Source: Pseudorhodobacter sp. PARRP1 (GTDB taxonomy: Bacteria > Pseudomonadota > Alphaproteobacteria > Rhodobacterales > Rhodobacteraceae). Taken from it: a stretch of DNA of 64,000 nt. Each line of letters starts with the position of its first letter. The first letter of the stretch is position 1. Of the stretch, positions 1 to 64,000 are shown piece by piece. The notes beneath the pieces are model-generated. The model made no database searches. It was given only the letters and a program-made list of their open reading frames with translations, and was not told the DNA's origin. Location: the NCBI GenBank assembly GCA_002256245.1, contig NKIU01000002.1, positions 62,001-126,000 on the forward strand, written 5' to 3'. Both the position numbers and the translations under genes were made by a program.

Positions 1-2
1 CC

Positions 3-842
3 AACAGCCGCCGATCCACGGTGACTGCGCTTGAGAGTTTTGCGGCCAAGTATGGCCTGCGGGCGCGTCGCGCGGTGATCGGCTATGTCTCTGACACCGA
101 ACAGGAAATTGCGTTTCTGTATGACCCCGACAAGTTGGTTGCGCGGCATGATCCGCAGGGCGTGCCTGCGCCCAGCCATGGTGCGCCGGGTGCGCCGCGC
201 TTTGACAGCCAGTTGCGGCTGGATTTCAACGGCGACGGGGTGGAGGATCTGGTGCGGTTCTCCAAACCGCCGTTGGAATTGGCGGTGACGACCGCTCAAG
301 GCCATGCGCTGCGCCTGATCGGGGTGCATGCGAAATCGAAAGCGCCGCATGGCGCAGGCGATGACGCGGCCTTCAAGCGGATTTCGATCGAGAACCGCCG
401 CAAGCAGTTGGCCGAGTGTCTGTGGCTGCGCGCCCGGATTGACCGGCAGTTGGAGGCCGGGGACAGCCTGATCGTTATGGGCGATTTCAATGACGGGCCA
501 GGGCTTGATGAATACGAAAAGCTGTTTGGCCATTCGGGGGTAGAGGTGGTGCTGGGGCAGGGCGGACAGAAGCGCCTGCACGATCCACATGCCGAAATGG
601 CGCTGACCCAGACCAACGCGCTGGCACCAAGTTCGGCGCGGTTCTGGCTGCAGCCGCAACAGCGCTTCTTTGAGGCGCTTTTGGATTTCATCATGGTCTC
701 GGGCGATCTGGCGGCGCGCAAACCTTTGTGGCGGATCTGGCATCCGTTCAACGATCCGGGCGTTTTGGCGGTGCCGGAACTGGCGGATGCGCTGCTTTCC
801 GCCTCGGATCACTTTCCGGTGACGCTGGATCTGGCATTGTGA
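3..842 (+). CDS. Endonuclease/exonuclease/phosphatase family protein (5' end outside window)
   Basis: C-terminal part of a protein of the endonuclease/exonuclease/phosphatase superfamily (DNase I / sphingomyelinase fold). The reading frame is open from the window's left edge, so the GTG at 21 is probably internal and the true start lies upstream. Visible family motifs are IGVHAKSKAPHG (strand with a catalytic His), VMGDFNDGPG (metal/catalytic Asp-Phe-Asn box) and the terminal SDHFPVTLDL (Ser-Asp-His box). An insert reading DFNGDGVEDLVRF resembles an FG-GAP or calcium-binding loop. The substrate (nucleic acid, phospholipid or phosphate ester) cannot be told from sequence. The next gene follows after 35 bp on the same strand. 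Confidence 0.8.
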   Translation, partial: NSRRSTVTALESFAAKYGLRARRAVIGYVSDTEQEIAFLYDPDKLVARHDPQGVPAPSHGAPGAPRFDSQLRLDFNGDGVEDLVRFSKPPLELAVTTAQGHALRLIGVHAKSKAPHGAGDDAAFKRISIENRRKQLAECLWLRARIDRQLEAGDSLIVMGDFNDGPGLDEYEKLFGHSGVEVVLGQGGQKRLHDPHAEMALTQTNALAPSSARFWLQPQQRFFEALLDFIMVSGDLAARKPLWRIWHPFNDPGVLAVPELADALLSASDHFPVTLDLAL

Positions 843-877
843 TTTGAATTGTTACGAAGGACGGGCATAGTTGGGGG

Positions 878-1210
878 ATGAAACCCTTGATCCTTGCCCT
901 GCTGCTGTTGCCCGCGCCCGTGATGGCGCAAACCCCGCCGTCGGATGCCGACAAGGGGCTAAGCCTGATGCAGCAGGGGGCGGAGTTGTTGTTCAACCAT
1001 ATGTTGGGGCAGGTGGAGCCCAGCCTGCAAGATATGGCCAAGACATTGCAAGAAGCGCAGCCGAAGCTGATGGAAATTCTGGCGATGATCGACGATCTGT
1101 CGAATTATCACGCGCCCGAAAAGCTGCCGAACGGCGATATCATCCTGCGCCGCAAAACGCCGGCGGAGTTGAAGCTGGAGTCTTTGCCGGGGGCAGAGAC
1201 GGAGCTTTAG
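878..1210 (+). CDS. Small exported protein of unknown function
   Basis: A 110-residue protein beginning with a clear Sec signal peptide (MKPLILALLLLPAPVMA, cleavage near residue 17), so probably periplasmic. The mature part is short and helical (residues about 25-75, with a QDMAKTLQEAQPKLMEIL segment), followed by an ILRRKTPAELKLE tail. No catalytic motif is visible. The ATG has a TTGGGGG purine stretch just upstream. It may be cotranscribed with the preceding gene. I do not recognise a characterised family; similar short proteins occur in Rhodobacteraceae near envelope genes. Confidence 0.65.
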   Translation: MKPLILALLLLPAPVMAQTPPSDADKGLSLMQQGAELLFNHMLGQVEPSLQDMAKTLQEAQPKLMEILAMIDDLSNYHAPEKLPNGDIILRRKTPAELKLESLPGAETEL

Positions 1211-1222
1211 CGAAATCGGCCG

Positions 1223-1618
1223 CTAAAACGCGTGCGAGGTGGCAAGGTAAAGGTAGAACAGCGGCCCCGACCCGCGCCGACCGCCACCGCCGCCGGTGCT
1301 GTTCCACACCCGATCATCGGCCTTGATATACTGGAAATGATCCACCAGATCGGCCTCTAATTTGCGGGTGTTGCGCTCTGACGAGGATTGATAGATCAGG
1401 TTCATCCGCGTGGTCTGATACTCCAGCTTTTTCTGGTCAATCCGTCGCGCGAGGGCGGAATAATGGTTATAGCCGCTGGCAACACCGATGTAATACAAAT
1501 ACACCGGGCGATCAAAACGGCAGATCGCCGAGATTGAGCGCACGAGGGTTGAGAAAATCATGCTTGGGTGGCCGGTGAAATAGCTGTCGGTGATCTCGAC
1601 GCCGCGATAAGTTTCCAT
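1223..1618 (-). CDS. Small GIY-YIG nuclease-like protein
   Basis: A 131-residue protein, convergent with the preceding gene. I read a divergent GIY-YIG fold: VYLYYIG at residues 39-45 matches the paired Tyr strands. Basic ALARRIDQKKLEY follows in the helix that normally carries the catalytic Arg. LEADLVDHF at 87-95 carries the metal-binding Glu (E88). WNSTGGGGG at 105-113 supplies the conserved late Asn and a glycine turn. Length is about one domain with no DNA-binding extension. Whether it cuts DNA or is a structural relative is unknown. No mobile-element context is visible. Confidence 0.55.
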   Translation of the reverse strand: METYRGVEITDSYFTGHPSMIFSTLVRSISAICRFDRPVYLYYIGVASGYNHYSALARRIDQKKLEYQTTRMNLIYQSSSERNTRKLEADLVDHFQYIKADDRVWNSTGGGGGRRGSGPLFYLYLATSHAF

Positions 1619-1758
1619 GATGATATCCGTGGGTGCTAAAATGCCCGTTCAGGATGCCCGCAACCCAAGCGTGCGTCAAGCTTTCCGCGTCACACAAGCG
1701 TTCCTTGACCCTGCCGCGCAGACGTTGCAGTTTGGCGCGAAAAAGAAAGAGCAGCATC

Positions 1759-3045
1759 TTGGCCTCCACCCCCCCGTTCTCGCGCTTTGAATTCATGATC
1801 GCCTGGCGCTATCTGCGCGCCAAACGGGCCGAGGGGGGCGTGTCGGTGATGACATGGATCAGCCTGATCGGCATCACGCTGGCGGTGTTCGCGCTGATCG
1901 TGACGCTGGCGGTGCGCTCGGGCTTTCGCACCGAACTCGTCTCGACCTTTCTGGGCTCAAACGCGCATGTGACGGTGTATTCGGCGGGGCACATGGATGA
2001 GGCTGGCCAGATGGTAAAGGGCTTTGCCGATTACGACGCGATTGCCGCCAAACTGGCCGCTGTGCCGGGCGTGACCGAGGCCGCCCCGCAGATCAAAGGC
2101 CAGGTGATGGTGACGGCCATCGGCGATGGCACCAGCGGGGCCGAGGTGTTTGGCCTGCGTCTGGCCGATCTGAAGCGCATCCCCCGCATTGGCGACGGCG
2201 CGGATGCCTATGGCAACCTTGCAGAATTTGACCAGGGTATCGCGATTGGCTCGGGCCTTGCGCGCACTTTGGGGGTGACGGTGGGCGACAAGGTGCGGGT
2301 GATCTCGCCCTCGGGTGTCAAAAGCCCGATGGGGTTCAGCCCGCGCATCAACGCCTACAAGGTGGTCTATGTGTTCACCTCGGGCAATTATCTGATCGAC
2401 CAAAGCCGGATGTATATGCCGTTTGCCGAGGCGCAAAGCTATTTCAACCGCGAGAATCTGGCGGATGAATTTGCGGTGATGGTGCAAGACCCCGAAGCCA
2501 TCGACAGTTACGGCGCTGCGGTGATGGCGGCTGCGGGGCAGGATGCGCTGCTGTGGACGTGGAAAGATTCCGCCGGAAGCTACCTGAACGCGCTGAAGAT
2601 CGAGGACAATGTGATGTTCCTGATCATGTCGATCCTCGTGCTGATCTCGACGCTGAACATCATCTCGGGCCTGATTATGCTGGTGAAAAACAAGGGCCGC
2701 GATATTGGCATCCTGCGCACGATGGGGCTGACAGAGGGTTCCATTCTGCGGGTGTTTTTCATCTGCGGCGCGTTTACCGGGGTGGTGGGCACGCTGATGG
2801 GCGTGATCACCGGCTGCCTGTTTGCGACCTATATTGACGATGTGGTGGCGCTGATCAATCTGGTGACCGGCGGCGATGTCTGGGACCCGTCGATCCGCGG
2901 CATCTATGCGCTGCCGGCCGAGTTGAAGCTGGGGGATGTGGCATCGGCCATGGCCCTGTCGCTGGGCCTTTCCTTCATCGTCACCATCTTCCCGGCGCGG
3001 CGTGCCGCCCGGATGAACCCGGTAGAGGCGCTGCGCTATGAGTGA
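1759..3045 (+). CDS. lolC: Lipoprotein-releasing ABC transporter permease (LolC/LolE family)
   Basis: Inner-membrane permease of the Lol system, which extracts mature lipoproteins from the inner membrane for delivery to the outer membrane. About 428 residues if the TTG at 1759 is used; that start follows an AGAAAGAG purine stretch and gives the family-typical N-terminus [19 protein letters not shown]. The longer GTG start at 1633 and an ATG at 1795 are alternatives. One N-terminal membrane helix (about 29-51), a large periplasmic domain and three C-terminal helices ([40 protein letters not shown]) give the usual MacB/FtsX-type topology. The last 8 bp overlap lolD, so the two are translationally coupled. 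A single permease probably acts as a homodimer, as in other alphaproteobacteria. Confidence 0.9.
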
Positions 3046-3721
3046 TTTTGCGCTGGAACTGGCAGGCATCGAGAAATGCTACAATCGCGGCAAACCGTCC
3101 GAGGTTTACGTCCTGCACGGTGCCACGCTGGAGGTGAAGCGGGGCGAGGTGGTGGCCTTGGTCGCCCCTTCCGGTGCCGGCAAATCGACGCTTTTGCACA
3201 TCGCGGGGCTTTTGGACACGCCGGATGAAGGCTCGGTCGCCTTGGGCGGGCGCAATATGGTGGGCCTCAGCGACCGCGCCCGCACCGAAGCGCGGCGCAA
3301 TGATGTGGGCTTCATCTATCAGTTTCACCACCTGTTGCCGGAATTCACCGCATTGGAAAACGTGGTGATCCCGCAGCTTGCCAATGGTGTCGCCAAACCG
3401 CAGGCCGAGGCGCGGGCGCGCGAATTGTTGAACCATGTCGGCGTGTTGCCCCGCGCAGGCCACCGCCCGGCGGCGCTCTCAGGTGGCGAGCAACAGCGCG
3501 TCGCCTTCTGCCGCGCGCTGGCGAATGGCCCGAAGTTGCTGCTCGCGGATGAACCCACCGGCAACCTTGACCCCGGCACTTCCGATCAGGTGTTCGGCGC
3601 GCTGATGGCTTTGGTGCGCGAAACTGGCCTCTCGGCCCTGATCGCGACCCATAATATGGAGCTTGCCGCCCGGATGGACCGTGTGGTGCGGCTGGACAAG
3701 GGGCGCGTTGTAACGTCCTGA
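3038..3721 (+). CDS. lolD: Lipoprotein-releasing ABC transporter ATP-binding protein LolD
   Basis: A 227-residue cytoplasmic ATPase powering LolC/E. Walker A is [10 protein letters not shown] (Lys49), the Q-loop is [18 protein letters not shown], the signature is LSGGEQQR, Walker B is [13 protein letters not shown] and the switch is THN. The [13 protein letters not shown] stretch is typical of LolD and distinguishes it from generic MacB-type ATPases. The start overlaps the end of the permease gene by 8 bp. The stop codon lies inside an FNR-like palindrome serving the next gene. Confidence 0.93.
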
Positions 3722-3731
3722 TCCAGATCAA
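3718..3731. promoter_or_regulatory. Candidate FnrL box upstream of cytochrome c
   Basis: CTGATCCAGATCAA matches TTGAT-N4-ATCAA at 9 of 10 positions. It overlaps the lolD stop codon and lies about 53 bp upstream of the cytochrome c ATG. FnrL activates respiratory cytochrome genes in Rhodobacter under low oxygen, so the position fits. No -35/-10 pair was firmly identified. Confidence 0.55.
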
Positions 3732-3783
3732 GGCCGGGTGCGGCACTTCCGTGCAAAATCGCCCGACCGTTCAGGAGATCACC

Positions 3784-4197
3784 ATGCGCATCATACCGTT
3801 CGTCACAGCCCTGGGGCTGACTGCCTTGCTGTTTGCCTGTGTCGAATACGGCAAGCCGCCCGAGAAAACCACCGGCGCGCAGGATTACGCCAATTACTGC
3901 GGTGCCTGTCATGGCCCAAGCGGCAAGGGCGACGGCGAGACGGCGGCTGGTTTGGACAAAAAGCCCGCCAACCTGACAACGCTTGCCGCGCGCAACAAGG
4001 GGGTGTTTCCGACCACCAAGGTGATGGCGCAGATCTGGGGCTATGCGGGCAAAAAGGGCCGCGGTGTGATGCCGGATTTCGCGCCGCTGATGGAGGGCGA
4101 GGCTGTGCCCTATGACGGCGGCGATGGCATTGCCACCCCAACCCCGATCCGGCTGGTGCAACTGGCCGAATACCTCAAGACACTTCAGCTGCCATGA
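3784..4197 (+). CDS. Monohaem c-type cytochrome, probable lipoprotein
   Basis: A 137-residue class I-type cytochrome c. The ATG at 3784 is preceded by AGGAG about 7 nt upstream; the in-frame GTG at 3751 has no such site. The N-terminus is a signal peptide with a lipobox-like LLFAC (Cys19), so it is probably a lipid-anchored periplasmic protein. Haem attachment is CGACH (Cys39, Cys42, His43), and Met96 in GVMPDF is the likely distal ligand. It resembles small electron carriers of high-affinity respiratory chains, but the partner oxidase is not in the window. The 3' end overlaps a convergent small gene by 23 bp. An FNR-like box upstream suggests low-oxygen induction. Confidence 0.85.
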   Translation: MRIIPFVTALGLTALLFACVEYGKPPEKTTGAQDYANYCGACHGPSGKGDGETAAGLDKKPANLTTLAARNKGVFPTTKVMAQIWGYAGKKGRGVMPDFAPLMEGEAVPYDGGDGIATPTPIRLVQLAEYLKTLQLP

Positions 4198-4396
4198 CCG
4201 CTGCATTGGGTTGCCGCTGCAACACCACCAATGCCAGCAAAATCAACAGCGGAAACCCGATGGCAAAGCTGACCAGCATGTCCTTGTGACCCTCGGATAA
4301 CCCGTTCGAGGCCGCAAGGATGCCGCCCACCACCGCCTCCATCCCCAAGGCATAAAGCACGATCAGCGCGGAAGGCGTTGAAAAGATGTAAGACAT
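4175..4396 (-). CDS. Small membrane protein of unknown function
   Basis: A 73-residue protein with two predicted membrane helices (about residues 10-29, IVLYALGMEAVVGGILAAS, and about 41-61, LVSFAIGFPLLILLALVVL) joined by a short polar loop. A good ribosome-binding stretch (AAAGGGAGCCC) precedes the ATG. The 3' end overlaps the cytochrome c gene antisense by 23 bp. No family was recognised. Two hydrophobic segments and a clear RBS make a real gene likely. Confidence 0.55.
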   Translation of the reverse strand: MSYIFSTPSALIVLYALGMEAVVGGILAASNGLSEGHKDMLVSFAIGFPLLILLALVVLQRQPNAAVMAAEVS

Positions 4397-4477
4397 GGGC
4401 TCCCTTTCCAGATGCGGTCAGGGCTATGTTTCGCGGAAACTGGTTAACAAATCCTTTCCGCGATCCCGGCAAACGGC

Positions 4478-4540
4478 ATTTCATCCGTTCTTAAATATCC
4501 CACCGGGGTCTGGGGGTGTGAAACCCCCAGCGGCCAGCCT
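4478..4540 (+). repeat. Dispersed intergenic repeat, copy 1
   Basis: The head TCATC-N7-AAATATCCC (4481-4501) is followed by a hairpin of CTGGGGG and CCCCCAG around the loop TGTGAAA (4510-4530). It is nearly identical to the copy at 30.8 kb. It lies between two genes on the minus strand, so it is not simply a plus-strand terminator. Confidence 0.7.
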
Positions 4541-4553
4541 CAATCCCCGCGCG

Positions 4554-5789
4554 TCACGCCCATTCGCCGCGCCGGAACACCGCTTCCACCGATCCATCCG
4601 CGCCAATGCCGTCAATATCAACCTGACCCGAGCCGATCATCCAATCGACATGGATCATGCTGGAATTGCCGCCCTGCGCCGTGATCTGTTCGGGCGTCAG
4701 GGTCGCGCCGTCCAGAAAACACTTGGCATAGCATTGGCCCAAGGCGATGTGGCAGGCGGCGTTTTCATCAAACAAGGTGTTGTAGAACAGCAGCCCCGAT
4801 TGTGAAATCGGCGAGCCATGCGGCACCAAAGCCACCTCGCCCAACCGCCGCGCGCCCTCGTCACTGTCGATCAGTTTTTGCAGCACCGCCTCGCCCTTGG
4901 TGGCCTTCGCCTCAACAATCCTGCCTGCTTCAAAGCGCACCTGAATGTTCTCAATCAGCGTGCCCTGATGCGCCAAGGGTTTGGTGGCGCTGACAAATCC
5001 ATCCACTCGCAGCGCGTGCGGCGTGGTGAAAACCTCCTCGGTCGGGATATTGGCGTTGCAGGTGACGCCGTTTTTCGCGGTGGAAGCGCCGCCTTGCCAT
5101 TCGTGGCCATCGGCCAGCCCCACGGTCAGATCCGTGCCCGGCCCGCTAAAGCGCAGGGCCGAAAACCGCTTGCCGTTCAGCCATTCGGTCCGACGGCGCA
5201 GGCCCGCGTTATGCGCGCCCCATGCCGCGACCGGATCGTCCTGATCAACCCGGGACGCCGCAAAAATCGCCTCGGCCAAGCGATGCACCGCCGCCTCCGG
5301 GGCCAGATCGGGGAACATCTGGCGCGCCCAAGCCTCGCCGGGGTAGGAGCAAATCGACCAGTTGATATCGAACCCGGCGATCTTCGCCAAAGCCGGTTGA
5401 TAGGCCAAGGAATTCGCCTTGCCCGCGCGGGCGACGCGGGCGGGGTCTTCGCCCGCCAGCAGCATCGGATTGTCGCCGACAATCGCCATGCGGGCAGCGC
5501 CATTGGCAAAAGCCTCGGCCATGCCGTTGTACAGCCAGTTCGGCGCGCGATCGAAACTGGCATCGCGCCCGTGCTGATACCGTGCCAGCGCAATCGCCTC
5601 ATCGGCAAAAATCGGCGTCACCACGCCCGCGCCCGCGCGATAGGCTGCCGCCGCAATCAACCGCACCAAGGGCAGGGCGGCCATCGGGGCGGTCAGGATC
5701 AGATCCTGCCCCGGCTGCAAGGCCACGCCGACATTCACCGCGACCTCGGCCAGTTTCGCCAGTTTCACCGGATCAATCGCTGCGTCCAT
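4554..5789 (-). CDS. M29-family metalloaminopeptidase
   Basis: A 411-residue aminopeptidase of peptidase family M29 (thermophilic aminopeptidase T type), removing N-terminal amino acids from peptides in the cytoplasm with two metal ions. Expected metal ligands are visible: Glu in NIPTEEVFTTP, Glu in ARRLGEVALVP, His in NAACHIALGQCY, and the His-Asp pair in MIHVDWMIGS near the C-terminus. The start was placed at the ATG ending at 5789, with GGGAGGCGG upstream; a longer open frame exists but lacks an RBS. It is divergent from a dipeptide/oligopeptide ABC operon, so it probably digests the imported peptides. Confidence 0.88.
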   Translation of the reverse strand: MDAAIDPVKLAKLAEVAVNVGVALQPGQDLILTAPMAALPLVRLIAAAAYRAGAGVVTPIFADEAIALARYQHGRDASFDRAPNWLYNGMAEAFANGAARMAIVGDNPMLLAGEDPARVARAGKANSLAYQPALAKIAGFDINWSICSYPGEAWARQMFPDLAPEAAVHRLAEAIFAASRVDQDDPVAAWGAHNAGLRRRTEWLNGKRFSALRFSGPGTDLTVGLADGHEWQGGASTAKNGVTCNANIPTEEVFTTPHALRVDGFVSATKPLAHQGTLIENIQVRFEAGRIVEAKATKGEAVLQKLIDSDEGARRLGEVALVPHGSPISQSGLLFYNTLFDENAACHIALGQCYAKCFLDGATLTPEQITAQGGNSSMIHVDWMIGSGQVDIDGIGADGSVEAVFRRGEWA

Positions 5790-6033
5790 CGCCGCCTCCC
5801 TTTGCCTGCATCGCCCGACCATAGCCGCAGGCAGGGCAGGGTCAACGGGCAGAAAATATCTTCCCCGCACACAAAGCAGCATATTGCGCGACGCTTCAGA
5901 ATTTGTCAGACATTTGAAAATGACCCAACGGCAAGCGATGCCAGTGGCCAAAACGCGCAGAAAAATGTCTCGGGCACACCCGGGCAGCCCGCCAACGAAC
6001 AGCCCGCGTCAGGGCGCCAACACGGAGGAACAG

Positions 6034-7638
6034 ATGCGACATTTCCTGAAACTCGCAGGGGCGCTGGTGACAGCCACGCTGATTGCGACAGCGCCGGTTT
6101 CGGCGCAGACCACCGTATATAGTGCGGGGGATACGACCTCCGGCACATATATGGATTACATGAAAACCGTTTATGCGCGTGCGGGCAACCCCGAGATCAT
6201 CCAACTGCCGCTGACCAGTTTCGATAACGACTATGTGCTGAACCCGATGGCGGCCGAGTCGTGGACGCAATCGGAAGATGGCCTGACCTGGACCTTCAAG
6301 CTGCGCCCCGGCCTCGTGTGGTCGGATGGCGCGCCTTTGAAGGCCTCTGACTATATCTTCGCGCTGCAACGCGCGGCCACGACGGGCTATGATTTCGCGT
6401 GGTATTGGGGCTATGCGGGCGGGATTGAGAACTGGGATGCGGTGACCAAGGGCGAGAAAGATGTCTCCACTTTGGGCATCAAGGCCGTTGATGATCTGAC
6501 GATTGAGGTCAAGACCGCCGCGCCAAAGCCTTATCTGCCGTCGGTGGTTTCCCTGTGGTATCCGGTGCCGAAACACGTCTGGGACAAGCTGGGCGACGAA
6601 TACGCCGCCAATGTCGAGACGCTGGTGTCCTCGGGCCCGTTCATTGTGGAATCGTGGGAGAAATCCAACAACAAGATGGTTCTGGTGAAGAACCCGACCT
6701 ACACCGGGCCTTGGGCTCCGCAGGTGGACCGCTTGGAAATCGACCCGACTTTGGGTGCGCCAGAGGTCGGTCTGCCCGCCTTCATGGCAGGCGAGGCGGA
6801 TTTTTCCTACCTGAACGCGGGCCAAATTCCCTTTGTGGAACAACGCTTTCCGGGCCAGATCGCCAAGAACGCGGTGTTCGCGACCAGCTATATCTCGTTC
6901 GGGCTGGACATGCCGCCCTTCGACAATATCAACGTCCGCAAGGCGTTTCAGGCCGCGATCAACCGCGATGAGATGACCTCGACGGTGCTGAAAGACCTCG
7001 CCATCCCCGGCAAATCGCTGCTGCCGCCGGGTTATCCTGGCTACAACGATGTGATCACAAGCCGAGCGGTGTTCGATCCGGAAAAGGCCAAGAAATTCAT
7101 GGTCGATGCGGGCTATCCGGATGGCAAGGGCTTCCCGGAAGTGGAAATCTGGTATCGCGATCAGGGCGGCTATAACGGCGCGATTTCCGGCCCGATGCTG
7201 CAATATCTGCAAGCGCAGTTCAAAGATATTCTGGGGATTACCATGAATATCAAGATCTTGCCGCAGAAAGACTGGATGGCGGGCATGATGGAGAAGAAGA
7301 ACAACCTGTTCCTCGCGCCCTATGAATACGACTATCTTGATCCGTCGAACTTCTACGGCATCTTCTACAACGGCGGGCGTCACAACCACCATCTGCAAGC
7401 CTATGATGATCTGGTGGCCAAGGCCGACAGCGCCCCGAAATGGGAAGATCGTGAGAAGTTGTATGAGCAGGCCGAACAGGTGCTGATCGACAATGCCTCG
7501 TTTGTGCCGCTGGTGCATCCGATCACCAATGCGGTGGTGTCCACGGAGCTGAAAGGCGACGGCACCAAGGCGAACAAGCTGGGATTCTCGCCCCTGCGGC
7601 AATTGGCGCTGTATTTCTACACGCATGTGTCGAAATAA
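6034..7638 (+). CDS. Peptide ABC transporter substrate-binding protein (family 5)
   Basis: A 534-residue periplasmic solute-binding protein of the DppA/OppA (SBP_bac_5) family. The ATG at 6034 follows GGAGGAA, and the N-terminus MRHFLKLAGALVTATLIATAPVSAQ is a Sec signal peptide. Family hallmarks include LNPMAAESWTQSEDGLTWTF, KASDYIFALQRA, and FDNINVRKAFQAAINRDEM. It is the first gene of a transporter operon, separated from the ATPase genes by a hairpin that should leave this gene with more transcript than the rest. The exact ligand (di-, oligopeptide or another cation) is not determined. Confidence 0.9.
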   Translation: MRHFLKLAGALVTATLIATAPVSAQTTVYSAGDTTSGTYMDYMKTVYARAGNPEIIQLPLTSFDNDYVLNPMAAESWTQSEDGLTWTFKLRPGLVWSDGAPLKASDYIFALQRAATTGYDFAWYWGYAGGIENWDAVTKGEKDVSTLGIKAVDDLTIEVKTAAPKPYLPSVVSLWYPVPKHVWDKLGDEYAANVETLVSSGPFIVESWEKSNNKMVLVKNPTYTGPWAPQVDRLEIDPTLGAPEVGLPAFMAGEADFSYLNAGQIPFVEQRFPGQIAKNAVFATSYISFGLDMPPFDNINVRKAFQAAINRDEMTSTVLKDLAIPGKSLLPPGYPGYNDVITSRAVFDPEKAKKFMVDAGYPDGKGFPEVEIWYRDQGGYNGAISGPMLQYLQAQFKDILGITMNIKILPQKDWMAGMMEKKNNLFLAPYEYDYLDPSNFYGIFYNGGRHNHHLQAYDDLVAKADSAPKWEDREKLYEQAEQVLIDNASFVPLVHPITNAVVSTELKGDGTKANKLGFSPLRQLALYFYTHVSK

Positions 7639-7645
7639 TCCCCTT

Positions 7646-7673
7646 GCCCCCCGGTTTTGGCCGGGGGGCTTTT
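7646..7673 (+). terminator. Intra-operon terminator-like hairpin
   Basis: GCCCCCCGG (7646-7654) pairs with CCGGGGGGC (7661-7669) and is followed by TTTTA. It sits between the binding-protein gene and the first ATPase gene. It probably stabilises the upstream mRNA or terminates part of the transcription. Confidence 0.75.
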
Positions 7674-7686
7674 ATCTGAGGCGCGC

Positions 7687-8649
7687 ATGACCCTGCTGGA
7701 TATCGAAAACCTGACCGTCAGTTTCCCGCAGCACGATGGCGTGGTGCAGGCGGTGCGCGGGGTGAGCCTGCGGGTGGCTGCGGGCGAAAGCGTTGGAATC
7801 GTGGGTGAATCCGGCTCGGGCAAGTCTGTCACCTGCATGGCGGCGCTGCGGCTTTTGCGCGAACCACCGTCGCGGATTGCGGCGGACAGGCTGGAGTTGG
7901 GCGGCATCGACGTGCTGCGGGCAGGGCGGGCGCACCTGACGGCGGTGCGGGGGCGCGTGGCCGCGATGGTGTTTCAAGACCCGATGACGGCGTTTGATCC
8001 GGTGTTCAGCATTGGCCATCAGATCGTGGAAACCATCCGTGCGCACCGTGATCTGTCAAAATCCGCGGCGACGGTTGAGGCCGCGGCTCTGCTGGCCCGC
8101 GTCGAAATCAAGCACCCCGATGCCATCCTGAACAGCTATCCGCACCAGCTTTCGGGCGGCATGTTGCAGCGCGCGATGATCGCGATGGCGCTGTCGTCCC
8201 GCCCGCAAATCCTGTTCGCGGATGAGCCGACAACCGCGCTGGATGTCACCATTCAGGCACAAATTCTGCATCTGATCAAGCAGTTACAGGCCGAGTTGGG
8301 CATGGCGCTGATCATGGTGACGCATGATCTGGGCGTGGTTGCCGAAACCGTGGACCGCGTTGTGGTGATGTATGGCGGCCGCGTGATGGAAACCGCGCCG
8401 GTGCAGGATATTTTTGACGCACCTTTGCATCCCTATACCCAGGCCCTGATGGCCTCGATGCCCGGTCGCACCCCCGGTAAGCAACGGCTTGTGGAAATCG
8501 CGGGGGCGTCGCCAAACCCCGCCAACCCGCCCACCGGCTGCCCGTTTCACCCGCGCTGTGCGGTGGCGGACGCGCATTGCGCAGCCGAGGCCCCGGCGTT
8601 CCGCGCTTTGTCCGACACCCGCGCGGCTGCGTGTTGGAGGCTGGCATGA
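7687..8649 (+). CDS. Peptide ABC transporter ATP-binding protein (DppD/OppD-like)
   Basis: A 320-residue ATPase. Walker A is GESGSGKS (Lys46), the Q-loop is [14 protein letters not shown], the signature is [15 protein letters not shown] and Walker B is [13 protein letters not shown]. The C-terminal oligopeptide/dipeptide extension with the cysteine-containing [14 protein letters not shown] segment is characteristic of the Dpp/Opp ATPases and often binds an iron-sulfur cluster. The ATG at 7687 was chosen over the upstream in-frame start because it begins the canonical [11 protein letters not shown]. It overlaps the next gene by 4 bp (ATGA). Confidence 0.9.
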
Positions 8650-9569
8650 CCCCGGCGCTGGAGTTGAAAAACCTTTCCAAAACCTACCAGTTGCGCCAGT
8701 CGGGCGGCTTTTTTGCGCGCAGCACCGATCATCTGGCGGTCAACAACGTCTCGCTGACCCTGCCGCGCAATCAGATTTTGGGGCTGGTGGGCGAAAGTGG
8801 TTCGGGCAAAACCACCACGGGCATGATGGCGATGCGGTTGGTTGAACCCTCGGCGGGGCAAATTCTGGTGGGTGGCACCGATATCACCGCTTTGGGCCAT
8901 GCCGCACTGAAACCCTACCGGCGCAAGATGCAGGTGGTGTTTCAAGACAGCTATTCCGCGCTGGACCCGATGATGACCTTGGCACAGATCGTGGCGGAGC
9001 CGTTGCATATTCACGGGCTTGGCACGGGCGCAGAGCAAACCGAACAAGCCCTTGATATGCTGGTGAAAACCGGGCTGGATCACTCTTACGGCAACCGCTA
9101 TCCGCACGAGCTTTCCGGCGGTCAGCGCCAGCGCGTCGCCATCGCCCGCGCGCTTATCCTGCATCCCACAGTGCTGGTGGCCGATGAGCCGACCTCGGCG
9201 CTGGATGTGTCGGTGAAGGCGCAGATCATTAACTTGCTTTTGGATTTGCAGGCAGAGATGGGCCTGTCGATCCTGTTCATCAGCCATGATCTGTCGGTGG
9301 TGCGCTCCCTGACCGACAAGGTTGCGGTGATGTTTCAAGGCCGGATTGTCGAGGAAGCCACGACCGAGACGATCTTTACCGACGCCCGCCACCCCTATAC
9401 CCGCAGCCTGCTTGATGCGATTCCGGTGCTGAACCCGCGCGACCGCCGCGCCCGCACCTTCCTGACCCGCGCGCAGATCGAGGCCGCAACGCCCCGGCTT
9501 TCCGGGCAAGACGGCAGGCCTGAATTGCTCGACATAGCCCCCGGCCATAGATTGGAGGCGATCCGATGA
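8646..9569 (+). CDS. Peptide ABC transporter ATP-binding protein (DppF/OppF-like)
   Basis: A 307-residue second ATPase of the heterodimer. It has Walker A GESGSGKTT, Q-loop VVFQDSYSALDP, signature LSGGQRQRVAIARAL and Walker B VLVADEPTSALDV. An insertion near the N-terminus (QSGGFFARSTDHLAVNNVS) is the usual DppF/OppF feature. The C-terminus lacks the Cys-rich motif and is short. Start and stop overlap the neighbouring genes by 4 bp each, so the operon is tightly coupled. Confidence 0.9.
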   Translation: MTPALELKNLSKTYQLRQSGGFFARSTDHLAVNNVSLTLPRNQILGLVGESGSGKTTTGMMAMRLVEPSAGQILVGGTDITALGHAALKPYRRKMQVVFQDSYSALDPMMTLAQIVAEPLHIHGLGTGAEQTEQALDMLVKTGLDHSYGNRYPHELSGGQRQRVAIARALILHPTVLVADEPTSALDVSVKAQIINLLLDLQAEMGLSILFISHDLSVVRSLTDKVAVMFQGRIVEEATTETIFTDARHPYTRSLLDAIPVLNPRDRRARTFLTRAQIEAATPRLSGQDGRPELLDIAPGHRLEAIR

Positions 9570-10495
9570 TCCGCTATATCCTTGGCCGTCTGGCCTCCAT
9601 CTTGCTGACCTTCACGGTTGTGTCGGTGATCGTTTTTCTGATGATGCATGCCGTCCCCGGTGGGCCGTTTGATGGCAATGATATGCCGGTGAATGACGCG
9701 GTGAAGGCCAAGCTGAACGCCTCCCTCGGCCTCGATCAGCCGCTTTATGTGCAGTATTTCAAATACATGTGGGGCGTGCTGCACTTCGATTTCGGCATCC
9801 CCTTCCAATCGCCGGGCGAAACCGTGCTCGATCTTCTGGCCCGCGCCTGGCCGCCCAGCCTGATCCTCGGCGGCGCAGGCGTGCTGATCGGCGCGCCCTT
9901 GGGCATCCTGCTGGGCATGGCAGCCGCGCTGCGCCGCAACACATGGATCGACTATCTGGCCTCGGCCTTCGCCACGCTTGGCCTGACGATCCCGGTGTTC
10001 GTGATCTCGATGGCGCTGATCATGGTGTTCGCGGTCTGGCTGAACTGGTTGCCCGCCAGCGGTTGGGGCAAGCCAAACGCGTGGGTCTTGCCGATCATCG
10101 CCTATGCCGCGATCCCGATGGCGACCTATGCGCGCTACACCCGCAGCGCCATGCTGGACGTTTTGAACAAACCCTTCGTCACCGTGCTGCGCGCCAAGGG
10201 GCTGAGTGAACGCCGCATCATCTTCCAACACGTGCTGCGCAATGCCGCCTTGCCGATGGTCACGGTATTCCTGCCGATGTTCATCGGCACCGCCACAGGC
10301 TCGATCTTTGTCGAGGCGATGTTCCGGGTGCCGGGGCTTGGCGCATATTTTGTAAGCTCCATCGAGTTGCGCGACTATAGCCTTGAGATGGCGTTGATCC
10401 TGATGATCACCATGATGTTCTGCCTGGCCTACCTGATTTCCGACATCATCTATGCGCTGCTCAACCCCCGCATCCGGTTCGGAGAGCGCAAATGA
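9566..10495 (+). CDS. Peptide ABC transporter permease (DppB/OppB-like)
   Basis: A 309-residue inner-membrane permease with six predicted helices. The family-typical start is MIRYILGRLASILLTFTVVSVIVF, followed by a periplasmic loop (GLDQPLYVQYFKYMWGVLHFDFG). The EAA coupling loop with RAKGLSERRIIFQHVLRNAALP contacts the ATPases. It overlaps the next permease gene by 4 bp. Confidence 0.9.
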   Translation: MIRYILGRLASILLTFTVVSVIVFLMMHAVPGGPFDGNDMPVNDAVKAKLNASLGLDQPLYVQYFKYMWGVLHFDFGIPFQSPGETVLDLLARAWPPSLILGGAGVLIGAPLGILLGMAAALRRNTWIDYLASAFATLGLTIPVFVISMALIMVFAVWLNWLPASGWGKPNAWVLPIIAYAAIPMATYARYTRSAMLDVLNKPFVTVLRAKGLSERRIIFQHVLRNAALPMVTVFLPMFIGTATGSIFVEAMFRVPGLGAYFVSSIELRDYSLEMALILMITMMFCLAYLISDIIYALLNPRIRFGERK

Positions 10496-11352
10496 GCGAT
10501 ACCCCCCGCAGCCCGCTCTATTTTGCATGGCGGCGCTTTGCCGATAACAAGGCGGCTCTGGTCGCCGGAGCCATCCTTTTGCTGATCATCCTGATGGCGA
10601 TTTTCGCGCCGCTGATAGCCAAAACCGGCTATGCGGATCAGAAATTCCTGACCCAGGCCTATGCCTTCCCGCAAGCAGAGTTCTGGTTCGGCGTCGATGA
10701 TCTGGGCCGCGATTTCTTCACCCGCATCGTCTATGGCGCGCGGGTGTCGCTGACCATCGGCTTCACCGCCGCCGCCTTTTCGCTGGTCATCGGCATCCCC
10801 TTGGGGGCCATCGCGGGCTATTACGGCGGCCGCGCCGATTGGTGCGTGATGCGGCTGATCGAGTTGTTCTCGGTCGTGCCCCCCTTGCTGGCGGCGATGC
10901 TGCTCGGCGCATTAACCAACGGCGGCTTCCTGACCATCGTGCTGATTGCGGCTTTGTTCGGCTGGGTGCAGGTTTGCCTGCTGGTGCGCGCGCAAGTCAA
11001 AGCCATCGCGCAAAAGGAATTTGTCCGCGCCGCGCAAGCCCTTGGGGCAACACCCGGCTATATCATCCGCCGCCACCTGATCCCCAACGCGATCTCGCCG
11101 ATCATCGTGGGTTTCGTGCTGGCGATCCCGCTGGCGATGATGCTGGAGGCTTCGCTGTCTTTCCTTGGCATCGGCGTGCCGCCCCCCACGCCAAGCTGGG
11201 GGCAAATGATCAACGTGGGGATGAATTTCATGTATTTCTACTGGCACTTGGCGGTGTTCCCCACCGCCGCCCTTGCCATCACCGTGCTGGCCACCACCCT
11301 GTTTGGTGATGGCTTGCGAGACGCCCTAGACCCGACCCTGAAAGGGCGCTGA
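10492..11352 (+). CDS. Peptide ABC transporter permease (DppC/OppC-like)
   Basis: A 286-residue inner-membrane permease. It has the N-terminal OppC signature (AWRRFADNKAALVAGAILLLIILMAIFAPLI), GVDDLGRDFFTRIVYGARVSL, and the EAA loop ALGATPGYIIRRHLIPNAISP. It is the partner of the preceding permease. The following aminotransferase starts one base after its stop codon. Confidence 0.9.
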   Translation: MSDTPRSPLYFAWRRFADNKAALVAGAILLLIILMAIFAPLIAKTGYADQKFLTQAYAFPQAEFWFGVDDLGRDFFTRIVYGARVSLTIGFTAAAFSLVIGIPLGAIAGYYGGRADWCVMRLIELFSVVPPLLAAMLLGALTNGGFLTIVLIAALFGWVQVCLLVRAQVKAIAQKEFVRAAQALGATPGYIIRRHLIPNAISPIIVGFVLAIPLAMMLEASLSFLGIGVPPPTPSWGQMINVGMNFMYFYWHLAVFPTAALAITVLATTLFGDGLRDALDPTLKGR

Positions 11353-11353
11353 A

Positions 11354-12544
11354 TTGCAAAACCTTGATGCCTTCTTCCTGTTGCGCCCCGACGTGACCTT
11401 CCTGAACCACGGCTCTTTCGGCGCCTGCCCGCGCCCGGTGTTTGAGGAATATCAGCGCTGGCAGATGCAACTGGAAAGCCAGCCGGTGGCTTTCCTTGAC
11501 CCTGCGCGCGGGCTGTCCGGCTGGATGCGCGACGCCCGCACCGCGATGGCCGCAACCTTGGGCACCGCGCCTGACAACATCGTCGGGTTAACCAATGCCA
11601 CCTATGCGCTGAACATCGTGGCGCAATCGCTGGACTTGCGCCCCGGCGATGAAATCCTGACCACCGATCACGAATATGCAGCACTCGAGAAAACCTGGGC
11701 CTATGTCTGCCGCAACACCGGGGCGGTGATCAAAACCGTGCAAGTGCCGCTGCCGCTGACCGATGAGGCGCAGTTCACGGATGCCATCCTTGCAGGCATG
11801 ACCGACAAAACCCGCGTGCTGTTTCTAAGCCACATCACCTCGGCCACCGCCCTTGTGTTCCCGATCGCGCGCACGGTGGCAGAGGCCCGCAGCCGCGGCA
11901 TCTACACCGTGATCGACGGGGCGCACACCCCCGGCCATATCCCGCTGAACCTTGACGCGCTCGATGCCGATTTCTACGCGGGCAACTGCCACAAATGGAT
12001 CATGGCCCCAAAGGGCAGCGCCTTCCTGCATGTCCGCCCCGCCTTGCAAGCCATGCTGAACCCGCTGGTGATCAGCCACGGCTGGACGGCGGATGCCAAA
12101 TTGCCCGGCACCAAGGGCGTATTCGGCAACTCGCCCTTTATCGACGGGCTGGAAATGCAGGGCACCCGCGACCCTTCGGCATGGCTTGCCGTGCCCGCAG
12201 CCCTGCAATTCCGCCAAGATCACGATTGGGACAAGGTCGCCAAAGCCTGCCAAGCGCTTGCGCAGGAAACCGCCGCCCGCGTGCGTGCGATCACGCATCT
12301 GCCCGCGCTCAGCAGCCCCGCCTTCTGCGCGCCGCAAATGGTGTCGATGCCGGTGCCCCGCTGCGATCCGGCGGCGCTCAAGACCCGGCTTTACGATGAT
12401 TACCAGATCGAAATCCCGTGCTTTGATTGGCAGGATCACACCATCGCGCGGGTGTCGGTGCAGGGCTACAATACCGAAAGCCAGATGGACCATCTGGTAA
12501 CGGCCTTGACAGAAATCCTGCCGCAGTTATCTGCCAAGACGTAA
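11354..12544 (+). CDS. Class V PLP-dependent aminotransferase (isopenicillin-N epimerase-like)
   Basis: A 396-residue fold-type I PLP enzyme. NHGSFGACPRPVFEEYQRWQ at the N-terminus is typical of the CefD-like branch. Asp188 (VIDGAH) should pair with the pyridine nitrogen, and Lys214 in NCHKWIMAPKG should form the Schiff base. It starts with a TTG one base after the permease stop, so it is translated as part of the peptide transporter operon. Members of this branch include epimerases, cysteine desulfurase relatives and lyases. The reaction here is unknown; the context suggests processing of an imported amino acid or peptide-derived compound. Confidence 0.82.
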   Translation: MQNLDAFFLLRPDVTFLNHGSFGACPRPVFEEYQRWQMQLESQPVAFLDPARGLSGWMRDARTAMAATLGTAPDNIVGLTNATYALNIVAQSLDLRPGDEILTTDHEYAALEKTWAYVCRNTGAVIKTVQVPLPLTDEAQFTDAILAGMTDKTRVLFLSHITSATALVFPIARTVAEARSRGIYTVIDGAHTPGHIPLNLDALDADFYAGNCHKWIMAPKGSAFLHVRPALQAMLNPLVISHGWTADAKLPGTKGVFGNSPFIDGLEMQGTRDPSAWLAVPAALQFRQDHDWDKVAKACQALAQETAARVRAITHLPALSSPAFCAPQMVSMPVPRCDPAALKTRLYDDYQIEIPCFDWQDHTIARVSVQGYNTESQMDHLVTALTEILPQLSAKT

Positions 12545-12572
12545 GCGCGCACCCCCGCGCACCGGAGAGATC

Positions 12573-13298
12573 ATGTCGCGCGCAGCCATCCGCTATCTAG
12601 AACCCATCGAGGCCCCCTCGCGCGGTGTCGCGGTGCTCGATGCCTTGGCCGAGATGATCGAACGCGCGGGCCTGCAGGTGGGTGATCGCCTGCCGCCCGA
12701 AGTCTCGATTGCGGCCGCCTTGGGGGTAGGGCGCTCGACCATCCGCGAGGCACTCAACCGCTGGGAAGGTTTGGGGATCATCCGCCGCCGCCGCGGTGAT
12801 GGCACGTATCTCACCGCCAAAGTGCAAACCTCGCAAGGCCCGCTGCCGACAATGATCCAACTGGAAGGCGAGGCGATCCTGCGCCTCTTGGACATGCGCC
12901 GGGTGATCGAATCCGGCACGGTGCGCCGCGCAGCGCAGAACGCCACCCTTGCGCAGCGCCAACAGATCAGCCGCCTGTGCGATGCGTTGTTGCAGATTGT
13001 CGATACCGGCCAGCCCTACCGCGCCGCCGATATGGCCTTCCACAGTGCGATTTGTGACGCCACAGGCAACCCGATGTTCGGGCAAGTGCTGGCGAAAATG
13101 GATGACGCACTCGAGCGTTCCGCCGAATCGCCGTTTTCGGTGCCGGGCTTTGGTCTGGCAAGCTTCCCGCCGCACCGCGATCTGGCCAATGCCATCGTCG
13201 CAGGCGACCCGGATGCCGCCGAGGCCGCGATCAACACCATCCTCGATTCCGTCGAATCCGAAATCCGCCAGATCATTGCCCCCGCGCAAACGCGCTAA
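12573..13298 (+). CDS. GntR-family (FCD/FadR-type) transcriptional regulator
   Basis: A 241-residue repressor-type protein. Residues about 15-80 form the winged helix-turn-helix (GLQVGDRLPPEVSIAAALGVGRSTIREALNRWEGLGIIRRRRGDGTYL). The rest is an all-helical FCD ligand domain with metal-binding candidates in DMAFHSAICDATGN and PHRDLANAIVAGD. A GGAGA site precedes the ATG. It follows the aminotransferase by 28 bp and is probably the last gene of the peptide-transport operon and its local regulator. The effector is unknown. Confidence 0.85.
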   Translation: MSRAAIRYLEPIEAPSRGVAVLDALAEMIERAGLQVGDRLPPEVSIAAALGVGRSTIREALNRWEGLGIIRRRRGDGTYLTAKVQTSQGPLPTMIQLEGEAILRLLDMRRVIESGTVRRAAQNATLAQRQQISRLCDALLQIVDTGQPYRAADMAFHSAICDATGNPMFGQVLAKMDDALERSAESPFSVPGFGLASFPPHRDLANAIVAGDPDAAEAAINTILDSVESEIRQIIAPAQTR

Positions 13299-13372
13299 AA
13301 TTTGTCTAAAATTTCTTCATCTTGGTGAAAATACTCCACGGGGGTCCCGGGGGTGTGAAACCCCCGGCGATC
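13299..13372 (+). repeat. Dispersed intergenic repeat, copy 2
   Basis: It begins TTTGTCTAAAATT, then TCATC-N7-AAATACTCC, then a hairpin of CCGGGGG and CCCCCGG around TGTGAAA (13347-13367). It lies between two convergent genes (GntR gene and dadA), where it could also terminate transcription. Confidence 0.7.
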
Positions 13373-13380
13373 AGCCCCAA

Positions 13381-14640
13381 TCACGCCGCCTGATAGCGCG
13401 CATAGCCCAGATCCGCAGTCTCGATATCCGCAGCTTTGCCCGACACCAAATCCGCCAACACCCGGCCCGACCCTGCCGCCATCGTCCAGCCCAAGGTGCC
13501 GTGCCCGGTGTTCAGGAACAGGTTCGAAATCGGTGAGCGGCCCAAGATCGGCGTGCCATCCGGCGTCATCGGGCGCAAGCCACACCAGAAGGTCGCGCGG
13601 GATTGATCGCCCGCGCCGCCGAACAGGTCTTCCACCGAATGCACCAAAGTATCGCGGCGCTTCTGGTGCAGCGTCATGTCAAACCCGGCAATCTCGGCCA
13701 TCCCACCGACTCGGATACGGTCGCCCAACCGGGTGATCGCGATTTTATAGGTCTCATCCATCACGGTTGATTCGGGCGCAAGGCTCGCGTCCACAATCGG
13801 CACGGTGATCGAATAGCCCTTCACCGGATAGACCGGCAGCTTGATCCCCAAGGGCCGCGCCAGCAGCGGCGAGAATGACCCAAGCGCCAGCACGAACGCA
13901 TCCGCCGTCATCCGCCCGGCCGAGGTTTGCACCGCCGCAATCTTGCCGTCCTCAGCCTCCAGCCGGTCAATCCGCACGCCGTAACGGAACGTCACCCCGG
14001 CGGCGATCGCCATATCCTGCAAGCTGTTGGTGAACTTGAAACAGTCGCCCGTCTCATCGCCCGGCAACAAAAGCCCGCCCGCAATCGCATCGCGGCGCGC
14101 GGCCAGACCCGGCTCGGCGCGAATGCAGCCATCGGCGTCCAGCACCTCAAACGGCACGCCATCGGCCTTTAACACCTTGATATCCTTGTAGGCCCCATCA
14201 ACCTGCTTTTGCGTGCGGAACAGTTGCAACGTGCCCTGCATCCGCTCGTCATAAGAAATCCCGGTGTCGCGGCGCAAATCCATCAGGCAATCGCGGCTGT
14301 ATTCGGCCAGCCGCACCATGCGGCTTTTGTTCACGCCGTAAGCCGCCGATGTGCAGTTCATCAGCATCCGCATCACCCAGGAAATCTTCGCCAGATCGGG
14401 CGCAGGCTGAATGATCAGCGGCGCGTGGCGCATGAACAGCCATTTCATCGCCTTGGCAGGGATACCGGGCGCCGCCCAAGGGCTGGCATAGCCGGGGCTG
14501 ATCTCGCCCGCGTTGCCAAAGCTGGTTTCCAGCGCCGGGCCAGACTGCCGGTCAATCACCGTCACCTCATGCCCGGCTTTCGCCAGATACCACGCCGAGG
14601 TGACACCAATGACACCCGCGCCGAGAATGACGATCTTCAT
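13381..14640 (-). CDS. dadA: D-amino acid dehydrogenase
   Basis: A 419-residue FAD-dependent dehydrogenase that oxidatively deaminates D-amino acids (mainly D-alanine) and passes electrons to the quinone pool. The N-terminal dinucleotide fold is [20 protein letters not shown] with an acidic residue ending the second strand (TVIDRQ). DadA features include [21 protein letters not shown] and the C-terminal [23 protein letters not shown]. The start was taken at the ATG ending at 14640, which begins the fold exactly; the frame stays open upstream. It is divergent from a polyamine-type ABC operon. No alanine racemase gene is adjacent. Confidence 0.88.
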
Positions 14641-15121
14641 ATGCAACCCCTTGGTGTAGCGTTCCTGCTGTTGCATCGCAGCATAGCGGAAATCTGTGGA
14701 AGGAGTTTGAAATGTCATCGGCCATTCGTGGCAAAATCAGAAGATAATTCGAACATCTGACGTAAAGATGAAATTATAGGCGATCTATGTAAGGTTACGC
14801 CGCATATCGCACCTTTTGCGCCTGCGCGTTTTGCCCGGCAGCGCAAGAATAACAATGCCGCGCCGCGGCAAGATACAGCGCGGCGCACGCGTCTGGCTGC
14901 CTGATTTGCATGCATTTGCCCCGGCAAGATCATAATCGCGCGGTTTCTTGATCAGCCAATCAACAACGGCTGTTGACACAATCCCCCTGCTCAGGAGTAG
15001 GCTTCGCGCATGGCTCTGGTGCGCCGTCATAAAACTGTCATGTTGCCGGAGTTTCTAACACAAGATGCGCCAAGCATCTGCTGCCATCCGCGCCAAGCGG
15101 ATCAACAATAGGGAGACGTTC
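14641..15121. other. Intergenic region between dadA and the polyamine-type ABC operon
   Basis: About 480 bp with lower GC near dadA (14690-14800, A/T-rich stretches such as GAAATTATAGG). It presumably carries both divergent promoters. The ABC operon RBS (GGGAGA) is at its right end. Short open frames here have no coding character. No clear named operator was recognised. Confidence 0.5.
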
Positions 15122-16246
15122 GTGAAAAAAGATATGTCAATGAACCGCCGCAGTTTTCTGAAGACCTCGGCCGCAGGCTTGGGCGCTTTGGCGGCACCGT
15201 CGATCATCTCGTCGAAGGCACTGGCCTCGTCGGGCGAGCTGAACTTTACCGGCTGGGCTGGCTATGACAAACTGGCCGCCGAAGTGTTCCCGGCCTTCAC
15301 CGCTGCCACCGGCATCAAGGTGAATTTCAAGGAACTTCCCGACCAAGACACCATGTTCGGTGAAGCCAAAGTCGCGCTGGAAGCAGGCGGCATGGACGTG
15401 ACCGAGCCGACCGTCGAACGTGTGGGCGCGTGGAATTCCAACGGCCTGATCCAGCCGTGGGACGAATCGAAACTGGCGCTCGACAACTACCTGCCGGGCC
15501 TGATCGACGGCAACGCGGCAACCCTTGCCCGCGTTGACGGCAAGCTGATGTTCGCGCCTTCCAACTGGGGCACCGAATCGCTGGTGGTGAACACCGCTGA
15601 TGCAAAACTGTCGTCGCCGCCGTCGCTGGGCGATCTGTTCAACGCCGACAATCAGGCAACCCTGCGCCCGCACTCGGCGCTGGCTGCGATGGGCCGCTAT
15701 CTTGACGGTCAAGGCAAACTGCCGTTCCCGTGGATCGAAGGCTACAGCGACATGGCAAAGATGACCCAACTGTGGGACATCGCGCTGGCCGAAGCCGTCA
15801 AAGCCAAGGGCAACGTCGTGCAGTGGTGGTCGGGCGAGAACGAGGCCAACGCAGGCTTCACCGCCAACGGCGCCACCGTGGGCCTGTGCTGGGATTCCAC
15901 CGGCTACAACCTGCGCAACGATGGCTACAGCTATCTTGCCCCGGTCGAAGGTGCCTTTGCATGGAACCAGGGCTTTGTGCTGATGAAGAACGCCGTCAAC
16001 GTCGATCAGGCGCATGAATTCGCCAAGTTCGTCTCGACCGCCGAAGGTGCTGCAATGTGGGCAACCGCGTTCTCGGCCAACCCGGTTGGCAAGGGCGGCT
16101 ATGACAAGATGGGCCCGGATGTTGCCAAATACTACGGCGATTTCCTGACCGAAGAAACCTCTGCCAAACTGTGGTGGTGGCCGGCACAATCGGCAGAATT
16201 CCTGACCAAGCGGGCGGAATATGCTGATAAATACAAGGCCGCGTAA
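15122..16246 (+). CDS. Polyamine-type ABC transporter substrate-binding protein (Tat-exported)
   Basis: A 374-residue extracellular solute-binding protein of the PotD/PotF-like family. The GTG at 15122 lies 7 nt after GGGAGA; the ATGs at 15134 and 15140 are alternatives. NRRSFLKTSAAGLGALAAP is a twin-arginine signal, so it is probably exported folded. The mature part has LNFTGWAGYDKLAAEVFPAFTAATGIKVNF and a WWPAQSAEF tail typical of polyamine or related cation binders. It is the first gene of a four-gene operon, followed by a hairpin. The ligand could be a polyamine, an amino acid derivative or another amine. Confidence 0.85.
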   Translation: MKKDMSMNRRSFLKTSAAGLGALAAPSIISSKALASSGELNFTGWAGYDKLAAEVFPAFTAATGIKVNFKELPDQDTMFGEAKVALEAGGMDVTEPTVERVGAWNSNGLIQPWDESKLALDNYLPGLIDGNAATLARVDGKLMFAPSNWGTESLVVNTADAKLSSPPSLGDLFNADNQATLRPHSALAAMGRYLDGQGKLPFPWIEGYSDMAKMTQLWDIALAEAVKAKGNVVQWWSGENEANAGFTANGATVGLCWDSTGYNLRNDGYSYLAPVEGAFAWNQGFVLMKNAVNVDQAHEFAKFVSTAEGAAMWATAFSANPVGKGGYDKMGPDVAKYYGDFLTEETSAKLWWWPAQSAEFLTKRAEYADKYKAA

Positions 16247-16264
16247 GCCTTCAGCCTGACACTG

Positions 16265-16297
16265 ACGCCGGGTCCGCAAGGGCCCGGCGTTGATATT
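16265..16297 (+). terminator. Intra-operon terminator-like hairpin
   Basis: ACGCCGGGTCC (16265-16275) pairs with GGGCCCGGCGT (16280-16290) around a GCAA tetraloop, followed by TTGATATTT. It lies after the binding-protein gene and before the ATPase gene, the same arrangement as in the peptide operon at 7.65 kb. Confidence 0.7.
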
Positions 16298-16353
16298 TCT
16301 GCGGCCTAAGTTGGGGCCTCATAACAAAAACACATCAGGGGGAAAGACGATCC

Positions 16354-17436
16354 ATGAGTGCAGGGATTGATCTTCAGAATGTATGCTGCGATTTCGGAAA
16401 CTTCCGCGCGGTGGATAACGCCAATATCTCGATCAAACCCGGCGAGTTCTTTTCGTTTCTTGGGCCGTCTGGCTGTGGCAAGACCACGATCCTGCGGATG
16501 ATTTCGGGCTTTATCGAACCCACCGCAGGCAGCATCAAGATCGGCGGCAAGGATATGAAGGGCCAGCGCCCGAACCAGCGCCCGACCGCGCTGATTTTCC
16601 AGAACCTTGCGCTGTTTCCGCTGATGTCGATCTGGGAGAACATCTCGTTTGGTCTGGAAGTGCGTGGGGTCGATAAGGCCACCCGCCGCGCCAAGGCCGA
16701 GGCGCTGCTGGAGATGGTCGATCTGCCAGGTGCTGCCGACAAGATGGTCAGCCAGCTTTCGGGCGGGCAGAAACAACGCGTCGCCATCGCCCGCGCTTTG
16801 GCCGTCGAACCCGCCGTGATGCTGCTGGACGAGCCGTTGTCGGCCCTCGATCTCAAGCTGCGCCAGCACATGCGGGCCGAACTCCGCGCGATCCAGAAGC
16901 GCACGGGCGTGACCTTCATCTACATCACCCATGATCAGGGCGAGGCGCTCGCCATGTCCGACCGTGTTGGCGTGATGAGCCAGGGCCGCATCCAGCAAGT
17001 CGCCAATCCGCGCGATATCTACAACAACCCGGTCAACGGGTTCGTGGCGTCTTTTGTGGGCGAAAACAACATCTTCGCAGGCTCGGTCAACACCGCCGCC
17101 GAGGGCATGGCGGGTTTTGACACAGCGCTTGGCCCGTTCCGCGCGCGCTTAGGTGAACTGGCCAAGGGTGGCAACCTGAAACTTTACGTCCGCCCCGAGC
17201 ACACCATCCTGTCGGAAACCGCAGCCGCCGAAAATTCGGTGCCGGTGACGGTTTCCGAAGTCTCGTTCGAGGGCGCGTTCATCGCGGTGCATGGCAAAAC
17301 CGCCAGCGGCCAGACCATCGTGGCCGAGTTGCGCAACGATGGCTCGGCCACCGTGCCCGAAATCGGCACCGCTCGGTTTGCGCATTTCAACGCAGCCCAC
17401 GCGGCCATTCTGCCCGACAGCACCGTGGGGGCTTAG
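16354..17436 (+). CDS. Polyamine-type ABC transporter ATP-binding protein (PotA-like)
   Basis: A 360-residue ATPase. Walker A is GPSGCGKTT, the Q-loop region is IFQNLALFPLMSIWENI, the signature is LSGGQKQRVAIARAL and Walker B is VMLLDEPLSALD. The C-terminal about 120 residues form a TOBE/MOP-type regulatory domain (LKLYVRPEHTILSE). AGGGGGAAAG precedes the ATG. It is followed directly by the first permease gene. Confidence 0.9.
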   Translation: MSAGIDLQNVCCDFGNFRAVDNANISIKPGEFFSFLGPSGCGKTTILRMISGFIEPTAGSIKIGGKDMKGQRPNQRPTALIFQNLALFPLMSIWENISFGLEVRGVDKATRRAKAEALLEMVDLPGAADKMVSQLSGGQKQRVAIARALAVEPAVMLLDEPLSALDLKLRQHMRAELRAIQKRTGVTFIYITHDQGEALAMSDRVGVMSQGRIQQVANPRDIYNNPVNGFVASFVGENNIFAGSVNTAAEGMAGFDTALGPFRARLGELAKGGNLKLYVRPEHTILSETAAAENSVPVTVSEVSFEGAFIAVHGKTASGQTIVAELRNDGSATVPEIGTARFAHFNAAHAAILPDSTVGA

Positions 17437-18360
17437 ATGAGCAACATGATCCGCCGCTATGGCGCAGCGCTGACCCTGCTGATCTGCCTGCTCACCGCGT
17501 TCTGGCTGTTGATGCTGGTGATCATGCCCAACATCACCCTGCTGGAAAGTTCTTTCCGCCCGTATCTGCCCGTCACCGAGATCGGCGGGCCGAAGGATGT
17601 CTATACCGCTGCCAACTACATGAAAGTGTTCAACGGCGATGTCGAGGTTTCGCCTTTGGGCTTCACCTTTCATCTGCCCGTGCATGTGCTGACGTTTTCG
17701 CTGACCATCTTCTACTCGGTTGTGGTCACGCTGATCTGCTTTCTGCTGGCCTATCCGCTGGCCTATTTCATGGCAAAAATCCTGAACCCGCGCAGCCTGC
17801 CCACGATGTTTTTGCTGCTGTTCGTCCCCCTCTGGGTGTCCGAGGTTTTGCGCGCCTTTGCGTGGTGGATCATTCTGGCACTGAAAGGCCCGCTGTCTTG
17901 GGCGCTGGTCAACCTGCATATCATCGACAAGGAAGTGCGCTGGATCACGGGCTATAACGGCGTGATGATCGGGCTGGTCTATACCTATGTGTTGTTCATG
18001 ATCTTCCCGGTGTTCAACGCGATTTCCTCGCTCGACAGCAACCAGATCGAAGCCGCAGAAGACCTTGGCGCGCCGTGGTGGCGCATCCATTGGCGCATCG
18101 TGCTGCCCCATGCCAAACCCGGCATCGCATCCGGTGCGGTGATGGTGTTCATGCTGTCGGCAGGCTCGCTTCTGGTGCCGTCGATCTTGGGCTCGACCAC
18201 CTCGCAATGGTTCACCCAAACGGTGCAGCAATGGATGCTGGATGCGCTGGATTGGAACACCGCCGCGGCTTACGCCTTCTTGCTGCTGATCATGTGCACC
18301 TTGTTCGTCAGCGTGGTGATGAAGATCTTCCGCGTCAAACTTTCCGACATCGCGAATTGA
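17437..18360 (+). CDS. Polyamine-type ABC transporter permease (PotB-like)
   Basis: A 307-residue inner-membrane permease starting immediately after the ATPase stop codon. Six predicted helices, with the BPD_transp_1 coupling loop EAAEDLGAPWWRIHWRIVLPHAKPG. Length and the long first periplasmic loop match PotB. It pairs with the next gene. Confidence 0.9.
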   Translation: MSNMIRRYGAALTLLICLLTAFWLLMLVIMPNITLLESSFRPYLPVTEIGGPKDVYTAANYMKVFNGDVEVSPLGFTFHLPVHVLTFSLTIFYSVVVTLICFLLAYPLAYFMAKILNPRSLPTMFLLLFVPLWVSEVLRAFAWWIILALKGPLSWALVNLHIIDKEVRWITGYNGVMIGLVYTYVLFMIFPVFNAISSLDSNQIEAAEDLGAPWWRIHWRIVLPHAKPGIASGAVMVFMLSAGSLLVPSILGSTTSQWFTQTVQQWMLDALDWNTAAAYAFLLLIMCTLFVSVVMKIFRVKLSDIAN

Positions 18361-18372
18361 GGGGGCAAAACC

Positions 18373-19248
18373 ATGTATAAACTTCGCCAAACCCTTGCCC
18401 GCGTCTATGCCGGCGCCTTCGTGTTCTACATGCTGATCCCCTTGGTGATCATGGCGGCGGCTGCGTTCAACGACAACAAAACGCCGTCGGTTGTGCCGTG
18501 GAAGGGCTTCACCTGGAAATGGTTTGAGGCCCTGTGGGCGGATGACCGGATGTGGCACGCCTTCCAGAACACCTTGCTGGTCGCCCTTGCGGTGGCGCTG
18601 ATTTCGGTGATCGTCGGCACCGCAGCGGCGATCCTGATCAACTCGGTTTCGGGCAATCTGCGCTCGGTGCTTTACGGCACGATGATCTCCACCATCCTGA
18701 TCCCCGGCGCTGTGATCGGGATTTCCACCATGATAATGTGGACCAAGATGGGCGGCGCGTTGTTTGGCGCGGAAAAGCCGTTCCCGTTCATTCCCGGCCT
18801 GCATCTGTCGGTGCTGGGGCAGGTCAGCTATATCGCGGCCATTGTGATGCTGCTGGTGCTGGCGCGGCTGCAAAGCTTTGATCAGGGGTTGGAAGAGGCA
18901 GCCCTTGATCTGGGTGCCACCCACGGCCAGGTGATGCGCCGCATCCTGCTGCCGCATCTTTATCCGGCGATCGGGGCAGGGGCGGCGGTGGCGTTCTTCC
19001 AATCCATCGAGAACTTCAACGTCACGCAATTCACCCGTGGCGGGGCCGATACGCTGACGGTCTATGTGTTCTCGAAGGTGCGCTCTGGCATCACGCCCAC
19101 CATCAACGCACTGGCGCTGATGCTGATCTGCGTCACGCTGGCGCTTGCGATTGTGTATGAGATCAAACGCCGCCGCAGCGCAAGCCTTGAGGCCGCGCGC
19201 GAGGCCGAAGCCCGCCGCGCTGCCGCCTTGGAAGAGGCTGTTATCTAA
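18373..19248 (+). CDS. Polyamine-type ABC transporter permease (PotC-like)
   Basis: A 291-residue inner-membrane permease. It has FNDNKTPSVVPWKGFTWKWFEALW after the first helix (typical of PotC) and the coupling loop EEAALDLGATHGQVMRRILLPHL. The C-terminus ends in a charged, alanine-rich cytoplasmic helix (RRRSASLEAAREAEARRAAALEE). It is the last gene of the operon; a strong terminator follows. Confidence 0.9.
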   Translation: MYKLRQTLARVYAGAFVFYMLIPLVIMAAAAFNDNKTPSVVPWKGFTWKWFEALWADDRMWHAFQNTLLVALAVALISVIVGTAAAILINSVSGNLRSVLYGTMISTILIPGAVIGISTMIMWTKMGGALFGAEKPFPFIPGLHLSVLGQVSYIAAIVMLLVLARLQSFDQGLEEAALDLGATHGQVMRRILLPHLYPAIGAGAAVAFFQSIENFNVTQFTRGGADTLTVYVFSKVRSGITPTINALALMLICVTLALAIVYEIKRRRSASLEAAREAEARRAAALEEAVI

Positions 19249-19252
19249 AGAC

Positions 19253-19280
19253 AAAAGGCCCGGATCGCTCCGGGCCTTTT
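19253..19280 (+). terminator. Rho-independent terminator of the polyamine-type ABC operon
   Basis: AAAAGGCCCGGA (19253-19264) and TCCGGGCCTTTT (19269-19280) form a perfect 12-bp stem with a TCGC loop, 5 nt after the permease stop. The A/T ends make it usable from both strands. Confidence 0.88.
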
Positions 19281-19326
19281 GCCAACACGCGGGGAGGGCA
19301 AAGCCCCCCCCGCACCCTCCCGGTTC

Positions 19327-20565
19327 TTAGAAAAACGCCTGCAATCCCGTGACAGCCCGCCCCAGGATCAGCGCATGCACGTCATGCGTGCCTTCATAGG
19401 TGTTGACCGTCTCAAGGTTCACCATGTGGCGCATGATCTGGTAATCTTCCTGAATGCCGTTGCCGCCATGCATGTCGCGCGCCCATCGGGCCGCATCCAG
19501 CGCCTTGCCGCAGTTGTTGCGCTTGACGATAGAGATCATCTCGGGCGCGGCATTCGCCTCGTCCAGCAGGCGACCCACCCGCAACGATGCCTGCATGCCA
19601 AGGCTGATTTCGGTCAGCATATTCGCCAGCTTCAACTGATAAAGCTGCGTCTGCGCCAAGGGCTTGCCGAACTGCTTGCGGTCCAGCCCATACTGACGTG
19701 CCGCATGCATGCAGAACTCGGCCGCGCCCAGCACGCCCCATGAAATGCCATAGCGTGCGCGATTGAGGCAACCAAACGGCCCCTTCAGCCCTTCGACATG
19801 CGGCAGCAGCGCATCGTCGCCGACTTCGACATCCTTCATCACGATCTCGCCGGTGATCGAGGCGCGCAACGAAAGCTTGCCGCCGATCTTCGGGGCAGAC
19901 AGCCCCTTCATGCCCTTTTCCAGCACGAAACCCTTGATCTTGCCGCCATGCGCCTCGGATTTCGCCCAGACCACGAACACATCCGCGATTGGCGCGTTGG
20001 AAATCCACATCTTGGCGCCGTTCAAAACGTAGCCGTTGGCGGTTTTTTTCGCCACGGTCTTCATGCCCGCAGGGTCGCTGCCCGCATCAGGTTCGGTCAG
20101 ACCAAAGCAACCGATCCATTCGCCCGACGACAATTTCGGCAGGTATTTCATCCGCTGCGCCTCGGTGCCGTAGGCATAGATCGGATACATCACCAGCGAT
20201 GATTGCACCGACATCATGCTGCGATAGCCCGAATCCACCCGCTCCACTTCCCGCGCGATCAGACCATAGGCGACATAAGACGCGCCCAAACCGCCGTATT
20301 GCTCGGGCACGGTGACGCCCAGCAGCCCCATCTCGCCCATCTCGCGGAAGATCGCCGGATCGGTCGATTCCTCGCGGTAAGCCGCAATCACCCGCGGTTG
20401 CAGCTTTTCCTGCGCATAGGCGCGCGCCCCGTCGCGCAGCATACGTTCTTCCTCGGTCAGCTGATCTTCCATGCGGAACGGGTCTTGCCAATCAAACCGG
20501 CCCAGATCGGGGGCATCCTTGGCTTTCAGCTTCGGTTTCTCACTGATTGCAGAGCTGTGGTCCAT
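19327..20565 (-). CDS. gcdH: Glutaryl-CoA dehydrogenase / acyl-CoA dehydrogenase
   Basis: A 412-residue FAD enzyme that oxidises and decarboxylates glutaryl-CoA to crotonyl-CoA in lysine/tryptophan breakdown. GcdH-type features are [28 protein letters not shown] near the N-terminus, [13 protein letters not shown], and the C-terminal [20 protein letters not shown] containing the catalytic Glu. The start is the ATG ending at 20565, preceded by TAGGAGACC. It is divergent from a LysR gene, an arrangement also described for gcdH in other proteobacteria. Ordinary acyl-CoA dehydrogenases lack this C-terminal signature. Confidence 0.88.
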
Positions 20566-20656
20566 CGCAGGTCTCCTAAGGTTTTGCCAAGTATATTGCA
20601 CGATTCCGCAAAAACGCCTAACGAGGTTCTGACACAAAAGCATGAGGAAACCTCAT

Positions 20657-21541
20657 ATGATCTCGCGACGCTATCTGCCGTCGATGCCGTCCTTGCTGGC
20701 GCTCGAGGCGGTGGATCGTCTGGGCTCGGCCTCTGCCGCAGCGGCCGAGTTGCATCTGACCCAAGGCGCGATCTCGCGGCAGTTGCAGGTGCTGGAAGGG
20801 CAGTTGGGCCTGTCGCTGATCATCCGCGACAAACAGCGCCTGCGGCTGACGCCTGCGGCACAGGATTACTGCCGCGAAATCCGCCGCGCTTTGCAAGCGC
20901 TTAGCCAAGCCAGCCTGACGCTGCGCGCCAATCCCAACGGCGGCACGCTCAATCTGGCGATCCTTCCGGCGTTCGGGATGCACTGGCTGGCCCCCCGGCT
21001 TGCGGGGTTCGCGGCCCAGCATCCAGAGGTCACCGTCAACCTGTCCACCCGCCTGCAACCCTTCGATTTCGCAACCAGCCATTTTGACGCCGCCATCCAT
21101 TATGGCCGCCAAGATTGGCCGGGGGTCGCCTATCTGCCGCTGATGGCCGAAGAATTGCTGGCGGTGGCAGCACCCGGCCTGCTGAAAACGCCGATTGCAT
21201 CGGCAAATGACATTCTCTCATACCCCCTGCTGCAACTGGAAAGCCGCACCGGTGATTGGGGCCGCTGGCTGGCGCATCACGATCTGCCGGGCCAGCGCCC
21301 GCCCGCCATGCTGTTCGACCAGTTTGCCACCATGACCCAAGGCGCGATCCACGGCCTTGGCATCGCACTTTTGCCGCTCTATCTCATCACGCGCGAGTTG
21401 GCCGAAAACCGCCTGACCGCCGCTTTCGGACCCGCCATCCCGTCGCTTGGCAGCTATTATCTGGTCTGGCCGAAAGACGCCGCCCCGCGCGCGCCCCTCA
21501 CCGCGTTCCGCACATGGATCACCGCCGAGCGTGATGCCTAA
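20657..21541 (+). CDS. LysR-family regulator (GcvA-like), probable gcdH regulator
   Basis: A 294-residue LysR regulator. Helix-turn-helix at about residues 18-47 (LGSASAAAAELHLTQGAISRQLQVLEGQ); the remainder is the effector domain. The LPSMPSLLALEAVDRLGSASAAA start is typical of the GcvA-like subgroup. The ATG at 20657 lies 7 nt after GAGGAA; the upstream ATG at 20642 lacks an RBS. The 91-bp gap to gcdH contains a dyad TTTTGC (20582-20587) and GCAAAA (20608-20613) that may be its operator. Confidence 0.85.
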   Translation: MISRRYLPSMPSLLALEAVDRLGSASAAAAELHLTQGAISRQLQVLEGQLGLSLIIRDKQRLRLTPAAQDYCREIRRALQALSQASLTLRANPNGGTLNLAILPAFGMHWLAPRLAGFAAQHPEVTVNLSTRLQPFDFATSHFDAAIHYGRQDWPGVAYLPLMAEELLAVAAPGLLKTPIASANDILSYPLLQLESRTGDWGRWLAHHDLPGQRPPAMLFDQFATMTQGAIHGLGIALLPLYLITRELAENRLTAAFGPAIPSLGSYYLVWPKDAAPRAPLTAFRTWITAERDA

Positions 21542-21625
21542 AATTTGGCTTAAAGTGTCATCCTCTCTGCTCAAATATCCTCGGGGTGAGCGCGGCCACG
21601 CGCGAGGGGGGCGAGCCCCCCTTGC
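21542..21625 (+). repeat. Dispersed intergenic repeat, copy 3, with terminator hairpin
   Basis: TCATC-N10-AAATATCCT (21560-21583) is followed by a hairpin GGGGGGC-GA-GCCCCCC (21606-21621) and TTGCTTTT. It probably terminates the LysR gene transcript. Confidence 0.7.
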
Positions 21626-21673
21626 TTTTGATCAAACCCCCCGCCACTCTGCCGCCAAACAAAGGGGCCAACC

Positions 21674-23059
21674 ATGCAACCCAACCATATCGGCGATGTG
21701 TCGTTCTGGTATGCCGACATCGGCCTGCCGCAATCCCGCCGCCCCAGCCTCAGCCAAGATACCAGCGCCGACGTAGCCATCATCGGCGCGGGCTTTACCG
21801 GGCTTTGGACCGCCTATTATCTGAAAAAGGCAAATCCCGGCCTGAATGTGCTGGTGATCGAGAAAGAATTCGCAGGTTTTGGTGCATCGGGCCGCAACGG
21901 CGGCTGGTGCATGGGCACTTTCGCATGGAACCACGAAGCCTATGCCCGCGCCACCAGCCGCGAGGCGGTGTTGGAGATGGTGCGCGAGTTGGAAACCACC
22001 GTCCCCGAAATCACCCGGATCTGCGCGGAAGAAGGCATCGACGCCGACATCATCCCGTCCGAAGAACTCATGCTCGCCACCAACCCCGCCCAACTGGCCC
22101 GCATGCACGACGCCATCGCGCATCACAAACTTTGGGGCAACGCCCACCGCGTCCGCGAACTGTCCCCGGCGGAAGTCAAACAGCGCATCACCGCGCCGAA
22201 CGTGCTGGGCGCGATGGTTGTCTCTGGCATGGCGCGCATCCAGCCCGCCAAACTGGTGCGCGGTCTGGCGGAGGCTTGCGAGCGGATGGGCGTGCGCATC
22301 GCCGAAGCCACCGAGGTTCTCAGCTACGACCAAGGCGAAATCCGCACGCCGCACGCCCGCGTCACCGCCTCGATCATCCTGCGCTGCACTGAAGGCTTCA
22401 CCGCCACGCTGCCGGGGCACAAACGCGAATGGCTGCCGCTGAACTCGGCGCAAATCGCCACCGTCCCCCTGCCGCCCGAAGTCTGGGAGAAAATCGGCTG
22501 GGACGGGCACGAGTTGATCGGCGACATGAACAACGCCTATTGCTACTGCCAGCGCACGCGCGAAGGCCGCATCACCGTCGGCGCGCGCGGCGTGCCCTAT
22601 AAGTATGCCTCACAAATGGATAAAAACGGCGAACCCGATGCCGAAACCATCCGCCGCCTGACCGAAGTGCTGCACACGCATTTCCCCGAAGCCGCCGCCT
22701 ATCCCATCGACCACGCCTGGTGTGGTGTGATCGCCGTGCCGCGCGACTGGTGCGCCACGGTCGGGCTAGACCGTGCAACCGGCCTCGGCTGGGCCGGCGG
22801 CTATGTCGGCACCGGTGTGTCAACCGCCAACCTTGCAGGCCGCACCCTTGCCGATCTCGCACTGGGCCGCGACAGCAAAATCGCCAAATTCCCATGGGTC
22901 AACCGCCGCGTGCGGCAATGGGAGCCGGAACCCTTCCGCTGGTTCGGCGTGCATCTGATGTATAAACTCTTGCGCATCGCGGATCGGCGAGAGGCCAGGC
23001 TTGGCATCCCGCCGTCAAAATTCGCAGCCTTTGGCAACTGGCTGACCGGGCGCCACTAG
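21674..23059 (+). CDS. FAD-dependent oxidoreductase (DAO family, PuuB-like)
   Basis: A 461-residue flavoprotein of the D-amino-acid-oxidase fold. The nucleotide-binding motif is VAIIGAGFTGLWTAYYLKK. FAGFGASGRNGGWCMG is typical of gamma-glutamylputrescine oxidase-like and related amine oxidases. The C-terminal GLGWAGGYVGTGVSTANLAGRTLADL closes the FAD site. It starts after a repeat element and stands alone between the LysR gene and a convergent hydrolase. Near a polyamine-type transporter and dadA it plausibly oxidises an imported amine; the substrate is inferred only. Confidence 0.8.
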   Translation: MQPNHIGDVSFWYADIGLPQSRRPSLSQDTSADVAIIGAGFTGLWTAYYLKKANPGLNVLVIEKEFAGFGASGRNGGWCMGTFAWNHEAYARATSREAVLEMVRELETTVPEITRICAEEGIDADIIPSEELMLATNPAQLARMHDAIAHHKLWGNAHRVRELSPAEVKQRITAPNVLGAMVVSGMARIQPAKLVRGLAEACERMGVRIAEATEVLSYDQGEIRTPHARVTASIILRCTEGFTATLPGHKREWLPLNSAQIATVPLPPEVWEKIGWDGHELIGDMNNAYCYCQRTREGRITVGARGVPYKYASQMDKNGEPDAETIRRLTEVLHTHFPEAAAYPIDHAWCGVIAVPRDWCATVGLDRATGLGWAGGYVGTGVSTANLAGRTLADLALGRDSKIAKFPWVNRRVRQWEPEPFRWFGVHLMYKLLRIADRREARLGIPPSKFAAFGNWLTGRH

Positions 23060-23068
23060 GCCCGGCGA

Positions 23069-23956
23069 TCAGGCCAGATTGGCGCGGAAAAACGCCACCG
23101 TCCGCTCCCAAGCCAATTCCGCCGCCGCCTTGTCATAACGCGGCGTGGAATCGTTGTGAAAGCCGTGGTTGACGCCCGGATAAATGAACGCCTCATAGCG
23201 CGTGCCCGCCGCCTTCAGCGCCGCCTCATAGGCGGGCCAGCCCTCATTCACGCGGGTATCCAACTCGCCATAATGCAGCAAAAGCGGGCATTTGATCTTT
23301 GCCACATCCTCGGATTTCGGCTGCATCCCGTAGAACGGCACTGCGCCGCCCAATTCCGGATAGGCCACCGCCGCCGCATTGGAAACGCCACCGCCATAGC
23401 AGAACCCGGTGATGCCCACCTTGCCGGTCGAGGCCTCATGCGCCATCATCCACTCAATCGCCGCGAAGAAATCATTCATCAGCTTTTCAGGATCAACCTT
23501 GGCTTGCAGCGCCTTGCCTTCCTCGTCATTGCCGGGATAGCCGCCCACGCTGCTCAACCCATCCGGGGCGAGTGCCAGAAACCCCGCCTTGGCCAAGCGC
23601 CGCGCCACATCTTCAATATAGGGGTTCAGCCCGCGGTTCTCATGCACCACCACCACCGCAGGCAGCTTGCCCGCCGCCGCCGCAGGCCGCACCAGATAGC
23701 CGCGCACGTCGCCATTGCCGTTGGGCGAGGGGTAGGTGACATAATCCGCGACAATCTCGGGGTCATTGAAGCTGACCTGCTCGGCCAAAGCATAGTTGGG
23801 CGACATCATCCCCAACACCGCCGCCGCCGTCAGCCCACCCACGGTAAAGCGCCCGGCCTTCTCCAGAAACTCACGTTTGGAAATCTTGCCATGGGCGTAA
23901 AAGTCGTAAAGCTCCAGCAACTCGGGGCTGAAGTCCTTCGCGGTCATCCGTGTCAT
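23069..23956 (-). CDS. Dienelactone hydrolase family protein with N-terminal export-like segment
   Basis: A 295-residue alpha/beta hydrolase of the DLH family. The catalytic Cys is in [11 protein letters not shown], Asp in [11 protein letters not shown] and His in [11 protein letters not shown]. Residues about 28-60 ([23 protein letters not shown]) resemble a Tat/Sec export signal sitting after a 25-residue leader, as in related periplasmic DLH proteins. The natural substrate is unknown; family members hydrolyse dienelactones or other esters. It converges with the flavoprotein gene, leaving a 9-bp gap. Confidence 0.82.
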
Positions 23957-24049
23957 TGCATACTCCCTCTTGGTGAACTTGAAATGCTAGGGCGGATCGC
24001 GCCTGCGCCCAAACACGCCTGCGTGATCCAGCCGCCGATGGCGAGATCG

Positions 24050-24120
24050 CGCCAATTTGTCTAAAATTGTCATCCTCTCTGCTCAAATATCCCGGGGGTG
24101 AGGGGGCTGGCCCCCTCTGC
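24050..24120 (+). repeat. Dispersed intergenic repeat, copy 4
   Basis: TTTGTCTAAAATT, then TCATC-N10-AAATATCCC, then a hairpin AGGGGGC-TG-GCCCCCT (24101-24116). Its head is almost identical to copy 3. It lies between divergent genes, so termination cannot be its only role. Confidence 0.7.
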
Positions 24121-24169
24121 GACATCACACCCCCTCGCGCGGGCGCAAATTCTGCCCCACACTCTGCCC

Positions 24170-24616
24170 ATGCAAACAGCGCAGCTTCCAATCCCGCTTA
24201 GTCAACAGCTTCAGGGCAAAAACCTGATCGTGTTCGACGGCACATGCGTGTTTTGCTCGGCGTTCTTCCGCTTCATGTGGCGTCACGACCGCGCGCAAAA
24301 ATTCCACTACACCACCGCGCAAAGCCCGCTTGGCCAAGCCCTTTACGCCGCCCTCAACCTGCCGCTGACCGAATTTGAAACCAATCTGGTGATCACCCAC
24401 GGCCAGATCCATCAACGCCTTGATGCCTTCGCCGCCGCCATGGCCGAATTGCCGCTGCCATGGCGCTGGCTGCGCCACTGTCGCCTGCTGCCGGGCGTTG
24501 TCAAAGACGCAATCTACAAACCCATCGCCCGCAACCGCTACCGCATCTTTGGCCGCTACGATACCTGCCTGATCCCCGATGCCGCCCTCAAATCCCGGTT
24601 TCTTGACCTGACCTGA
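24170..24616 (+). CDS. DCC-family thiol-disulfide oxidoreductase-like protein (DUF393)
   Basis: A 148-residue cytoplasmic protein with the family motif DGTCVFC (Asp23, Cys26, Cys29), which gives the DCC family its name. The following helix carries FRFMWRHDRAQKF. A thioredoxin-like redox role is proposed for the family but not demonstrated generally. The ATG at 24170 was chosen because the family begins shortly before the DGxCxxC motif. It stands alone. Confidence 0.8.
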   Translation: MQTAQLPIPLSQQLQGKNLIVFDGTCVFCSAFFRFMWRHDRAQKFHYTTAQSPLGQALYAALNLPLTEFETNLVITHGQIHQRLDAFAAAMAELPLPWRWLRHCRLLPGVVKDAIYKPIARNRYRIFGRYDTCLIPDAALKSRFLDLT

Positions 24617-24698
24617 GTCCTGCACGCCACAGTCTGCCGCTATATGCAGTATCCCGCATCTGCCCCCTATGCGAAGCGTGGGCATTGGCGCTAGGGTC

Positions 24699-24707
24699 TG
24701 TGGATAA
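24699..24707 (-). promoter_or_regulatory. DnaA-box-like 9-mer upstream of nrdR
   Basis: TGTGGATAA on the plus strand is the complement of the consensus DnaA box TTATCCACA, 57 bp before the nrdR start. A single perfect 9-mer can occur by chance in a window this size. Confidence 0.3.
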
Positions 24708-24763
24708 CCCGGCAGCATAGCCGGGGCCGAGGCAGTCACAAATAACAAGCAAGGAGGGAGCCT

Positions 24764-25231
24764 ATGCGCTGCCCATTCTGCGGAAACGTCGATACGCAAG
24801 TCAAGGATAGCCGCCCCGCCGAGGATCACGTCTCGATCCGCCGCCGTCGCTTCTGTCCCGCTTGCGGTGGACGCTTTACCACCTACGAACGCGTTCAGTT
24901 GCGCGATCTGGTCGTCGTCAAAACCTCTGGCAAACGCGAGGATTTCGACCGCACCAAGCTGGAACGCTCAATCCGCATCGCCATGCAGAAACGCCCGATT
25001 GATCCCGAACGGATTGATCAGATGATTTCCGGCATCGTGCGCCGTTTGGAATCCCTCGGCGATACCGACATCTCGTCCAAGGTGATCGGCGAGATCGTGA
25101 TGGAATCTCTGGCCCGGATCGACACCGTGGCCTATGTGCGGTTTGCCAGCGTTTACAAGAACTTCCAGGCCGCCGATGATTTCGACCGCTTCGTGTCCGA
25201 ACTTCGCCCCGGCACTTCCGCGGAAGAGTGA
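24764..25231 (+). CDS. nrdR: Transcriptional repressor NrdR
   Basis: A 155-residue repressor of ribonucleotide reductase genes. It has an N-terminal zinc ribbon with Cys3, Cys6, Cys31 and Cys34 (MRCPFCGN and FCPACGGRF) followed by an ATP-cone domain (about 46-136; [23 protein letters not shown]) that senses ATP/dATP. GGAGGGAG precedes the ATG. The stop codon overlaps the GTG start of ribD (GTGA), a pairing widespread in bacteria. Confidence 0.95.
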
Positions 25232-26313
25232 GCGACACCGAACACATGGCCCACGCCCTGCGCATTGCCGCGCGGGGCCTGGGCCGCACTTGGCCCAATC
25301 CGGCGGTGGGATGCGTGATCGTCCGCGACGGCATCATCGTCGGGCGCGGCTGGACGCAAGCCGGCGGGCGCCCGCATGCCGAGGTGATGGCGCTGGCCCA
25401 GGCGGGCGCTGCGGCACAGGGGGCCACCGCCTATGTCACGCTGGAACCCTGCGCGCATCACGGCAAAACCGGCCCTTGTGCCGCGGCTTTGGTCGCCGCT
25501 GGCATCGCCCGCGTCGTCTCGGCTCTGCAAGACCCTGATCCACGCGTCAGCGGCCGCGGCCACGCCATCCTGCGCGCGGCAGGCATCGCTGTCACCGAAA
25601 ACATCCTGCACCCCGAAGCCACCCGCGCCAACGCGGGCTTTCTCAAGCGCGTTACCCAAGGCCTGCCCTTCGTCACCCTGAAACTCGCCAGCACCCTCGA
25701 CGGCCGCATCGCCACCGCCACCGGCGAATCCCGCTGGATCACCGGGCCAGCCTCACGCCGCGCCGTCCATGCCATGCGGCTGAACCACGATGCCGTGCTG
25801 GTGGGCGCAGGCACCGCCCGCGCCGACGACCCCGATCTGACGGTGCGCGACATCGGTGCATCGCATCAACCGATCCGCATCGTGATGGACAGCCGCCTTA
25901 GCCACAGCCCCGCCAGCCGCTTGGGCCAAACCGCAAAGGCCTCTCCGGTCTGGATGCTGCACACCGATGCAGCCCCCGCCGAAGCCCGCGCGGCTTGGGC
26001 AGGGCAGGGCGCGATGCTGCTGGAAGTCGCCAGCGACAACAACCAGATCAACCCGCGCGCCGCCCTGCAAACCCTCGCAGCCCAAGGCCTGACCCGTATC
26101 TTCTGCGAAGGCGGCGGCACGCTTGCAGCCAGCCTGATCGCGGCGCACCTCGTCGATGACCTCGCCTTGTTCACCGCAGGGGCCTTGATCGGCGCCGATG
26201 GCCAACCCAGCCTTGCCGCGCTTGGCCTGACCGCCCTGAAAGACGCCCCCCGCCTGACCCTGCGCGAGACCAAAGCAACAGGACCAGAGGCCTATAGCCT
26301 CTGGTCCTTCTAA
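25228..26313 (+). CDS. ribD: Bifunctional riboflavin biosynthesis deaminase/reductase RibD
   Basis: A 361-residue enzyme catalysing two steps of riboflavin synthesis. The N-terminal deaminase domain has zinc/catalytic residues His50 and Glu52 (PHAEVMAL) and Cys75 and Cys84 ([11 protein letters not shown]). The C-terminal reductase domain shows [24 protein letters not shown] and [11 protein letters not shown]. It starts with GTG overlapping nrdR. No ribE or FMN riboswitch is adjacent. The last codons form a perfect terminator-like hairpin (separate entry). Confidence 0.93.
26281..26310 (+). terminator. Terminator hairpin inside the 3' end of ribD
   Basis: GGACCAGAGGC (26281-26291) and GCCTCTGGTCC (26297-26307) form a perfect 11-bp stem with a CTATA loop, followed by TTCTAATTCTT, which includes the stop codon. 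The stem encodes the last residues GPEAYSLWS. Confidence 0.75.
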
Positions 26314-26324
26314 TTCTTAACCAT

Positions 26325-26372
26325 TCACATTGGCAAAAATACTCAGCCCGGAATGCCAAAGCATTCCGGGTA
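26325..26372 (+). repeat. Dispersed intergenic repeat, copy 5
   Basis: A variant head TTCACATTGGC followed by AAAAATACTC, then a perfect hairpin CCCGGAATGC-CAAA-GCATTCCGGG (26347-26370). It lies between convergent ribD and the glyoxalase-fold gene. Confidence 0.6.
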
Positions 26373-26405
26373 GCCGGAGGCCGCAACAGACGCCCCCGCC
26401 CGAAA

Positions 26406-26834
26406 TCACCAGCTGCCGGTGTTGCCCATGCTCGCCCACGGCTCTGCCGGGGCCAGCGCCGCGCCCTTCTGCAAAATCTCGATCGAGACGTTATCCGGCG
26501 AGCGCACAAATGCCATATGCCCATCGCGCGGCGGGCGGTTGATCAGCACACCATTGGCCGCCAGATGCGCGCAGGTGGCGTAAATGTCGTCCACCTCATA
26601 GGCGAGATGCCCGAAATGCCGGCTGTCAGACGGCAAACCCGCATCGCCATCCCAGTTATAGGTCAACTCGACCGGGCACTCCGGCTGACCGGGCGGCGCC
26701 ATGAACACCAGCGTAAACCGCCCCTTGTCATTGGTATAACGCTTGGTCTCCTCCAGCCCCAAAAGCCGGTAAAACGCCATCGAGGCGTCAAGATCCAGCA
26801 CCCGGACCATGGTATGCAAATAACGGATTGTCAT
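26406..26834 (-). CDS. VOC-family protein, lactoylglutathione lyase-like
   Basis: A 142-residue protein of the vicinal oxygen chelate (glyoxalase I) fold. It has the two repeats: N-terminal RYLHTMVRVLDLDASMAFYRLLGLEETKRY, and C-terminal HFGHLAYEVDDIYATCAHLAANGV. Probable metal ligands are His in LHTMVRV, Glu in VELTYNWD, His in FGHLAYEV and Glu in VSIEILQKG, which is the glyoxalase I set. ATG with GGAGAGA upstream. It may detoxify methylglyoxal; no glutathione-specific evidence was seen. Confidence 0.78.
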   Translation of the reverse strand: MTIRYLHTMVRVLDLDASMAFYRLLGLEETKRYTNDKGRFTLVFMAPPGQPECPVELTYNWDGDAGLPSDSRHFGHLAYEVDDIYATCAHLAANGVLINRPPRDGHMAFVRSPDNVSIEILQKGAALAPAEPWASMGNTGSW

Positions 26835-26888
26835 GTGTCTCTCCTTTGTCTGCCGCAACCTAGCAGGCCATCCGGGAAAGGCGAGGGG

Positions 26889-28274
26889 TCAGAACGACGA
26901 CTTCAGCGCCACCGACACGCCCAAATTCATCGAATCGCGGATCACAAGATCCGACATCGAGCGGGTCGCAGACACTGTGGCCGTTGGCGCAAACCCAAGC
27001 AGAGACGCATTGCTCAGCCGCAGCGTGGCCCCTGCCTCCACCACCAGATCGGGGTTTTCGGTCTTGGCCTTGAAGTATTCCTTACTTTCGATGCTGGCGA
27101 AAAAACCCAGATCAATCCCGCGCAACACCTGTGCGGGCTCTGCCTGAACGCCAAGCGACACCGCGCGATAGGGCAGGCCGGGGGCTTCGGCGTCCAGTTG
27201 TGCCACGGCAAAGCTGCCGGTCACCCGCCCCTTGCCCAACGCCATCGACAATGATGCTTCCGCCGCCACGCGCGTGGTGTTCAAACGCGGCGCACCGGGT
27301 TGTTGGATCGCTTCGGCGCTCAGATCAAGCCGGGCCACCTTGCTGCCCGCCATCAGCTTTGCCGCGCCAAACTGAAGCCGCTGAACCTCGCTTTGCTGGC
27401 CGCCATCATACCACTGCCTGCCGATCTGCGCGCCGTAACTCAGCCCGACCGTGCTGCCAACCCGGCGCTGCCCCGACAGGCCAAAATCGACGCCATCACT
27501 GGAAAAATCGGCGTCGCGCGCCATCGGGTCCAGCTTGCGCGCCCGATCCGAAAGCCAGACCTCGCGGTGCCGCATCTGCACCAAGCCCGAGAGCGAGGAT
27601 TTGGCATTTTCGTGCAACCGATAGCTCAACTGCCCCACGGCAATGCCGGTATAGCCGGGCAGCGCCTGTTCAATCGGGATCGGAATGCCATAAAAATCAA
27701 AGGTTTCGTGCAGGCTGCCGCCGTTGACGTTGTTGCTTGGCCCGGCCCCAACGGTCAGCGTGAACTTAAGCGGCGTGCGCCGATCCAGCGTGGCAAACCC
27801 GCGCTGCAACAGGGTGATATCGGTGGGCAGGCTGCGATAGCTATCGGCGCGCCGCAGCCACCATTTGGCCGCCCATGGCCGGTTCTGCCCCGCCAATGCC
27901 TCTGCCGTCAGAAAGGCTGCCTGAAATTTCAGCGGGCGGTTGTCGGTTGCGCGAAACGCCCGCTTGCCGGTTTCAACCGCTTCTTGCCCCTTGCCCGAGC
28001 GCGACAAAGCAGCCGTCAGCATCACCTGCGCCTCGATGTCACCCGGATTTGCAGCCAGCAACTGCCTTGCGATGCGGGCGGCCAGATCGGCGTTTCCCGT
28101 GGACATCGCTTGCGCGACCATCAGCCGTCCGGCTTCGGGTGTGACCTGCATCGTCACAGGTTTGCTTGTCTCTGCCCAAGCCGCGTTACCGTGCCAGTCT
28201 GCGCCCAATGCAAGCCATGCCGCAAAAGCCCAAGCGGCCTTGCAGCACAGTCGCGTCACGGCACGGCAGGACAT
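26889..28274 (-). CDS. DUF560 / Slam-like outer-membrane protein with TPR domain
   Basis: A 461-residue protein with an N-terminal signal sequence, a periplasmic TPR-type helical domain (about 45-165; ARIARQLLAANPGDIEAQVMLTAALSRSGKGQEAVETGKRAF) and a C-terminal about 290-residue beta-barrel rich in alternating hydrophobic strands and ending in Phe (VSVALKSSF). This is the architecture of Slam proteins (type XI secretion), which move lipoproteins or soluble cargo across the outer membrane. The AGPSNNVNGGS segment marks the start of the DUF560 barrel. It overlaps the preceding lipoprotein gene by 19 bp, the usual Slam-cargo arrangement. The function is inferred from architecture and context. 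Confidence 0.75.
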   Translation of the reverse strand: MSCRAVTRLCCKAAWAFAAWLALGADWHGNAAWAETSKPVTMQVTPEAGRLMVAQAMSTGNADLAARIARQLLAANPGDIEAQVMLTAALSRSGKGQEAVETGKRAFRATDNRPLKFQAAFLTAEALAGQNRPWAAKWWLRRADSYRSLPTDITLLQRGFATLDRRTPLKFTLTVGAGPSNNVNGGSLHETFDFYGIPIPIEQALPGYTGIAVGQLSYRLHENAKSSLSGLVQMRHREVWLSDRARKLDPMARDADFSSDGVDFGLSGQRRVGSTVGLSYGAQIGRQWYDGGQQSEVQRLQFGAAKLMAGSKVARLDLSAEAIQQPGAPRLNTTRVAAEASLSMALGKGRVTGSFAVAQLDAEAPGLPYRAVSLGVQAEPAQVLRGIDLGFFASIESKEYFKAKTENPDLVVEAGATLRLSNASLLGFAPTATVSATRSMSDLVIRDSMNLGVSVALKSSF

Positions 28275-29200
28275 GCCGGCCCACCCACAAGGGTGCAGTT
28301 GGACGACACGAACAACCCGTGTTCGCGGGCGCGCGAGTCCTCTTTCAGCGGGCGGAACACCAGCAACATGGCAATTTCCGACGCATCGGTGCCCGAGAAT
28401 GTGCCCGCATAATCGCCCGAATCCGTCAAGGTGCCCTCGCCAGTGTCAGGATCAACATCCAGCCGTTGGGTCTTGCCGTTGAAATTGCCCGACGCATCAA
28501 TCAGGTTCGACTCGTAAAGCATCTGCGTCGCCAAAGCCTCGCCCGTATCAACGATCTGACGTTGGTCGATGCCGCCCGAGACGGTCATCTCATTGAAATC
28601 CGCCGTCACCAGAATTCGCCCGCTGGTGCGATAAGACCGCGCAGGGTCCAGATCGCCACCGGGGCCGCCGCCGGGTGTCGGGCCGTAATTCAACAAGCCC
28701 GCATAGGTGCCGGAATAGTTGAACTTGTTCTGAGCCCCCGCATTGCCGGTCGGCACCGTAAACACATCCGCGCGCGAGAAAATGCCGCCGCCGTGGTAAT
28801 TGGCAAACTGCCCCGCTTCGACGGCGACGATGGCTCTGGCATCCCCAGCCTGCGCCACCAGTGCCACCACATAGCGGTTCGAGGTGGTCTCCTGATAGGT
28901 GTAGGCCTGATAGCCTTCGACGTCGAACGCAGTGTTGCGTTGATACGTCGCCGCCAGCGCCGCAGCGTCTTGCGCCGTCATCTGGACATTGATCGTCGCG
29001 TCACCGGGCTTCCATGTCGAAAGGCTTGCGGACTGCATGTTCGCCTTCACCGATTTCGGCACGACAACGCCGGTGGTCGGGTCTGGCGTATCGACCGGCA
29101 CTTCGGGATCAACCGGCACTTCGGGTTCGGGCAAGAACGGGTTGCCCCCGCACGCCGTCAGCATCAGCGCCGCTGCAATCAACAGGGTAAACGGTTTCAT
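28256..29200 (-). CDS. TbpB-like surface lipoprotein, probable Slam cargo
   Basis: A 314-residue lipoprotein with signal peptide and lipobox LTAC (Cys17). A Pro/Glu/Asp linker with repeated PEVPVD units (about 24-43) follows. The C-terminal region (about 185-300) resembles the small beta-barrel of transferrin-binding-like proteins, with ATADFNEMTVSGG-type and GTLTDSGDYAGTFSG strands; TbpB barrels carry similar GxFxG repeats. Two cysteines near the C-terminus (NCTLVGGPACP) may form a disulfide. It lies directly upstream of the DUF560 gene, which probably exports it. The ligand (iron, haem or other) is unknown; no Fur-type box was recognised upstream. Confidence 0.65.
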   Translation of the reverse strand: MKPFTLLIAAALMLTACGGNPFLPEPEVPVDPEVPVDTPDPTTGVVVPKSVKANMQSASLSTWKPGDATINVQMTAQDAAALAATYQRNTAFDVEGYQAYTYQETTSNRYVVALVAQAGDARAIVAVEAGQFANYHGGGIFSRADVFTVPTGNAGAQNKFNYSGTYAGLLNYGPTPGGGPGGDLDPARSYRTSGRILVTADFNEMTVSGGIDQRQIVDTGEALATQMLYESNLIDASGNFNGKTQRLDVDPDTGEGTLTDSGDYAGTFSGTDASEIAMLLVFRPLKEDSRAREHGLFVSSNCTLVGGPACPAVP

Positions 29201-29449
29201 CAACGGCCCCACGCTTCCAGAAATCACATCAACTTTGCGTGCAAAACCCTTGAAAGTCAAAGCGGATTCGCTTTCCTGCTTTATTCTTTACCGCCTGTGC
29301 CCGCACCGCATCACCCGCAATCTGTGCATGGTTCAGGCTTGGCGGGCGGCGCTGATTATGCCTATATGTAGTCAACCAGCCGCCGCATCTGACAACAGAT
29401 TGTCATGTGCTGCCAGATCACGCCTCCAAAGATCAGACGGAAAATCATC

Positions 29450-30283
29450 GTGCAAACCTACCTTGACGCCCTGCGCACCGTTCTGGCCGAGGGCCAGACC
29501 TCCACCGATCGCACCGGCACGGGGACGATTTCGCATTTTGGCCTGCAGTGCCGCTATGATCTGGCACAGGGCTTTCCGCTGGTCACCACCAAGAAACTGC
29601 ACCTGAAATCCATCATCCACGAACTGTTGTGGTTCCTGAACGGCGACACCAACATTGGCTATCTCAAGGCCAATGGCGTCAGCATCTGGGATGAATGGGC
29701 CGATGCAAACGGCGATCTTGGCCCGGTTTACGGCGCACAATGGCGGCGGTTTCCGAAACTGACTCCCGCCGGTGCCGATCCGCAAGGTCGCCCGACCTTC
29801 TACGCCGACAGCACCGATCAGATCGCCGATCTGGTCACAGCGATTCGCAAAACCCCCGACAGCCGCCGCCTGATCGTCTCGGCCTGGAACCCCGGCGAGG
29901 TGCCCAGCATGGCGCTGCCGCCCTGCCACACGCTGTGGCAAGTCCGCATTGCCGGGCGCAAACTGCATCTGCAACTCTACCAACGCTCGGCCGACATGTT
30001 CCTTGGCGTGCCGTTCAACATCTCTTCATACGCGCTGCTGCAGATGATGCTCGCGCATGTGACGGGATACGAGCCGGGCGATTTCATCCACACCATGGGC
30101 GACGCGCATATCTACACCAACCACATGGATCAGGTGCAAACCCAATTGGCGCGCAGCCCGAAACCGCTGCCCACTCTGCGCATCAAACGCCAGGTCAGCT
30201 CAATCTTCGATTTCAAATATGAGGATTTTGAGGTGCTGAACTACCACCCCGATCCGGCGATCAAAGCCCCGGTGGCCGTCTGA
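29450..30283 (+). CDS. thyA: Thymidylate synthase
   Basis: A 277-residue enzyme converting dUMP to dTMP with methylene-tetrahydrofolate. The catalytic Cys159 is in [17 protein letters not shown] near residue 20 and the [11 protein letters not shown] phosphate-binding segment are present. The GTG at 29450 gives the conserved start [11 protein letters not shown]; the upstream in-frame ATG at 29405 adds a non-conserved extension. It pairs with folA 13 bp downstream, which regenerates the folate cofactor. Confidence 0.95.
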
Positions 30284-30296
30284 TGGAGCACGTCTG

Positions 30297-30773
30297 ATGC
30301 TCAGCCTCGTCGTCGCCCGCGCCCGCAATGGCGCTATTGGCAAAGACAACCAGATCCCCTGGCACGCGCCCGAGGATCTGGCGTTCTTCCAACGCGAAAC
30401 CACCGGCGGCGCGATCATCATGGGCCGCAAGACCTGGGAAAGCCTGCCGTTCAAGCCCCTGAAAAACCGCCTGAATTGCGTGGTCTCGTCAGACACCTCG
30501 CTCACCGAGCATGTCTTCGCCACCCCCGAAGCCGCCCTCGAATTTGCCCACAGCCGCGGCTACGCGCGCACATATGGCATCGGCGGCGCGGGCATCTACC
30601 GCGCGCTTTTGCCCCTCGCTGATCGCCTGCTGATCACCGAAGTCAGCCTGGACATCCCCGACGCCGACGCCTTCTTCCCCGATTTTGATGCGAAACACTG
30701 GCACCAACGCCCCGCTATCCCGCTGCGCGCGCAAGACCCCAGCTGCACCGCCACCGAATATCTGCGCCGCTAA
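30297..30773 (+). CDS. folA: Dihydrofolate reductase
   Basis: A 158-residue enzyme reducing dihydrofolate to tetrahydrofolate with NADPH. It has LVVARARNGAIGKDNQIPWHAPEDLAFF (substrate loop with the active-site acidic residue), GRKTWESLPFKPLKNRLNCVVS and GIGGAGIYRALLPLADRLLIT. Coupled to thyA, because thymidylate synthase produces the dihydrofolate. A repeat element follows the stop codon. Confidence 0.95.
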   Translation: MLSLVVARARNGAIGKDNQIPWHAPEDLAFFQRETTGGAIIMGRKTWESLPFKPLKNRLNCVVSSDTSLTEHVFATPEAALEFAHSRGYARTYGIGGAGIYRALLPLADRLLITEVSLDIPDADAFFPDFDAKHWHQRPAIPLRAQDPSCTATEYLRR

Positions 30774-30782
30774 ACCCCTAAA

Positions 30783-30852
30783 CTTTATCTAAAATTTTTC
30801 ATCTGTTCATAAATATCCCACGGGGGTCTGGGGGTGTGAAACCCCCAGCCGC
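30783..30852 (+). repeat. Dispersed intergenic repeat, copy 6
   Basis: TTATCTAAAATT, then TCATC-N7-AAATATCCC, then a hairpin of CTGGGGG and CCCCCAG around TGTGAAA (30828-30848). It matches copy 1 almost base for base over the hairpin half. It lies between convergent folA and the ynjD-like gene. Confidence 0.75.
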
Positions 30853-30869
30853 CAGCCACAAGCTAGCCC

Positions 30870-31499
30870 TCACAATGCCACCACCGCCCCGCCCGCAGCC
30901 CCTGCATCCGCCGGATCATGCGTCACCATCAACGTCGCAATCCCGCGCGCCTTCACGTGGCCAAACACAAAACTCCGCATCTCGGCACGCAAACCCGCGT
31001 CCAGCTTGGAAAACGGCTCATCCAGCAACAAGGCCTGCGGCTCGGCCAACAACGCCCGCATCAGCGCAGCCCGCGCCTTTTGCCCGCCCGACAGCGTCGC
31101 GGGGTCGCGCGCATAAAGCCCCTCTAACCCCGCTTGCGCCAAGGCAGCCTCGACCGCCGCCCGCCGCGCCGTGCGTCCGCGCAGGGCTGCAGGCAAGCCA
31201 AACGCCAGATTATCGCCCAGGCACAGATGCGGAAACAGCAGCGCATCCTGAAACATCACCCCGATCCGGCGCGCCTCGGCGGGCAGGGCGGTCACATCGC
31301 GCCCCATCACCAGCACCCGGCCCGCGCAGGTAAACCCATGCTCCAGATGGCCGCCGATCGCATCCAGCAGCGTGGATTTCCCCACGCCCGAAGGCCCCAT
31401 CACCACTGCCACAGCCCCGCACTCCACCCGCAGATCCAGCGGAGCGAACAGCGCCACATCACCGCGCCGCACAGCCAGCCCTTGCACCTCTAGGCTCAT
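30870..31499 (-). CDS. ynjD: ABC transporter ATP-binding protein (YnjD-like)
   Basis: A 209-residue ATPase with Walker A GPSGVGKST (Lys41), Q-loop VMFQDALLFPHLCLGDNLAF, signature LSGGQKARAALMRAL and Walker B ALLLDEPFSKLD. The shortened form without a regulatory domain fits YnjD (about 217 residues) better than ThiQ or PotA types. The start is the ATG ending at 31499, overlapping the permease stop by 4 bp; the same frame is open far upstream but only as a shadow of the permease gene. Last gene of a four-gene operon. Confidence 0.78.
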   Translation of the reverse strand: MSLEVQGLAVRRGDVALFAPLDLRVECGAVAVVMGPSGVGKSTLLDAIGGHLEHGFTCAGRVLVMGRDVTALPAEARRIGVMFQDALLFPHLCLGDNLAFGLPAALRGRTARRAAVEAALAQAGLEGLYARDPATLSGGQKARAALMRALLAEPQALLLDEPFSKLDAGLRAEMRSFVFGHVKARGIATLMVTHDPADAGAAGGAVVAL

Positions 31500-33187
31500 G
31501 CCGTCCCCCCGCGCAAATCGCGTCTGTTGCGATGCCACCACGCCGGGATCAGCGCGGCCAAGCCATAGGCGGCAAAGGGCAGGGCGGCTTGCAGGCTGGC
31601 ATAAACCCCCGTCACCCGCCGATCCGACCCGGAGGAAAGCGTCACCGCCTCGGTCGTCAGCGTCGCAATCCGGCCCGCGCCCAGAAACAGCGTCGGCAGA
31701 TATTGCGCCACCGAAACCGCCACACCAATCGCCGCCGCGGTCATAATCGGGCGCAGCAGCATCGGCAACCGCAGCGCCAACAACCGCCGCCAGCGCCCGG
31801 CACCCAAGGCCGCCCCCACCCGCAACAACCGCGCATCCAGCGCCCGCCAAGGCTCGGACAGCGCAATCATCACATAGGGAAACACGAACAAAAGCTGGCC
31901 ACAAATCACCGCTGCATAGCCGCCCGCCACGCCCGCGCGCAGGAACACCACGTTCAGCCCGTACAGAAAGCCGATCTGCGGCACCAGCAGCGGCAGATAG
32001 ATCAGCGCCTCGGCCCAAGGCGCGCGGGCGCGGTCCTCCTCGGCCTCCAGCCAGCAGATCGCCAGCACCAGCGCCAGCACCACCGTCACCGCCGCCAGCA
32101 CCAGCGTGTGCAGCATCGCCATGCGCCAATCCGCCCGCATCCACAGCGCGCCCGACCATCCCTCTGGCCACAGCATCGGGAAAGACCACCGCCACGCCAG
32201 CGACCACACCAGCAGCGACAGCAGCGCCAGCGCGGCCAGCGCCATCAGCCCCACCACGCCGCCCTGCGCCACCCGCAACCCCGGCCCCCAAGACCAACCC
32301 CGCCCGCCGCGGCGAAGCCACCACAGCCCCGCGCGGCGCAGCACCACTTCCGCCCCGCACAGCGCGGCAATCGCCACCACCACCACAGCCGTCTGCACCA
32401 GCGCCCCGGCCGCGGCGGGCAAGATCATCGCCACATCCGCCGCATTGAACCACCGCACCACCGCCACCGCCAACGTCGGCGGGTTCGATGGCCCCAAAAT
32501 CACCGCCATATCGACCACCGACAGCCCGTAAGCCAGCACCACCCACACCGGCAGGCGGATCAGCGGCCAAAGCTGCGGCCAGATCACCTTGATCCACACC
32601 ACCCCCGGCGCATAGCCCATCGCCCGCCCCACCGCCATCTGCCGCGCCACCGGCACCTGGCTCAGGCCCGACGCCATCACCAGCAGCAAATACGGCAGCT
32701 CTTTCACCACCAGCCCCAGCATCAGCGCCAAGCCCCAACCGTCATGCACGCTGGCCACGTCCGGTGGCTGATCCCAGCCCAACACGAAGGCAAACACCCG
32801 CGCGATCCAGCCTGACGGGGCCAGCACAAACGCCAGCCCCACCGCCATCGCCGCATGGGGCACCGCGAGGAACGGCGCAAGCCAGCGCATCCGCCCGGCA
32901 CCCGCCCCCGAAGACATGGCTGCACAAAACCCCACCGCCAAGGCAAGGGCGATCAGCGTCGCCCCCACCCCCGTCACCAGCGTCAGCCGCAGGCTTGTCA
33001 CAAACCCCGGCTGATCCCGCAGCATCCGCCACGGCTCCAGCGACCAGCCGACATGGCCAAGCGCAGGCAACTGGCCAAACCCGGCCCGCGCAGTTTCCGT
33101 CAACCCCACCACAATCGGCGCGATCAACCCCAGCAGCACGACGCCCAGCACCGCCCCCCGCAGAATGGGCCCGCGCAACGGCGTCAT
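31496..33187 (-). CDS. ynjC: ABC transporter permease, fused double domain (YnjC-like)
   Basis: A 563-residue inner-membrane protein with two permease domains in tandem (about 60-290 and 320-550) and roughly 12 helices. Coupling-loop motifs are MGYAPGVVWIKVIWPQLWPLIRLP in the first half and VGAALGAGRWRRLLALRLPMLLRP in the second. Fused permeases occur in ThiP, FbpB and YnjC; the neighbours favour YnjC. Start and stop overlap both neighbouring genes by 4 bp. Confidence 0.78.
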   Translation of the reverse strand: MTPLRGPILRGAVLGVVLLGLIAPIVVGLTETARAGFGQLPALGHVGWSLEPWRMLRDQPGFVTSLRLTLVTGVGATLIALALAVGFCAAMSSGAGAGRMRWLAPFLAVPHAAMAVGLAFVLAPSGWIARVFAFVLGWDQPPDVASVHDGWGLALMLGLVVKELPYLLLVMASGLSQVPVARQMAVGRAMGYAPGVVWIKVIWPQLWPLIRLPVWVVLAYGLSVVDMAVILGPSNPPTLAVAVVRWFNAADVAMILPAAAGALVQTAVVVVAIAALCGAEVVLRRAGLWWLRRGGRGWSWGPGLRVAQGGVVGLMALAALALLSLLVWSLAWRWSFPMLWPEGWSGALWMRADWRMAMLHTLVLAAVTVVLALVLAICWLEAEEDRARAPWAEALIYLPLLVPQIGFLYGLNVVFLRAGVAGGYAAVICGQLLFVFPYVMIALSEPWRALDARLLRVGAALGAGRWRRLLALRLPMLLRPIMTAAAIGVAVSVAQYLPTLFLGAGRIATLTTEAVTLSSGSDRRVTGVYASLQAALPFAAYGLAALIPAWWHRNRRDLRGGTA

Positions 33188-34368
33188 TTGGTGTAACGCT
33201 TGGCCCATTCCTCGACAAGCCGCGTCATCCAGCTTGCATGCGGCTCCAGCAGCACCGGCCCCAGACCCTCAAGCGCGGGCAAAGCCTCGGCCTTCGGCAG
33301 GGCCGCGAACGCCGCAGCGCCGGCCGCATCCAGCTTGGCCGCATCCAGCACCGAGAACGACCCCAACACCGAGATATCCTGCATATGCGCCTGTGTCGCA
33401 GGCTCCAGCAGGAAGTTCGCCACCACTTCCGCCCCCGCCGCATGGGCGGCATTATACGGGATCGCCACGAAACTGATGTTGCCGATACTGCCCGCCTTCG
33501 GCACAAACACCCGCGCGGTTGCAGGCAGCGTCCCCTCGGCAATCCCTGCCGCGGTCGAGGCCGGATCGAACGACATCGACACATCGACCTCGCCATCGTT
33601 CAGCATCTGGTTCTGCACCTCGGCGCTGGCCGGAAAGGTCGCCCCCGCCTGCCACAGGTTCGGCCGCAGCGCATCATACCACGCCCACAGCGGCGCACTG
33701 GCCTGCGCAAACGCCGCATCCGTCACGGGTTGCTGCAACGCCGCCGGATCAGGTGCCATTTCCACCAGCGCCTGCTTCAGAAACGTCGCCCCCATGAAAT
33801 TCGACGGATCAGGATGCGTCAGCCGCCCCTTGTGCGCGCCCGCCCAATCCACAAACCCCGCCATCGTCTCGGGCAAATCGCTGACCTTGGCGCTGTCATA
33901 GCTGAACACGAACTTCGCCAGCCGCCACGGGCTTTCCATCCCCTCGACCGGCACGGTAAAATCCACCGACGCCGCCGACCCTGCGCCCAGATCGAGATAC
34001 TTCGCGTTCGGCAGATCGGCCACGAACGGCCCATGCAGCAAGCCCTGATCCTTCATCGCCAGAAAATTCGGCCCGTTGATCCAGATCATATCGACCGAGC
34101 CGCCCGTGTCCTGCCCCGCCGCCTTTTCGGCGATCACCCGCGTCACCGCCTCGGCGGTATCGCTCAGCTTCACCTGCTCGACCTTCACGCCGTATTGCGC
34201 CTCGGTCTGGGTGCTGACCCAAGCGATGAACGCATTGGTGCGCGCATCGCCGCCCCAGGCATTGAAATACACCGTCTGGCCCTTGGCCTCGGCCAGGGTC
34301 TGCGACCAATCGGCCAGCGCAGGGGTGGCAAACAACAACGGCAGCACGGCAAGAAGGGAACGTTTCAT
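33184..34368 (-). CDS. ynjB: ABC transporter substrate-binding protein (YnjB-like)
   Basis: A 394-residue periplasmic binding protein; MKRSLLAVLPLLFATPALA is a Sec signal peptide. WGGDARTNAFIAWVSTQTEAQYGVKVEQVKL and GNISFVAIPYNAAHAAGAEVVANFLLEPATQ match the YnjB-type rather than the ThiB or iron-binding type. The ligand of YnjB homologues is not established. The ATG stop junction with the permease overlaps (ATGA). Confidence 0.78.
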   Translation of the reverse strand: MKRSLLAVLPLLFATPALADWSQTLAEAKGQTVYFNAWGGDARTNAFIAWVSTQTEAQYGVKVEQVKLSDTAEAVTRVIAEKAAGQDTGGSVDMIWINGPNFLAMKDQGLLHGPFVADLPNAKYLDLGAGSAASVDFTVPVEGMESPWRLAKFVFSYDSAKVSDLPETMAGFVDWAGAHKGRLTHPDPSNFMGATFLKQALVEMAPDPAALQQPVTDAAFAQASAPLWAWYDALRPNLWQAGATFPASAEVQNQMLNDGEVDVSMSFDPASTAAGIAEGTLPATARVFVPKAGSIGNISFVAIPYNAAHAAGAEVVANFLLEPATQAHMQDISVLGSFSVLDAAKLDAAGAAAFAALPKAEALPALEGLGPVLLEPHASWMTRLVEEWAKRYTK

Positions 34369-34399
34369 CGCAGATCCTATATTGGGAAATCTTGAAGTA

Positions 34400-35029
34400 T
34401 CATCTTGATGCAGCCCGCGCAGATGGCTCGGCAAAGGCCTGCCACCCCATCCGCCAGCGCAACGCGGTCGTCACACAGCACAAAGCCGCGTAAATATAGG
34501 CAAGTGGGGCAAACCACGCAGGTTCAATCGCCATCAGCACAAACACCGCAATGGTCTCAAAACCCTCGGTCAGCCCGCCCAAATAGTAAATCCCCTTGCT
34601 GGGATAATCGCGCGCGCTTAACCCCCGCCGCGCAGCAATACTGGCAAAGGCCAGAAACGACGATCCGGTGCCAACAAAACTGGCAATCAGCACAGCCGCC
34701 GCCAGCGCATTGGCCGCCGGATCGGCCAGCGCAAAGCCCAAGGGAAACAGCGCATAAAACACAAAATCCAAGGCGATATCCAGAAACGCCCCGCGATCCG
34801 TCGCACCGTTCAGCCGCGCCACCGCCCCGTCCAAGCCATCCGCCACCCGGTTCAGCGCCAGCAACACCAGTGCCAGCCCATACCAGCCAAAGGCCAGCGC
34901 AGGCACGCACAGCGCCCCCAGCACAAACCCCGCGATCGAGACCTGATCCGCCGTCACCCGCCCCGCCAGCCACAGCGCGGGCCTGCGCAACAGCCGGTGC
35001 TGCATCGGCAAAAGTCTGGCATCAATCAT
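34400..35029 (-). CDS. ynjF: CDP-alcohol phosphatidyltransferase family protein (YnjF-like)
   Basis: A 209-residue membrane enzyme of the CDP-alcohol phosphotransferase family, which joins a CDP-activated lipid or alcohol to a second alcohol. The signature DGLDGAVAR...DRGAFLDIALD (about residues 61-85) supplies the four metal-binding aspartates in the canonical D-x2-D-G-x2-A-R...G-x3-D-x3-D spacing. About six helices. AGGAGGGA precedes the ATG. First gene of the operon with ynjB-C-D, as ynjF belongs to the same operon in E. coli. The lipid product is unknown. Confidence 0.78.
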   Translation of the reverse strand: MIDARLLPMQHRLLRRPALWLAGRVTADQVSIAGFVLGALCVPALAFGWYGLALVLLALNRVADGLDGAVARLNGATDRGAFLDIALDFVFYALFPLGFALADPAANALAAAVLIASFVGTGSSFLAFASIAARRGLSARDYPSKGIYYLGGLTEGFETIAVFVLMAIEPAWFAPLAYIYAALCCVTTALRWRMGWQAFAEPSARAASR

Positions 35030-35208
35030 CGGTCCCTCCTGATCCTTGGCCACAATAGGCGTGCCCACCGCGCCCGCCCGAGCGTTTTTCGGCCTGATGC
35101 CAAGAATGTGAACAATTTTTTTAACCTGCGCCAAAAACACTATAAATCCGCCACAGTGCTCTGCACTTGTCCGGCCTTGGCTTTGTTGGCAAACCTGTAG
35201 GAGTCTCC

Positions 35209-36333
35209 GTGCCACCGTTTGAGCGTTCTTCTGATCCAGGCCTGCGCGCGCTTGATGCTGTGCGTGGCTATGCCTCGGTGATCGTGGTGCTGCATCACTT
35301 CGCGCTGGCGTTTCTACCGGGGGTGAAGGCTGCGATGAACGCGCCCGTGCTGGCCTACAGCCTTGGCTGGTTGCTCAATGGAATGGGGGCGGTCTATCTG
35401 TTTTTCCTGTTGTCGGGCTTTGTGCTGACGCTGAAATACTACCAAGCGCCCACCGCTGCGGCCTTGCTTGGCGCGGCGGCAAAGCGTTTTCCGCGCCTGT
35501 GGCCCTCGGCGCTGTATGGCACCTTGCTGGGCTATCTCGCCCTGCGCTTGGGGCTGAACGCGCATCTGCAAGCCGCACCGATCAGTGGGTCAGCTTGGCT
35601 CGCCAGCTTCGCCGACGCCGACCTGACGCTTGCGCCCGATCTCGCACTCGCGCTGCGCGAAAGCCTGACGATGTTTCTGCACTATCGCCCGCTGCACTAT
35701 AACACCAACCTCTGGACCATGCTGATCGAGTTTTATGGCAGCCTGATCGCGTTCTTCGCGGCCTTTGTCATGGTTTACACCGCTGGCACCCGGCCGCTTG
35801 TGGTAAAGATCGGGCTTGGCCTGGGGCTGCTCGCGCTGAATATCGTTATTCCCTATGGCTTTGGTTGGGCGTTCAGCCTTGGGGCAGGGCTGGCCTATGC
35901 CTACACAAGACACTGGTTTGTGCCGGTGCCGCTGGCGGTTGGGCTGATGGTGGTGGGCCTTGCGTTGCTTGGCACACCGCCCCCCGCATCGGGCGCGCCG
36001 CAGCCGCTTTGGGCCTTGCCGGGGGCAGCGCTGCTCATGTGGGGGCTGACCACGCCGGGGGCCGCACCCCGGTTTCTGCTCGGGCGGTTCAGCCAAGGCC
36101 TTGGGCGCTGGTCGTTCCCGCTCTACATCACCCATACCGTCGGCATCCTGACCTTGGGCAGTTTTGTCTATCTGCACACACAGGCGCTGGGCGCACCGCT
36201 GCAACTGCTGGCTACATTCGTTACCACCTGGGCCACAGCCATCGTCTTCGCCTATCCCGTCCTGCGCTGGGAGGCATGGTATCTGCCGCGCCTGAACCGC
36301 CAAATCCGGGGGCTGTTTGGCGCCAATCGTTAA
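35209..36333 (+). CDS. Acyltransferase 3 family membrane protein
   Basis: A 374-residue inner-membrane acyltransferase of the OafA/acyltransferase-3 family, which transfers acyl groups to extracytoplasmic sugars or other acceptors. GLRALDAVRGYASVIVVLHHFAL carries the conserved Arg and the His of the active site in the first helix. FFLLSGFVLTLKYY and RFPRLWPSAL follow. About 10-11 helices. The GTG at 35209 with TAGGAG upstream was preferred to the TTG at 35167. Divergent from ynjF. The acceptor is unknown. Confidence 0.82.
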   Translation: MPPFERSSDPGLRALDAVRGYASVIVVLHHFALAFLPGVKAAMNAPVLAYSLGWLLNGMGAVYLFFLLSGFVLTLKYYQAPTAAALLGAAAKRFPRLWPSALYGTLLGYLALRLGLNAHLQAAPISGSAWLASFADADLTLAPDLALALRESLTMFLHYRPLHYNTNLWTMLIEFYGSLIAFFAAFVMVYTAGTRPLVVKIGLGLGLLALNIVIPYGFGWAFSLGAGLAYAYTRHWFVPVPLAVGLMVVGLALLGTPPPASGAPQPLWALPGAALLMWGLTTPGAAPRFLLGRFSQGLGRWSFPLYITHTVGILTLGSFVYLHTQALGAPLQLLATFVTTWATAIVFAYPVLRWEAWYLPRLNRQIRGLFGANR

Positions 36334-36463
36334 ATCTTTCTTAATTTCACCTCGTTAAGCCATTGATTCAAAACATATTAAAAAGGTCCCGAGTTGGGAC
36401 CACAACAAACCCCTTCCCAAACCCTGCGGAAAACCTACGTTTGCAATGACAAGGAGAGCCGCC

Positions 36464-36868
36464 ATGCAAATCGTCACCCTCTACATCCTGACCGCGATGA
36501 TCTTCCTGATCCTCGACGCGGTCATGCTGAGCCTGCACATGCAGCCGCTGTTCCGCCGCCATCTTGGCGACCAGTTGCTGACCGACATCCGCTACCTGCC
36601 CGCCGCCGCCTTCTACGCCGCCTATGTCGCGGGCCTGCTGTATCTGATCTCGGTCCCCGGCCTGAAAGACGACACTCCGGTATTCCTGCCCGCTGCAATT
36701 CTGGGCGCGATGGCTTACGGCACCTATGAATTCACCAGCTACGCGATTATGAAAGCATGGTCCCCCGAGATGGTCGCAACCGACGTGATCTGGGGCACTT
36801 TGCTGACGGCGTTCTCGGCATGGGGCGGCGTTTACCTGACCAAGATGATCTTCAAAGGCCTGCAATGA
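36464..36868 (+). CDS. DUF2177 family membrane protein
   Basis: A 134-residue protein with four predicted helices, matching DUF2177 in the N-terminal TLYILTAMIFLILDAVMLSLHMQPLFRRHLGDQL and in GTYEFTSYAIMKAWS with the following ATDVIWGTLLTAFSAWGGVYL. Residues Asp20 and the DVIWG segment are typical of the family. No function is established. AAGGAGAG precedes the ATG. It overlaps the next gene by 4 bp, so the two are cotranscribed. Confidence 0.8.
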   Translation: MQIVTLYILTAMIFLILDAVMLSLHMQPLFRRHLGDQLLTDIRYLPAAAFYAAYVAGLLYLISVPGLKDDTPVFLPAAILGAMAYGTYEFTSYAIMKAWSPEMVATDVIWGTLLTAFSAWGGVYLTKMIFKGLQ

Positions 36869-37188
36869 TCCTTTTCGGCATATCCACCTGCGACACCTGC
36901 AAGAAAGCCCTGAAAGCGCTGGAATCTGCGGGCAAATCCGTAACCTTCCGCGACGTGCGCGCGCAGCCGTTGTCCGAGGCCGAAATTGACCGCATCGTGC
37001 AGGAATTCGGCGACCGCGCGGTGAACAAGCAGTCCACCACCTATCGCGGCTTCGGTGATTTCCTGAAAGCCTCGGAACCCGAGGCGCAGATCGCCGCCCA
37101 ACCCGCGGTGATGAAACGCCCGGTGATCGAGTCGGGTGGCAAGTTCTACCTTGGCTGGGATGACGCGGTGCAGGCAGCCCTGTTGTAA
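36865..37188 (+). CDS. ArsC/Spx-family thioredoxin-fold protein
   Basis: A 107-residue protein with the ArsC-family N-terminus ILFGISTCDTCKKALKALE (Cys9 and Cys12). The later KRPVIESGGKFYLGWD corresponds to the conserved substrate-side RP loop of the arsenate reductase fold. It resembles the YffB/ArsC-like branch; arsenate reduction is not supported by any adjacent ars genes. A terminator follows 3 bp after the stop. Confidence 0.82.
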   Translation: MILFGISTCDTCKKALKALESAGKSVTFRDVRAQPLSEAEIDRIVQEFGDRAVNKQSTTYRGFGDFLKASEPEAQIAAQPAVMKRPVIESGGKFYLGWDDAVQAALL

Positions 37189-37191
37189 GAA

Positions 37192-37215
37192 AAGCGGCCC
37201 CCGCAAGGGCCGCTT
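37192..37215. terminator. Bidirectional terminator between ArsC-like and cold shock genes
   Basis: AAGCGGCCC (37193-37201 region) pairs with GGGCCGCTT around CCGCAA, with A-rich sequence on the left and TTCAAAG on the right. It lies between two convergent genes and can serve both. Confidence 0.8.
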
Positions 37216-37222
37216 TCAAAGC

Positions 37223-37429
37223 TTAAAGCAAGCGCAGATCGCCTGCGGATTCCTTGCCGTCACGACCAGATTGCAGCTCGAAGCCGATCTTCTGGTTGTC
37301 ATTCAGGCCTTTCAACCCGGCGCGCTCGACTGCCGAGATGTGAACGAAGATATCTTTCCCACCATCATCGGGCGCGATAAAGCCGTAGCCCTTTGTGCTG
37401 TTGAACCATTTTACGGTGCCGGTCGGCAT
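37223..37429 (-). CDS. Cold shock protein (CspA family)
   Basis: A 68-residue single cold-shock domain. The RNA-binding motifs RNP1 (KGYGFIAP) and RNP2 (DIFVHISA) are intact. It starts MPTGTVKWFNSTKGYGF. It binds single-stranded RNA or DNA as an RNA chaperone. GGAGAGACGG lies upstream of the ATG. Whether it is cold-induced cannot be read from the about 110-bp upstream gap. Confidence 0.93.
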   Translation of the reverse strand: MPTGTVKWFNSTKGYGFIAPDDGGKDIFVHISAVERAGLKGLNDNQKIGFELQSGRDGKESAGDLRLL

Positions 37430-37578
37430 GCCGTCTCTCCTATCTCAACCCCCCCCGAGGCGATATTACCGCGGGCCGTGCAATCCAGGTCTTCCGGGCC
37501 AAGCAGGCGTTCAGAAAGTCTGTCGTCACTGCTGAAATCATGCCAAACCTTAGGCGAAAATCAAGCACGGAGATTCGG

Positions 37579-37935
37579 GTGAGAAATGCTGCACTGACTT
37601 TGGGCCTGATTGGCGGCGTTTTGGCCATGATTGTTGGGTTTTTTGGCTATGGATATACCGAGTTGATCGAAAAACACGGCGCGATTGGCGAGTTGGGCCA
37701 GCAGGTTGACCATCCGCTGATGATCAAGATCGCAAGCTTTCTGGCCCCGATCCTTGCGATTGCAGGGGCTGCAATGGCGCGGTCGCAGAATATTCCGGCG
37801 GGTATCCTGATGCTGGCGGCGGCTTTGGGGATTTTCGTGGCTTTTGGTTTTGGCGTCTTCACCATGTTCCCGATTGCCATGTGCGGGCTTGGGGGCGTGC
37901 TGGCACTGGCCGCGCGCCAACCTGATACCCACTGA
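37579..37935 (+). CDS. Small membrane protein of unknown function
   Basis: A 118-residue protein if the GTG at 37579 (GGAG nearby) is the start; the ATG at 37540 would add 13 residues. Four hydrophobic segments: LTLGLIGGVLAMIVGFFGYGY, a central IKIASFLAPILAIAGAAMA, ILMLAAALGIFVAFGFGVFTM and MCGLGGVLALAA. The pattern resembles DUF4064-type membrane proteins found in Rhodobacteraceae. Function unknown. Confidence 0.65.
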   Translation: MRNAALTLGLIGGVLAMIVGFFGYGYTELIEKHGAIGELGQQVDHPLMIKIASFLAPILAIAGAAMARSQNIPAGILMLAAALGIFVAFGFGVFTMFPIAMCGLGGVLALAARQPDTH

Positions 37936-37993
37936 AACAGGTGCCGCCTCGGGTGGCATCGAGCCACCACTCGGCGGCGCTGCCGGGGATGGG

Positions 37994-38077
37994 TTTCATC
38001 TTGGCCTAAATACTCCCGCCGGAGGCTTCTGCGGCAGCCGCGGAGCCTCCGGCGGGAGTATTTGGGCCAATGTGAAA
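37994..38077. repeat. Dispersed intergenic repeat, copy 7 (two heads in inverted orientation)
   Basis: The head TTTCATC-N7-AAATACTCC reads inward from the left (from 37994). A second head TTTCACATTGGCCC then AAATACTCC reads inward from the right on the minus strand (to 38077). The 25-bp arms 38003-38027 and 38044-38068 pair with one mismatch. It sits between convergent genes and probably terminates both. Confidence 0.8.
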
Positions 38078-38087
38078 TGGCGTGCGG

Positions 38088-40034
38088 TCAGTGCCCGGCT
38101 GGGGGCAGGGCGGCAAAGCCGAATTCCGCCAAGGCTTGATCGAGGCTGATGGTTTCAGTGCGGGTGTCGCCCAAGCGGCGGACGGAAACGGTGCGGTCTT
38201 CGACCTCTTTCATGCCGATGGCGAGGATCACTGGCACTTTGCCGACCGAGTGTTCGCGCACCTTGTAGTTGATCTTCTCATTACGGGTGTCGGCTTCGGC
38301 CCGCACGCCTGCGCGGATCAGGGCGTTGGTGATCTCGTGCACGAAGGGGTCGGCATCGGACACGATGGAGGCCACCACCACCTGACGCGGGGCCAGCCAG
38401 AACGGCAGTTTACCGGCGTAGTTTTCGATCAGGATGCCGATGAAGCGTTCGAAAGACCCAAGGATGGCGCGGTGCAGCATATAGGGGCGGTGTTTCGCGC
38501 CATCCTCGCCGACATATTCCGCATCCAGCCGGTTCGGCAGGTTGGGGTCAACCTGGAAGGTGCCACATTGCCATTCGCGGCCAATCGCATCGGTCAGTTT
38601 GAAATCCAGCTTCGGGCCGTAGAACGCGCCATCGCCGGGGTTGATCTCATAGGGCAGGCCGAGGTTTTCGATGGCGCTGGTCAAAGCGCCTTCGACCTTG
38701 TCCCATGTCTCATCCGAGCCGATGCGGACATCGGGGCGGGTCGAGAGTTTGATGTCGAATTTATCAAAGCCGAGGTCTTTATAGACCGACGACAGCAGCG
38801 CGATGAAGCTCGCGCATTCGGATTCGATCTGGTCTTCGGTGCAGAAGATATGCGCATCGTCCTGCGTGAAGCCGCGCACCCGCATCAGCCCGTGCATCGA
38901 GCCCGAGGATTCGTAGCGGTGGCACGAGCCGAATTCGGCCAGACGCAACGGCAGGTCGCGGTAGGATTTCAGGCCCTGGTTGAAGATCTGCACATGGCAG
39001 GGGCAGTTCATCGGCTTCAGCGCGTTGATGCGCTTTTCTTTCGCGCCCTCTTCGTCGACCTCAACGATGAACATGTTCTCGCGGTAGGCCTCCCAGTGAC
39101 CGGATTTCTCCCACAGCACGCGGTCAACCACTTGCGGTGTCTTGATTTCCTTATAGCCCGCCGCCTTTTGGCGCCCGCGCATATAGTCTTCCAACTGGCG
39201 GTAAACCGTCCAGCCATGCGGATGCCAGAACACCATGCCGGGGGCTTCGTCCTGGATATGGAACAGGTCCATCTCGCGGCCGAGCTTGCGGTGGTCGCGC
39301 TTGGCGGCCTCCTCCAGCATCGTCATATGGGCTTTCAGGTCGTCGCGGTTCTTGAACGCGAGGCCATAGATGCGCTGCAACATCGGGCGGCTGGCATCGC
39401 CCAGCCAATAGGCCCCGGCCACATGTGTCAGCTTGAAGGCGTCGGCGGGCACTTGCCCTGTGTGCTGGAAATGCGGGCCGCGGCAGAAATCCTGCCAAGG
39501 CCCATGCCAATACATCCGCAGATCTTCGCCTTCGGGGATGCGGTTGATCAGTTCAACCTTGAACGGCTCGTTCTTGTCTTCGTAGAATTTGATCGCGCGG
39601 GCGCGGTCCCAGACCTCCGTGCGCACCGGATCGCGGGCGTTGATGATCTGCTTCATCTTCGCCTCAATCGCACCAAGGTCTTCGGGGGTGAAGGGTTCTG
39701 CGCGGTCGAAATCGTAAAACCAGCCGTAATCGCGCACCGGGCCAATGGTGACTTTCACATCCGGCCAGATTTCCTGCACCGCGCGCGCCATGATATGGGC
39801 GGCATCGTGGCGGATCAGCTCCAGCGCCTGCGCGTCATCGGCCAACGTGTGGATGGCGATGCTGGCGTCGCCATGGATCGGCCATTGCAGATCGTAATGC
39901 GCGCCGTTCACCGTGGCGCTGATCGCCTTTTTGGCCAAGCTGGTCGAGATGCTTGCCGCCACTTCGCCAGCGGTGATGCCAGCGGCGAAATCGCGCTTGT
40001 TGCCATCGGGGAAAGTCAGGGAAATCTGGGACAT
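38088..40034 (-). CDS. thrS: Threonyl-tRNA synthetase
   Basis: A 648-residue class II synthetase charging tRNA-Thr. Domain order: TGS-type N-terminal domain ([16 protein letters not shown]), editing domain with the HxxxH motif ([11 protein letters not shown]), catalytic core with [10 protein letters not shown] (zinc Cys) and motif 2 [26 protein letters not shown], and the C-terminal anticodon-binding domain ([12 protein letters not shown]). Start at the ATG ending at 40034 with GAGGAGGAC upstream. Full length. No T-box or other leader control was recognised. Confidence 0.97.
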
Positions 40035-40159
40035 GTCGTCCTCCTCGTCGTTTTGGCGCCTACGAAACGCCCGGTTGCGGGTTATGTAGGCGGGGTTTTG
40101 CCGATGCCGCGTGGTGTTGTCAACCACAGCCCGCTATGGTGGTGAAAAAGGGGGGCCGC

Positions 40160-40915
40160 ATGACCGAACCGCATCAGTTGACCACAGGCCAAGGCCGCCG
40201 GATTGCTTACCATTTCACACCGGGGCAGGGGCCTTGCGTGGTGTTTCTGGGCGGCTTCAAGTCGGATATGACGGGCACCAAGGCGGTGTATTTGCAGGAT
40301 TGGGCGCTTGCGCAGGGGCGCAGCTTTCTGCGTTTGGACTACTCCGGCCATGGCGCATCATCGGGCGATTTTCTGGACGGTGCGATTGGCGATTGGTTCG
40401 AGGATGCCTTGGCGGTGATTTCGGCGGTCACGTCGGGGCCGCTGGTGCTGGTCGGCTCCTCGATGGGGGGGTGGATTTCGCTGCTGGTGGCGCGCGCCAT
40501 TCCGCAGCGCATCGTGGGGCTGGTGGGCATTGCGGCGGCACCCGATTTCACCGAAGACAGCATGTGGGCAGAGTTCACGCCCGCCCAACGCACTGAAATC
40601 ATGGACAAAGGCCAGATCGGCCTGCCATCCGAATACGCCGACAGCCCCTATATCATCACCCGCCGTCTGATCGAGGAGGGGCGCAATCGGCTGGTTTTGC
40701 GCACTCCCTTGGCGTTGAACTTCCCCACCCGACTGCTGCAAGGCACCGCTGATATAGACGTGCCGCCATCGGTCGCCCTGCGCCTGCTGGATCACGCCAC
40801 CGGCCCAGACATAAGCCTGACCTTGGTGAAAGGCGCCGATCACCGCTTTTCCACCCCCGCTTGCCTTGCCCTGATCGCGCAGGCCATCGCTGACGTGTTG
40901 AAGGCCACACGCTGA
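40160..40915 (+). CDS. Alpha/beta hydrolase
   Basis: A 251-residue serine hydrolase. The nucleophile elbow is GSSMGG (Ser101), the acid lies in LLQGTADIDVPP and His in GADHRFS. The oxyanion region is FLGGFKSDMTGTKA. Overall similarity is to ABHD10-like esterases, but the substrate is unknown. The stop codon shares a base with the next gene's start (TGATG), so the two hydrolases are translated together. Confidence 0.82.
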   Translation: MTEPHQLTTGQGRRIAYHFTPGQGPCVVFLGGFKSDMTGTKAVYLQDWALAQGRSFLRLDYSGHGASSGDFLDGAIGDWFEDALAVISAVTSGPLVLVGSSMGGWISLLVARAIPQRIVGLVGIAAAPDFTEDSMWAEFTPAQRTEIMDKGQIGLPSEYADSPYIITRRLIEEGRNRLVLRTPLALNFPTRLLQGTADIDVPPSVALRLLDHATGPDISLTLVKGADHRFSTPACLALIAQAIADVLKATR

Positions 40916-41631
40916 TGCCGCATCGCGAGCCCCTTGTGCTGATCCCCGGCCTGATGGCCGATGCGCGGCTTTTTCTGCCGCAGATCGTGCAATTGGGGGC
41001 CGACCGTGCCATGCAGGTGGCGCTGCCCACCAAGGGCGAGACGGTCGAGCAGATGTCCGAGGCCATCCTGCCCGGCCTGCCCGAGAAATTTGCCCTGCTG
41101 GGCCACGGCCTTGGCGGCGATATCGCGCTTGATCTGATCCGCCGCATCCCCGACCGTGTAACCCGCGTGATTCTGATGGCGACCGACCCTTTGGCCGAGC
41201 CGCCGCAGACCGCCGCCGCCCGCGAATCCCGCATTGTGGCGGCAAAATCGGGCCGCTTGGCCGAGGCGATGCGGCAGGAAATTCCGGCCTCTGCCATCGT
41301 GGATGCCCCGTGGCGCGATGAAATCATGGCGCTGGTGCAGGATATGGCGATGGGCTTGGGCGAGGGCGTGTTCCTGCGCCAATCGCGCGCGCTGCAACGC
41401 CGCCCCGATCAGCAGAAAACCATGCGCCGCGTCAAACTGCCGGTTCTGGTGATCGCAGGCGAGGCGGACACTCTGGTGCCGATGCGCCGGCAGGAATTTA
41501 CTGCCAATCTGATGCCCTATGGCAAATTGCTGGTGATCGAGGCCGCAGGCCATCTGGCAAGCCTAGAGCAGCCCGAGGCGGTGTCGCGCGCCATCGCGCA
41601 GTTTCTGGCCGGGCCGATGATGCTGCGCTAA
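40915..41631 (+). CDS. Alpha/beta hydrolase-fold protein lacking the catalytic serine
   Basis: A 238-residue alpha/beta hydrolase fold. The nucleophile elbow reads GHGLGG, with Gly65 (GGC codon) where the catalytic Ser should be. The acid (GEADTLVP) and His (AAGHLASLEQP) positions are kept. It is therefore probably catalytically dead or uses another mechanism; a base-calling error cannot be excluded. Coupled to the intact hydrolase just upstream, which hints at a heteromeric or regulatory partnership. Confidence 0.75.
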   Translation: MPHREPLVLIPGLMADARLFLPQIVQLGADRAMQVALPTKGETVEQMSEAILPGLPEKFALLGHGLGGDIALDLIRRIPDRVTRVILMATDPLAEPPQTAAARESRIVAAKSGRLAEAMRQEIPASAIVDAPWRDEIMALVQDMAMGLGEGVFLRQSRALQRRPDQQKTMRRVKLPVLVIAGEADTLVPMRRQEFTANLMPYGKLLVIEAAGHLASLEQPEAVSRAIAQFLAGPMMLR

Positions 41632-41750
41632 CCCGTTACCATCCGCTCAACCGGCAGCCTGTTCTGCGCCGTGCCTCTCCACAGCGCCAAATCCGTGGAG
41701 TTTTCTATGGATGGTATGGGCGGATTTGAAAATCACAACCCATAGACATC

Positions 41751-41846
41751 TGTCCCCGCGGGGACAAAATCATACCCCGCCGCGTCCCCGCGGGGACACC
41801 CTGAAAGCCCGCACGAAAGACGCTCTCTGTCCCCGCGGGGACAGAG
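41751..41846. repeat. Cluster of three GTCCCCGCGGGGAC palindromes
   Basis: Exact 14-bp palindromes at 41752-41765, 41784-41797 and 41829-41842. The outer two extend to perfect palindromes 41751-41766 (16 bp) and 41825-41846 (22 bp). They occupy the 289-bp gap between the hydrolase pair and phaZ. A fourth copy is at 47.98 kb. Confidence 0.85.
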
Positions 41847-41920
41847 ACGCTACGGCCAATCAGATATACTTTTGAACGCATCGCAGGCCCTGCAATCGCC
41901 ACAGGGTCACGCCAAACCGC

Positions 41921-43195
41921 TTAGCCTTGCGCCTTGACCGATGCCAGTTTCGCCACCTTCGCCGCACCGGAATTGGCGTCGATGAATGACAACACCAGCG
42001 GGCGGATGTTCAACCGCCAGCTTTTGCCCGCGAAGATGCCGTAGTGGCCAGCCCCCGGCTCTAGGTGCTGCGCCTTTTTGGCGTCGGGCAGGCCCGTCAG
42101 CATCCCAAGTGCTGCGACGCATTGGCCGGGGGCAGAAATGTCGTCATTCTCGCCCTCGACCGTCATCACCGCCACGCGTGTGATCGCCCCGATATCCACC
42201 TTTTTGCCCGCAACCACGAATTCATTCTTCGCAATCTCGCGGTTCTTGAAGATCCGCTCGACCGTCGAAAGATAGAACTCGGCGGTCATGTCCATCACCG
42301 CCAGATATTCGTCGTAGAACCGGTTATGCGCGTCGTGATCCGAAGCCTCACCCTGCGCCACCCGCATGATCTGATCGCTGAACGCCTTGGAATGCCGCTC
42401 GGCGTTCATCGACATGAAGCTTTGCAACTGCAACAGCCCCGGATAAACCAACCGCCCGACGCCCTTGTATTTGAAGCCGACGCGCTGAATGGCGATTTGC
42501 TCCAACTGGCCCATGGTGATCCGGCGGCCAAAATCGGTCACATCCGTCGCTGCCGCATCGGGGTCAATCGGCCCGCCGATCAGCGTCAAGGATCGCGGCT
42601 GCGCATCGGGGTCTTCACCCGCCAGATAGGCCGTGGCGGCCAAGGTCAAGGGCGCAGGCTGGCACACCGCGATCACATGGGTATCAGGCCCAAGCGCGCG
42701 CATGAACTCCACCAGATACAGCGTGTAATCTTCGATATCGAACTTGCCAGCCGATACCGGAATATCGCGGGCATTGTGCCAATCGGTGATGAACACATCC
42801 GCATCCGGCAACAGGCTGGCCACGGTGGATCGCAGCAGCGTCGCATAATGCCCCGACATCGGCGCCACCAGCAGCACCTTGCGGGCCATCGGCGCACGCC
42901 TGCGCACCGAAAACTGCATCAGGCTGCCGAAAGGACGCTCCACCACCGGCACCACATCAACCAGATGGTCCTGCGCCTCTGGCCCCGGAATAGACCGGAT
43001 GCCCCAATCGGGTTTGGTCACCATGCGGCCAAAGCTGCGCTCGGTCACCTCACCCCAGGCTGCCATCACTTGCAGCATCGGGTTCATCGTCATGGAAAAC
43101 GCCGGATAAGACGCCATGGCGCGCGCGGTGGCACCCATCCACTCATTCGTGTTACGAATGCTTTCCATAAGGTCGTAGGTCGCCATATACTTCAT
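41921..43195 (-). CDS. phaZ: Intracellular polyhydroxyalkanoate depolymerase
   Basis: A 424-residue enzyme that degrades stored polyhydroxybutyrate granules. The family's cysteine nucleophile is in AVCQPAP (Cys178), acid in VEGENDDISAPGQC, and His in GAGHYGIFAGKSWR. It begins MKYMATYDLMESIRNTNEW; the ATG ending at 43195 was used, and Met4 is an alternative. Divergent from phaC, so storage and mobilisation genes share a control region. Confidence 0.92.
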   Translation of the reverse strand: MKYMATYDLMESIRNTNEWMGATARAMASYPAFSMTMNPMLQVMAAWGEVTERSFGRMVTKPDWGIRSIPGPEAQDHLVDVVPVVERPFGSLMQFSVRRRAPMARKVLLVAPMSGHYATLLRSTVASLLPDADVFITDWHNARDIPVSAGKFDIEDYTLYLVEFMRALGPDTHVIAVCQPAPLTLAATAYLAGEDPDAQPRSLTLIGGPIDPDAAATDVTDFGRRITMGQLEQIAIQRVGFKYKGVGRLVYPGLLQLQSFMSMNAERHSKAFSDQIMRVAQGEASDHDAHNRFYDEYLAVMDMTAEFYLSTVERIFKNREIAKNEFVVAGKKVDIGAITRVAVMTVEGENDDISAPGQCVAALGMLTGLPDAKKAQHLEPGAGHYGIFAGKSWRLNIRPLVLSFIDANSGAAKVAKLASVKAQG

Positions 43196-43265
43196 CACGA
43201 CTCCTTGCGGGGAGAGGGCCCCGGCCCAAACTCTGCCGGGCCCCTTGGGAGGGGGCGGCGTCATG

Positions 43266-43276
43266 CTGCACAGCAG
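43266..43276. promoter_or_regulatory. Candidate PhaR operator upstream of phaC
   Basis: CTGCACAGCAG matches CTGC-N3-GCAG exactly. It lies 25 bp upstream of the phaC start in the phaZ-phaC divergent gap. CTGC-N3/4-GCAG is the site described for PhaR of Paracoccus and Rhodobacter. Confidence 0.6.
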
Positions 43277-43300
43277 AAAGAATAGGGGCGAAAGATTAAC

Positions 43301-45106
43301 ATGACAACCGAAGACACTGCTGCGGGTGCAAAATTAGAGAAGATGACCGCTAATCTTGCCAAAATAGAAGCATTGTCAGCGCGTCTTATGGCGGCCATGG
43401 CGACGAAAAAAGCCTCGGACCCCGGTGTGCAGGGGCCAGGGCAGGAAATTTACCTGAAGGCGGCGGCCGCCTATCTGGCCGGCATGATGCAGAATCCTGC
43501 CAAGGTGCTGGAACATCAGATCGCCTATTGGGGCAAGACGATGAAGCATTATGTCGAGGCGCAGCAGGCCTTGGCGAGCGGCGAGTTGAAGGCCCCCGCC
43601 GACACCGGCCCAGCCGATCGGCGGTTCTCGAACCCGCTCTGGGATACCCATCCGGCGTTCAACTACCTTAAACAGCAATATCTGTTCAACGCCGAGGCCG
43701 TGCAGAACGCCGTCGGCGATATGGAATCCATCGACGCGGGCGACAAAAAGCGCATCGAGTATTTCACCAAGCAGATCATCGACATGCTGTCGCCCACCAA
43801 CTTTCTGGGCACCAACCCCGACGCTTTGGAAAAGGCCGTGGCGACCGATGGCGAAAGCCTTGTGCGCGGGCTTGAAAACCTTGTGGCGGATATTGAGGCC
43901 AACAACGGCGAGTTGGCGGTGACCTTGGCGGATCGTGAGGCGTTCGTCTTGGGCGAGAACATCGCCACCACGCCGGGATCAGTGGTGTTTCGCAACCGCA
44001 TGTTGGAACTGATCCAATACACGCCCAGCACCGAGACTGTTTTTCAAACCCCGCTGCTGATCTTCCCGCCGTGGATCAACAAATACTATGTGATGGACCT
44101 TAAACCGCAGAACAGCCTGATCAAATGGATCGTCGATCAGGGCTTCACGCTGTTCGTGGTCAGTTGGGTCAACCCGGACGCGTCCTATGCCGATGTCGGG
44201 ATGGATGACTACATCCGCGAAGGCTATCTCACCGCGATGGCCGAGGTGCGCCGGATCACCGATCAAAAGCAGATCAACGCGGTGGGCTACTGCATCGCTG
44301 GCACCACTTTGTCGCTGACCCTGTCGCATCTGCACCGGGCGGGGGATACGTCGGTCAAATCGGCGACGTTTTTCACCATGCTGACCGATTTTTCCGATCC
44401 CGGTGAAGTCGGCGTGTTCCTCGACAACGATTTCGTCGATGGGATCGAGCGCCAAAGCAACGCCGATGGCATGCTGTCGAAAACCTTCATGAGCCGGACG
44501 TTCAGCTACCTGCGCTCGAATGATCTGATCTACGGCCCGGCGATCAAAAGCTACATGATGGGCGAGGCCCCGCCCGCGTTTGACCTTTTGTATTGGAACG
44601 GCGACGGCACCAATCTGCCCTGCAAGATGGCGATCGAATATCTGCGTGGGCTTTGTCAGGATGATGGTCTGGCGCAGGGGACGTATAAGGTGTTTGGCCA
44701 CAACGTCAGCCTGAAGGATATCCAAATCCCGGTCTGTGCCATTGCGTGCGAGACCGACCACATCGCGCATTGGCGCGGCAGCTTCAACGGCTTCAAGCAA
44801 ATGGGCTCGGCGGACAAGACCTTCATCGTCTCGCAGTCCGGCCATATCGCGGGCATCATCAATCCGCCGTCGAAAGGCAAATACGGGCACTACACAAATG
44901 CGGGGCCGGTTGCGGGTGCGCCCGATGATTGGATGGCCAGCGCCACCTTTAACCAGGGCAGTTGGTGGCCGCGCTGGAGCGCCTGGCTTGCGGCGCAATC
45001 GGGGGGGCAAATTCCTGCGCGTATCCCCGGTGATTCGGTGCGCCCCGTGCTGTGTGCCGCACCCGGAACCTATGTAACAAAGGCCCCCGGCTCGCCAATG
45101 GGTTGA
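43301..45106 (+). CDS. phaC: Class I polyhydroxyalkanoate synthase
   Basis: A 601-residue PHA polymerase that links hydroxyacyl-CoA units into polyester. The lipase-like box GYCIAG contains the catalytic Cys331, with Asp486 (ACETDHIAHW) and His515 (SQSGHIAGI). The length and the absence of a PhaE or PhaR-subunit partner indicate class I. The N-terminal about 110 residues form the usual variable domain. The phasin gene is downstream. Confidence 0.95.
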   Translation: MTTEDTAAGAKLEKMTANLAKIEALSARLMAAMATKKASDPGVQGPGQEIYLKAAAAYLAGMMQNPAKVLEHQIAYWGKTMKHYVEAQQALASGELKAPADTGPADRRFSNPLWDTHPAFNYLKQQYLFNAEAVQNAVGDMESIDAGDKKRIEYFTKQIIDMLSPTNFLGTNPDALEKAVATDGESLVRGLENLVADIEANNGELAVTLADREAFVLGENIATTPGSVVFRNRMLELIQYTPSTETVFQTPLLIFPPWINKYYVMDLKPQNSLIKWIVDQGFTLFVVSWVNPDASYADVGMDDYIREGYLTAMAEVRRITDQKQINAVGYCIAGTTLSLTLSHLHRAGDTSVKSATFFTMLTDFSDPGEVGVFLDNDFVDGIERQSNADGMLSKTFMSRTFSYLRSNDLIYGPAIKSYMMGEAPPAFDLLYWNGDGTNLPCKMAIEYLRGLCQDDGLAQGTYKVFGHNVSLKDIQIPVCAIACETDHIAHWRGSFNGFKQMGSADKTFIVSQSGHIAGIINPPSKGKYGHYTNAGPVAGAPDDWMASATFNQGSWWPRWSAWLAAQSGGQIPARIPGDSVRPVLCAAPGTYVTKAPGSPMG

Positions 45107-45161
45107 GTTTGCACGGCTTTCGGTAAGCTCGCCCTGCGCTGGCCCTGCGACACTGTCATTG

Positions 45162-45200
45162 CTGCGTTGCAGAAAATTCACTTGCAATGCTGCACCGCAG
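45162..45200. promoter_or_regulatory. Two candidate PhaR operators upstream of phaP
   Basis: CTGCGTTGCAG (45162-45172) and CTGCACCGCAG (45190-45200) both match CTGC-N3-GCAG exactly, 28 bp apart centre to centre. They lie 60-100 bp upstream of the phaP start, where PhaR represses the phasin gene in related bacteria. Confidence 0.8.
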
Positions 45201-45260
45201 CAATTATATCTGGCTCATCGAAAAGCGGGTTTGTTTCCCGCAGACCTGTAGGAGCCTCAA

Positions 45261-45716
45261 ATGACCAATGCGAATGATTTCACCAAAGTCATGCAAGACA
45301 TGATGGCCAAGTTCCCGGTTGACGCTTCGGCGTTCCAGAACGCATTCAAAACCCAAGCCGCATTCGGCGAGAAACTGTCGAAAGTGGCGCTGGAAGCTGC
45401 TGAAAAATCGACCGAAATCTCTTCCAAATGGGCAAAAGAGACCATCGCCAAGCTGTCGGGCGCTGCAAAGGCCAAGGCCGAGCCGGCTGACTACACCAAG
45501 TCGATGACCGATTTTGCTTCGGCTGCGGCGGAAATGGCTTCGGAAAACATGGCGGCTTTCGCTGAAGTTGCGAAAAAAGTGCAGATGGAAACCGTCGAGC
45601 TGCTGCTTGCCGCTGGCAAAGACGTGTCGGCTGAAGCTTCGGCTGTGGTGAAAAAAGCCACCGACGAAGTGACCGCTGCAACCAAGAAAGCCACCGCAGC
45701 CACCGCTGCGAAGTAA
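45261..45716 (+). CDS. phaP: Phasin (PHA granule-associated protein)
   Basis: A 151-residue amphipathic, helical, Ala/Lys-rich protein. It coats PHA granules. The low-complexity C-terminal tail VVKKATDEVTAATKKATAAT is typical. TAGGAGCC precedes the ATG. Two PhaR-type operators upstream and a strong terminator downstream indicate an independent transcript, expected to be induced as PHA granules titrate PhaR. Confidence 0.9.
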   Translation: MTNANDFTKVMQDMMAKFPVDASAFQNAFKTQAAFGEKLSKVALEAAEKSTEISSKWAKETIAKLSGAAKAKAEPADYTKSMTDFASAAAEMASENMAAFAEVAKKVQMETVELLLAAGKDVSAEASAVVKKATDEVTAATKKATAATAAK

Positions 45717-45763
45717 TCCGCAAGGATCGCGCATCCTGATTTCCTCCCTGATTTGGAATGCAT

Positions 45764-45795
45764 AGGGCGGGCCATTGTGCCCGCCCTTTCTTTTT
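45764..45795 (+). terminator. Rho-independent terminator of phaP
   Basis: AGGGCGGGC (45764-45772) and GCCCGCCCT (45779-45787) form a perfect 9-bp stem, followed by TTCTTTTT. Confidence 0.9.
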
Positions 45796-45819
45796 GCGAA
45801 CGGCTGTCCTAGACTTTCT

Positions 45820-45830
45820 CTGCACTGCAA
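45820..45830. promoter_or_regulatory. Imperfect PhaR operator upstream of phaR
   Basis: CTGCACTGCAA matches CTGC-N3-GCAG at 7 of 8 positions, 19 bp before the phaR start. It would allow autoregulation. Confidence 0.45.
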
Positions 45831-45848
45831 TATCTTGGGGAGAGAACT

Positions 45849-46403
45849 ATGGCCGAACCTGCTAAGCCGCTGTTGATCAAGCGCTACGCCAGCCGTCGTC
45901 TCTACAACACCGAGACTTCTGATTACGTCACGCTGGAAGACATTGCAGGCTTCATCCGCGCTGGGCGCGAGGTGCAGATCGTTGATCTGAAATCGGGCGA
46001 TGATCTGACCCGGCAGTATCTGTTGCAGATCGTGGCCGAGCATGAATCCAAAGGCGACACGGTCTTGCCGACCAATGTGCTGACCGATCTTGTGCGCAGC
46101 TACACCTCGAACATCCAATCGGTGGTGCCGCAATTCCTCGCCGCCAGTTTTGAGATGCTGCGCGATGGCCCCACCAAAGTCATCGAGAACATGAACGCCA
46201 TCCCGAACCCGATGACGGCGATGCCGGGGTTCGATCTGATGCGCAAGCAGCAGGAAGCCTTCATGAAAACCATGATGGGCGGCGTTCCGGGCTGGGGTGG
46301 GTCTGGCCCTGCCAAGGACGATGCGGCGCAAGACCCGGCCGAGGAATTGGCCGAGATCAAAAAGCAATTCGCCGAGCTTCAGAAGAAGCTGTCCAAGCTT
46401 TAG
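45849..46403 (+). CDS. phaR: PHA synthesis repressor PhaR
   Basis: A 184-residue regulator that binds both DNA and PHA. The N-terminal PHB-accumulation DNA-binding domain reads LLIKRYASRRLYNTETSDYVTLEDIAGFIRAGREVQIVDLKSGDDLT. A second domain (about 65-105) covers QYLLQIVAEHESKGDTVLP. A helical, Gln/Lys-rich tail ends in a coiled-coil-like EELAEIKKQFAELQKKLSKL. It represses phaP (and likely phaC) until PHA is made. A LysR gene follows 15 bp later. Confidence 0.93.
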   Translation: MAEPAKPLLIKRYASRRLYNTETSDYVTLEDIAGFIRAGREVQIVDLKSGDDLTRQYLLQIVAEHESKGDTVLPTNVLTDLVRSYTSNIQSVVPQFLAASFEMLRDGPTKVIENMNAIPNPMTAMPGFDLMRKQQEAFMKTMMGGVPGWGGSGPAKDDAAQDPAEELAEIKKQFAELQKKLSKL

Positions 46404-46418
46404 ATGCCCAGACTTTAG

Positions 46419-47366
46419 ATGCCAGAGGCTCAGGGTCGCGTCACGCTTTGGGGGATCGAGGTTTTCCTTGCCGTCGCCGAAGAGGGCGCGATTTCTGCGG
46501 CTGCAAGGCGGCTGGGGGTCAGCCCTTCGGCGATCAGTCAGCAATTGACCGGGCTTGAGGCTGCGTTGGCGGCGGTGTTGCTGGACCGCTCGGCCCGCCC
46601 GATGCGCCTGACGCCCGCGGGCGCAATGTTTCGCCGCCACGCCCAGACCATTCTGAACGCCGAGGCCGAGGCGCGGGCGGATCTGGCGCTGGCCGATTTG
46701 TCCGGCCTGACCACGCTGCGGCTGGGCATGATCGAAGATTTCGACGCCGAGGTGACGCCCAGTCTTTTGTCGGCCTTGGCGGCCGAGTTGAAGGGCTGCC
46801 GGTTTCTGTTGGAGACCGGGGCCAGCCATCGCTTGCTGGATCAACTGGAGGCGCGGTCGCTGGATATCGTCGTGGCCGCTGATCTCGATTCCGACACCGC
46901 CGATCAGGGCTGGCGCGAGGTTCATCCGCTGATGGCCGAACCCTTCCTTGCCATCACCCCAAAAGGCCGCAGCCATGCCGATCTGCCGCTGATCCAATAC
47001 ACCGCGCGGCATGTGATGGGCCGCCAGATCGCGGGCCATCTGGCGCGGCAGAATTTGCGGTTGGCGCATCGGTTCGAGTTGGACAGCTACCATGCGATTT
47101 TGGCGATGGTGGCGGGCGGGCAGGGCTGGACGATTTTGACACCACTCGCTTTGCACCATGCGGCGCGGTTTCACGCGGCGATTGATGTGGCGCCGCTGCC
47201 GTTTGCGCCGCTGTCGCGCACGCTGTCGCTGTCGGCGCGCGAGGGGGTGTTGCGCGAGATGCCGCGCCAGATCGCGGGACGGTTGCGCGGGCTGATTGCG
47301 GCGCAGATCGTGGCCCCGGCGCAGGCGGAATGGCCTTGGCTGGGCGATAGCCTGCGCGTGCTTTAG
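46419..47366 (+). CDS. LysR-family transcriptional regulator
   Basis: A 315-residue regulator. Helix-turn-helix at about residues 20-50 (EGAISAAARRLGVSPSAISQQLTGLEAAL); substrate-binding-like domain after residue 90. It lies 15 bp behind phaR and may be cotranscribed. The target is unknown; the PHA genes next to it, or something distant, are both possible. The position is suggestive only. Confidence 0.8.
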   Translation: MPEAQGRVTLWGIEVFLAVAEEGAISAAARRLGVSPSAISQQLTGLEAALAAVLLDRSARPMRLTPAGAMFRRHAQTILNAEAEARADLALADLSGLTTLRLGMIEDFDAEVTPSLLSALAAELKGCRFLLETGASHRLLDQLEARSLDIVVAADLDSDTADQGWREVHPLMAEPFLAITPKGRSHADLPLIQYTARHVMGRQIAGHLARQNLRLAHRFELDSYHAILAMVAGGQGWTILTPLALHHAARFHAAIDVAPLPFAPLSRTLSLSAREGVLREMPRQIAGRLRGLIAAQIVAPAQAEWPWLGDSLRVL

Positions 47367-47420
47367 GCTGGCGTTTGCGCGTGCCAAGGCTTAGGGCTGG
47401 GGCCAAGCAAAGGATATTTC

Positions 47421-47942
47421 ATGGCACTTTCGGATATTTTGGCCCGCGCGGGCAATGCGTGCGAATTCTGTGGCGCAACGGCGGGTCTGGCGGCGGTTGA
47501 TGTGCCGCCTGCGGGCGAAATCGCCCTGTGCCCCACCTGCCGCGAGGATGTGCCCGCCGATGCGTCGCATTGGCGCTGTCTTGAGGGCGCGGCATGGTCT
47601 GCCGAGCCTGTGGTGCAGCTGGCGGCGTGGCGCAAACTGGGGCAACTGGATCAGCCCTGGGCCGCCGAGGCGCGCGAGGGCATGGTGCTGTCGGATGAGG
47701 TGCAGGGCTGGACGGAAGTTGCGGGCAAGGTCGAGCATCGCGACAGCAACGGGGTGCTGCTGGTGCATGGCGATAGCGTGATGCTGATCAAGGATCTGGT
47801 GGTGAAGGGCGCGAATTTCACCGCCAAAAGGGGCACGGCGGTGCGGCGGATTTCGTTGGTGGCCGATAATGCGGGCCAGATCGAAGGCCGGGTTGAGGAT
47901 CAGCGCATCGTTATTCTGACCGAGTTTGTGAAGAAAATCTGA
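47421..47942 (+). CDS. PhnA-type zinc-ribbon protein
   Basis: A 173-residue protein with an N-terminal zinc ribbon (CEFC at about 14-17 and CPTC at about 37-40) and a C-terminal PhnA domain (about 105-170; HRDSNGVLLVHGDSVMLIKDLVVKGANFTAKRGTAVRRISL). PhnA family proteins (YjdM in E. coli) are named for alkylphosphonate utilisation, but no role is proven and no phn genes are nearby. Confidence 0.85.
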   Translation: MALSDILARAGNACEFCGATAGLAAVDVPPAGEIALCPTCREDVPADASHWRCLEGAAWSAEPVVQLAAWRKLGQLDQPWAAEAREGMVLSDEVQGWTEVAGKVEHRDSNGVLLVHGDSVMLIKDLVVKGANFTAKRGTAVRRISLVADNAGQIEGRVEDQRIVILTEFVKKI

Positions 47943-47972
47943 GCCGCGCGCGAGCGAAGCAGGGTGAAAAAA

Positions 47973-47992
47973 TCTGTCCCCGCGGGGACAGA
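47973..47992. repeat. Fourth copy of the GTCCCCGCGGGGAC palindrome
   Basis: A perfect 20-bp palindrome centred on the 14-bp core found three times at 41.75-41.85 kb. It lies just after the PhnA-type gene, upstream of the pyc terminator. Confidence 0.85.
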
Positions 47993-48084
47993 CTTGTGTG
48001 TTTCGCAGATTTTTCGGCCATTTTCCACAACATATAGTGGTTTTTTGCAAGATCGCTCAAAACCGCCAGTGATGTAAAACAAAG

Positions 48085-48110
48085 AACCCCGCACCAAAAG
48101 GTGCGGGGTT
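48085..48110 (-). terminator. Rho-independent terminator of pyc
   Basis: AACCCCGCACC (48085-48095) and GGTGCGGGGTT (48100-48110) form a perfect 11-bp stem with an AAAA loop. On the minus strand it is followed by CTTTGTTTT. Confidence 0.85.
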
Positions 48111-48149
48111 TGGCCTTGGGGCCACGATTTTCTCAAAAATCGGTCTGCT

Positions 48150-51100
48150 TCACTCCAACTCGATCAGCAGGTCCTTGGCGTCGATCTGCGCGCCCGGTTG
48201 CACGTGCAGCGCTTTCACCACCGCCGCGCGGTCGGCGTGGATGCCGGTTTCCATCTTCATCGCCTCAATCGTCAGCAACAGATCGCCTGCGTTAACCTTT
48301 TGCCCCGCGCTGACCGCCACAGAGGCGATGGAGCCGGGCATCGGCGCGCCGATATGGCCGGGGTTGCCCTCAATCGCTTTGGGTTTGGCGGCGGTTTTGG
48401 CCTTGATCGCGCGGTTCGGCACCCGGATGACGCGGGGCTGGCCGTTGAGTTCGAAAAACACCTTCACATCGCCGTCGTCGGTGGTGTCGGCCACGGCTTG
48501 CAGGCGGATTTCAAGGGTTTTGCCGGCGTCAATCTCGGCGGTGATTTCCTCACCCGGGGCCATGCCGTAAAAGAACGTTCGCGTCGGCAGGGTGCGCACC
48601 GGGCCGTAGGCTTTGTGGCGGCCCATGTAATCAAGGAAGACTTTCGGATACATCAGGTAGCCGTTCAGATCCTCGTCATCAATCTTGAAGCCGCCGAGTT
48701 CCTCGGACAGTTTCGCGCGGGTGGCTTCCAGATCAACGGGGGGCAAGCTTTCGCCGGGGCGGGCGGTCGATGCGACCTCGCCCTTCAGCACCTTTTTGCT
48801 GATCGCTTCCGGCCAGCCACCATGCGGTTGGCCAAGGTTGCCCTTCAGCATGTCCACCACCGAATCCGGGAAGGCCACATCGACCTTGGGGTCTTCAACC
48901 TGCGCGCGGGTCAGGCCTTGGGCGACCATCATCAGCGCCATGTCACCCACGACTTTCGACGAGGGCGTGACTTTGACGATATCGCCGAACATCTGGTTCA
49001 CATCGGCATAGGTCTGCGCGACCTCGTGCCAGCGTTCTTCAAGGCCAAGGCTGCGGGCCTGCGCCTTGAGGTTGGTGAACTGGCCGCCGGGCATCTCGTG
49101 CAGATAAACCTCGGACGCAGGTGCCGGGATGCCAGATTCGAAGGCGGCGTATTGGCCGCGCACGGCCTCCCAATAGTTGGAAATCGAGCGGATCGCGGCC
49201 ATATCCAGCCCCGTATCGCGGTCGGTGTGGCGCAGGGCTTCGACAATCGAGCCAAGGCAGGGCTGCGAGGTGCCGCCCGAAAACGCATCCATCGCCGCAT
49301 CGACGCAATCGACGCCTGCATCGGACGCGGCCAAAATCGTCGCCGCTGCCGCGCCAGAGGTGTCATGGGTGTGGAAGTGGATCGGCAGGCCGACTTCTTG
49401 CTTCAGCGTCTTGATCAGTTGCTTGGCGGCGGCGGGTTTCAGCAGGCCCGCCATATCCTTCAGCCCCAGGACATGCGCGCCTGCGGCTTTCAACTGTTTG
49501 GCGGTATCGACGTAGTATTTCAGGTTATATTTGGCACGGTCGGGGTCGAGCATGTCGCCGGTATAGCAGACGGTGCCTTCGCAGACCTTGTTGGCCTCGA
49601 TCACCGCATCCATCGCGACGCGCATGTTTTCGACCCAGTTCAGGCTGTCGAACACGCGGAACACATCCACCCCGGTCGCGGCGGCTTGTTTGACGAAGGC
49701 CTGCACCACGTTGTCGGGGTAGTTGGTGTAGCCGACGCCGTTGGAGGCGCGCAGCAGCATTTGGGTCATCACATTCGGCATCAAAGCGCGCAGATCGCGC
49801 AGGCGCTGCCACGGACATTCCTGCAAGAAGCGGTAGGCGACGTCGAAAGTCGCACCCCCCCAGCATTCGACGCTGAACAGTTGCGGCAGGTTGGCGGCAT
49901 AGGCGGGGGCGACCTTGATCATGTCGATCGAGCGCATCCGGGTGGCAAGCAAGCTTTGGTGGCCGTCGCGCATCGTGGTGTCGGTCAGCAGCAGTTTTTT
50001 CTGCTTGCCCATCCAGTCGGCCACGGCTTGCGGGCCGTGTTGTTCCAGCAGGTTGCGGGTGCCCATTGCGGGTTCCACCAGCGCCTTGGGGGCTTTGGGG
50101 ATGCGCGCCTCGGCATGCGGTTTCGGGCGGCCTGCGGTTTCGGGATGGCCGTTGACGGTGATGTCGGCGATGTAGGTCAGGATCTTGGTGGCACGGTCGC
50201 GGCGTTTCTTGAACTGGAACAGCTCTGGCGTCGTGTCGATGAATTTGGTGGTATAGGTGTCATCCAGAAACGTCGGGTGCTTCAGCAGGTTGATGACGAA
50301 TTCGATATTGGTGGACACACCGCGAATACGGAATTCGCGCAAGGCCCGGTCCATCCGCGCGATGGCGGCCTTCGGGGTTTGGGCGGTGGCGGTGACCTTC
50401 ACCAGCAGACTGTCATAATAGCGGGTGATCACGCCGCCCGCGTAAGCCGTGCCGCCATCCAGACGGATGCCGTTGCCGGTGGCACTACGATAAGCGGTCA
50501 GGCGGCCATAGTCGGGGATGAAGTTGTTTTGCGGGTCTTCGGTGGTCACCCGGCATTGCAGCGCGTGGCCGGTCAGGTGGATTTCGCCTTGATTGGCCTT
50601 GCCGGTGGCTTCGGCCAAGGTCTTACCCTCGGCAATCAGGATTTGGGCTTGCACGATGTCGATGCCGGTCACTTGTTCGGTGACGGTGTGTTCGACCTGC
50701 ACGCGGGGATTGACCTCGATGAAGTAGAACTTGTCGCTGTCCATATCCATCAGGAACTCAACCGTGCCCGCGCATTCATAGCCGACATGGGCGCAGATCT
50801 TGCGGCCCAGATCGCAGACCTCGGCGCGCTGGGCGTCGGTCAGATAGGGGGCGGGGGCGCGCTCGACCACCTTTTGGTTGCGGCGCTGCACGGTGCAGTC
50901 ACGCTCATAGAGGTGATAGATCGCGCCATGCTTGTCGCCAAGGATCTGCACCTCGACGTGGCGGGCGCGGATGATCATTTTCTCAAGATAGCCCTCGCCG
51001 TTGCCAAAGGCGGCTTCGGCCTCACGCCGGCCTTCGCGGACCTTGTCGATCAACTCATCCGGGCCATTGATCGGGCGCATACCGCGACCGCCACCACCCC

Positions 51101-51590
51101 ATGAGGCTTTCAGCATCAGCGGATAGCCTACAGCCGCCGCCTCTTTCTTGATGGCGTCAAAGTCATCGCCCAGAACTTCAGTGGCGGGAATGACCGGCAC
51201 GCCTGCGGCCATCGCCACGCGGCGGGCGCTGGCTTTGTCACCCAAAGCGCGCATGGTGTCGGCTTTCGGGCCGATGAACGTAATCCCCGCCTGATCGCAG
51301 GCGTCAACGAAATCGGGGTTTTCCGACAGCAACCCATAACCCGGATGGATCGCATCCGCGCCACAAGCCCGCGCCACCCGGATGATTTCCGGGATCGAGA
51401 GATAGGCCCCGACGGGCGACAGGCCTTCGCCGATTAGATAGGCCTCATCCGCCTTGAAACGGTGCAGCGACAGCTTATCTTCCTCGGCATAGACGGCGAC
51501 GGTTTTCTTGCCCATCTCATTGGCCGCGCGCATCACACGGATGGCGATTTCACCGCGATTGGCGACAAGGATTTTCTTGAATTCGGTCAT
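48150..51590 (-). CDS. pyc: Pyruvate carboxylase
   Basis: A 1146-residue biotin enzyme carboxylating pyruvate to oxaloacetate (anaplerosis). Domain order: biotin carboxylase (about 1-460; ILVANRGEIAIRVMRAANEMG, KASWGGGGRGM), carboxyltransferase (about 530-800; TDTTMRDGHQSLLATRMR, HFHTHDTSG), PYC-type linker, and C-terminal biotinyl domain with EAMKMETG (biotin Lys at about 1112). The start is the ATG ending at 51590. Single-chain form, as in other alphaproteobacteria. A PhaR-like site lies 57 bp upstream, divergent from uvrD. Confidence 0.96.
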   Translation of the reverse strand: MTEFKKILVANRGEIAIRVMRAANEMGKKTVAVYAEEDKLSLHRFKADEAYLIGEGLSPVGAYLSIPEIIRVARACGADAIHPGYGLLSENPDFVDACDQAGITFIGPKADTMRALGDKASARRVAMAAGVPVIPATEVLGDDFDAIKKEAAAVGYPLMLKASWGGGGRGMRPINGPDELIDKVREGRREAEAAFGNGEGYLEKMIIRARHVEVQILGDKHGAIYHLYERDCTVQRRNQKVVERAPAPYLTDAQRAEVCDLGRKICAHVGYECAGTVEFLMDMDSDKFYFIEVNPRVQVEHTVTEQVTGIDIVQAQILIAEGKTLAEATGKANQGEIHLTGHALQCRVTTEDPQNNFIPDYGRLTAYRSATGNGIRLDGGTAYAGGVITRYYDSLLVKVTATAQTPKAAIARMDRALREFRIRGVSTNIEFVINLLKHPTFLDDTYTTKFIDTTPELFQFKKRRDRATKILTYIADITVNGHPETAGRPKPHAEARIPKAPKALVEPAMGTRNLLEQHGPQAVADWMGKQKKLLLTDTTMRDGHQSLLATRMRSIDMIKVAPAYAANLPQLFSVECWGGATFDVAYRFLQECPWQRLRDLRALMPNVMTQMLLRASNGVGYTNYPDNVVQAFVKQAAATGVDVFRVFDSLNWVENMRVAMDAVIEANKVCEGTVCYTGDMLDPDRAKYNLKYYVDTAKQLKAAGAHVLGLKDMAGLLKPAAAKQLIKTLKQEVGLPIHFHTHDTSGAAAATILAASDAGVDCVDAAMDAFSGGTSQPCLGSIVEALRHTDRDTGLDMAAIRSISNYWEAVRGQYAAFESGIPAPASEVYLHEMPGGQFTNLKAQARSLGLEERWHEVAQTYADVNQMFGDIVKVTPSSKVVGDMALMMVAQGLTRAQVEDPKVDVAFPDSVVDMLKGNLGQPHGGWPEAISKKVLKGEVASTARPGESLPPVDLEATRAKLSEELGGFKIDDEDLNGYLMYPKVFLDYMGRHKAYGPVRTLPTRTFFYGMAPGEEITAEIDAGKTLEIRLQAVADTTDDGDVKVFFELNGQPRVIRVPNRAIKAKTAAKPKAIEGNPGHIGAPMPGSIASVAVSAGQKVNAGDLLLTIEAMKMETGIHADRAAVVKALHVQPGAQIDAKDLLIELE

Positions 51591-51646
51591 AGGGCGGCTC
51601 CGGGCAACGGGGGAGAGGGCGTGATCGAGTCTGCACACTAGCCGTG

Positions 51647-51657
51647 CTGCGGTGCAG
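51647..51657. promoter_or_regulatory. Candidate PhaR operator upstream of pyc
   Basis: CTGCGGTGCAG matches CTGC-N3-GCAG exactly, within GTGCTGCGGTGCAGCGC, 57 bp upstream of the pyc start. If functional it would tie anaplerosis to PHA storage. One match outside pha could be chance. Confidence 0.45.
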
Positions 51658-51864
51658 CGCAAGGGCCGGAAGCGCCATGATGTGACAGATTTGCGATATG
51701 GCGAGCGCTAACATGGGGCCGTTGCAGATGTGACGATTCTTTGCCTGAAAAATGGGCGGTTTGCGAAGATTCGCGACAGATGCGCCGGTATTGGCCGCAG
51801 CATTGGGCAGAATGGTGAAATCAGCAGCGCAATCGCAACGAAATGGCGGCTGAAAGTTTCCTGT

Positions 51865-51879
51865 GAACAATGCGGGAAC
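51865..51879. promoter_or_regulatory. LexA (SOS) box upstream of uvrD
   Basis: GAACAATGCGGGAAC is GAAC-N7-GAAC, the complement of the alphaproteobacterial LexA box GTTC-N7-GTTC. It lies 41 bp upstream of the helicase ATG, the expected place for an SOS operator. Confidence 0.75.
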
Positions 51880-51919
51880 ACTGCTTTATCTCGGGCAAGA
51901 ACATGGCTAGATTGGGCTT

Positions 51920-54364
51920 ATGAACTGGACGGATGATGAAGATGCCTTCGAGGCGGCAGTGCCGCTGTCGCAACGTGCCCTTGGCCGGGGTGCGCCGCGC
52001 CCGGCCCCCTATCTGGACGACCTGAACCCCGCGCAGCGCGAGGCGGTGGAGGCTTTGGACGGCCCGGTTTTGATGCTGGCCGGGGCGGGGACGGGGAAAA
52101 CCAAGGCGCTGACCTCGCGCATCGTGCATTTGCTGAACATGGGCAAAGCTACCCCGCGCGAGATTTTGTCGGTGACCTTCACCAACAAGGCCGCGCGCGA
52201 GATGAAGCTGCGGGTCGGTCGGCTGCTGGGCGATGTGGCCGAGGGCATGGCCTGGATGGGCACGTTTCACTCGCTGTCGGTGAAGATTTTGCGGCGTCAT
52301 GCGGAACTGGTGGGGTTGAAAAGCAATTTCACCATTCTGGACACCGATGATCAGTTGCGGCTGCTGAAACAGTTGATCTCGGCGGCGAATATTGACGAAA
52401 AGCGCTGGCCCGCGCGGATGCTGGCCTCAATGATCGACAGCTGGAAAAACCGCGCGATGACGCCGGATCGGGTGCCGTCCTCCGAGGCGTCGGCCTACAA
52501 CAACCGTGGAACCGAGCTTTACGAGCAGTATCAGCAGCGCCTGCTGACGCTGAACGCCACCGATTTCGGCGATCTGCTGCTGCATTGCGTGGTGATTTTT
52601 CAAAAGCACGAGGATGTGCTGGCGCAGTATCAGCGATGGTTCCGCTATATTCTGGTGGACGAATACCAGGACACCAACGTCGCGCAATATCTGTGGCTGC
52701 GGCTGCTGGCGCAGGGCCATCGCAACATCTGCTGCGTGGGGGATGACGACCAGTCGATCTACGGCTGGCGCGGGGCCGAGGTGGGCAACATCCTGCGGTT
52801 CGAGAAGGATTTCCCCGGTGCCAAGGTGGTGCGGCTGGAGCAGAACTACCGCTCGACCGCGCATATTCTGGCGGCGGCGAGTGGGGTGATTGCCAAGAAC
52901 GAGGGCCGCTTGGGCAAGACCCTGTGGACCGATGCCGAGGGTGGCGAAAAAGTGCGCCTGATCGGCCATTGGGATGGCGAAGAAGAAGCCCGCTGGGTGG
53001 GCGAAGAGATTGAAGCGGCACAGCGCGGGCGGCGCGGGATTGACGCGACATCGTTGGATGGCATGGCGATTTTGGTGCGCGCCTCGCATCAGATGCGGGC
53101 GTTCGAGGATCGGTTTCTGACCATCGGGCTGCCGTATCGGGTGATCGGCGGGCCGCGGTTCTATGAACGGCAGGAGATTCGCGATGCGATGGCGTATTTC
53201 CGGCTGGCGGTCTCGCCCGAGGATGATCTGGCGTTTGAACGGGTGGTCAATCTGCCGAAGCGCGGCCTTGGCGACAAGGCGCAGCAGGATATTCAACGCG
53301 AGGCGCGCGGGCAGGGCTTGCCGTTGCTTGATGGCGCGCGCAGTTTGGTGGCGCGGGGCGGCATTGGCGGCAAGGGTGCCGGGCAGTTGCGCGGCTTTGT
53401 CGAAGGGGTGGACCGTTGGCACGCGGCCCTGATGGGGGCGCGGGTTGTGCCGCCAGAGGATGCTTTGATCGAGCCGATGCTCCCCGATACCCCGCCTGCG
53501 CATGATCTTGGGCATGTCAGGCTGGCCGAGGTTATTCTGGAGGAGTCAGGCTATATCTCGATGTGGCAGAACGACAAGACGCCGGAAGCGCCGGGGCGGT
53601 TGGAAAACCTGAAGGAATTGGTCAAGGCGTTGGAGCAGTTTGACAGCTTGCAGGGCTTTCTGGAACACGTCAGCCTGATCATGGAGAATGACACCGAAGA
53701 GGCTGCGGAAAAGGTGTCGATCATGACGCTGCACGCCGCCAAAGGGTTGGAATTTCCGGTGGTTTTTCTGCCGGGGTGGGAGGAAGGGCTGTTTCCCAGC
53801 CAGCGCAGCATGGACGAATCGGGCAAGAAGGGCCTCGAGGAGGAGCGGCGGCTGGCTTATGTCGGGATCACCCGGGCCGAGGAGTTGTGCACGATCTCGT
53901 TTGCGTCGAACCGCAGGGTTTATGGCCAGTGGCAAAGCCAGTTGCCCAGCCGATTTATTGACGAATTGCCGCCTAAGCACGTGGAAGTGCTGACGCCGCC
54001 CGGCCTGCACGGTGGGGCTTATGGCGCTGCGGCCCCATCCTATGGTGCGTCTTATGGGGCGGCGTTGGAAGACCGGGCGGTGAAGGCGGATGTTTATAAC
54101 TCGCCGGGGTGGCGGCGGATGCAGGATCGCGGGGCGCAGCGCCCGCTTGCCCAACCGCGCGAGGCGCGCAACATGACGATTGATGCGCAGGCGGTGTCGT
54201 CTTACGTCGTGGGCGAGCGGGTGTTTCACACCAAGTTCGGCTATGGCGAGATCATGGATATCGAGGGCGACAAGCTGCATATCGAGTTTGATCACGCCGG
54301 ATCAAAGATGATCGTGGCGCGTTGGGTGGTGCCCGCGCATCAGGTGGATGACGTGCCGTTTTAA
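51920..54364 (+). CDS. uvrD: UvrD/PcrA-type ATP-dependent DNA helicase
   Basis: An 814-residue superfamily 1A 3'-5' helicase acting in mismatch and excision repair and in removing stalled RNA polymerase. Motif I is AGAGTGKT (Lys60), Ia SVTFTNKAAREMK, II VDEYQDTN, III VGDDDQSIYGWRGA, IV EQNYRST, V TLHAAKGLEFPVVFLPG and VI RRLAYVGITRAEE. After a Gly/Ala-rich linker (about 695-725) the C-terminal Tudor-like module (VGERVFHTKFGYGEIMDIEGDKLHIEFDHAGSKMIV) is present, the RNA-polymerase-binding module of PcrA/UvrD. A LexA box lies upstream. Confidence 0.95.
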   Translation: MNWTDDEDAFEAAVPLSQRALGRGAPRPAPYLDDLNPAQREAVEALDGPVLMLAGAGTGKTKALTSRIVHLLNMGKATPREILSVTFTNKAAREMKLRVGRLLGDVAEGMAWMGTFHSLSVKILRRHAELVGLKSNFTILDTDDQLRLLKQLISAANIDEKRWPARMLASMIDSWKNRAMTPDRVPSSEASAYNNRGTELYEQYQQRLLTLNATDFGDLLLHCVVIFQKHEDVLAQYQRWFRYILVDEYQDTNVAQYLWLRLLAQGHRNICCVGDDDQSIYGWRGAEVGNILRFEKDFPGAKVVRLEQNYRSTAHILAAASGVIAKNEGRLGKTLWTDAEGGEKVRLIGHWDGEEEARWVGEEIEAAQRGRRGIDATSLDGMAILVRASHQMRAFEDRFLTIGLPYRVIGGPRFYERQEIRDAMAYFRLAVSPEDDLAFERVVNLPKRGLGDKAQQDIQREARGQGLPLLDGARSLVARGGIGGKGAGQLRGFVEGVDRWHAALMGARVVPPEDALIEPMLPDTPPAHDLGHVRLAEVILEESGYISMWQNDKTPEAPGRLENLKELVKALEQFDSLQGFLEHVSLIMENDTEEAAEKVSIMTLHAAKGLEFPVVFLPGWEEGLFPSQRSMDESGKKGLEEERRLAYVGITRAEELCTISFASNRRVYGQWQSQLPSRFIDELPPKHVEVLTPPGLHGGAYGAAAPSYGASYGAALEDRAVKADVYNSPGWRRMQDRGAQRPLAQPREARNMTIDAQAVSSYVVGERVFHTKFGYGEIMDIEGDKLHIEFDHAGSKMIVARWVVPAHQVDDVPF

Positions 54365-54806
54365 CGCGGGCGGAATTCGATACGAATTCCGGAGCCGAAA
54401 TTTGGTGCAAATTTCGCGCGGGTGGCGGTGGCAGCGGGTTTGTTTCAACTGAACCATGCCAGATTTACCTGTGCGCCTGCTTTCGGGCGGAAACAGGAAA
54501 CGCATTGCGTTTCCCCGCCCGCGTGGGTGGTTTGCCTCTGAAGTCAGGTCAGCTAGAAAACCGGTGAGGCCAGCGCCCGACCTGGCGGGCGAGAAGCGCC
54601 CGCCGGCGGCGGGTCGGGCGCTGGCCGGGCCTTTGGGGCCCGGCGGTTCCAGCGGCACTTGCACCGCATGGCGAAGGCGATGGCCTTTGCCACTTGGCCC
54701 GAGGGGAATGTCGATCTGTTCTAGCGCTTGGGGCAACGCCTGCGCGCAGGCCGCAAGCGTGGCTCCTAAGCCGAAAACGGTGTGGCCATCGTCATTCTGA
54801 CGACGG
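54365..54806. other. Hairpin-rich intergenic region without a gene
   Basis: Several strong dyads follow uvrD: GGAATTCG/CGAATTCC (54372-54390), CGAAATTT/AAATTTCG (54396-54416), GGAAACGC/GCGTTTCC with outer CGGGCGG/CCGCCCG (54484-54521), and a large stem of GGCCAGCGCCCGACC near 54569 with its complement near 54612, enclosing GGCGGGCG/CGCCCGCC. Short plus-strand open frames cross it but have no plausible start or coding pattern. It may hold a composite repeat and the termination signals of uvrD and benE, whose genes converge on it. Confidence 0.6.
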
Positions 54807-55955
54807 TCAGCGCGTGTGTTTCAAGCGTTCAAGCCCGTGGACAGCAAGGCCTGCGAGCAGGCCCCAGAACGCGGCACCGATGCCGAAAGCGGCGACTCCG
54901 GAGGCGGTGACCGCCAGCGTCATGGTGGCGGCGAAGCGGGTTTCCGGCGGGGTGAAGGCCCCGGTCAGCGCGCCCGTCAGCGGGCCAAGCAGCGCCAAGG
55001 CGACCAGCGCCGTCATCAGCGCCGGGGGCAGGGCCGCGAGGATAGGCAGGATCACCGGGCCAAGCAGGCCCAGCAGCACCCAGAACCCGGCATAGAGCAA
55101 GCCGGTTTTCCAGCGTTGGGTGCGGTCGGGGTGGGTATCATCGCCCAGACAGATCGCGGCGGTGATCGCGGCCATGCTGACCGGATGCGCGCCAAACAGC
55201 CCGGCAAGGGCAGACAGCCCGCCGGTGGTGATCAGCGCGGGGCCGACGGGCGGCTCGTATCCGGCGGCGCGCAGGGTGGCAAAACCGGGCAGGTTCTGTG
55301 AGGCCATCGTCACCAGATAAAGCGGCAGGCCAAGACCCAGCAGCACGTCAAGCCGGAACGCGGGCGGGATGAAAACCAATGTCGGCAGCGGCAGGGCGAG
55401 GGGCGGCAACTGGGCGCTGCCAGTGAAAAACGCCAGCGCAAGCCCGGTGGCAAGGGCGGCCAGCACGGCGATGGCGGGGTTTTTCAGCCGCACCAGCAAG
55501 AACACCGCGATCATCGGCAGCACCAGCGCGGGCAGCGTTTGGGCGGCGGTGCTGCCCTTCAGGCAGAACGGCAACAGCACGCCCGCGAGCATTCCGGCGG
55601 CGACGCCATCTGGGATCTGTGCGACGAGGCGGCCCAGCGGGCGCAGCGCCCCGGTCAGGGCGATCAGCACACCTGCCAGCACGAAGGCCGCGACGGCCTC
55701 GGCCATCGTCACGCCGTGCGTGGCGGCGATCAGCGCGGCTCCGGGGGTGGACCATGCCAGCACGACGGGGATGCGGTAGGAAAAGCTGAGCCAGGCCGAA
55801 CCCGCCGCCTTGGCGATGCAGATGGCAAACACCCAGCTTGCGGTTTGCGCAGGCGTGGCACCCAGCGCTGCGGCGGCCGAAAGCACAAGGGCGATGGTCG
55901 AACCATAACCGACCAAGGCCGCCACAAGTGCCGCTGAAAGCATGGAAATCCGCAT
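54807..55955 (-). CDS. benE: BenE-family benzoate/aromatic transporter
   Basis: A 382-residue membrane protein with about 12 helices, of the benzoate:H+ symporter (BenE) family. It has YRIPVVLAWSTPGAALIA and IPDGVAAGMLAGVLLPF segments, LPLYLVTMASQNLPGFATLRAAGY and GLFGAHPVSMAAITAAICLGDDTHPD. No aromatic degradation genes are in the window, so substrate specificity is unproven. It lies downstream of the sRNA array on the same strand, 77 bp from its last hairpin. Confidence 0.85.
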   Translation of the reverse strand: MRISMLSAALVAALVGYGSTIALVLSAAAALGATPAQTASWVFAICIAKAAGSAWLSFSYRIPVVLAWSTPGAALIAATHGVTMAEAVAAFVLAGVLIALTGALRPLGRLVAQIPDGVAAGMLAGVLLPFCLKGSTAAQTLPALVLPMIAVFLLVRLKNPAIAVLAALATGLALAFFTGSAQLPPLALPLPTLVFIPPAFRLDVLLGLGLPLYLVTMASQNLPGFATLRAAGYEPPVGPALITTGGLSALAGLFGAHPVSMAAITAAICLGDDTHPDRTQRWKTGLLYAGFWVLLGLLGPVILPILAALPPALMTALVALALLGPLTGALTGAFTPPETRFAATMTLAVTASGVAAFGIGAAFWGLLAGLAVHGLERLKHTR

Positions 55956-56032
55956 GATCTTGCCTGTTTTGTCCGGCGCGAACTATCGCGGCGCGCCGTG
56001 GCGGATGCAAGGGGCGGTAATGGGGGAGAAGC

Positions 56033-56101
56033 GGCAGCGACCCTTGGGAGGAGGTAAGGGCCGCTGCCTGATCGCGCGGGCCAGGGAGGAGGTTGGCCGC
56101 T
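56033..56101 (-). ncRNA. CcsR-like sRNA unit 6
   Basis: Hairpins at 56078-56100 and 56033-56068 (13-bp stem with one G-U on the minus strand). Last unit; no obvious U-run follows, so its 3' end may arise by processing or read-through toward benE. Confidence 0.7.
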
Positions 56102-56111
56102 CGAATAGGGT

Positions 56112-56178
56112 GGCGGTGATCCAGGGAGGAGGTTGGATCACCGCCTGATCGCGCAGGCCAGGGAGGAGGTTGGCCGCT
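56112..56178 (-). ncRNA. CcsR-like sRNA unit 5
   Basis: Hairpins at 56154-56178 and 56112-56145 (perfect 12-bp stem). It differs from unit 4 by a single base (the bulged position, T instead of C on the minus strand). Confidence 0.75.
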
Positions 56179-56188
56179 CGAATAGGGT

Positions 56189-56255
56189 GGCGGTGATCCA
56201 GGGAGGAGGTTGGATCACCGCCTGATCGCGCGGGCCAGGGAGGAGGTTGGCCGCT
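56189..56255 (-). ncRNA. CcsR-like sRNA unit 4
   Basis: Hairpins at 56231-56253 (short GGCCA-type stem with a bulged base) and 56189-56222 (perfect 12-bp stem). Nearly identical to unit 5. Confidence 0.75.
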
Positions 56256-56265
56256 CGAATAGGGT

Positions 56266-56331
56266 GGCGGCGATCCCAGGGAGGAGGAGGGGATCACCGC
56301 CTGATCACTCGGCCAGGGAGGAGGTTGGCTG
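56266..56331 (-). ncRNA. CcsR-like sRNA unit 3
   Basis: Hairpins at about 56311-56330 and 56266-56301 (11-bp stem, one G-U on the minus strand). The second loop is enlarged (extra AGG on the plus strand). Confidence 0.7.
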
Positions 56332-56343
56332 CGCGAATAGGGT

Positions 56344-56408
56344 GCGACGATCTTAGGGAGGAGCAAGATCGCCGCGTGTCCGAGAGCCCAAGGGAGGAGG
56401 AGGCTCAT
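56344..56408 (-). ncRNA. CcsR-like sRNA unit 2
   Basis: Hairpins at 56384-56406 (GAGCC stem) and 56344-56375 (11-bp stem with one G-U on the minus strand), both with CCTCCTCC loops. Confidence 0.7.
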
Positions 56409-56423
56409 CGAAGAGAATAAAAA

Positions 56424-56494
56424 GGCGACGGCGCAAGGGAGGAGTTGCGCGCCGCCGCGCCGTGAAACCAAGCCGCTGGGAGGAGGTAGCGGCC
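56424..56494 (-). ncRNA. CcsR-like sRNA unit 1
   Basis: Two hairpins with CCTCCTCC loops: 56472-56493 (perfect GCCGCT stem) and 56424-56456 (TTGCGC stem). Unlike the other units, its second hairpin is followed on the minus strand by TTTTTATT (56415-56423), so it may end at a terminator. Most divergent unit. Confidence 0.7.
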
Positions 56495-56504
56495 GGTTCA
56501 GGGA

Positions 56505-56720
56505 TTACTTGCCGTAAGCTGCCTCACGGGCGATCTCACCGATCAGCGAGCGTGCGATGCCCAGGTCGGACAGTTCGCGGTCGGTCAGCTGACGCAGTTC
56601 GCGGATGGTGCGGTCATAGACCCGGCGGCGTGCCAGCATGGCCGAGATCGAGGCGAAGATGCCCGAGATACGGTCGGAAGCGGTTGCCGATACAGTGCGG
56701 GTCGAATTTACATATGCCAT
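56505..56720 (-). CDS. ccaF1: DUF1127 small protein, CcaF1-like RNA-binding protein
   Basis: A 71-residue basic protein. The N-terminal half is polar (STRTVSATASDRISGIFASISAMLARRR). The DUF1127 core at 38-60 reads TIRELRQLTDRELSDLGIARSLI. Length, core and the sRNA array directly downstream match R. sphaeroides CcaF1 (RSP_6037), a DUF1127 protein shown to bind RNA and to affect maturation of the CcsR sRNAs. A GTGAGGCT RBS precedes the ATG. An RpoH-type promoter is likely upstream. The symbol rests on context and family, not a direct alignment. Confidence 0.8.
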   Translation of the reverse strand: MAYVNSTRTVSATASDRISGIFASISAMLARRRVYDRTIRELRQLTDRELSDLGIARSLIGEIAREAAYGK

Positions 56721-56726
56721 GGTAGC

Positions 56727-57092
56727 CTCACTATTTGTTCTGCGAGCGGTCGGTCTTGGCCGGATGCCGTAACCCATCTGTTCCGCTGTTAGGGGTAACA
56801 TGGGGCAAATGCTGCAACTGCACAATGCCCGTGTGTTCAATGCTGCCATGCAGCAAGCGCATGGCTTAGTGTCGCAAAAAATTCATGTTTAACAGGCGCT
56901 TCGCTGAATATTTGAGCATTTGGTCAACAGGGCTTGCCCTTTTCGACAAAGCGCACAATTTTGCATTGTGCAAGGCCAAAACCTGAGCAGGGAAAAAACT
57001 GCGAAGGGGCGCTGTCGCGTAAGGCAAGGGTTCGATATTCCGTGCAAGGGCAGGCGAATCTCGTCCGGCGGGAAAATTCCGAGGGGAAAATC
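56727..57092. other. Divergent intergenic region ccaF1-mrp
   Basis: About 370 bp holding the RpoH-like promoter of ccaF1, a CTGC-N3-GCAG palindrome (56843-56853) and, at its right end, the mrp RBS (GAGGGG). A/T-rich stretch around 56875-56915. No other gene was seen. Confidence 0.5.
56797..56826 (-). promoter_or_regulatory. Candidate RpoH-type promoter of ccaF1-sRNA transcript
   Basis: On the minus strand: -35-like ATTGTGC (56826-56820), 14-nt spacer, then CCCCATGTT (56805-56797), which fits the heat-shock -10 CCCCAT-T. The start site would fall near 56790, leaving a leader of about 70 nt. R. sphaeroides ccaF1 is driven by RpoHI/RpoHII. A CTGCCATGCAG palindrome of PhaR type lies further upstream at 56843-56853. 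Confidence 0.6.
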
Positions 57093-58181
57093 ATGACTGT
57101 ATCGCGCGATGATGTTTTGGCGGTTTTGGCGCGGGTGCAGGTGCCCGGCGGCACGCTTGTCTCGCGCGATCTGGTGCGGGCGGTGATGGTCGATGGCGGT
57201 GTGGTGCGCTTTGTGATTGAAGCGCCGACCCCTGCCGAGGCGCGCGCGCTTGCGCCCGCGCAGGTGGCTGCGGAAATGGCGCTGAAGGCGCTGCCGTGGG
57301 TGACGGATGTGCAGGCGGTGATGACGGCGCATGGGCCTGCCGCCAAGGCTGCCACCGCAGCACCGCCCGCGTTGGGGCCGGTGAAGATCGGGCAGCACCC
57401 GACGCCGCATCAGGGAGGGCCTGCGCGGATTGCCGGGGTGGACCGGATCATTGCCATCGGGTCGGGCAAGGGCGGAGTGGGGAAATCGACGGTCAGCTCT
57501 AACCTTGCGGTGGCCTTGGCCAAGGCGGGGCGGCGGGTCGGTTTGCTGGATGCAGATATATATGGTCCAAGCCAGCCGCGCATGATGGGGGTGAACAAGC
57601 GCCCGGCCTCGCCCGATGGCAAGATCATCGAGCCTTTGCACGCCCACGGCGTCACCATGATGTCGATTGGTTTGATGTTGAAGGAAGATGAGGCGGTGAT
57701 CTGGCGCGGCCCGATGTTGATGGGGGCGTTGCAGCAACTGCTGGGGCAGGTGGCCTGGGGCGAGTTGGATGTGCTGATCATCGACCTGCCGCCGGGGACG
57801 GGGGATATTCAACTGACGCTGTGCCAGCGCACGCATCTGACCGGGGCGATTGTGGTATCCACGCCGCAGGATGTGGCGCTGCTGGATGCCCGCAAGGCGC
57901 TGGACATGTTCGCCAAGCTGAAAACCCCGGTGCTGGGGCTGATCGAGAACATGTCCACCTACATCTGCCCGAACTGCGGCCATGAGGAGCATCTGTTCGG
58001 CCATGGCGGGGTGGCGGCGGAAGCGCGGCGGCTGGATCTGCCGTTCCTGGGGGAATTGCCGCTGTCTATAGATGTGCGGTTGGCGGGCGATGCGGGCACG
58101 CCGATTGCGGTGGGCGATGGACCCCATGCGCAGGCCTATGCGCGGCTGGCAGAGCGGCTGATCGCGGGTGGGATGGCGTAG
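57093..58181 (+). CDS. mrp: Mrp/NBP35-family iron-sulfur cluster carrier ATPase
   Basis: A 362-residue P-loop protein delivering iron-sulfur clusters. An N-terminal MIP18-like domain (about 1-80; [29 protein letters not shown]) is followed by a Pro/Ala linker and the deviant Walker [10 protein letters not shown] (about 124-132). [14 protein letters not shown] and the cluster-binding CPNCG pair (about 290) are present. The ATG at 57093 (GAGGGG upstream) was chosen over the upstream extension. It stands alone between the divergent ccaF1 transcript and the dcw leader. Confidence 0.92.
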
Positions 58182-58420
58182 GCGTCGCTTCAGGATGAGT
58201 GGCCAAACCGAAAGAAAACTCTGCGGGGCAGAGTTTTCCGGTTTGTTGCGCATAAGGCCGAAGGCTGTTGCGCAAGGGGCGTGATGCCGCAAGCCAACAT
58301 CGGGTAAATCGGGGCGCGCCTGACTGGCGGGCGCGGCAACGCGCCTGCCGGGGGCAGGCAGGCGCGGCCCGATTTGTTTGGGAACAAATCGGGCAAGAGC
58401 GGCTCGCCGTGCGAATCACT
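58182..58420. other. Structured intergenic region after mrp
   Basis: It contains an extended stem GAAAACTCTGC/GCAGAGTTTTC with outer CAAACCG/CGGTTTG (58204-58245), a large GC-rich stem (about 58307-58375) and a perfect stem CCCGATTTGTT/AACAAATCGGG with loop TGGG (58368-58393). The last two share the segment CCCGATTT, so they exclude each other. Likely mrp termination; no gene seen. Confidence 0.6.
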
Positions 58421-58424
58421 TCAC

Positions 58425-58450
58425 GTGGGAAATCATGGGAAAACCGGGGG
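58425..58450 (+). promoter_or_regulatory. MraZ-box-like cluster 1
   Basis: TGGG at 58426 and 58436, and GGGG at 58446, in exact 10-bp steps (G-TGGGAAATCA-TGGGAAAACC). MraZ binds tandem TGGG/GTGGG boxes with 5-nt spacers. Confidence 0.6.
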
Positions 58451-58464
58451 AAACCCCGGTTTTT
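58442..58464 (+). terminator. Terminator overlapping MraZ-box cluster 1
   Basis: AACCGGGG (58442-58449) and CCCCGGTT (58454-58461) with a GAAA tetraloop, followed by TTT. Confidence 0.75.
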
Positions 58465-58548
58465 CGCGTTTCTGCCCGTGCGGCTACTGCCGATTCGGCC
58501 AGTTTTGGCGCAAATCTGGTCGCCGATGGCCCCGGTTCTGAAAAATTA

Positions 58549-58565
58549 TGGGAAATCATGGGAAC
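58549..58565 (+). promoter_or_regulatory. MraZ-box-like cluster 2
   Basis: TGGGAAATCA-TGGGAACC: TGGG at 58549 and 58559, 10 bp apart. The repeat unit is the same as in cluster 1. Confidence 0.55.
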
Positions 58566-58720
58566 CCAAGCGAAGATTTTTGAGTATCTATATCTAGTGT
58601 TCACGCCGCCGTGAAATCGCCGTTACCGCCTAAATTTAGCGCCCGTCACCACTAGATGCTGTTTCGCGTCTGGCTGCGGAACAACATATTCCCACGATCT
58701 GCCCAAAAATTTCCATTGCT

Positions 58721-58745
58721 TCCCATGAAATCCCATGGCATCCCT
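58721..58745 (-). promoter_or_regulatory. MraZ-box-like cluster 3
   Basis: On the minus strand three GGGA boxes (two of them TGGGA) in 10-bp steps (plus strand CCC at 58722, 58732, 58742). It lies close to the likely start of the mraZ leader RNA, so binding could block the dcw promoter. Confidence 0.55.
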
Positions 58746-58749
58746 TGTT

Positions 58750-58969
58750 TCACGAAGACGGAACGGCGGGACAAAAAAAAGCAGGGGCGGCTGAAGACCC
58801 CGAACAAGGCGAAAAAGACAGGCTCATACAGGCACCCCGCCTTACCCTCTTTGACAGATCCGGCGCGCGAGCGAGCAGACATCTCCCCCAGGTGGCAAGC
58901 GCAGCAGGACGCCCAGCGATGGGACAGACGGCGGACCGAGCAGTGGCAGCAGCTCGGTCCGCCTTTTCT
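58750..58969 (+). ncRNA. upsM: UpsM-like sRNA: 5' leader of mraZ ending at a terminator
   Basis: The about 270-bp mraZ leader ends, 43 bp before the ATG, in a strong intrinsic terminator. In R. sphaeroides the same layout yields UpsM (about 206 nt), made by termination in the mraZ 5' UTR and processed in stress. The 5' end is not defined by sequence; about 58745-58765 would give that size. A TTGACA at 58851 could be an additional -35, but no convincing -10 follows. Named by position and structure, not by sequence alignment. Confidence 0.65.
58931..58969 (+). terminator. Intrinsic terminator in the mraZ leader
   Basis: GCGGACCGAGC (58931-58941) and GCTCGGTCCGC (58952-58962) form a perfect 11-bp stem with a 10-nt loop, followed by CTTTTCTATTT. 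It must be read through for mraZ and the dcw genes to be expressed. Confidence 0.9.
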
Positions 58970-59011
58970 ATTTCAAGGGGTAGCGATACCCCAAAAGGAG
59001 CCGCAAGGCCG

Positions 59012-59512
59012 ATGGTGAGTGAGGCGTTCAGAGGCGAGTTCTACCAGAAGGTAGATAGCAAGGCGCGGGTTTCGATCCCGGCAGCCTTCCGCCGCATTCT
59101 GGAAGCAGAAGACGCCAGCACCACCGAATCCCGCCCGCGTGTTTACATGGTCTATGGCGGCAAAAACCGGAATTTCGTCGAATGTTACTCGAAGGCGGGC
59201 GCGGATGCGCTGGCGGCCAAGATCGAGGGCATGGAAATGGGCTCGCCCGAGCGTGACCGGGCAGAGCGCGATTTGATCTCGCGCTCGGTGATGGTCGAGA
59301 TTGAACCCGATGGCCGCATTGTTCTGCCGCTGAAAGTGCGCGCGAAGATGGGCTTTTCGGCCGAGGAATCGGCGGGCGAGGCGGCGTTTGCGGGCTTTAC
59401 CAACCGCTTCAAGCTGTATCGCCGCGAAGTCTATGACGCCGAAAACGAAGACGACGATGATGATGGCGTCGATCCGCTGGCCCTTGTGGGCCGGGCTTCG
59501 CGGGCGGGTTAA
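59012..59512 (+). CDS. mraZ: Transcriptional regulator / division protein MraZ
   Basis: A 166-residue protein with two AbrB-like half-domains: [15 protein letters not shown] (about 12-26) and [17 protein letters not shown] (about 96-112). It forms a ring and represses the dcw operon in E. coli by binding TGGG-type repeats. AAAAGGAG lies about 10 nt before the ATG; a GTG directly follows as an alternative start. The C-terminus carries an unusual acidic tail ([15 protein letters not shown]). First gene of the dcw cluster; rsmH starts one base after its stop codon. Confidence 0.93.
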
Positions 59513-59513
59513 C

Positions 59514-60527
59514 ATGGACCCGATCCGCGACCAGAACATCGGCCGCTCTGCCCATATCCCGGTGTTGTTGCGCCCGCTTCTGGCCGCCTGTGCGCCCGTG
59601 CGCGGGCTGTGGCTGGATGGCACCTTTGGGGCAGGGGGTTATACGCAGGGCTTGCTGCACGCGGGGGCCGATGCGGTGATCGGGGTGGATCGCGACCCGC
59701 TGGCGTTAGAGATGGCCGCACCTTGGGCCGGGCAATATGGCGACCGGCTGCGGCTGGTGGCGGGCAATTTCTCGGACATGGATCAGCATGCAGGCGTTGC
59801 GCTGGACGGCGTGGTGCTGGATCTGGGCGTGTCGTCGATGCAGATCGACCAAGCGGATCGCGGCTTTTCGTTTCAGAAAGATGGCCCCTTGGACATGCGG
59901 ATGAGCCAGTCGGGCGAATCTGCGGCGGATATCGTCAACACCGCATCCGAGCAGCGGTTGGCGGATATTCTGTATCATTTTGGCGAAGAACGCGCCTCGC
60001 GCCGGATCGCTCATGCGATTGTCGAGGCGCGCGCCGAGCCGATCACCACCACGCTGCGGCTGGCCGAGATTGTGGCCAAATGCCTGCCGCGCCCGAAACC
60101 GGGGCAAAGCCACCCCGCCACGCGCAGCTTTCAGGCCTTGCGCATCGCGGTGAATGAAGAATTCAGCCAACTGGTGCAGGGGCTTCTGGCGGCAGAGCGT
60201 GCGCTGAAGCCCGGCGGTTTGCTGGCGGTTGTGACCTTTCACTCGTTGGAGGACCGCGTGGTGAAGCGGTTCTTCCAACAGGCTTCGGGAGAGGAGCCGA
60301 ACTCGAACCGCTATGCGCCGGTGAAAGAAAACACCACCGCGCGGTTCGAGCTTGTCACCCGCAAGGCGATTGGCCCGGATGAGCAAGAGCTTGAAGAAAA
60401 CCCGCGCGCGCGGTCGGCCAAATTGCGGGTTGCCCGCCGCACGGCTGCGCCCGCGAAATCCATTGATGGCGCAGCGCTTGATGCGCCCGATCTGCCCAAA
60501 CCCTCCAGCAAAAAAGGACACCGCTAA
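59514..60527 (+). CDS. rsmH: 16S rRNA (cytosine-1402 N4) methyltransferase RsmH
   Basis: A 337-residue SAM-dependent methyltransferase modifying C1402 in the ribosomal decoding centre. SAM-binding motif [14 protein letters not shown], then GVDRDPLAL, the conserved [29 protein letters not shown], and [14 protein letters not shown]. The ATG at 59514 follows the mraZ stop by one base. A C-terminal basic extension ([23 protein letters not shown]) is longer than in E. coli. Confidence 0.95.
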
Positions 60528-60530
60528 GCC

Positions 60531-60899
60531 ATGCGCCCTGTGCTTTACGTCTTGTCGTTTCTGGCCGTGATGGCCTTGGGGTTCTGGGCCTACCGCGAGA
60601 ATTACGCGACGCAATCCGCGTTGCGCGATGTGACCGATTTGCAGAATGAAATCGGGTCTTTGCGCGAAAGCCTGTCGATTGAGCGCGCCGAATGGGCTTA
60701 CCTGAACCGCCCCGACCGCCTGCGCGATCTGGCGACGGTGAACTTTGACCGTCTGGGGCTGTTGCCGATGGTGCCGCAGCAGTTTGGCGAGGTGGCGCAG
60801 ATTGCGTTTCCGCCAGCACCGCTTGTGACCAACCTGCCGATTGAGGGCGGTGAGATGGTTTCGGGCACGCTGCCCGTTGCAGGAGAGCAAACGCCATGA
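60531..60899 (+). CDS. ftsL: Cell division protein FtsL-like
   Basis: A 122-residue bitopic membrane protein: short cytoplasmic N-terminus, one helix (about 4-20; VLYVLSFLAVMALGFWAY), then a periplasmic coiled coil (ALRDVTDLQNEIGSLRESLSIERAEWAYLNRPDRLRDLA). The last stretch matches the alphaproteobacterial FtsL family. Position between rsmH and ftsI is the canonical place of ftsL. It overlaps ftsI by 4 bp. Confidence 0.87.
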   Translation: MRPVLYVLSFLAVMALGFWAYRENYATQSALRDVTDLQNEIGSLRESLSIERAEWAYLNRPDRLRDLATVNFDRLGLLPMVPQQFGEVAQIAFPPAPLVTNLPIEGGEMVSGTLPVAGEQTP

Positions 60900-62683
60900 C
60901 CCGCACGCCGCTGCGCCCGCTTGCCCGTATTCTGAACGCCCGCCAGAAGGGCGAGAACCCCGACAGCATCGAACGCGAAAACCTGCGGCTGCGCCATGAG
61001 GTCATGCGCGACAAGTCGCGTGGGTCTGCGCAGTTGCGTCTTGTGGTGCTGGCTTTGTCGTTTTTCGGCGCGTTTACCCTGATCGGCGCACGGATGGGCA
61101 CGATTGCGGCCTCGGAACCCGTGGAGCCGCGCACGGCTTCGGCGGGCACCGAGATTGACGCAGGCCGCGCCGATATCGTCGATCGCAATGGCCGGATTCT
61201 GGCCACCAACATGCTGACCCATGCGCTTTATGTGCAGACCCGCGATCTGATTGATCCGGCGCGGGTGGCCAAGGAATTGGCCGCGATTTTCCCCGATCTG
61301 GATGAGAAAACCCTGCTGCGCCGCTTTACCGATGGCCGCAGCTTCCTGTGGGTGCGCAAGGTGCTTTCGCCTGAGCAGATGCAGCAGGTGCATGAAATCG
61401 GCGACCCCGGCCTGCTGTTTGGCCCGCGCGAGATGCGGCTTTACCCCAACGGCACACTGGCCGCGCATGTTCTTGGCGGCTCGTCGTTTGGGGCCGAAGG
61501 CGTGAACAGCGCCGAAGTGATCGGCACGGCGGGGCTTGAGAAATTCGAGGATGCGCGCCTGCGTGATCCGGCGCAAGCGGGCACGCCTTTGGTGACATCG
61601 CTGGATATCACCGTGCAGGCAGCGGTCGAGGATGTGCTGGCCTCGGGCATCACCATGATGAACGCCAAGGGTGGTGCGGCCATTCTGATGGATGTGAACA
61701 CCGGCGAGATCGTGGCGCTGGCTGCAGGCCCGACGTTTGATCCCAATGACCGCCCGGCCAACCCGACCTCGGGCGATCCCTCTGACAGCCCCTTGTTCAA
61801 CCGCGCGGTGCAGGGCGTGTATGAGTTGGGCTCGACGTTCAAGATTTTCGCCGCCAGTCAGGCGATAGAGTTGGGGTTGGTGACGCCCGAAACCCTCGTC
61901 GATGCCAATGCGCCGATGTACTACGGCAAGTTCAAGATCAACGAGTTTGAAGGCCACAACTATGGCCCGATGCTGTCGGTGTCTGATATCATTGCGAAAT
62001 CTTCCAACGTTGGCACCGCGCATATCGCGATGATGATCGGGGGCGAGCGTCAGCAGGCGTTTTTGAAATCGCTGGGGTTGTTTGATGCCTCGCCTGTCGA
62101 ATTGGTCGAGGCCAAGGGTGCCAAACCGTTGCGCCCGGCGCGCTGGCCGGAAATCGTGACGATCACGGCGGCTTATGGGCATGGTATTTCGGGCAGCCCG
62201 CTGAACCTTGCCGCCGCTTATGCCAGCATTGCCAATGGCGGTATCAAGGTGACGCCGACGCTGTTGAAGCGCACCGAACCGATGCAGGGCCCGCGTATCT
62301 TGTCGAAGGCGGTGGCGTTGCAGGCCGTTGGCATGATGCGCCGGGTTGTGACCGAAGGCACCGCAAGTTTGGGCGATGTGCCGGGCTACGCGGTTGCGGG
62401 CAAGACCGGCACCGCCGAGAAAACCCGCAAGGGCGGCGGCTATATCAAGGACAAGGTGGTGAACACCTTCGCAAGCGTGTTCCCGGCCAATGATCCGAAA
62501 TATGTGCTGGTGGTGACGCTGGACGAGCCTTCGGAAAATACCGGATCAAAACCGCGCCGCACCGCAGGTTGGACGGCTGTTCCCGTCGCTGCCGAGATTA
62601 TCCGCCGTGCCGCGCCCTTGCTTGGCCTGCGGCCACAGGTTGAAGCCGCCAGCTTGGATGGGCTAGTAGCCGTCAAGAATTGA
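60896..62683 (+). CDS. ftsI: Peptidoglycan transpeptidase FtsI (PBP3)
   Basis: A 595-residue class B penicillin-binding protein cross-linking septal peptidoglycan. One N-terminal helix (about 45-65; LRLVVLALSFFGAFTLIGAR), a PBP dimerisation domain (GRADIVDRNGRILATNM), then the transpeptidase with Ser313 (GSTFK), Ser369-Ser370-Asn371 (KSSN) and Lys503-Thr-Gly (AGKTGTAEK). Full-length. Starts within the ftsL stop (ATGA). Confidence 0.95.
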   Translation: MTRTPLRPLARILNARQKGENPDSIERENLRLRHEVMRDKSRGSAQLRLVVLALSFFGAFTLIGARMGTIAASEPVEPRTASAGTEIDAGRADIVDRNGRILATNMLTHALYVQTRDLIDPARVAKELAAIFPDLDEKTLLRRFTDGRSFLWVRKVLSPEQMQQVHEIGDPGLLFGPREMRLYPNGTLAAHVLGGSSFGAEGVNSAEVIGTAGLEKFEDARLRDPAQAGTPLVTSLDITVQAAVEDVLASGITMMNAKGGAAILMDVNTGEIVALAAGPTFDPNDRPANPTSGDPSDSPLFNRAVQGVYELGSTFKIFAASQAIELGLVTPETLVDANAPMYYGKFKINEFEGHNYGPMLSVSDIIAKSSNVGTAHIAMMIGGERQQAFLKSLGLFDASPVELVEAKGAKPLRPARWPEIVTITAAYGHGISGSPLNLAAAYASIANGGIKVTPTLLKRTEPMQGPRILSKAVALQAVGMMRRVVTEGTASLGDVPGYAVAGKTGTAEKTRKGGGYIKDKVVNTFASVFPANDPKYVLVVTLDEPSENTGSKPRRTAGWTAVPVAAEIIRRAAPLLGLRPQVEAASLDGLVAVKN

Positions 62684-62698
62684 ACTTGGGGGATCAAG

Positions 62699-64000
62699 GT
62701 GGCAGATCGGGCAAAGACACTCGCAGATTTGGGGCTGACCGCCCGTGATGGCCGCAATCCTGTGATTGGCGGCCTTACGCTGGACAGCCGCGCGGTGGCG
62801 CCCGGATATCTGTTTGCCGCGATGCCGGGGGCAGCGGTGCATGGCGCGACGTTCATCGCGACAGCCCTTGAGAAGGGCGCGGTGGCGATCCTGACCGATG
62901 CAGCGGGGGCGGCCCTTGCTGCCGAGGCGTTGGCGGCTTCGGATGCGGCGCTGATCGTCGCCCAAGACCCGCGTGAGGCGATTGCGCGCGCGGCAAGCCT
63001 GTGGTTCGGCAGCCAGCCTGCCACGATGGTGGCGGTGACGGGCACCAATGGCAAAACCTCCGTGGCCACTTTTGCGCGGCAAATATGGACGGCGCTGGGC
63101 CATGCAGCGATCAACATCGGCACCACTGGGGTTGAAGGGGCATGGACGGCTCCTTCCGCGCATACCACCCCCGATCCGATCACCCTGCACCGGATGCTCA
63201 GCCTTGCCGCCGCCGATGGCGTGACCCATGCCGCGATGGAGGCATCGAGCCACGGGCTTGATCAGCGCCGGATGGATGGCGTGCGGCTGAAGGCTGCGGG
63301 ATTCACCAACTTCACCCAAGACCATCTGGATTATCACCACACGTTCGAGGCCTATTTCGCCGCCAAAGCCGCGCTGTTTGACCGGGTGCTGCCCGAAGAC
63401 GGCGTGGCGGTGATCAACATGAACGACCCCAAGGGGCACGATCTGGCGCTGATCGCCGTGGCGCGCGGCCAAAGCCTGATCTCGGTTGGGTCGGGTGAGG
63501 GCTGCGATCTGCGCATCCTTGGCCAGCGCTTTGACGCGGGCGGGCAGGATGTGCGCTATGCGTGGAAGGACACGCCCTATCAGGTGCGTCTGAACCTGAT
63601 CGGCGGGTTTCAGGCCGAGAATGTGGCGCTGGCGGCGGGTCTGGTGATTGGCGCGGGGGCATCGCCGCGCGAGGTGTTCGCCGTGCTGCCGCAACTGACC
63701 GGCGTGCGCGGGCGGATGCAGCTTGCGGGCACGCGCAAGAATGGCGCTTCGGTTTTCGTCGATTACGCCCATACGCCCGATGCGTTGCAAACCGCTTTGC
63801 GGGCGTTGCGGCCGCATGTGATGGGCCGGGTGATCGTGGTGTTTGGCGCAGGGGGCGACCGGGACACCACCAAGCGCCCACTGATGGGGGCTGCGGCGCA
63901 GGCCAACGCGGATGTGCTGTATGTCACCGATGACAATCCGCGCTCGGAAGACCCCGCGCTGATCCGGGCCGCGATCATGGCGGCTTGCCCCGAGGCGAAC
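62699..64000 (+). CDS. murE: UDP-N-acetylmuramoyl-tripeptide synthetase MurE (3' end outside window)
   Basis: First 434 residues of the ligase adding meso-diaminopimelate to UDP-MurNAc-L-Ala-D-Glu. The GTG at 62699 follows a GGGGGATCAAG stretch 15 bp after the ftsI stop. Visible are the N-terminal substrate domain (ADLGLTARDGRNPVIGGLTLDSRAV), the ATP motif VTGTNGKTS (Lys119), MEASSHGLDQRRMDG, DYAHTPDALQTAL, and DDNPRSEDPA near the window edge. DNPR marks the meso-diaminopimelate-adding type. The frame is open to base 64000. Confidence 0.95.
   Translation, partial: MADRAKTLADLGLTARDGRNPVIGGLTLDSRAVAPGYLFAAMPGAAVHGATFIATALEKGAVAILTDAAGAALAAEALAASDAALIVAQDPREAIARAASLWFGSQPATMVAVTGTNGKTSVATFARQIWTALGHAAINIGTTGVEGAWTAPSAHTTPDPITLHRMLSLAAADGVTHAAMEASSHGLDQRRMDGVRLKAAGFTNFTQDHLDYHHTFEAYFAAKAALFDRVLPEDGVAVINMNDPKGHDLALIAVARGQSLISVGSGEGCDLRILGQRFDAGGQDVRYAWKDTPYQVRLNLIGGFQAENVALAAGLVIGAGASPREVFAVLPQLTGVRGRMQLAGTRKNGASVFVDYAHTPDALQTALRALRPHVMGRVIVVFGAGGDRDTTKRPLMGAAAQANADVLYVTDDNPRSEDPALIRAAIMAACPEAN

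Follow-up and report, generated by a model that had tools for sequence, protein, structure and literature searches.

The closest described counterpart of the locus reported here is the ccaF1-CcsR1-4 operon of R. sphaeroides, in which a DUF1127 gene is followed on the same strand by tandem two-hairpin RNAs with CCUCCUCCC-type loops. It encodes four such RNAs, CcsR1-4, and is drawn with a terminator at its 3' end (PMC10253847; statements taken from this and the other papers cited refer to the excerpts available). flhR mRNA is a target of the CcsR RNAs, which also have effects on glutathione and pyruvate dehydrogenase, while CcaF1 influences their maturation and half-life (PMC8307010). For YjiS, also a DUF1127 protein, no binding of RNA is seen (PMC12501420).

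Two small RNAs of Sinorhizobium meliloti are related in other respects. Rhizobial RNAs with the same loop have been described as anti-Shine-Dalgarno RNAs (PMC3927594), and one of them, NfeR1 (alpha-r14), has redundant loops of this type, silences ntrB through them, and has candidate targets that are mostly ABC transport systems; it consists of one RNA with three hairpins, has a promoter of its own and is not repeated in tandem, and the available text mentions no DUF1127 partner (PMC10746234). MmgR is repressed by AniA/PhaR, its gene carries a PhaR-type promoter dyad, and it is tied to carbon storage; it is one 77-nt RNA, and no DUF1127 partner appears in the excerpts (PMC8401924, PMC12542648).

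In the present work we analyse a locus within a 64,000-nucleotide stretch of DNA, called the window throughout, which has the plan of the ccaF1-CcsR1-4 operon but six units instead of four, and which carries a candidate PhaR operator in its promoter.

Results

A DUF1127 gene followed by six two-hairpin units

The original prediction, made from the letters alone, placed six two-hairpin units of the CcsR ("cuckoo") type behind a DUF1127 gene. The elements found are as follows.

56505..56720, minus strand: DUF1127 protein gene (CcaF1-like), 71 aa, PF06568 E=2.8e-10
56422..56500, minus strand: unit 1 (hairpins 1 and 2), model R1 42.4 bits, E=6.7e-7
56341..56414, minus strand: unit 2, R1 57.2 bits
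56264..56338, minus strand: unit 3, R1 68 bits
56187..56260, minus strand: unit 4, R1 56.5 bits
56110..56183, minus strand: unit 5, R1 54.8 bits, identical to unit 4 at 76/77 positions
56031..56106, minus strand: unit 6, R1 63.7 bits
56411..56424, minus strand: U-rich tract CTTTTTATTCTCTT behind hairpin 2, resembling a terminator or else an RNase E site, located by T count
56334..56343, minus strand (also 56256-56265, 56179-56188 and 56102-56111): inter-unit linker ACCCTATTCG, proposed cleavage site

The gene reads from an ATG start codon (CDS 56720-56505), and its stop codon is followed after 19 nt by the first of twelve CTCCTCCC motifs, which run on the minus strand from 56485 to 56046 and of which ten are CCTCCTCCC; the plus strand of the window has none. 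The 491-nt array stretch folds at -228.4 kcal/mol, compared with a shuffle mean of -156.4 (z -12.1), and none of 100 shuffles was as low. A covariance model, R1, was built from 57 two-hairpin units (alignment A2) of 20 loci in other genomes, one of which (L107) is probably from G247, a genome of the same genus. In the window it finds six tandem units, all on the minus strand, with E values from 7e-12 to 7e-7, the next match having E=2.2; the whole-genome search, in which 150 of 1864 first-look candidates were scored, returns exactly these six places. Rfam at its gathering threshold gave no match in the window.

The six predicted units and the nature of the gene are thereby confirmed, and the proposed recent tandem duplication of two neighbouring units is supported: beside the near identity of units 4 and 5, the next closest pair, units 4 and 6, agrees at 54 positions. 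Judged by its structural marks, the locus belongs to the known CIN1/CcsR kind, with a DUF1127 gene directly 5' on the same strand and several adjacent hairpins that each carry a CCUCCUCCC-type loop. The single-RNA form of NfeR1 does not describe it: here a DUF1127 gene is followed by six units with twelve hairpins in all. Elsewhere in the window, at about 58600-59512, mraZ heads a cell-division cluster; a small RNA, UpsM, has been reported from a long mraZ leader in Rhodobacteraceae (PMC5089854, excerpt).

Arrays in the family

A three-motif pattern is present in 144 of 394 family genomes, the window's own included, while a reversed control pattern matched in about 14 genomes, counted by eye. 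Loci were fetched from 90 of the 144 positive genomes, and after removal of two duplicates of the own locus (L007 and L008) they gave 94 clusters; 60 of the genomes were hand-chosen and lean to many matches, so that array sizes are biased upward. A same-strand DUF1127 gene lies 5' of the array in 85 of the 90 loci, that is at 89 of the 94 clusters, with a median of 23 nt between its stop codon and the first motif.

The number of units, which the original prediction set against the four of R. sphaeroides with the suggestion that a larger array could buffer or titrate more targets, is high without being a record. Nine of the 94 clusters exceed the window's twelve exact motifs (26, 20, 17, 16, 15, 15, 14, 14 and 14), and in ten of the 394 genomes the triple-motif matches equal or outnumber those of the window's genome, itself one of the ten and the lowest. 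The array is thus real, conserved, located on the minus strand, of a known kind and longer than average. In two other genomes, the arrays L012 (G165) and L042 (G366) consist of 26 and 15 exact motifs in near-identical repeated blocks, signs of fresh tandem duplication.

Among named genomes, a search with DUF1127 proteins, from which 80 loci were kept, places the nearest loci in Cypionkella, the C. aquatica protein being 97% identical, so that the window most likely comes from Cypionkella or a close relative. Exact motifs number 13 in C. aquatica, 2+11 in C. psychrotolerans and 9+5 in an unclassified Cypionkella, and therefore the number of units varies within one genus. In the latter two (L100 and L101), the unit-2 loops after hairpin 2 lack CTCCTCCC while their stems are kept, and other hairpins with unrelated loops also stand at the unit-2 place; these altered units are perhaps acquiring a new seed or decaying. 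Cereibacter johrii is a near relative of R. sphaeroides, and its locus (L124) has the plan of the window with eight exact motifs in eight hairpins. The CcsR-like assignment is in line with this locus, which agrees, as does PMC10253847, with the four CcsRs that the original prediction gave for R. sphaeroides.

A conserved, predicted PhaR-type operator in the promoter

A conserved PhaR-like operator upstream of the gene was overlooked by the original prediction. The features concerned are the following.

56841..56855, minus strand: predicted PhaR-type operator TGCTGCATGGCAGCA in the operon promoter, one of seven TGCTGCN3GCAGCA places in the genome
56797..56826, minus strand: promoter-like element ATTGTGC-N17-CATGTT, from 17 aligned sequences
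45849..46403, plus strand: phaR, the repressor proposed for the operator, TIGR01848 E=4.8e-44
45162..45200, plus strand: two CTGCN3GCAG boxes (45162-45172 and 45190-45200) before phaP, serving as the operator's positive control

In 17 aligned upstream regions, blocks conserved across genera are AGCCATGC, GCATGGCAGCATTG, ATTGTGCA, GCAGCA and CATGTT. The promoter pattern was found in 51 of the 80 named loci and in 19 of the 85 unnamed ones. An RpoHI/RpoHII promoter is a mark of CIN1/CcsR loci; the conserved element here is promoter-like without pointing to a particular sigma factor, and a sigma-70 scan near the operon found no promoter.

The operator block TGCTGCATGGCAGCA, with its CTGCN3GCAG core at 56843-56853, contains CTGCNNNGCAG, which has been given as the PhaR binding sequence of R. 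sphaeroides (PMC12542648, excerpt). Within 300 nt 5' of the DUF1127 gene the exact core occurs in 53 of the 85 unnamed loci, against 6 for the reversed form and a mean of 0.47 for shuffles, and 52 exact sites lie between -190 and -85. When one mismatch is allowed, 81 of the 85 loci have the box, compared with 20 for the reversed form; among the named loci, 51 of 80 have it exactly. The box is exact in the window, whereas Cereibacter johrii has it with one mismatch.

The phaR gene lies about 10 kb from the DUF1127 operon, in a storage-polymer cluster at 41921-46403 that comprises phaZ on the minus strand and phaC, a phasin-like phaP and phaR on the plus strand. The name phaP rests on its place between phaC and phaR, since NCBIfam gave no match for its product; PF09361 found no phasin in the genome. 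Like the DUF1127 promoter, the phaP promoter carries CTGCN3GCAG boxes, but two strong ones 28 bp apart instead of one. The exact box is found in 36 of 40 phaP-phaR loci, and the paired boxes of these loci were used to train a PhaR matrix, the training core having been chosen by the CTGCN3GCAG pattern. By this matrix, which owes nothing to the DUF1127 sites, 77 of the 85 DUF1127 promoters score higher than the 99% level set by 329 control stretches (AUC 0.985), and 73 of the 77 best matches lie between -190 and -90. The window box scores 17.6 against a 99% control level of 4.5. Two results tell against PhaR: DUF1127 boxes, with a median of 15.0, score lower than those of phaP, for which the 5% quantile in training is 20.2, and no second PhaR box is recognised in the element over -35, which scores -3.7 in the window.

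Genome-wide claims use the longer palindrome TGCTGCNNNGCAGCA only, because the looser CTGCN3GCAGC gave 81 matches forward and 95 in reverse, a large share of which probably lie in coding DNA; the loose-pattern sites L179-L181 were dropped after their ORFs had been read. The longer palindrome occurs at seven places, its reversed control at none. These are phaP, the DUF1127 operon, 62 bp before mdh (L225, contig C10), 113 bp before zwf (L226, contig C17), a site between converging genes and two within ORFs, so that three of the seven are outside any evident promoter. A putative PhaR site before zwf has also been given for S. meliloti (PMC12542648, excerpt).

It has to be considered whether, in a CcsR-type operon, the TGCTGC-N3-GCAGCA palindrome serves another regulator or a special promoter with PhaR uninvolved, which we regard as unlikely. 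The centre of the box is narrow at DUF1127 genes (31 CTGCATGGCAG and 17 CTGCATAGCAG of 56 sites) and varied at phaP, conservation extends beyond the palindrome, and PhaR is encoded in six genomes that have no box when one mismatch is allowed (L015, L032, L041, L062, L065 and L079), all of which would suit such a reading. It is opposed by the fit of flanks as well as core to the phaP-derived matrix and by the genomic sites at phaP and before mdh and zwf; moreover, the only genome of 80 without PhaR (G150, L069) also lacks the box, a single case. The presence of PhaR as such is uninformative as a test, with 79 of 80 genomes encoding it. Two sequence marks of a PhaR regulon member are found here, namely a CTGCN3GCAG operator in the promoter and PhaR encoded in the genome. 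What may be new is the predicted PhaR operator over the operon, which is well supported as sequence. In the searchable literature, which omits the main cuckoo, CcsR and CcaF1 papers, PhaR is mentioned neither together with CcsR or CcaF1 nor, in any relevant context, together with DUF1127.

Invariant loops, covarying stems and predicted targets

The loop is constant and the stems vary, as in CIN1/CcsR RNAs: both loops are CTCCTCCC in all 57 units of A2, partly by construction as the units were selected by this exact motif. In the second hairpin, to which the covariation count refers since the first aligned too poorly for the A2 consensus, 9 of 11 pairs show changes on both sides and 98.1% of cells are paired; none of 500 shuffles reached as high, and slid controls pair at most 59.6%. 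Covariation supports the hairpins.

The loop sequence UCCUCCC has GGGAGGA as its complement, which precedes an ATG by 5-12 nt at 41 genome places, its reversed control doing so at one. Thirty of the 41 sites were fetched and six dropped (four ORFs of at most 40 aa, two without a Pfam match), leaving 24 usable ORFs, of which 11 encode periplasmic solute-binding proteins (L237, L246-L250, L253, L254, L256, L257 and L264) and one an ABC permease (L251). For comparison, AAGGAGA is found at 63 places (control 4); 30 were fetched, nine dropped (ORFs under 90 aa) and one of the remaining 21 left out (L294), and among the 20 scanned a solute-binding protein (L280) and a permease (L295) each occur once. 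Solute-binding proteins thus make up 11/24 against 1/20 (Fisher p=0.0027), for sets that are partial, with spacers that differ (5-12 nt for GGGAGGA, 5-10 nt for AAGGAGA) and slightly different ORF length cut-offs. Solute-binding protein genes may also favour such Shine-Dalgarno sequences for other reasons.

The array could instead bind mainly the DUF1127 protein, as a sponge or feedback device like CsrB for CsrA, mRNA pairing being secondary. The tight linkage to DUF1127 genes (85/90), tandem repeats of up to 26 hairpins and the action of CcaF1 on CcsR maturation and half-life (PMC8307010, excerpt) would agree with this. Yet the loop is the Shine-Dalgarno complement and is invariant while the stems vary, and the rhizobial RNAs with the same loop act without a described DUF1127 partner (PMC10746234, excerpt), which makes such a main role improbable.

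Linkers and transcript ends

The U-rich tract after hairpin 2 escaped the original prediction. At least five T in the 8 nt after hairpin 2 are found in 10 of 94 arrays including the window, after the last hairpin in 27 of 94, and at other places among hairpins 1 to 6 in at most one array. Loci of G247, G382, G155 and G178 also have a U-tract after hairpin 2. No U-tract was found after hairpin 12 of the window, unlike the R. sphaeroides operon with its terminator drawn at the 3' end, and a standard terminator scan with a loop limit of 8 nt reports none near the operon. Because a U-tract follows hairpin 2 and none follows hairpin 12, some transcripts may stop at the end of unit 1, and the remaining units may depend on read-through.

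That the hairpins terminate or stabilise the DUF1127 mRNA and do not act in trans is very improbable: CTTTTTAT directly after hairpin 2, and the tracts at this place or after the last hairpin in other arrays, would suit it, but the loops are invariant while the stems turn over, and CcsRs act in trans in R. sphaeroides (PMC8307010, excerpt).

From hairpin 4 up to hairpin 10, every other linker is ACCCTATTCG. RNase E sites of R. sphaeroides are enriched in AU at the cut (PMC6238624, excerpt), and RNase E cleavage at these linkers would fit by analogy.

The coding strand

Across 772 hairpins of the 94 arrays, the motif strand has 628 G-U against 171 A-C, compared with 315 against 340 at random places of the same loci; G-U exceeds A-C in 78 arrays and is exceeded in 8. 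The scoring treats both alike; as related arrays are not independent, the p-value is no fair probability, the direction being clear. Since G-U exceeds A-C across the 94 arrays, the motif strand is the RNA strand, and with all R1 matches on the minus strand the expected minus-strand RNA is upheld. The argument that A-C on one strand becoming G-U on the other reveals selection on a minus-strand RNA stands for the 94 arrays and is weak for the window alone, where the automatic count gives 5 G-U and 4 A-C; four of these G-U sit in clean stems (hairpins 2, 4, 6 and 12), and all four A-C are found in outer extensions, where mismatches occur too. A strand call from the window alone was accordingly rejected. 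A functional plus-strand RNA whose GGGAGGAG loops would soak up a CsrA-like protein is hardly credible, for although it would fold equally stably (-230.1 vs -228.4 kcal/mol), the G-U excess, the DUF1127 gene, the promoter and all model matches lie with the motif strand.

Discussion

Taken as a whole, the locus is probably best explained as a CIN1/CcsR-type operon that silences mRNAs via anti-Shine-Dalgarno loops and stands under a PhaR operator. A single minus-strand transcript would start about 100 nt upstream of the DUF1127 gene and run into the six units, and cleavage in the A/U-rich linkers would yield six near-redundant small RNAs. Their UCCUCCC loops would pair with Shine-Dalgarno sequences and lower translation, above all of mRNAs for periplasmic solute-binding proteins, while the DUF1127 protein would assist the maturation and turnover of the array RNAs. 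PhaR, on the operator just upstream of the promoter, would repress the operon until storage granules draw it away. In this scheme RNA binding, RNase E maturation and anti-Shine-Dalgarno silencing are carried over by analogy from the R. sphaeroides and S. meliloti literature, and we infer PhaR binding, its sign and the targets; the present analysis itself shows the hairpins and units, their strand, covariation and conservation, the linkage to DUF1127, the operator as a sequence and the enrichment of one target class. Against the scheme stand the scores of the DUF1127 boxes below those of phaP, the six PhaR-encoding genomes lacking a box, the one-mismatch box in relatives of R. sphaeroides, the three genomic sites outside evident promoters and the DUF1127 protein YjiS, for which RNA binding is not seen (PMC12501420, excerpt).

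Over the family as a whole it can be put forward, as a plausible but tentative extension, that PhaR, a repressor found on polyhydroxybutyrate granules, controls the DUF1127-CcsR operon, and that the RNAs so freed silence solute-binding protein mRNAs in a feed-forward cut of import.

Our work offers a first tally of array sizes in 394 genomes of the family, and the window adds a longer-than-usual example to a known type of locus. If real, the PhaR operator would connect carbon storage with a stress RNA operon that has been well studied, and would explain the contact of these RNAs with carbon metabolism. If the scheme is true, one logic would be common to the CcsR RNAs of Rhodobacterales and MmgR of rhizobia, and it would be a feed-forward logic, in which cells full of stored carbon lower further import.
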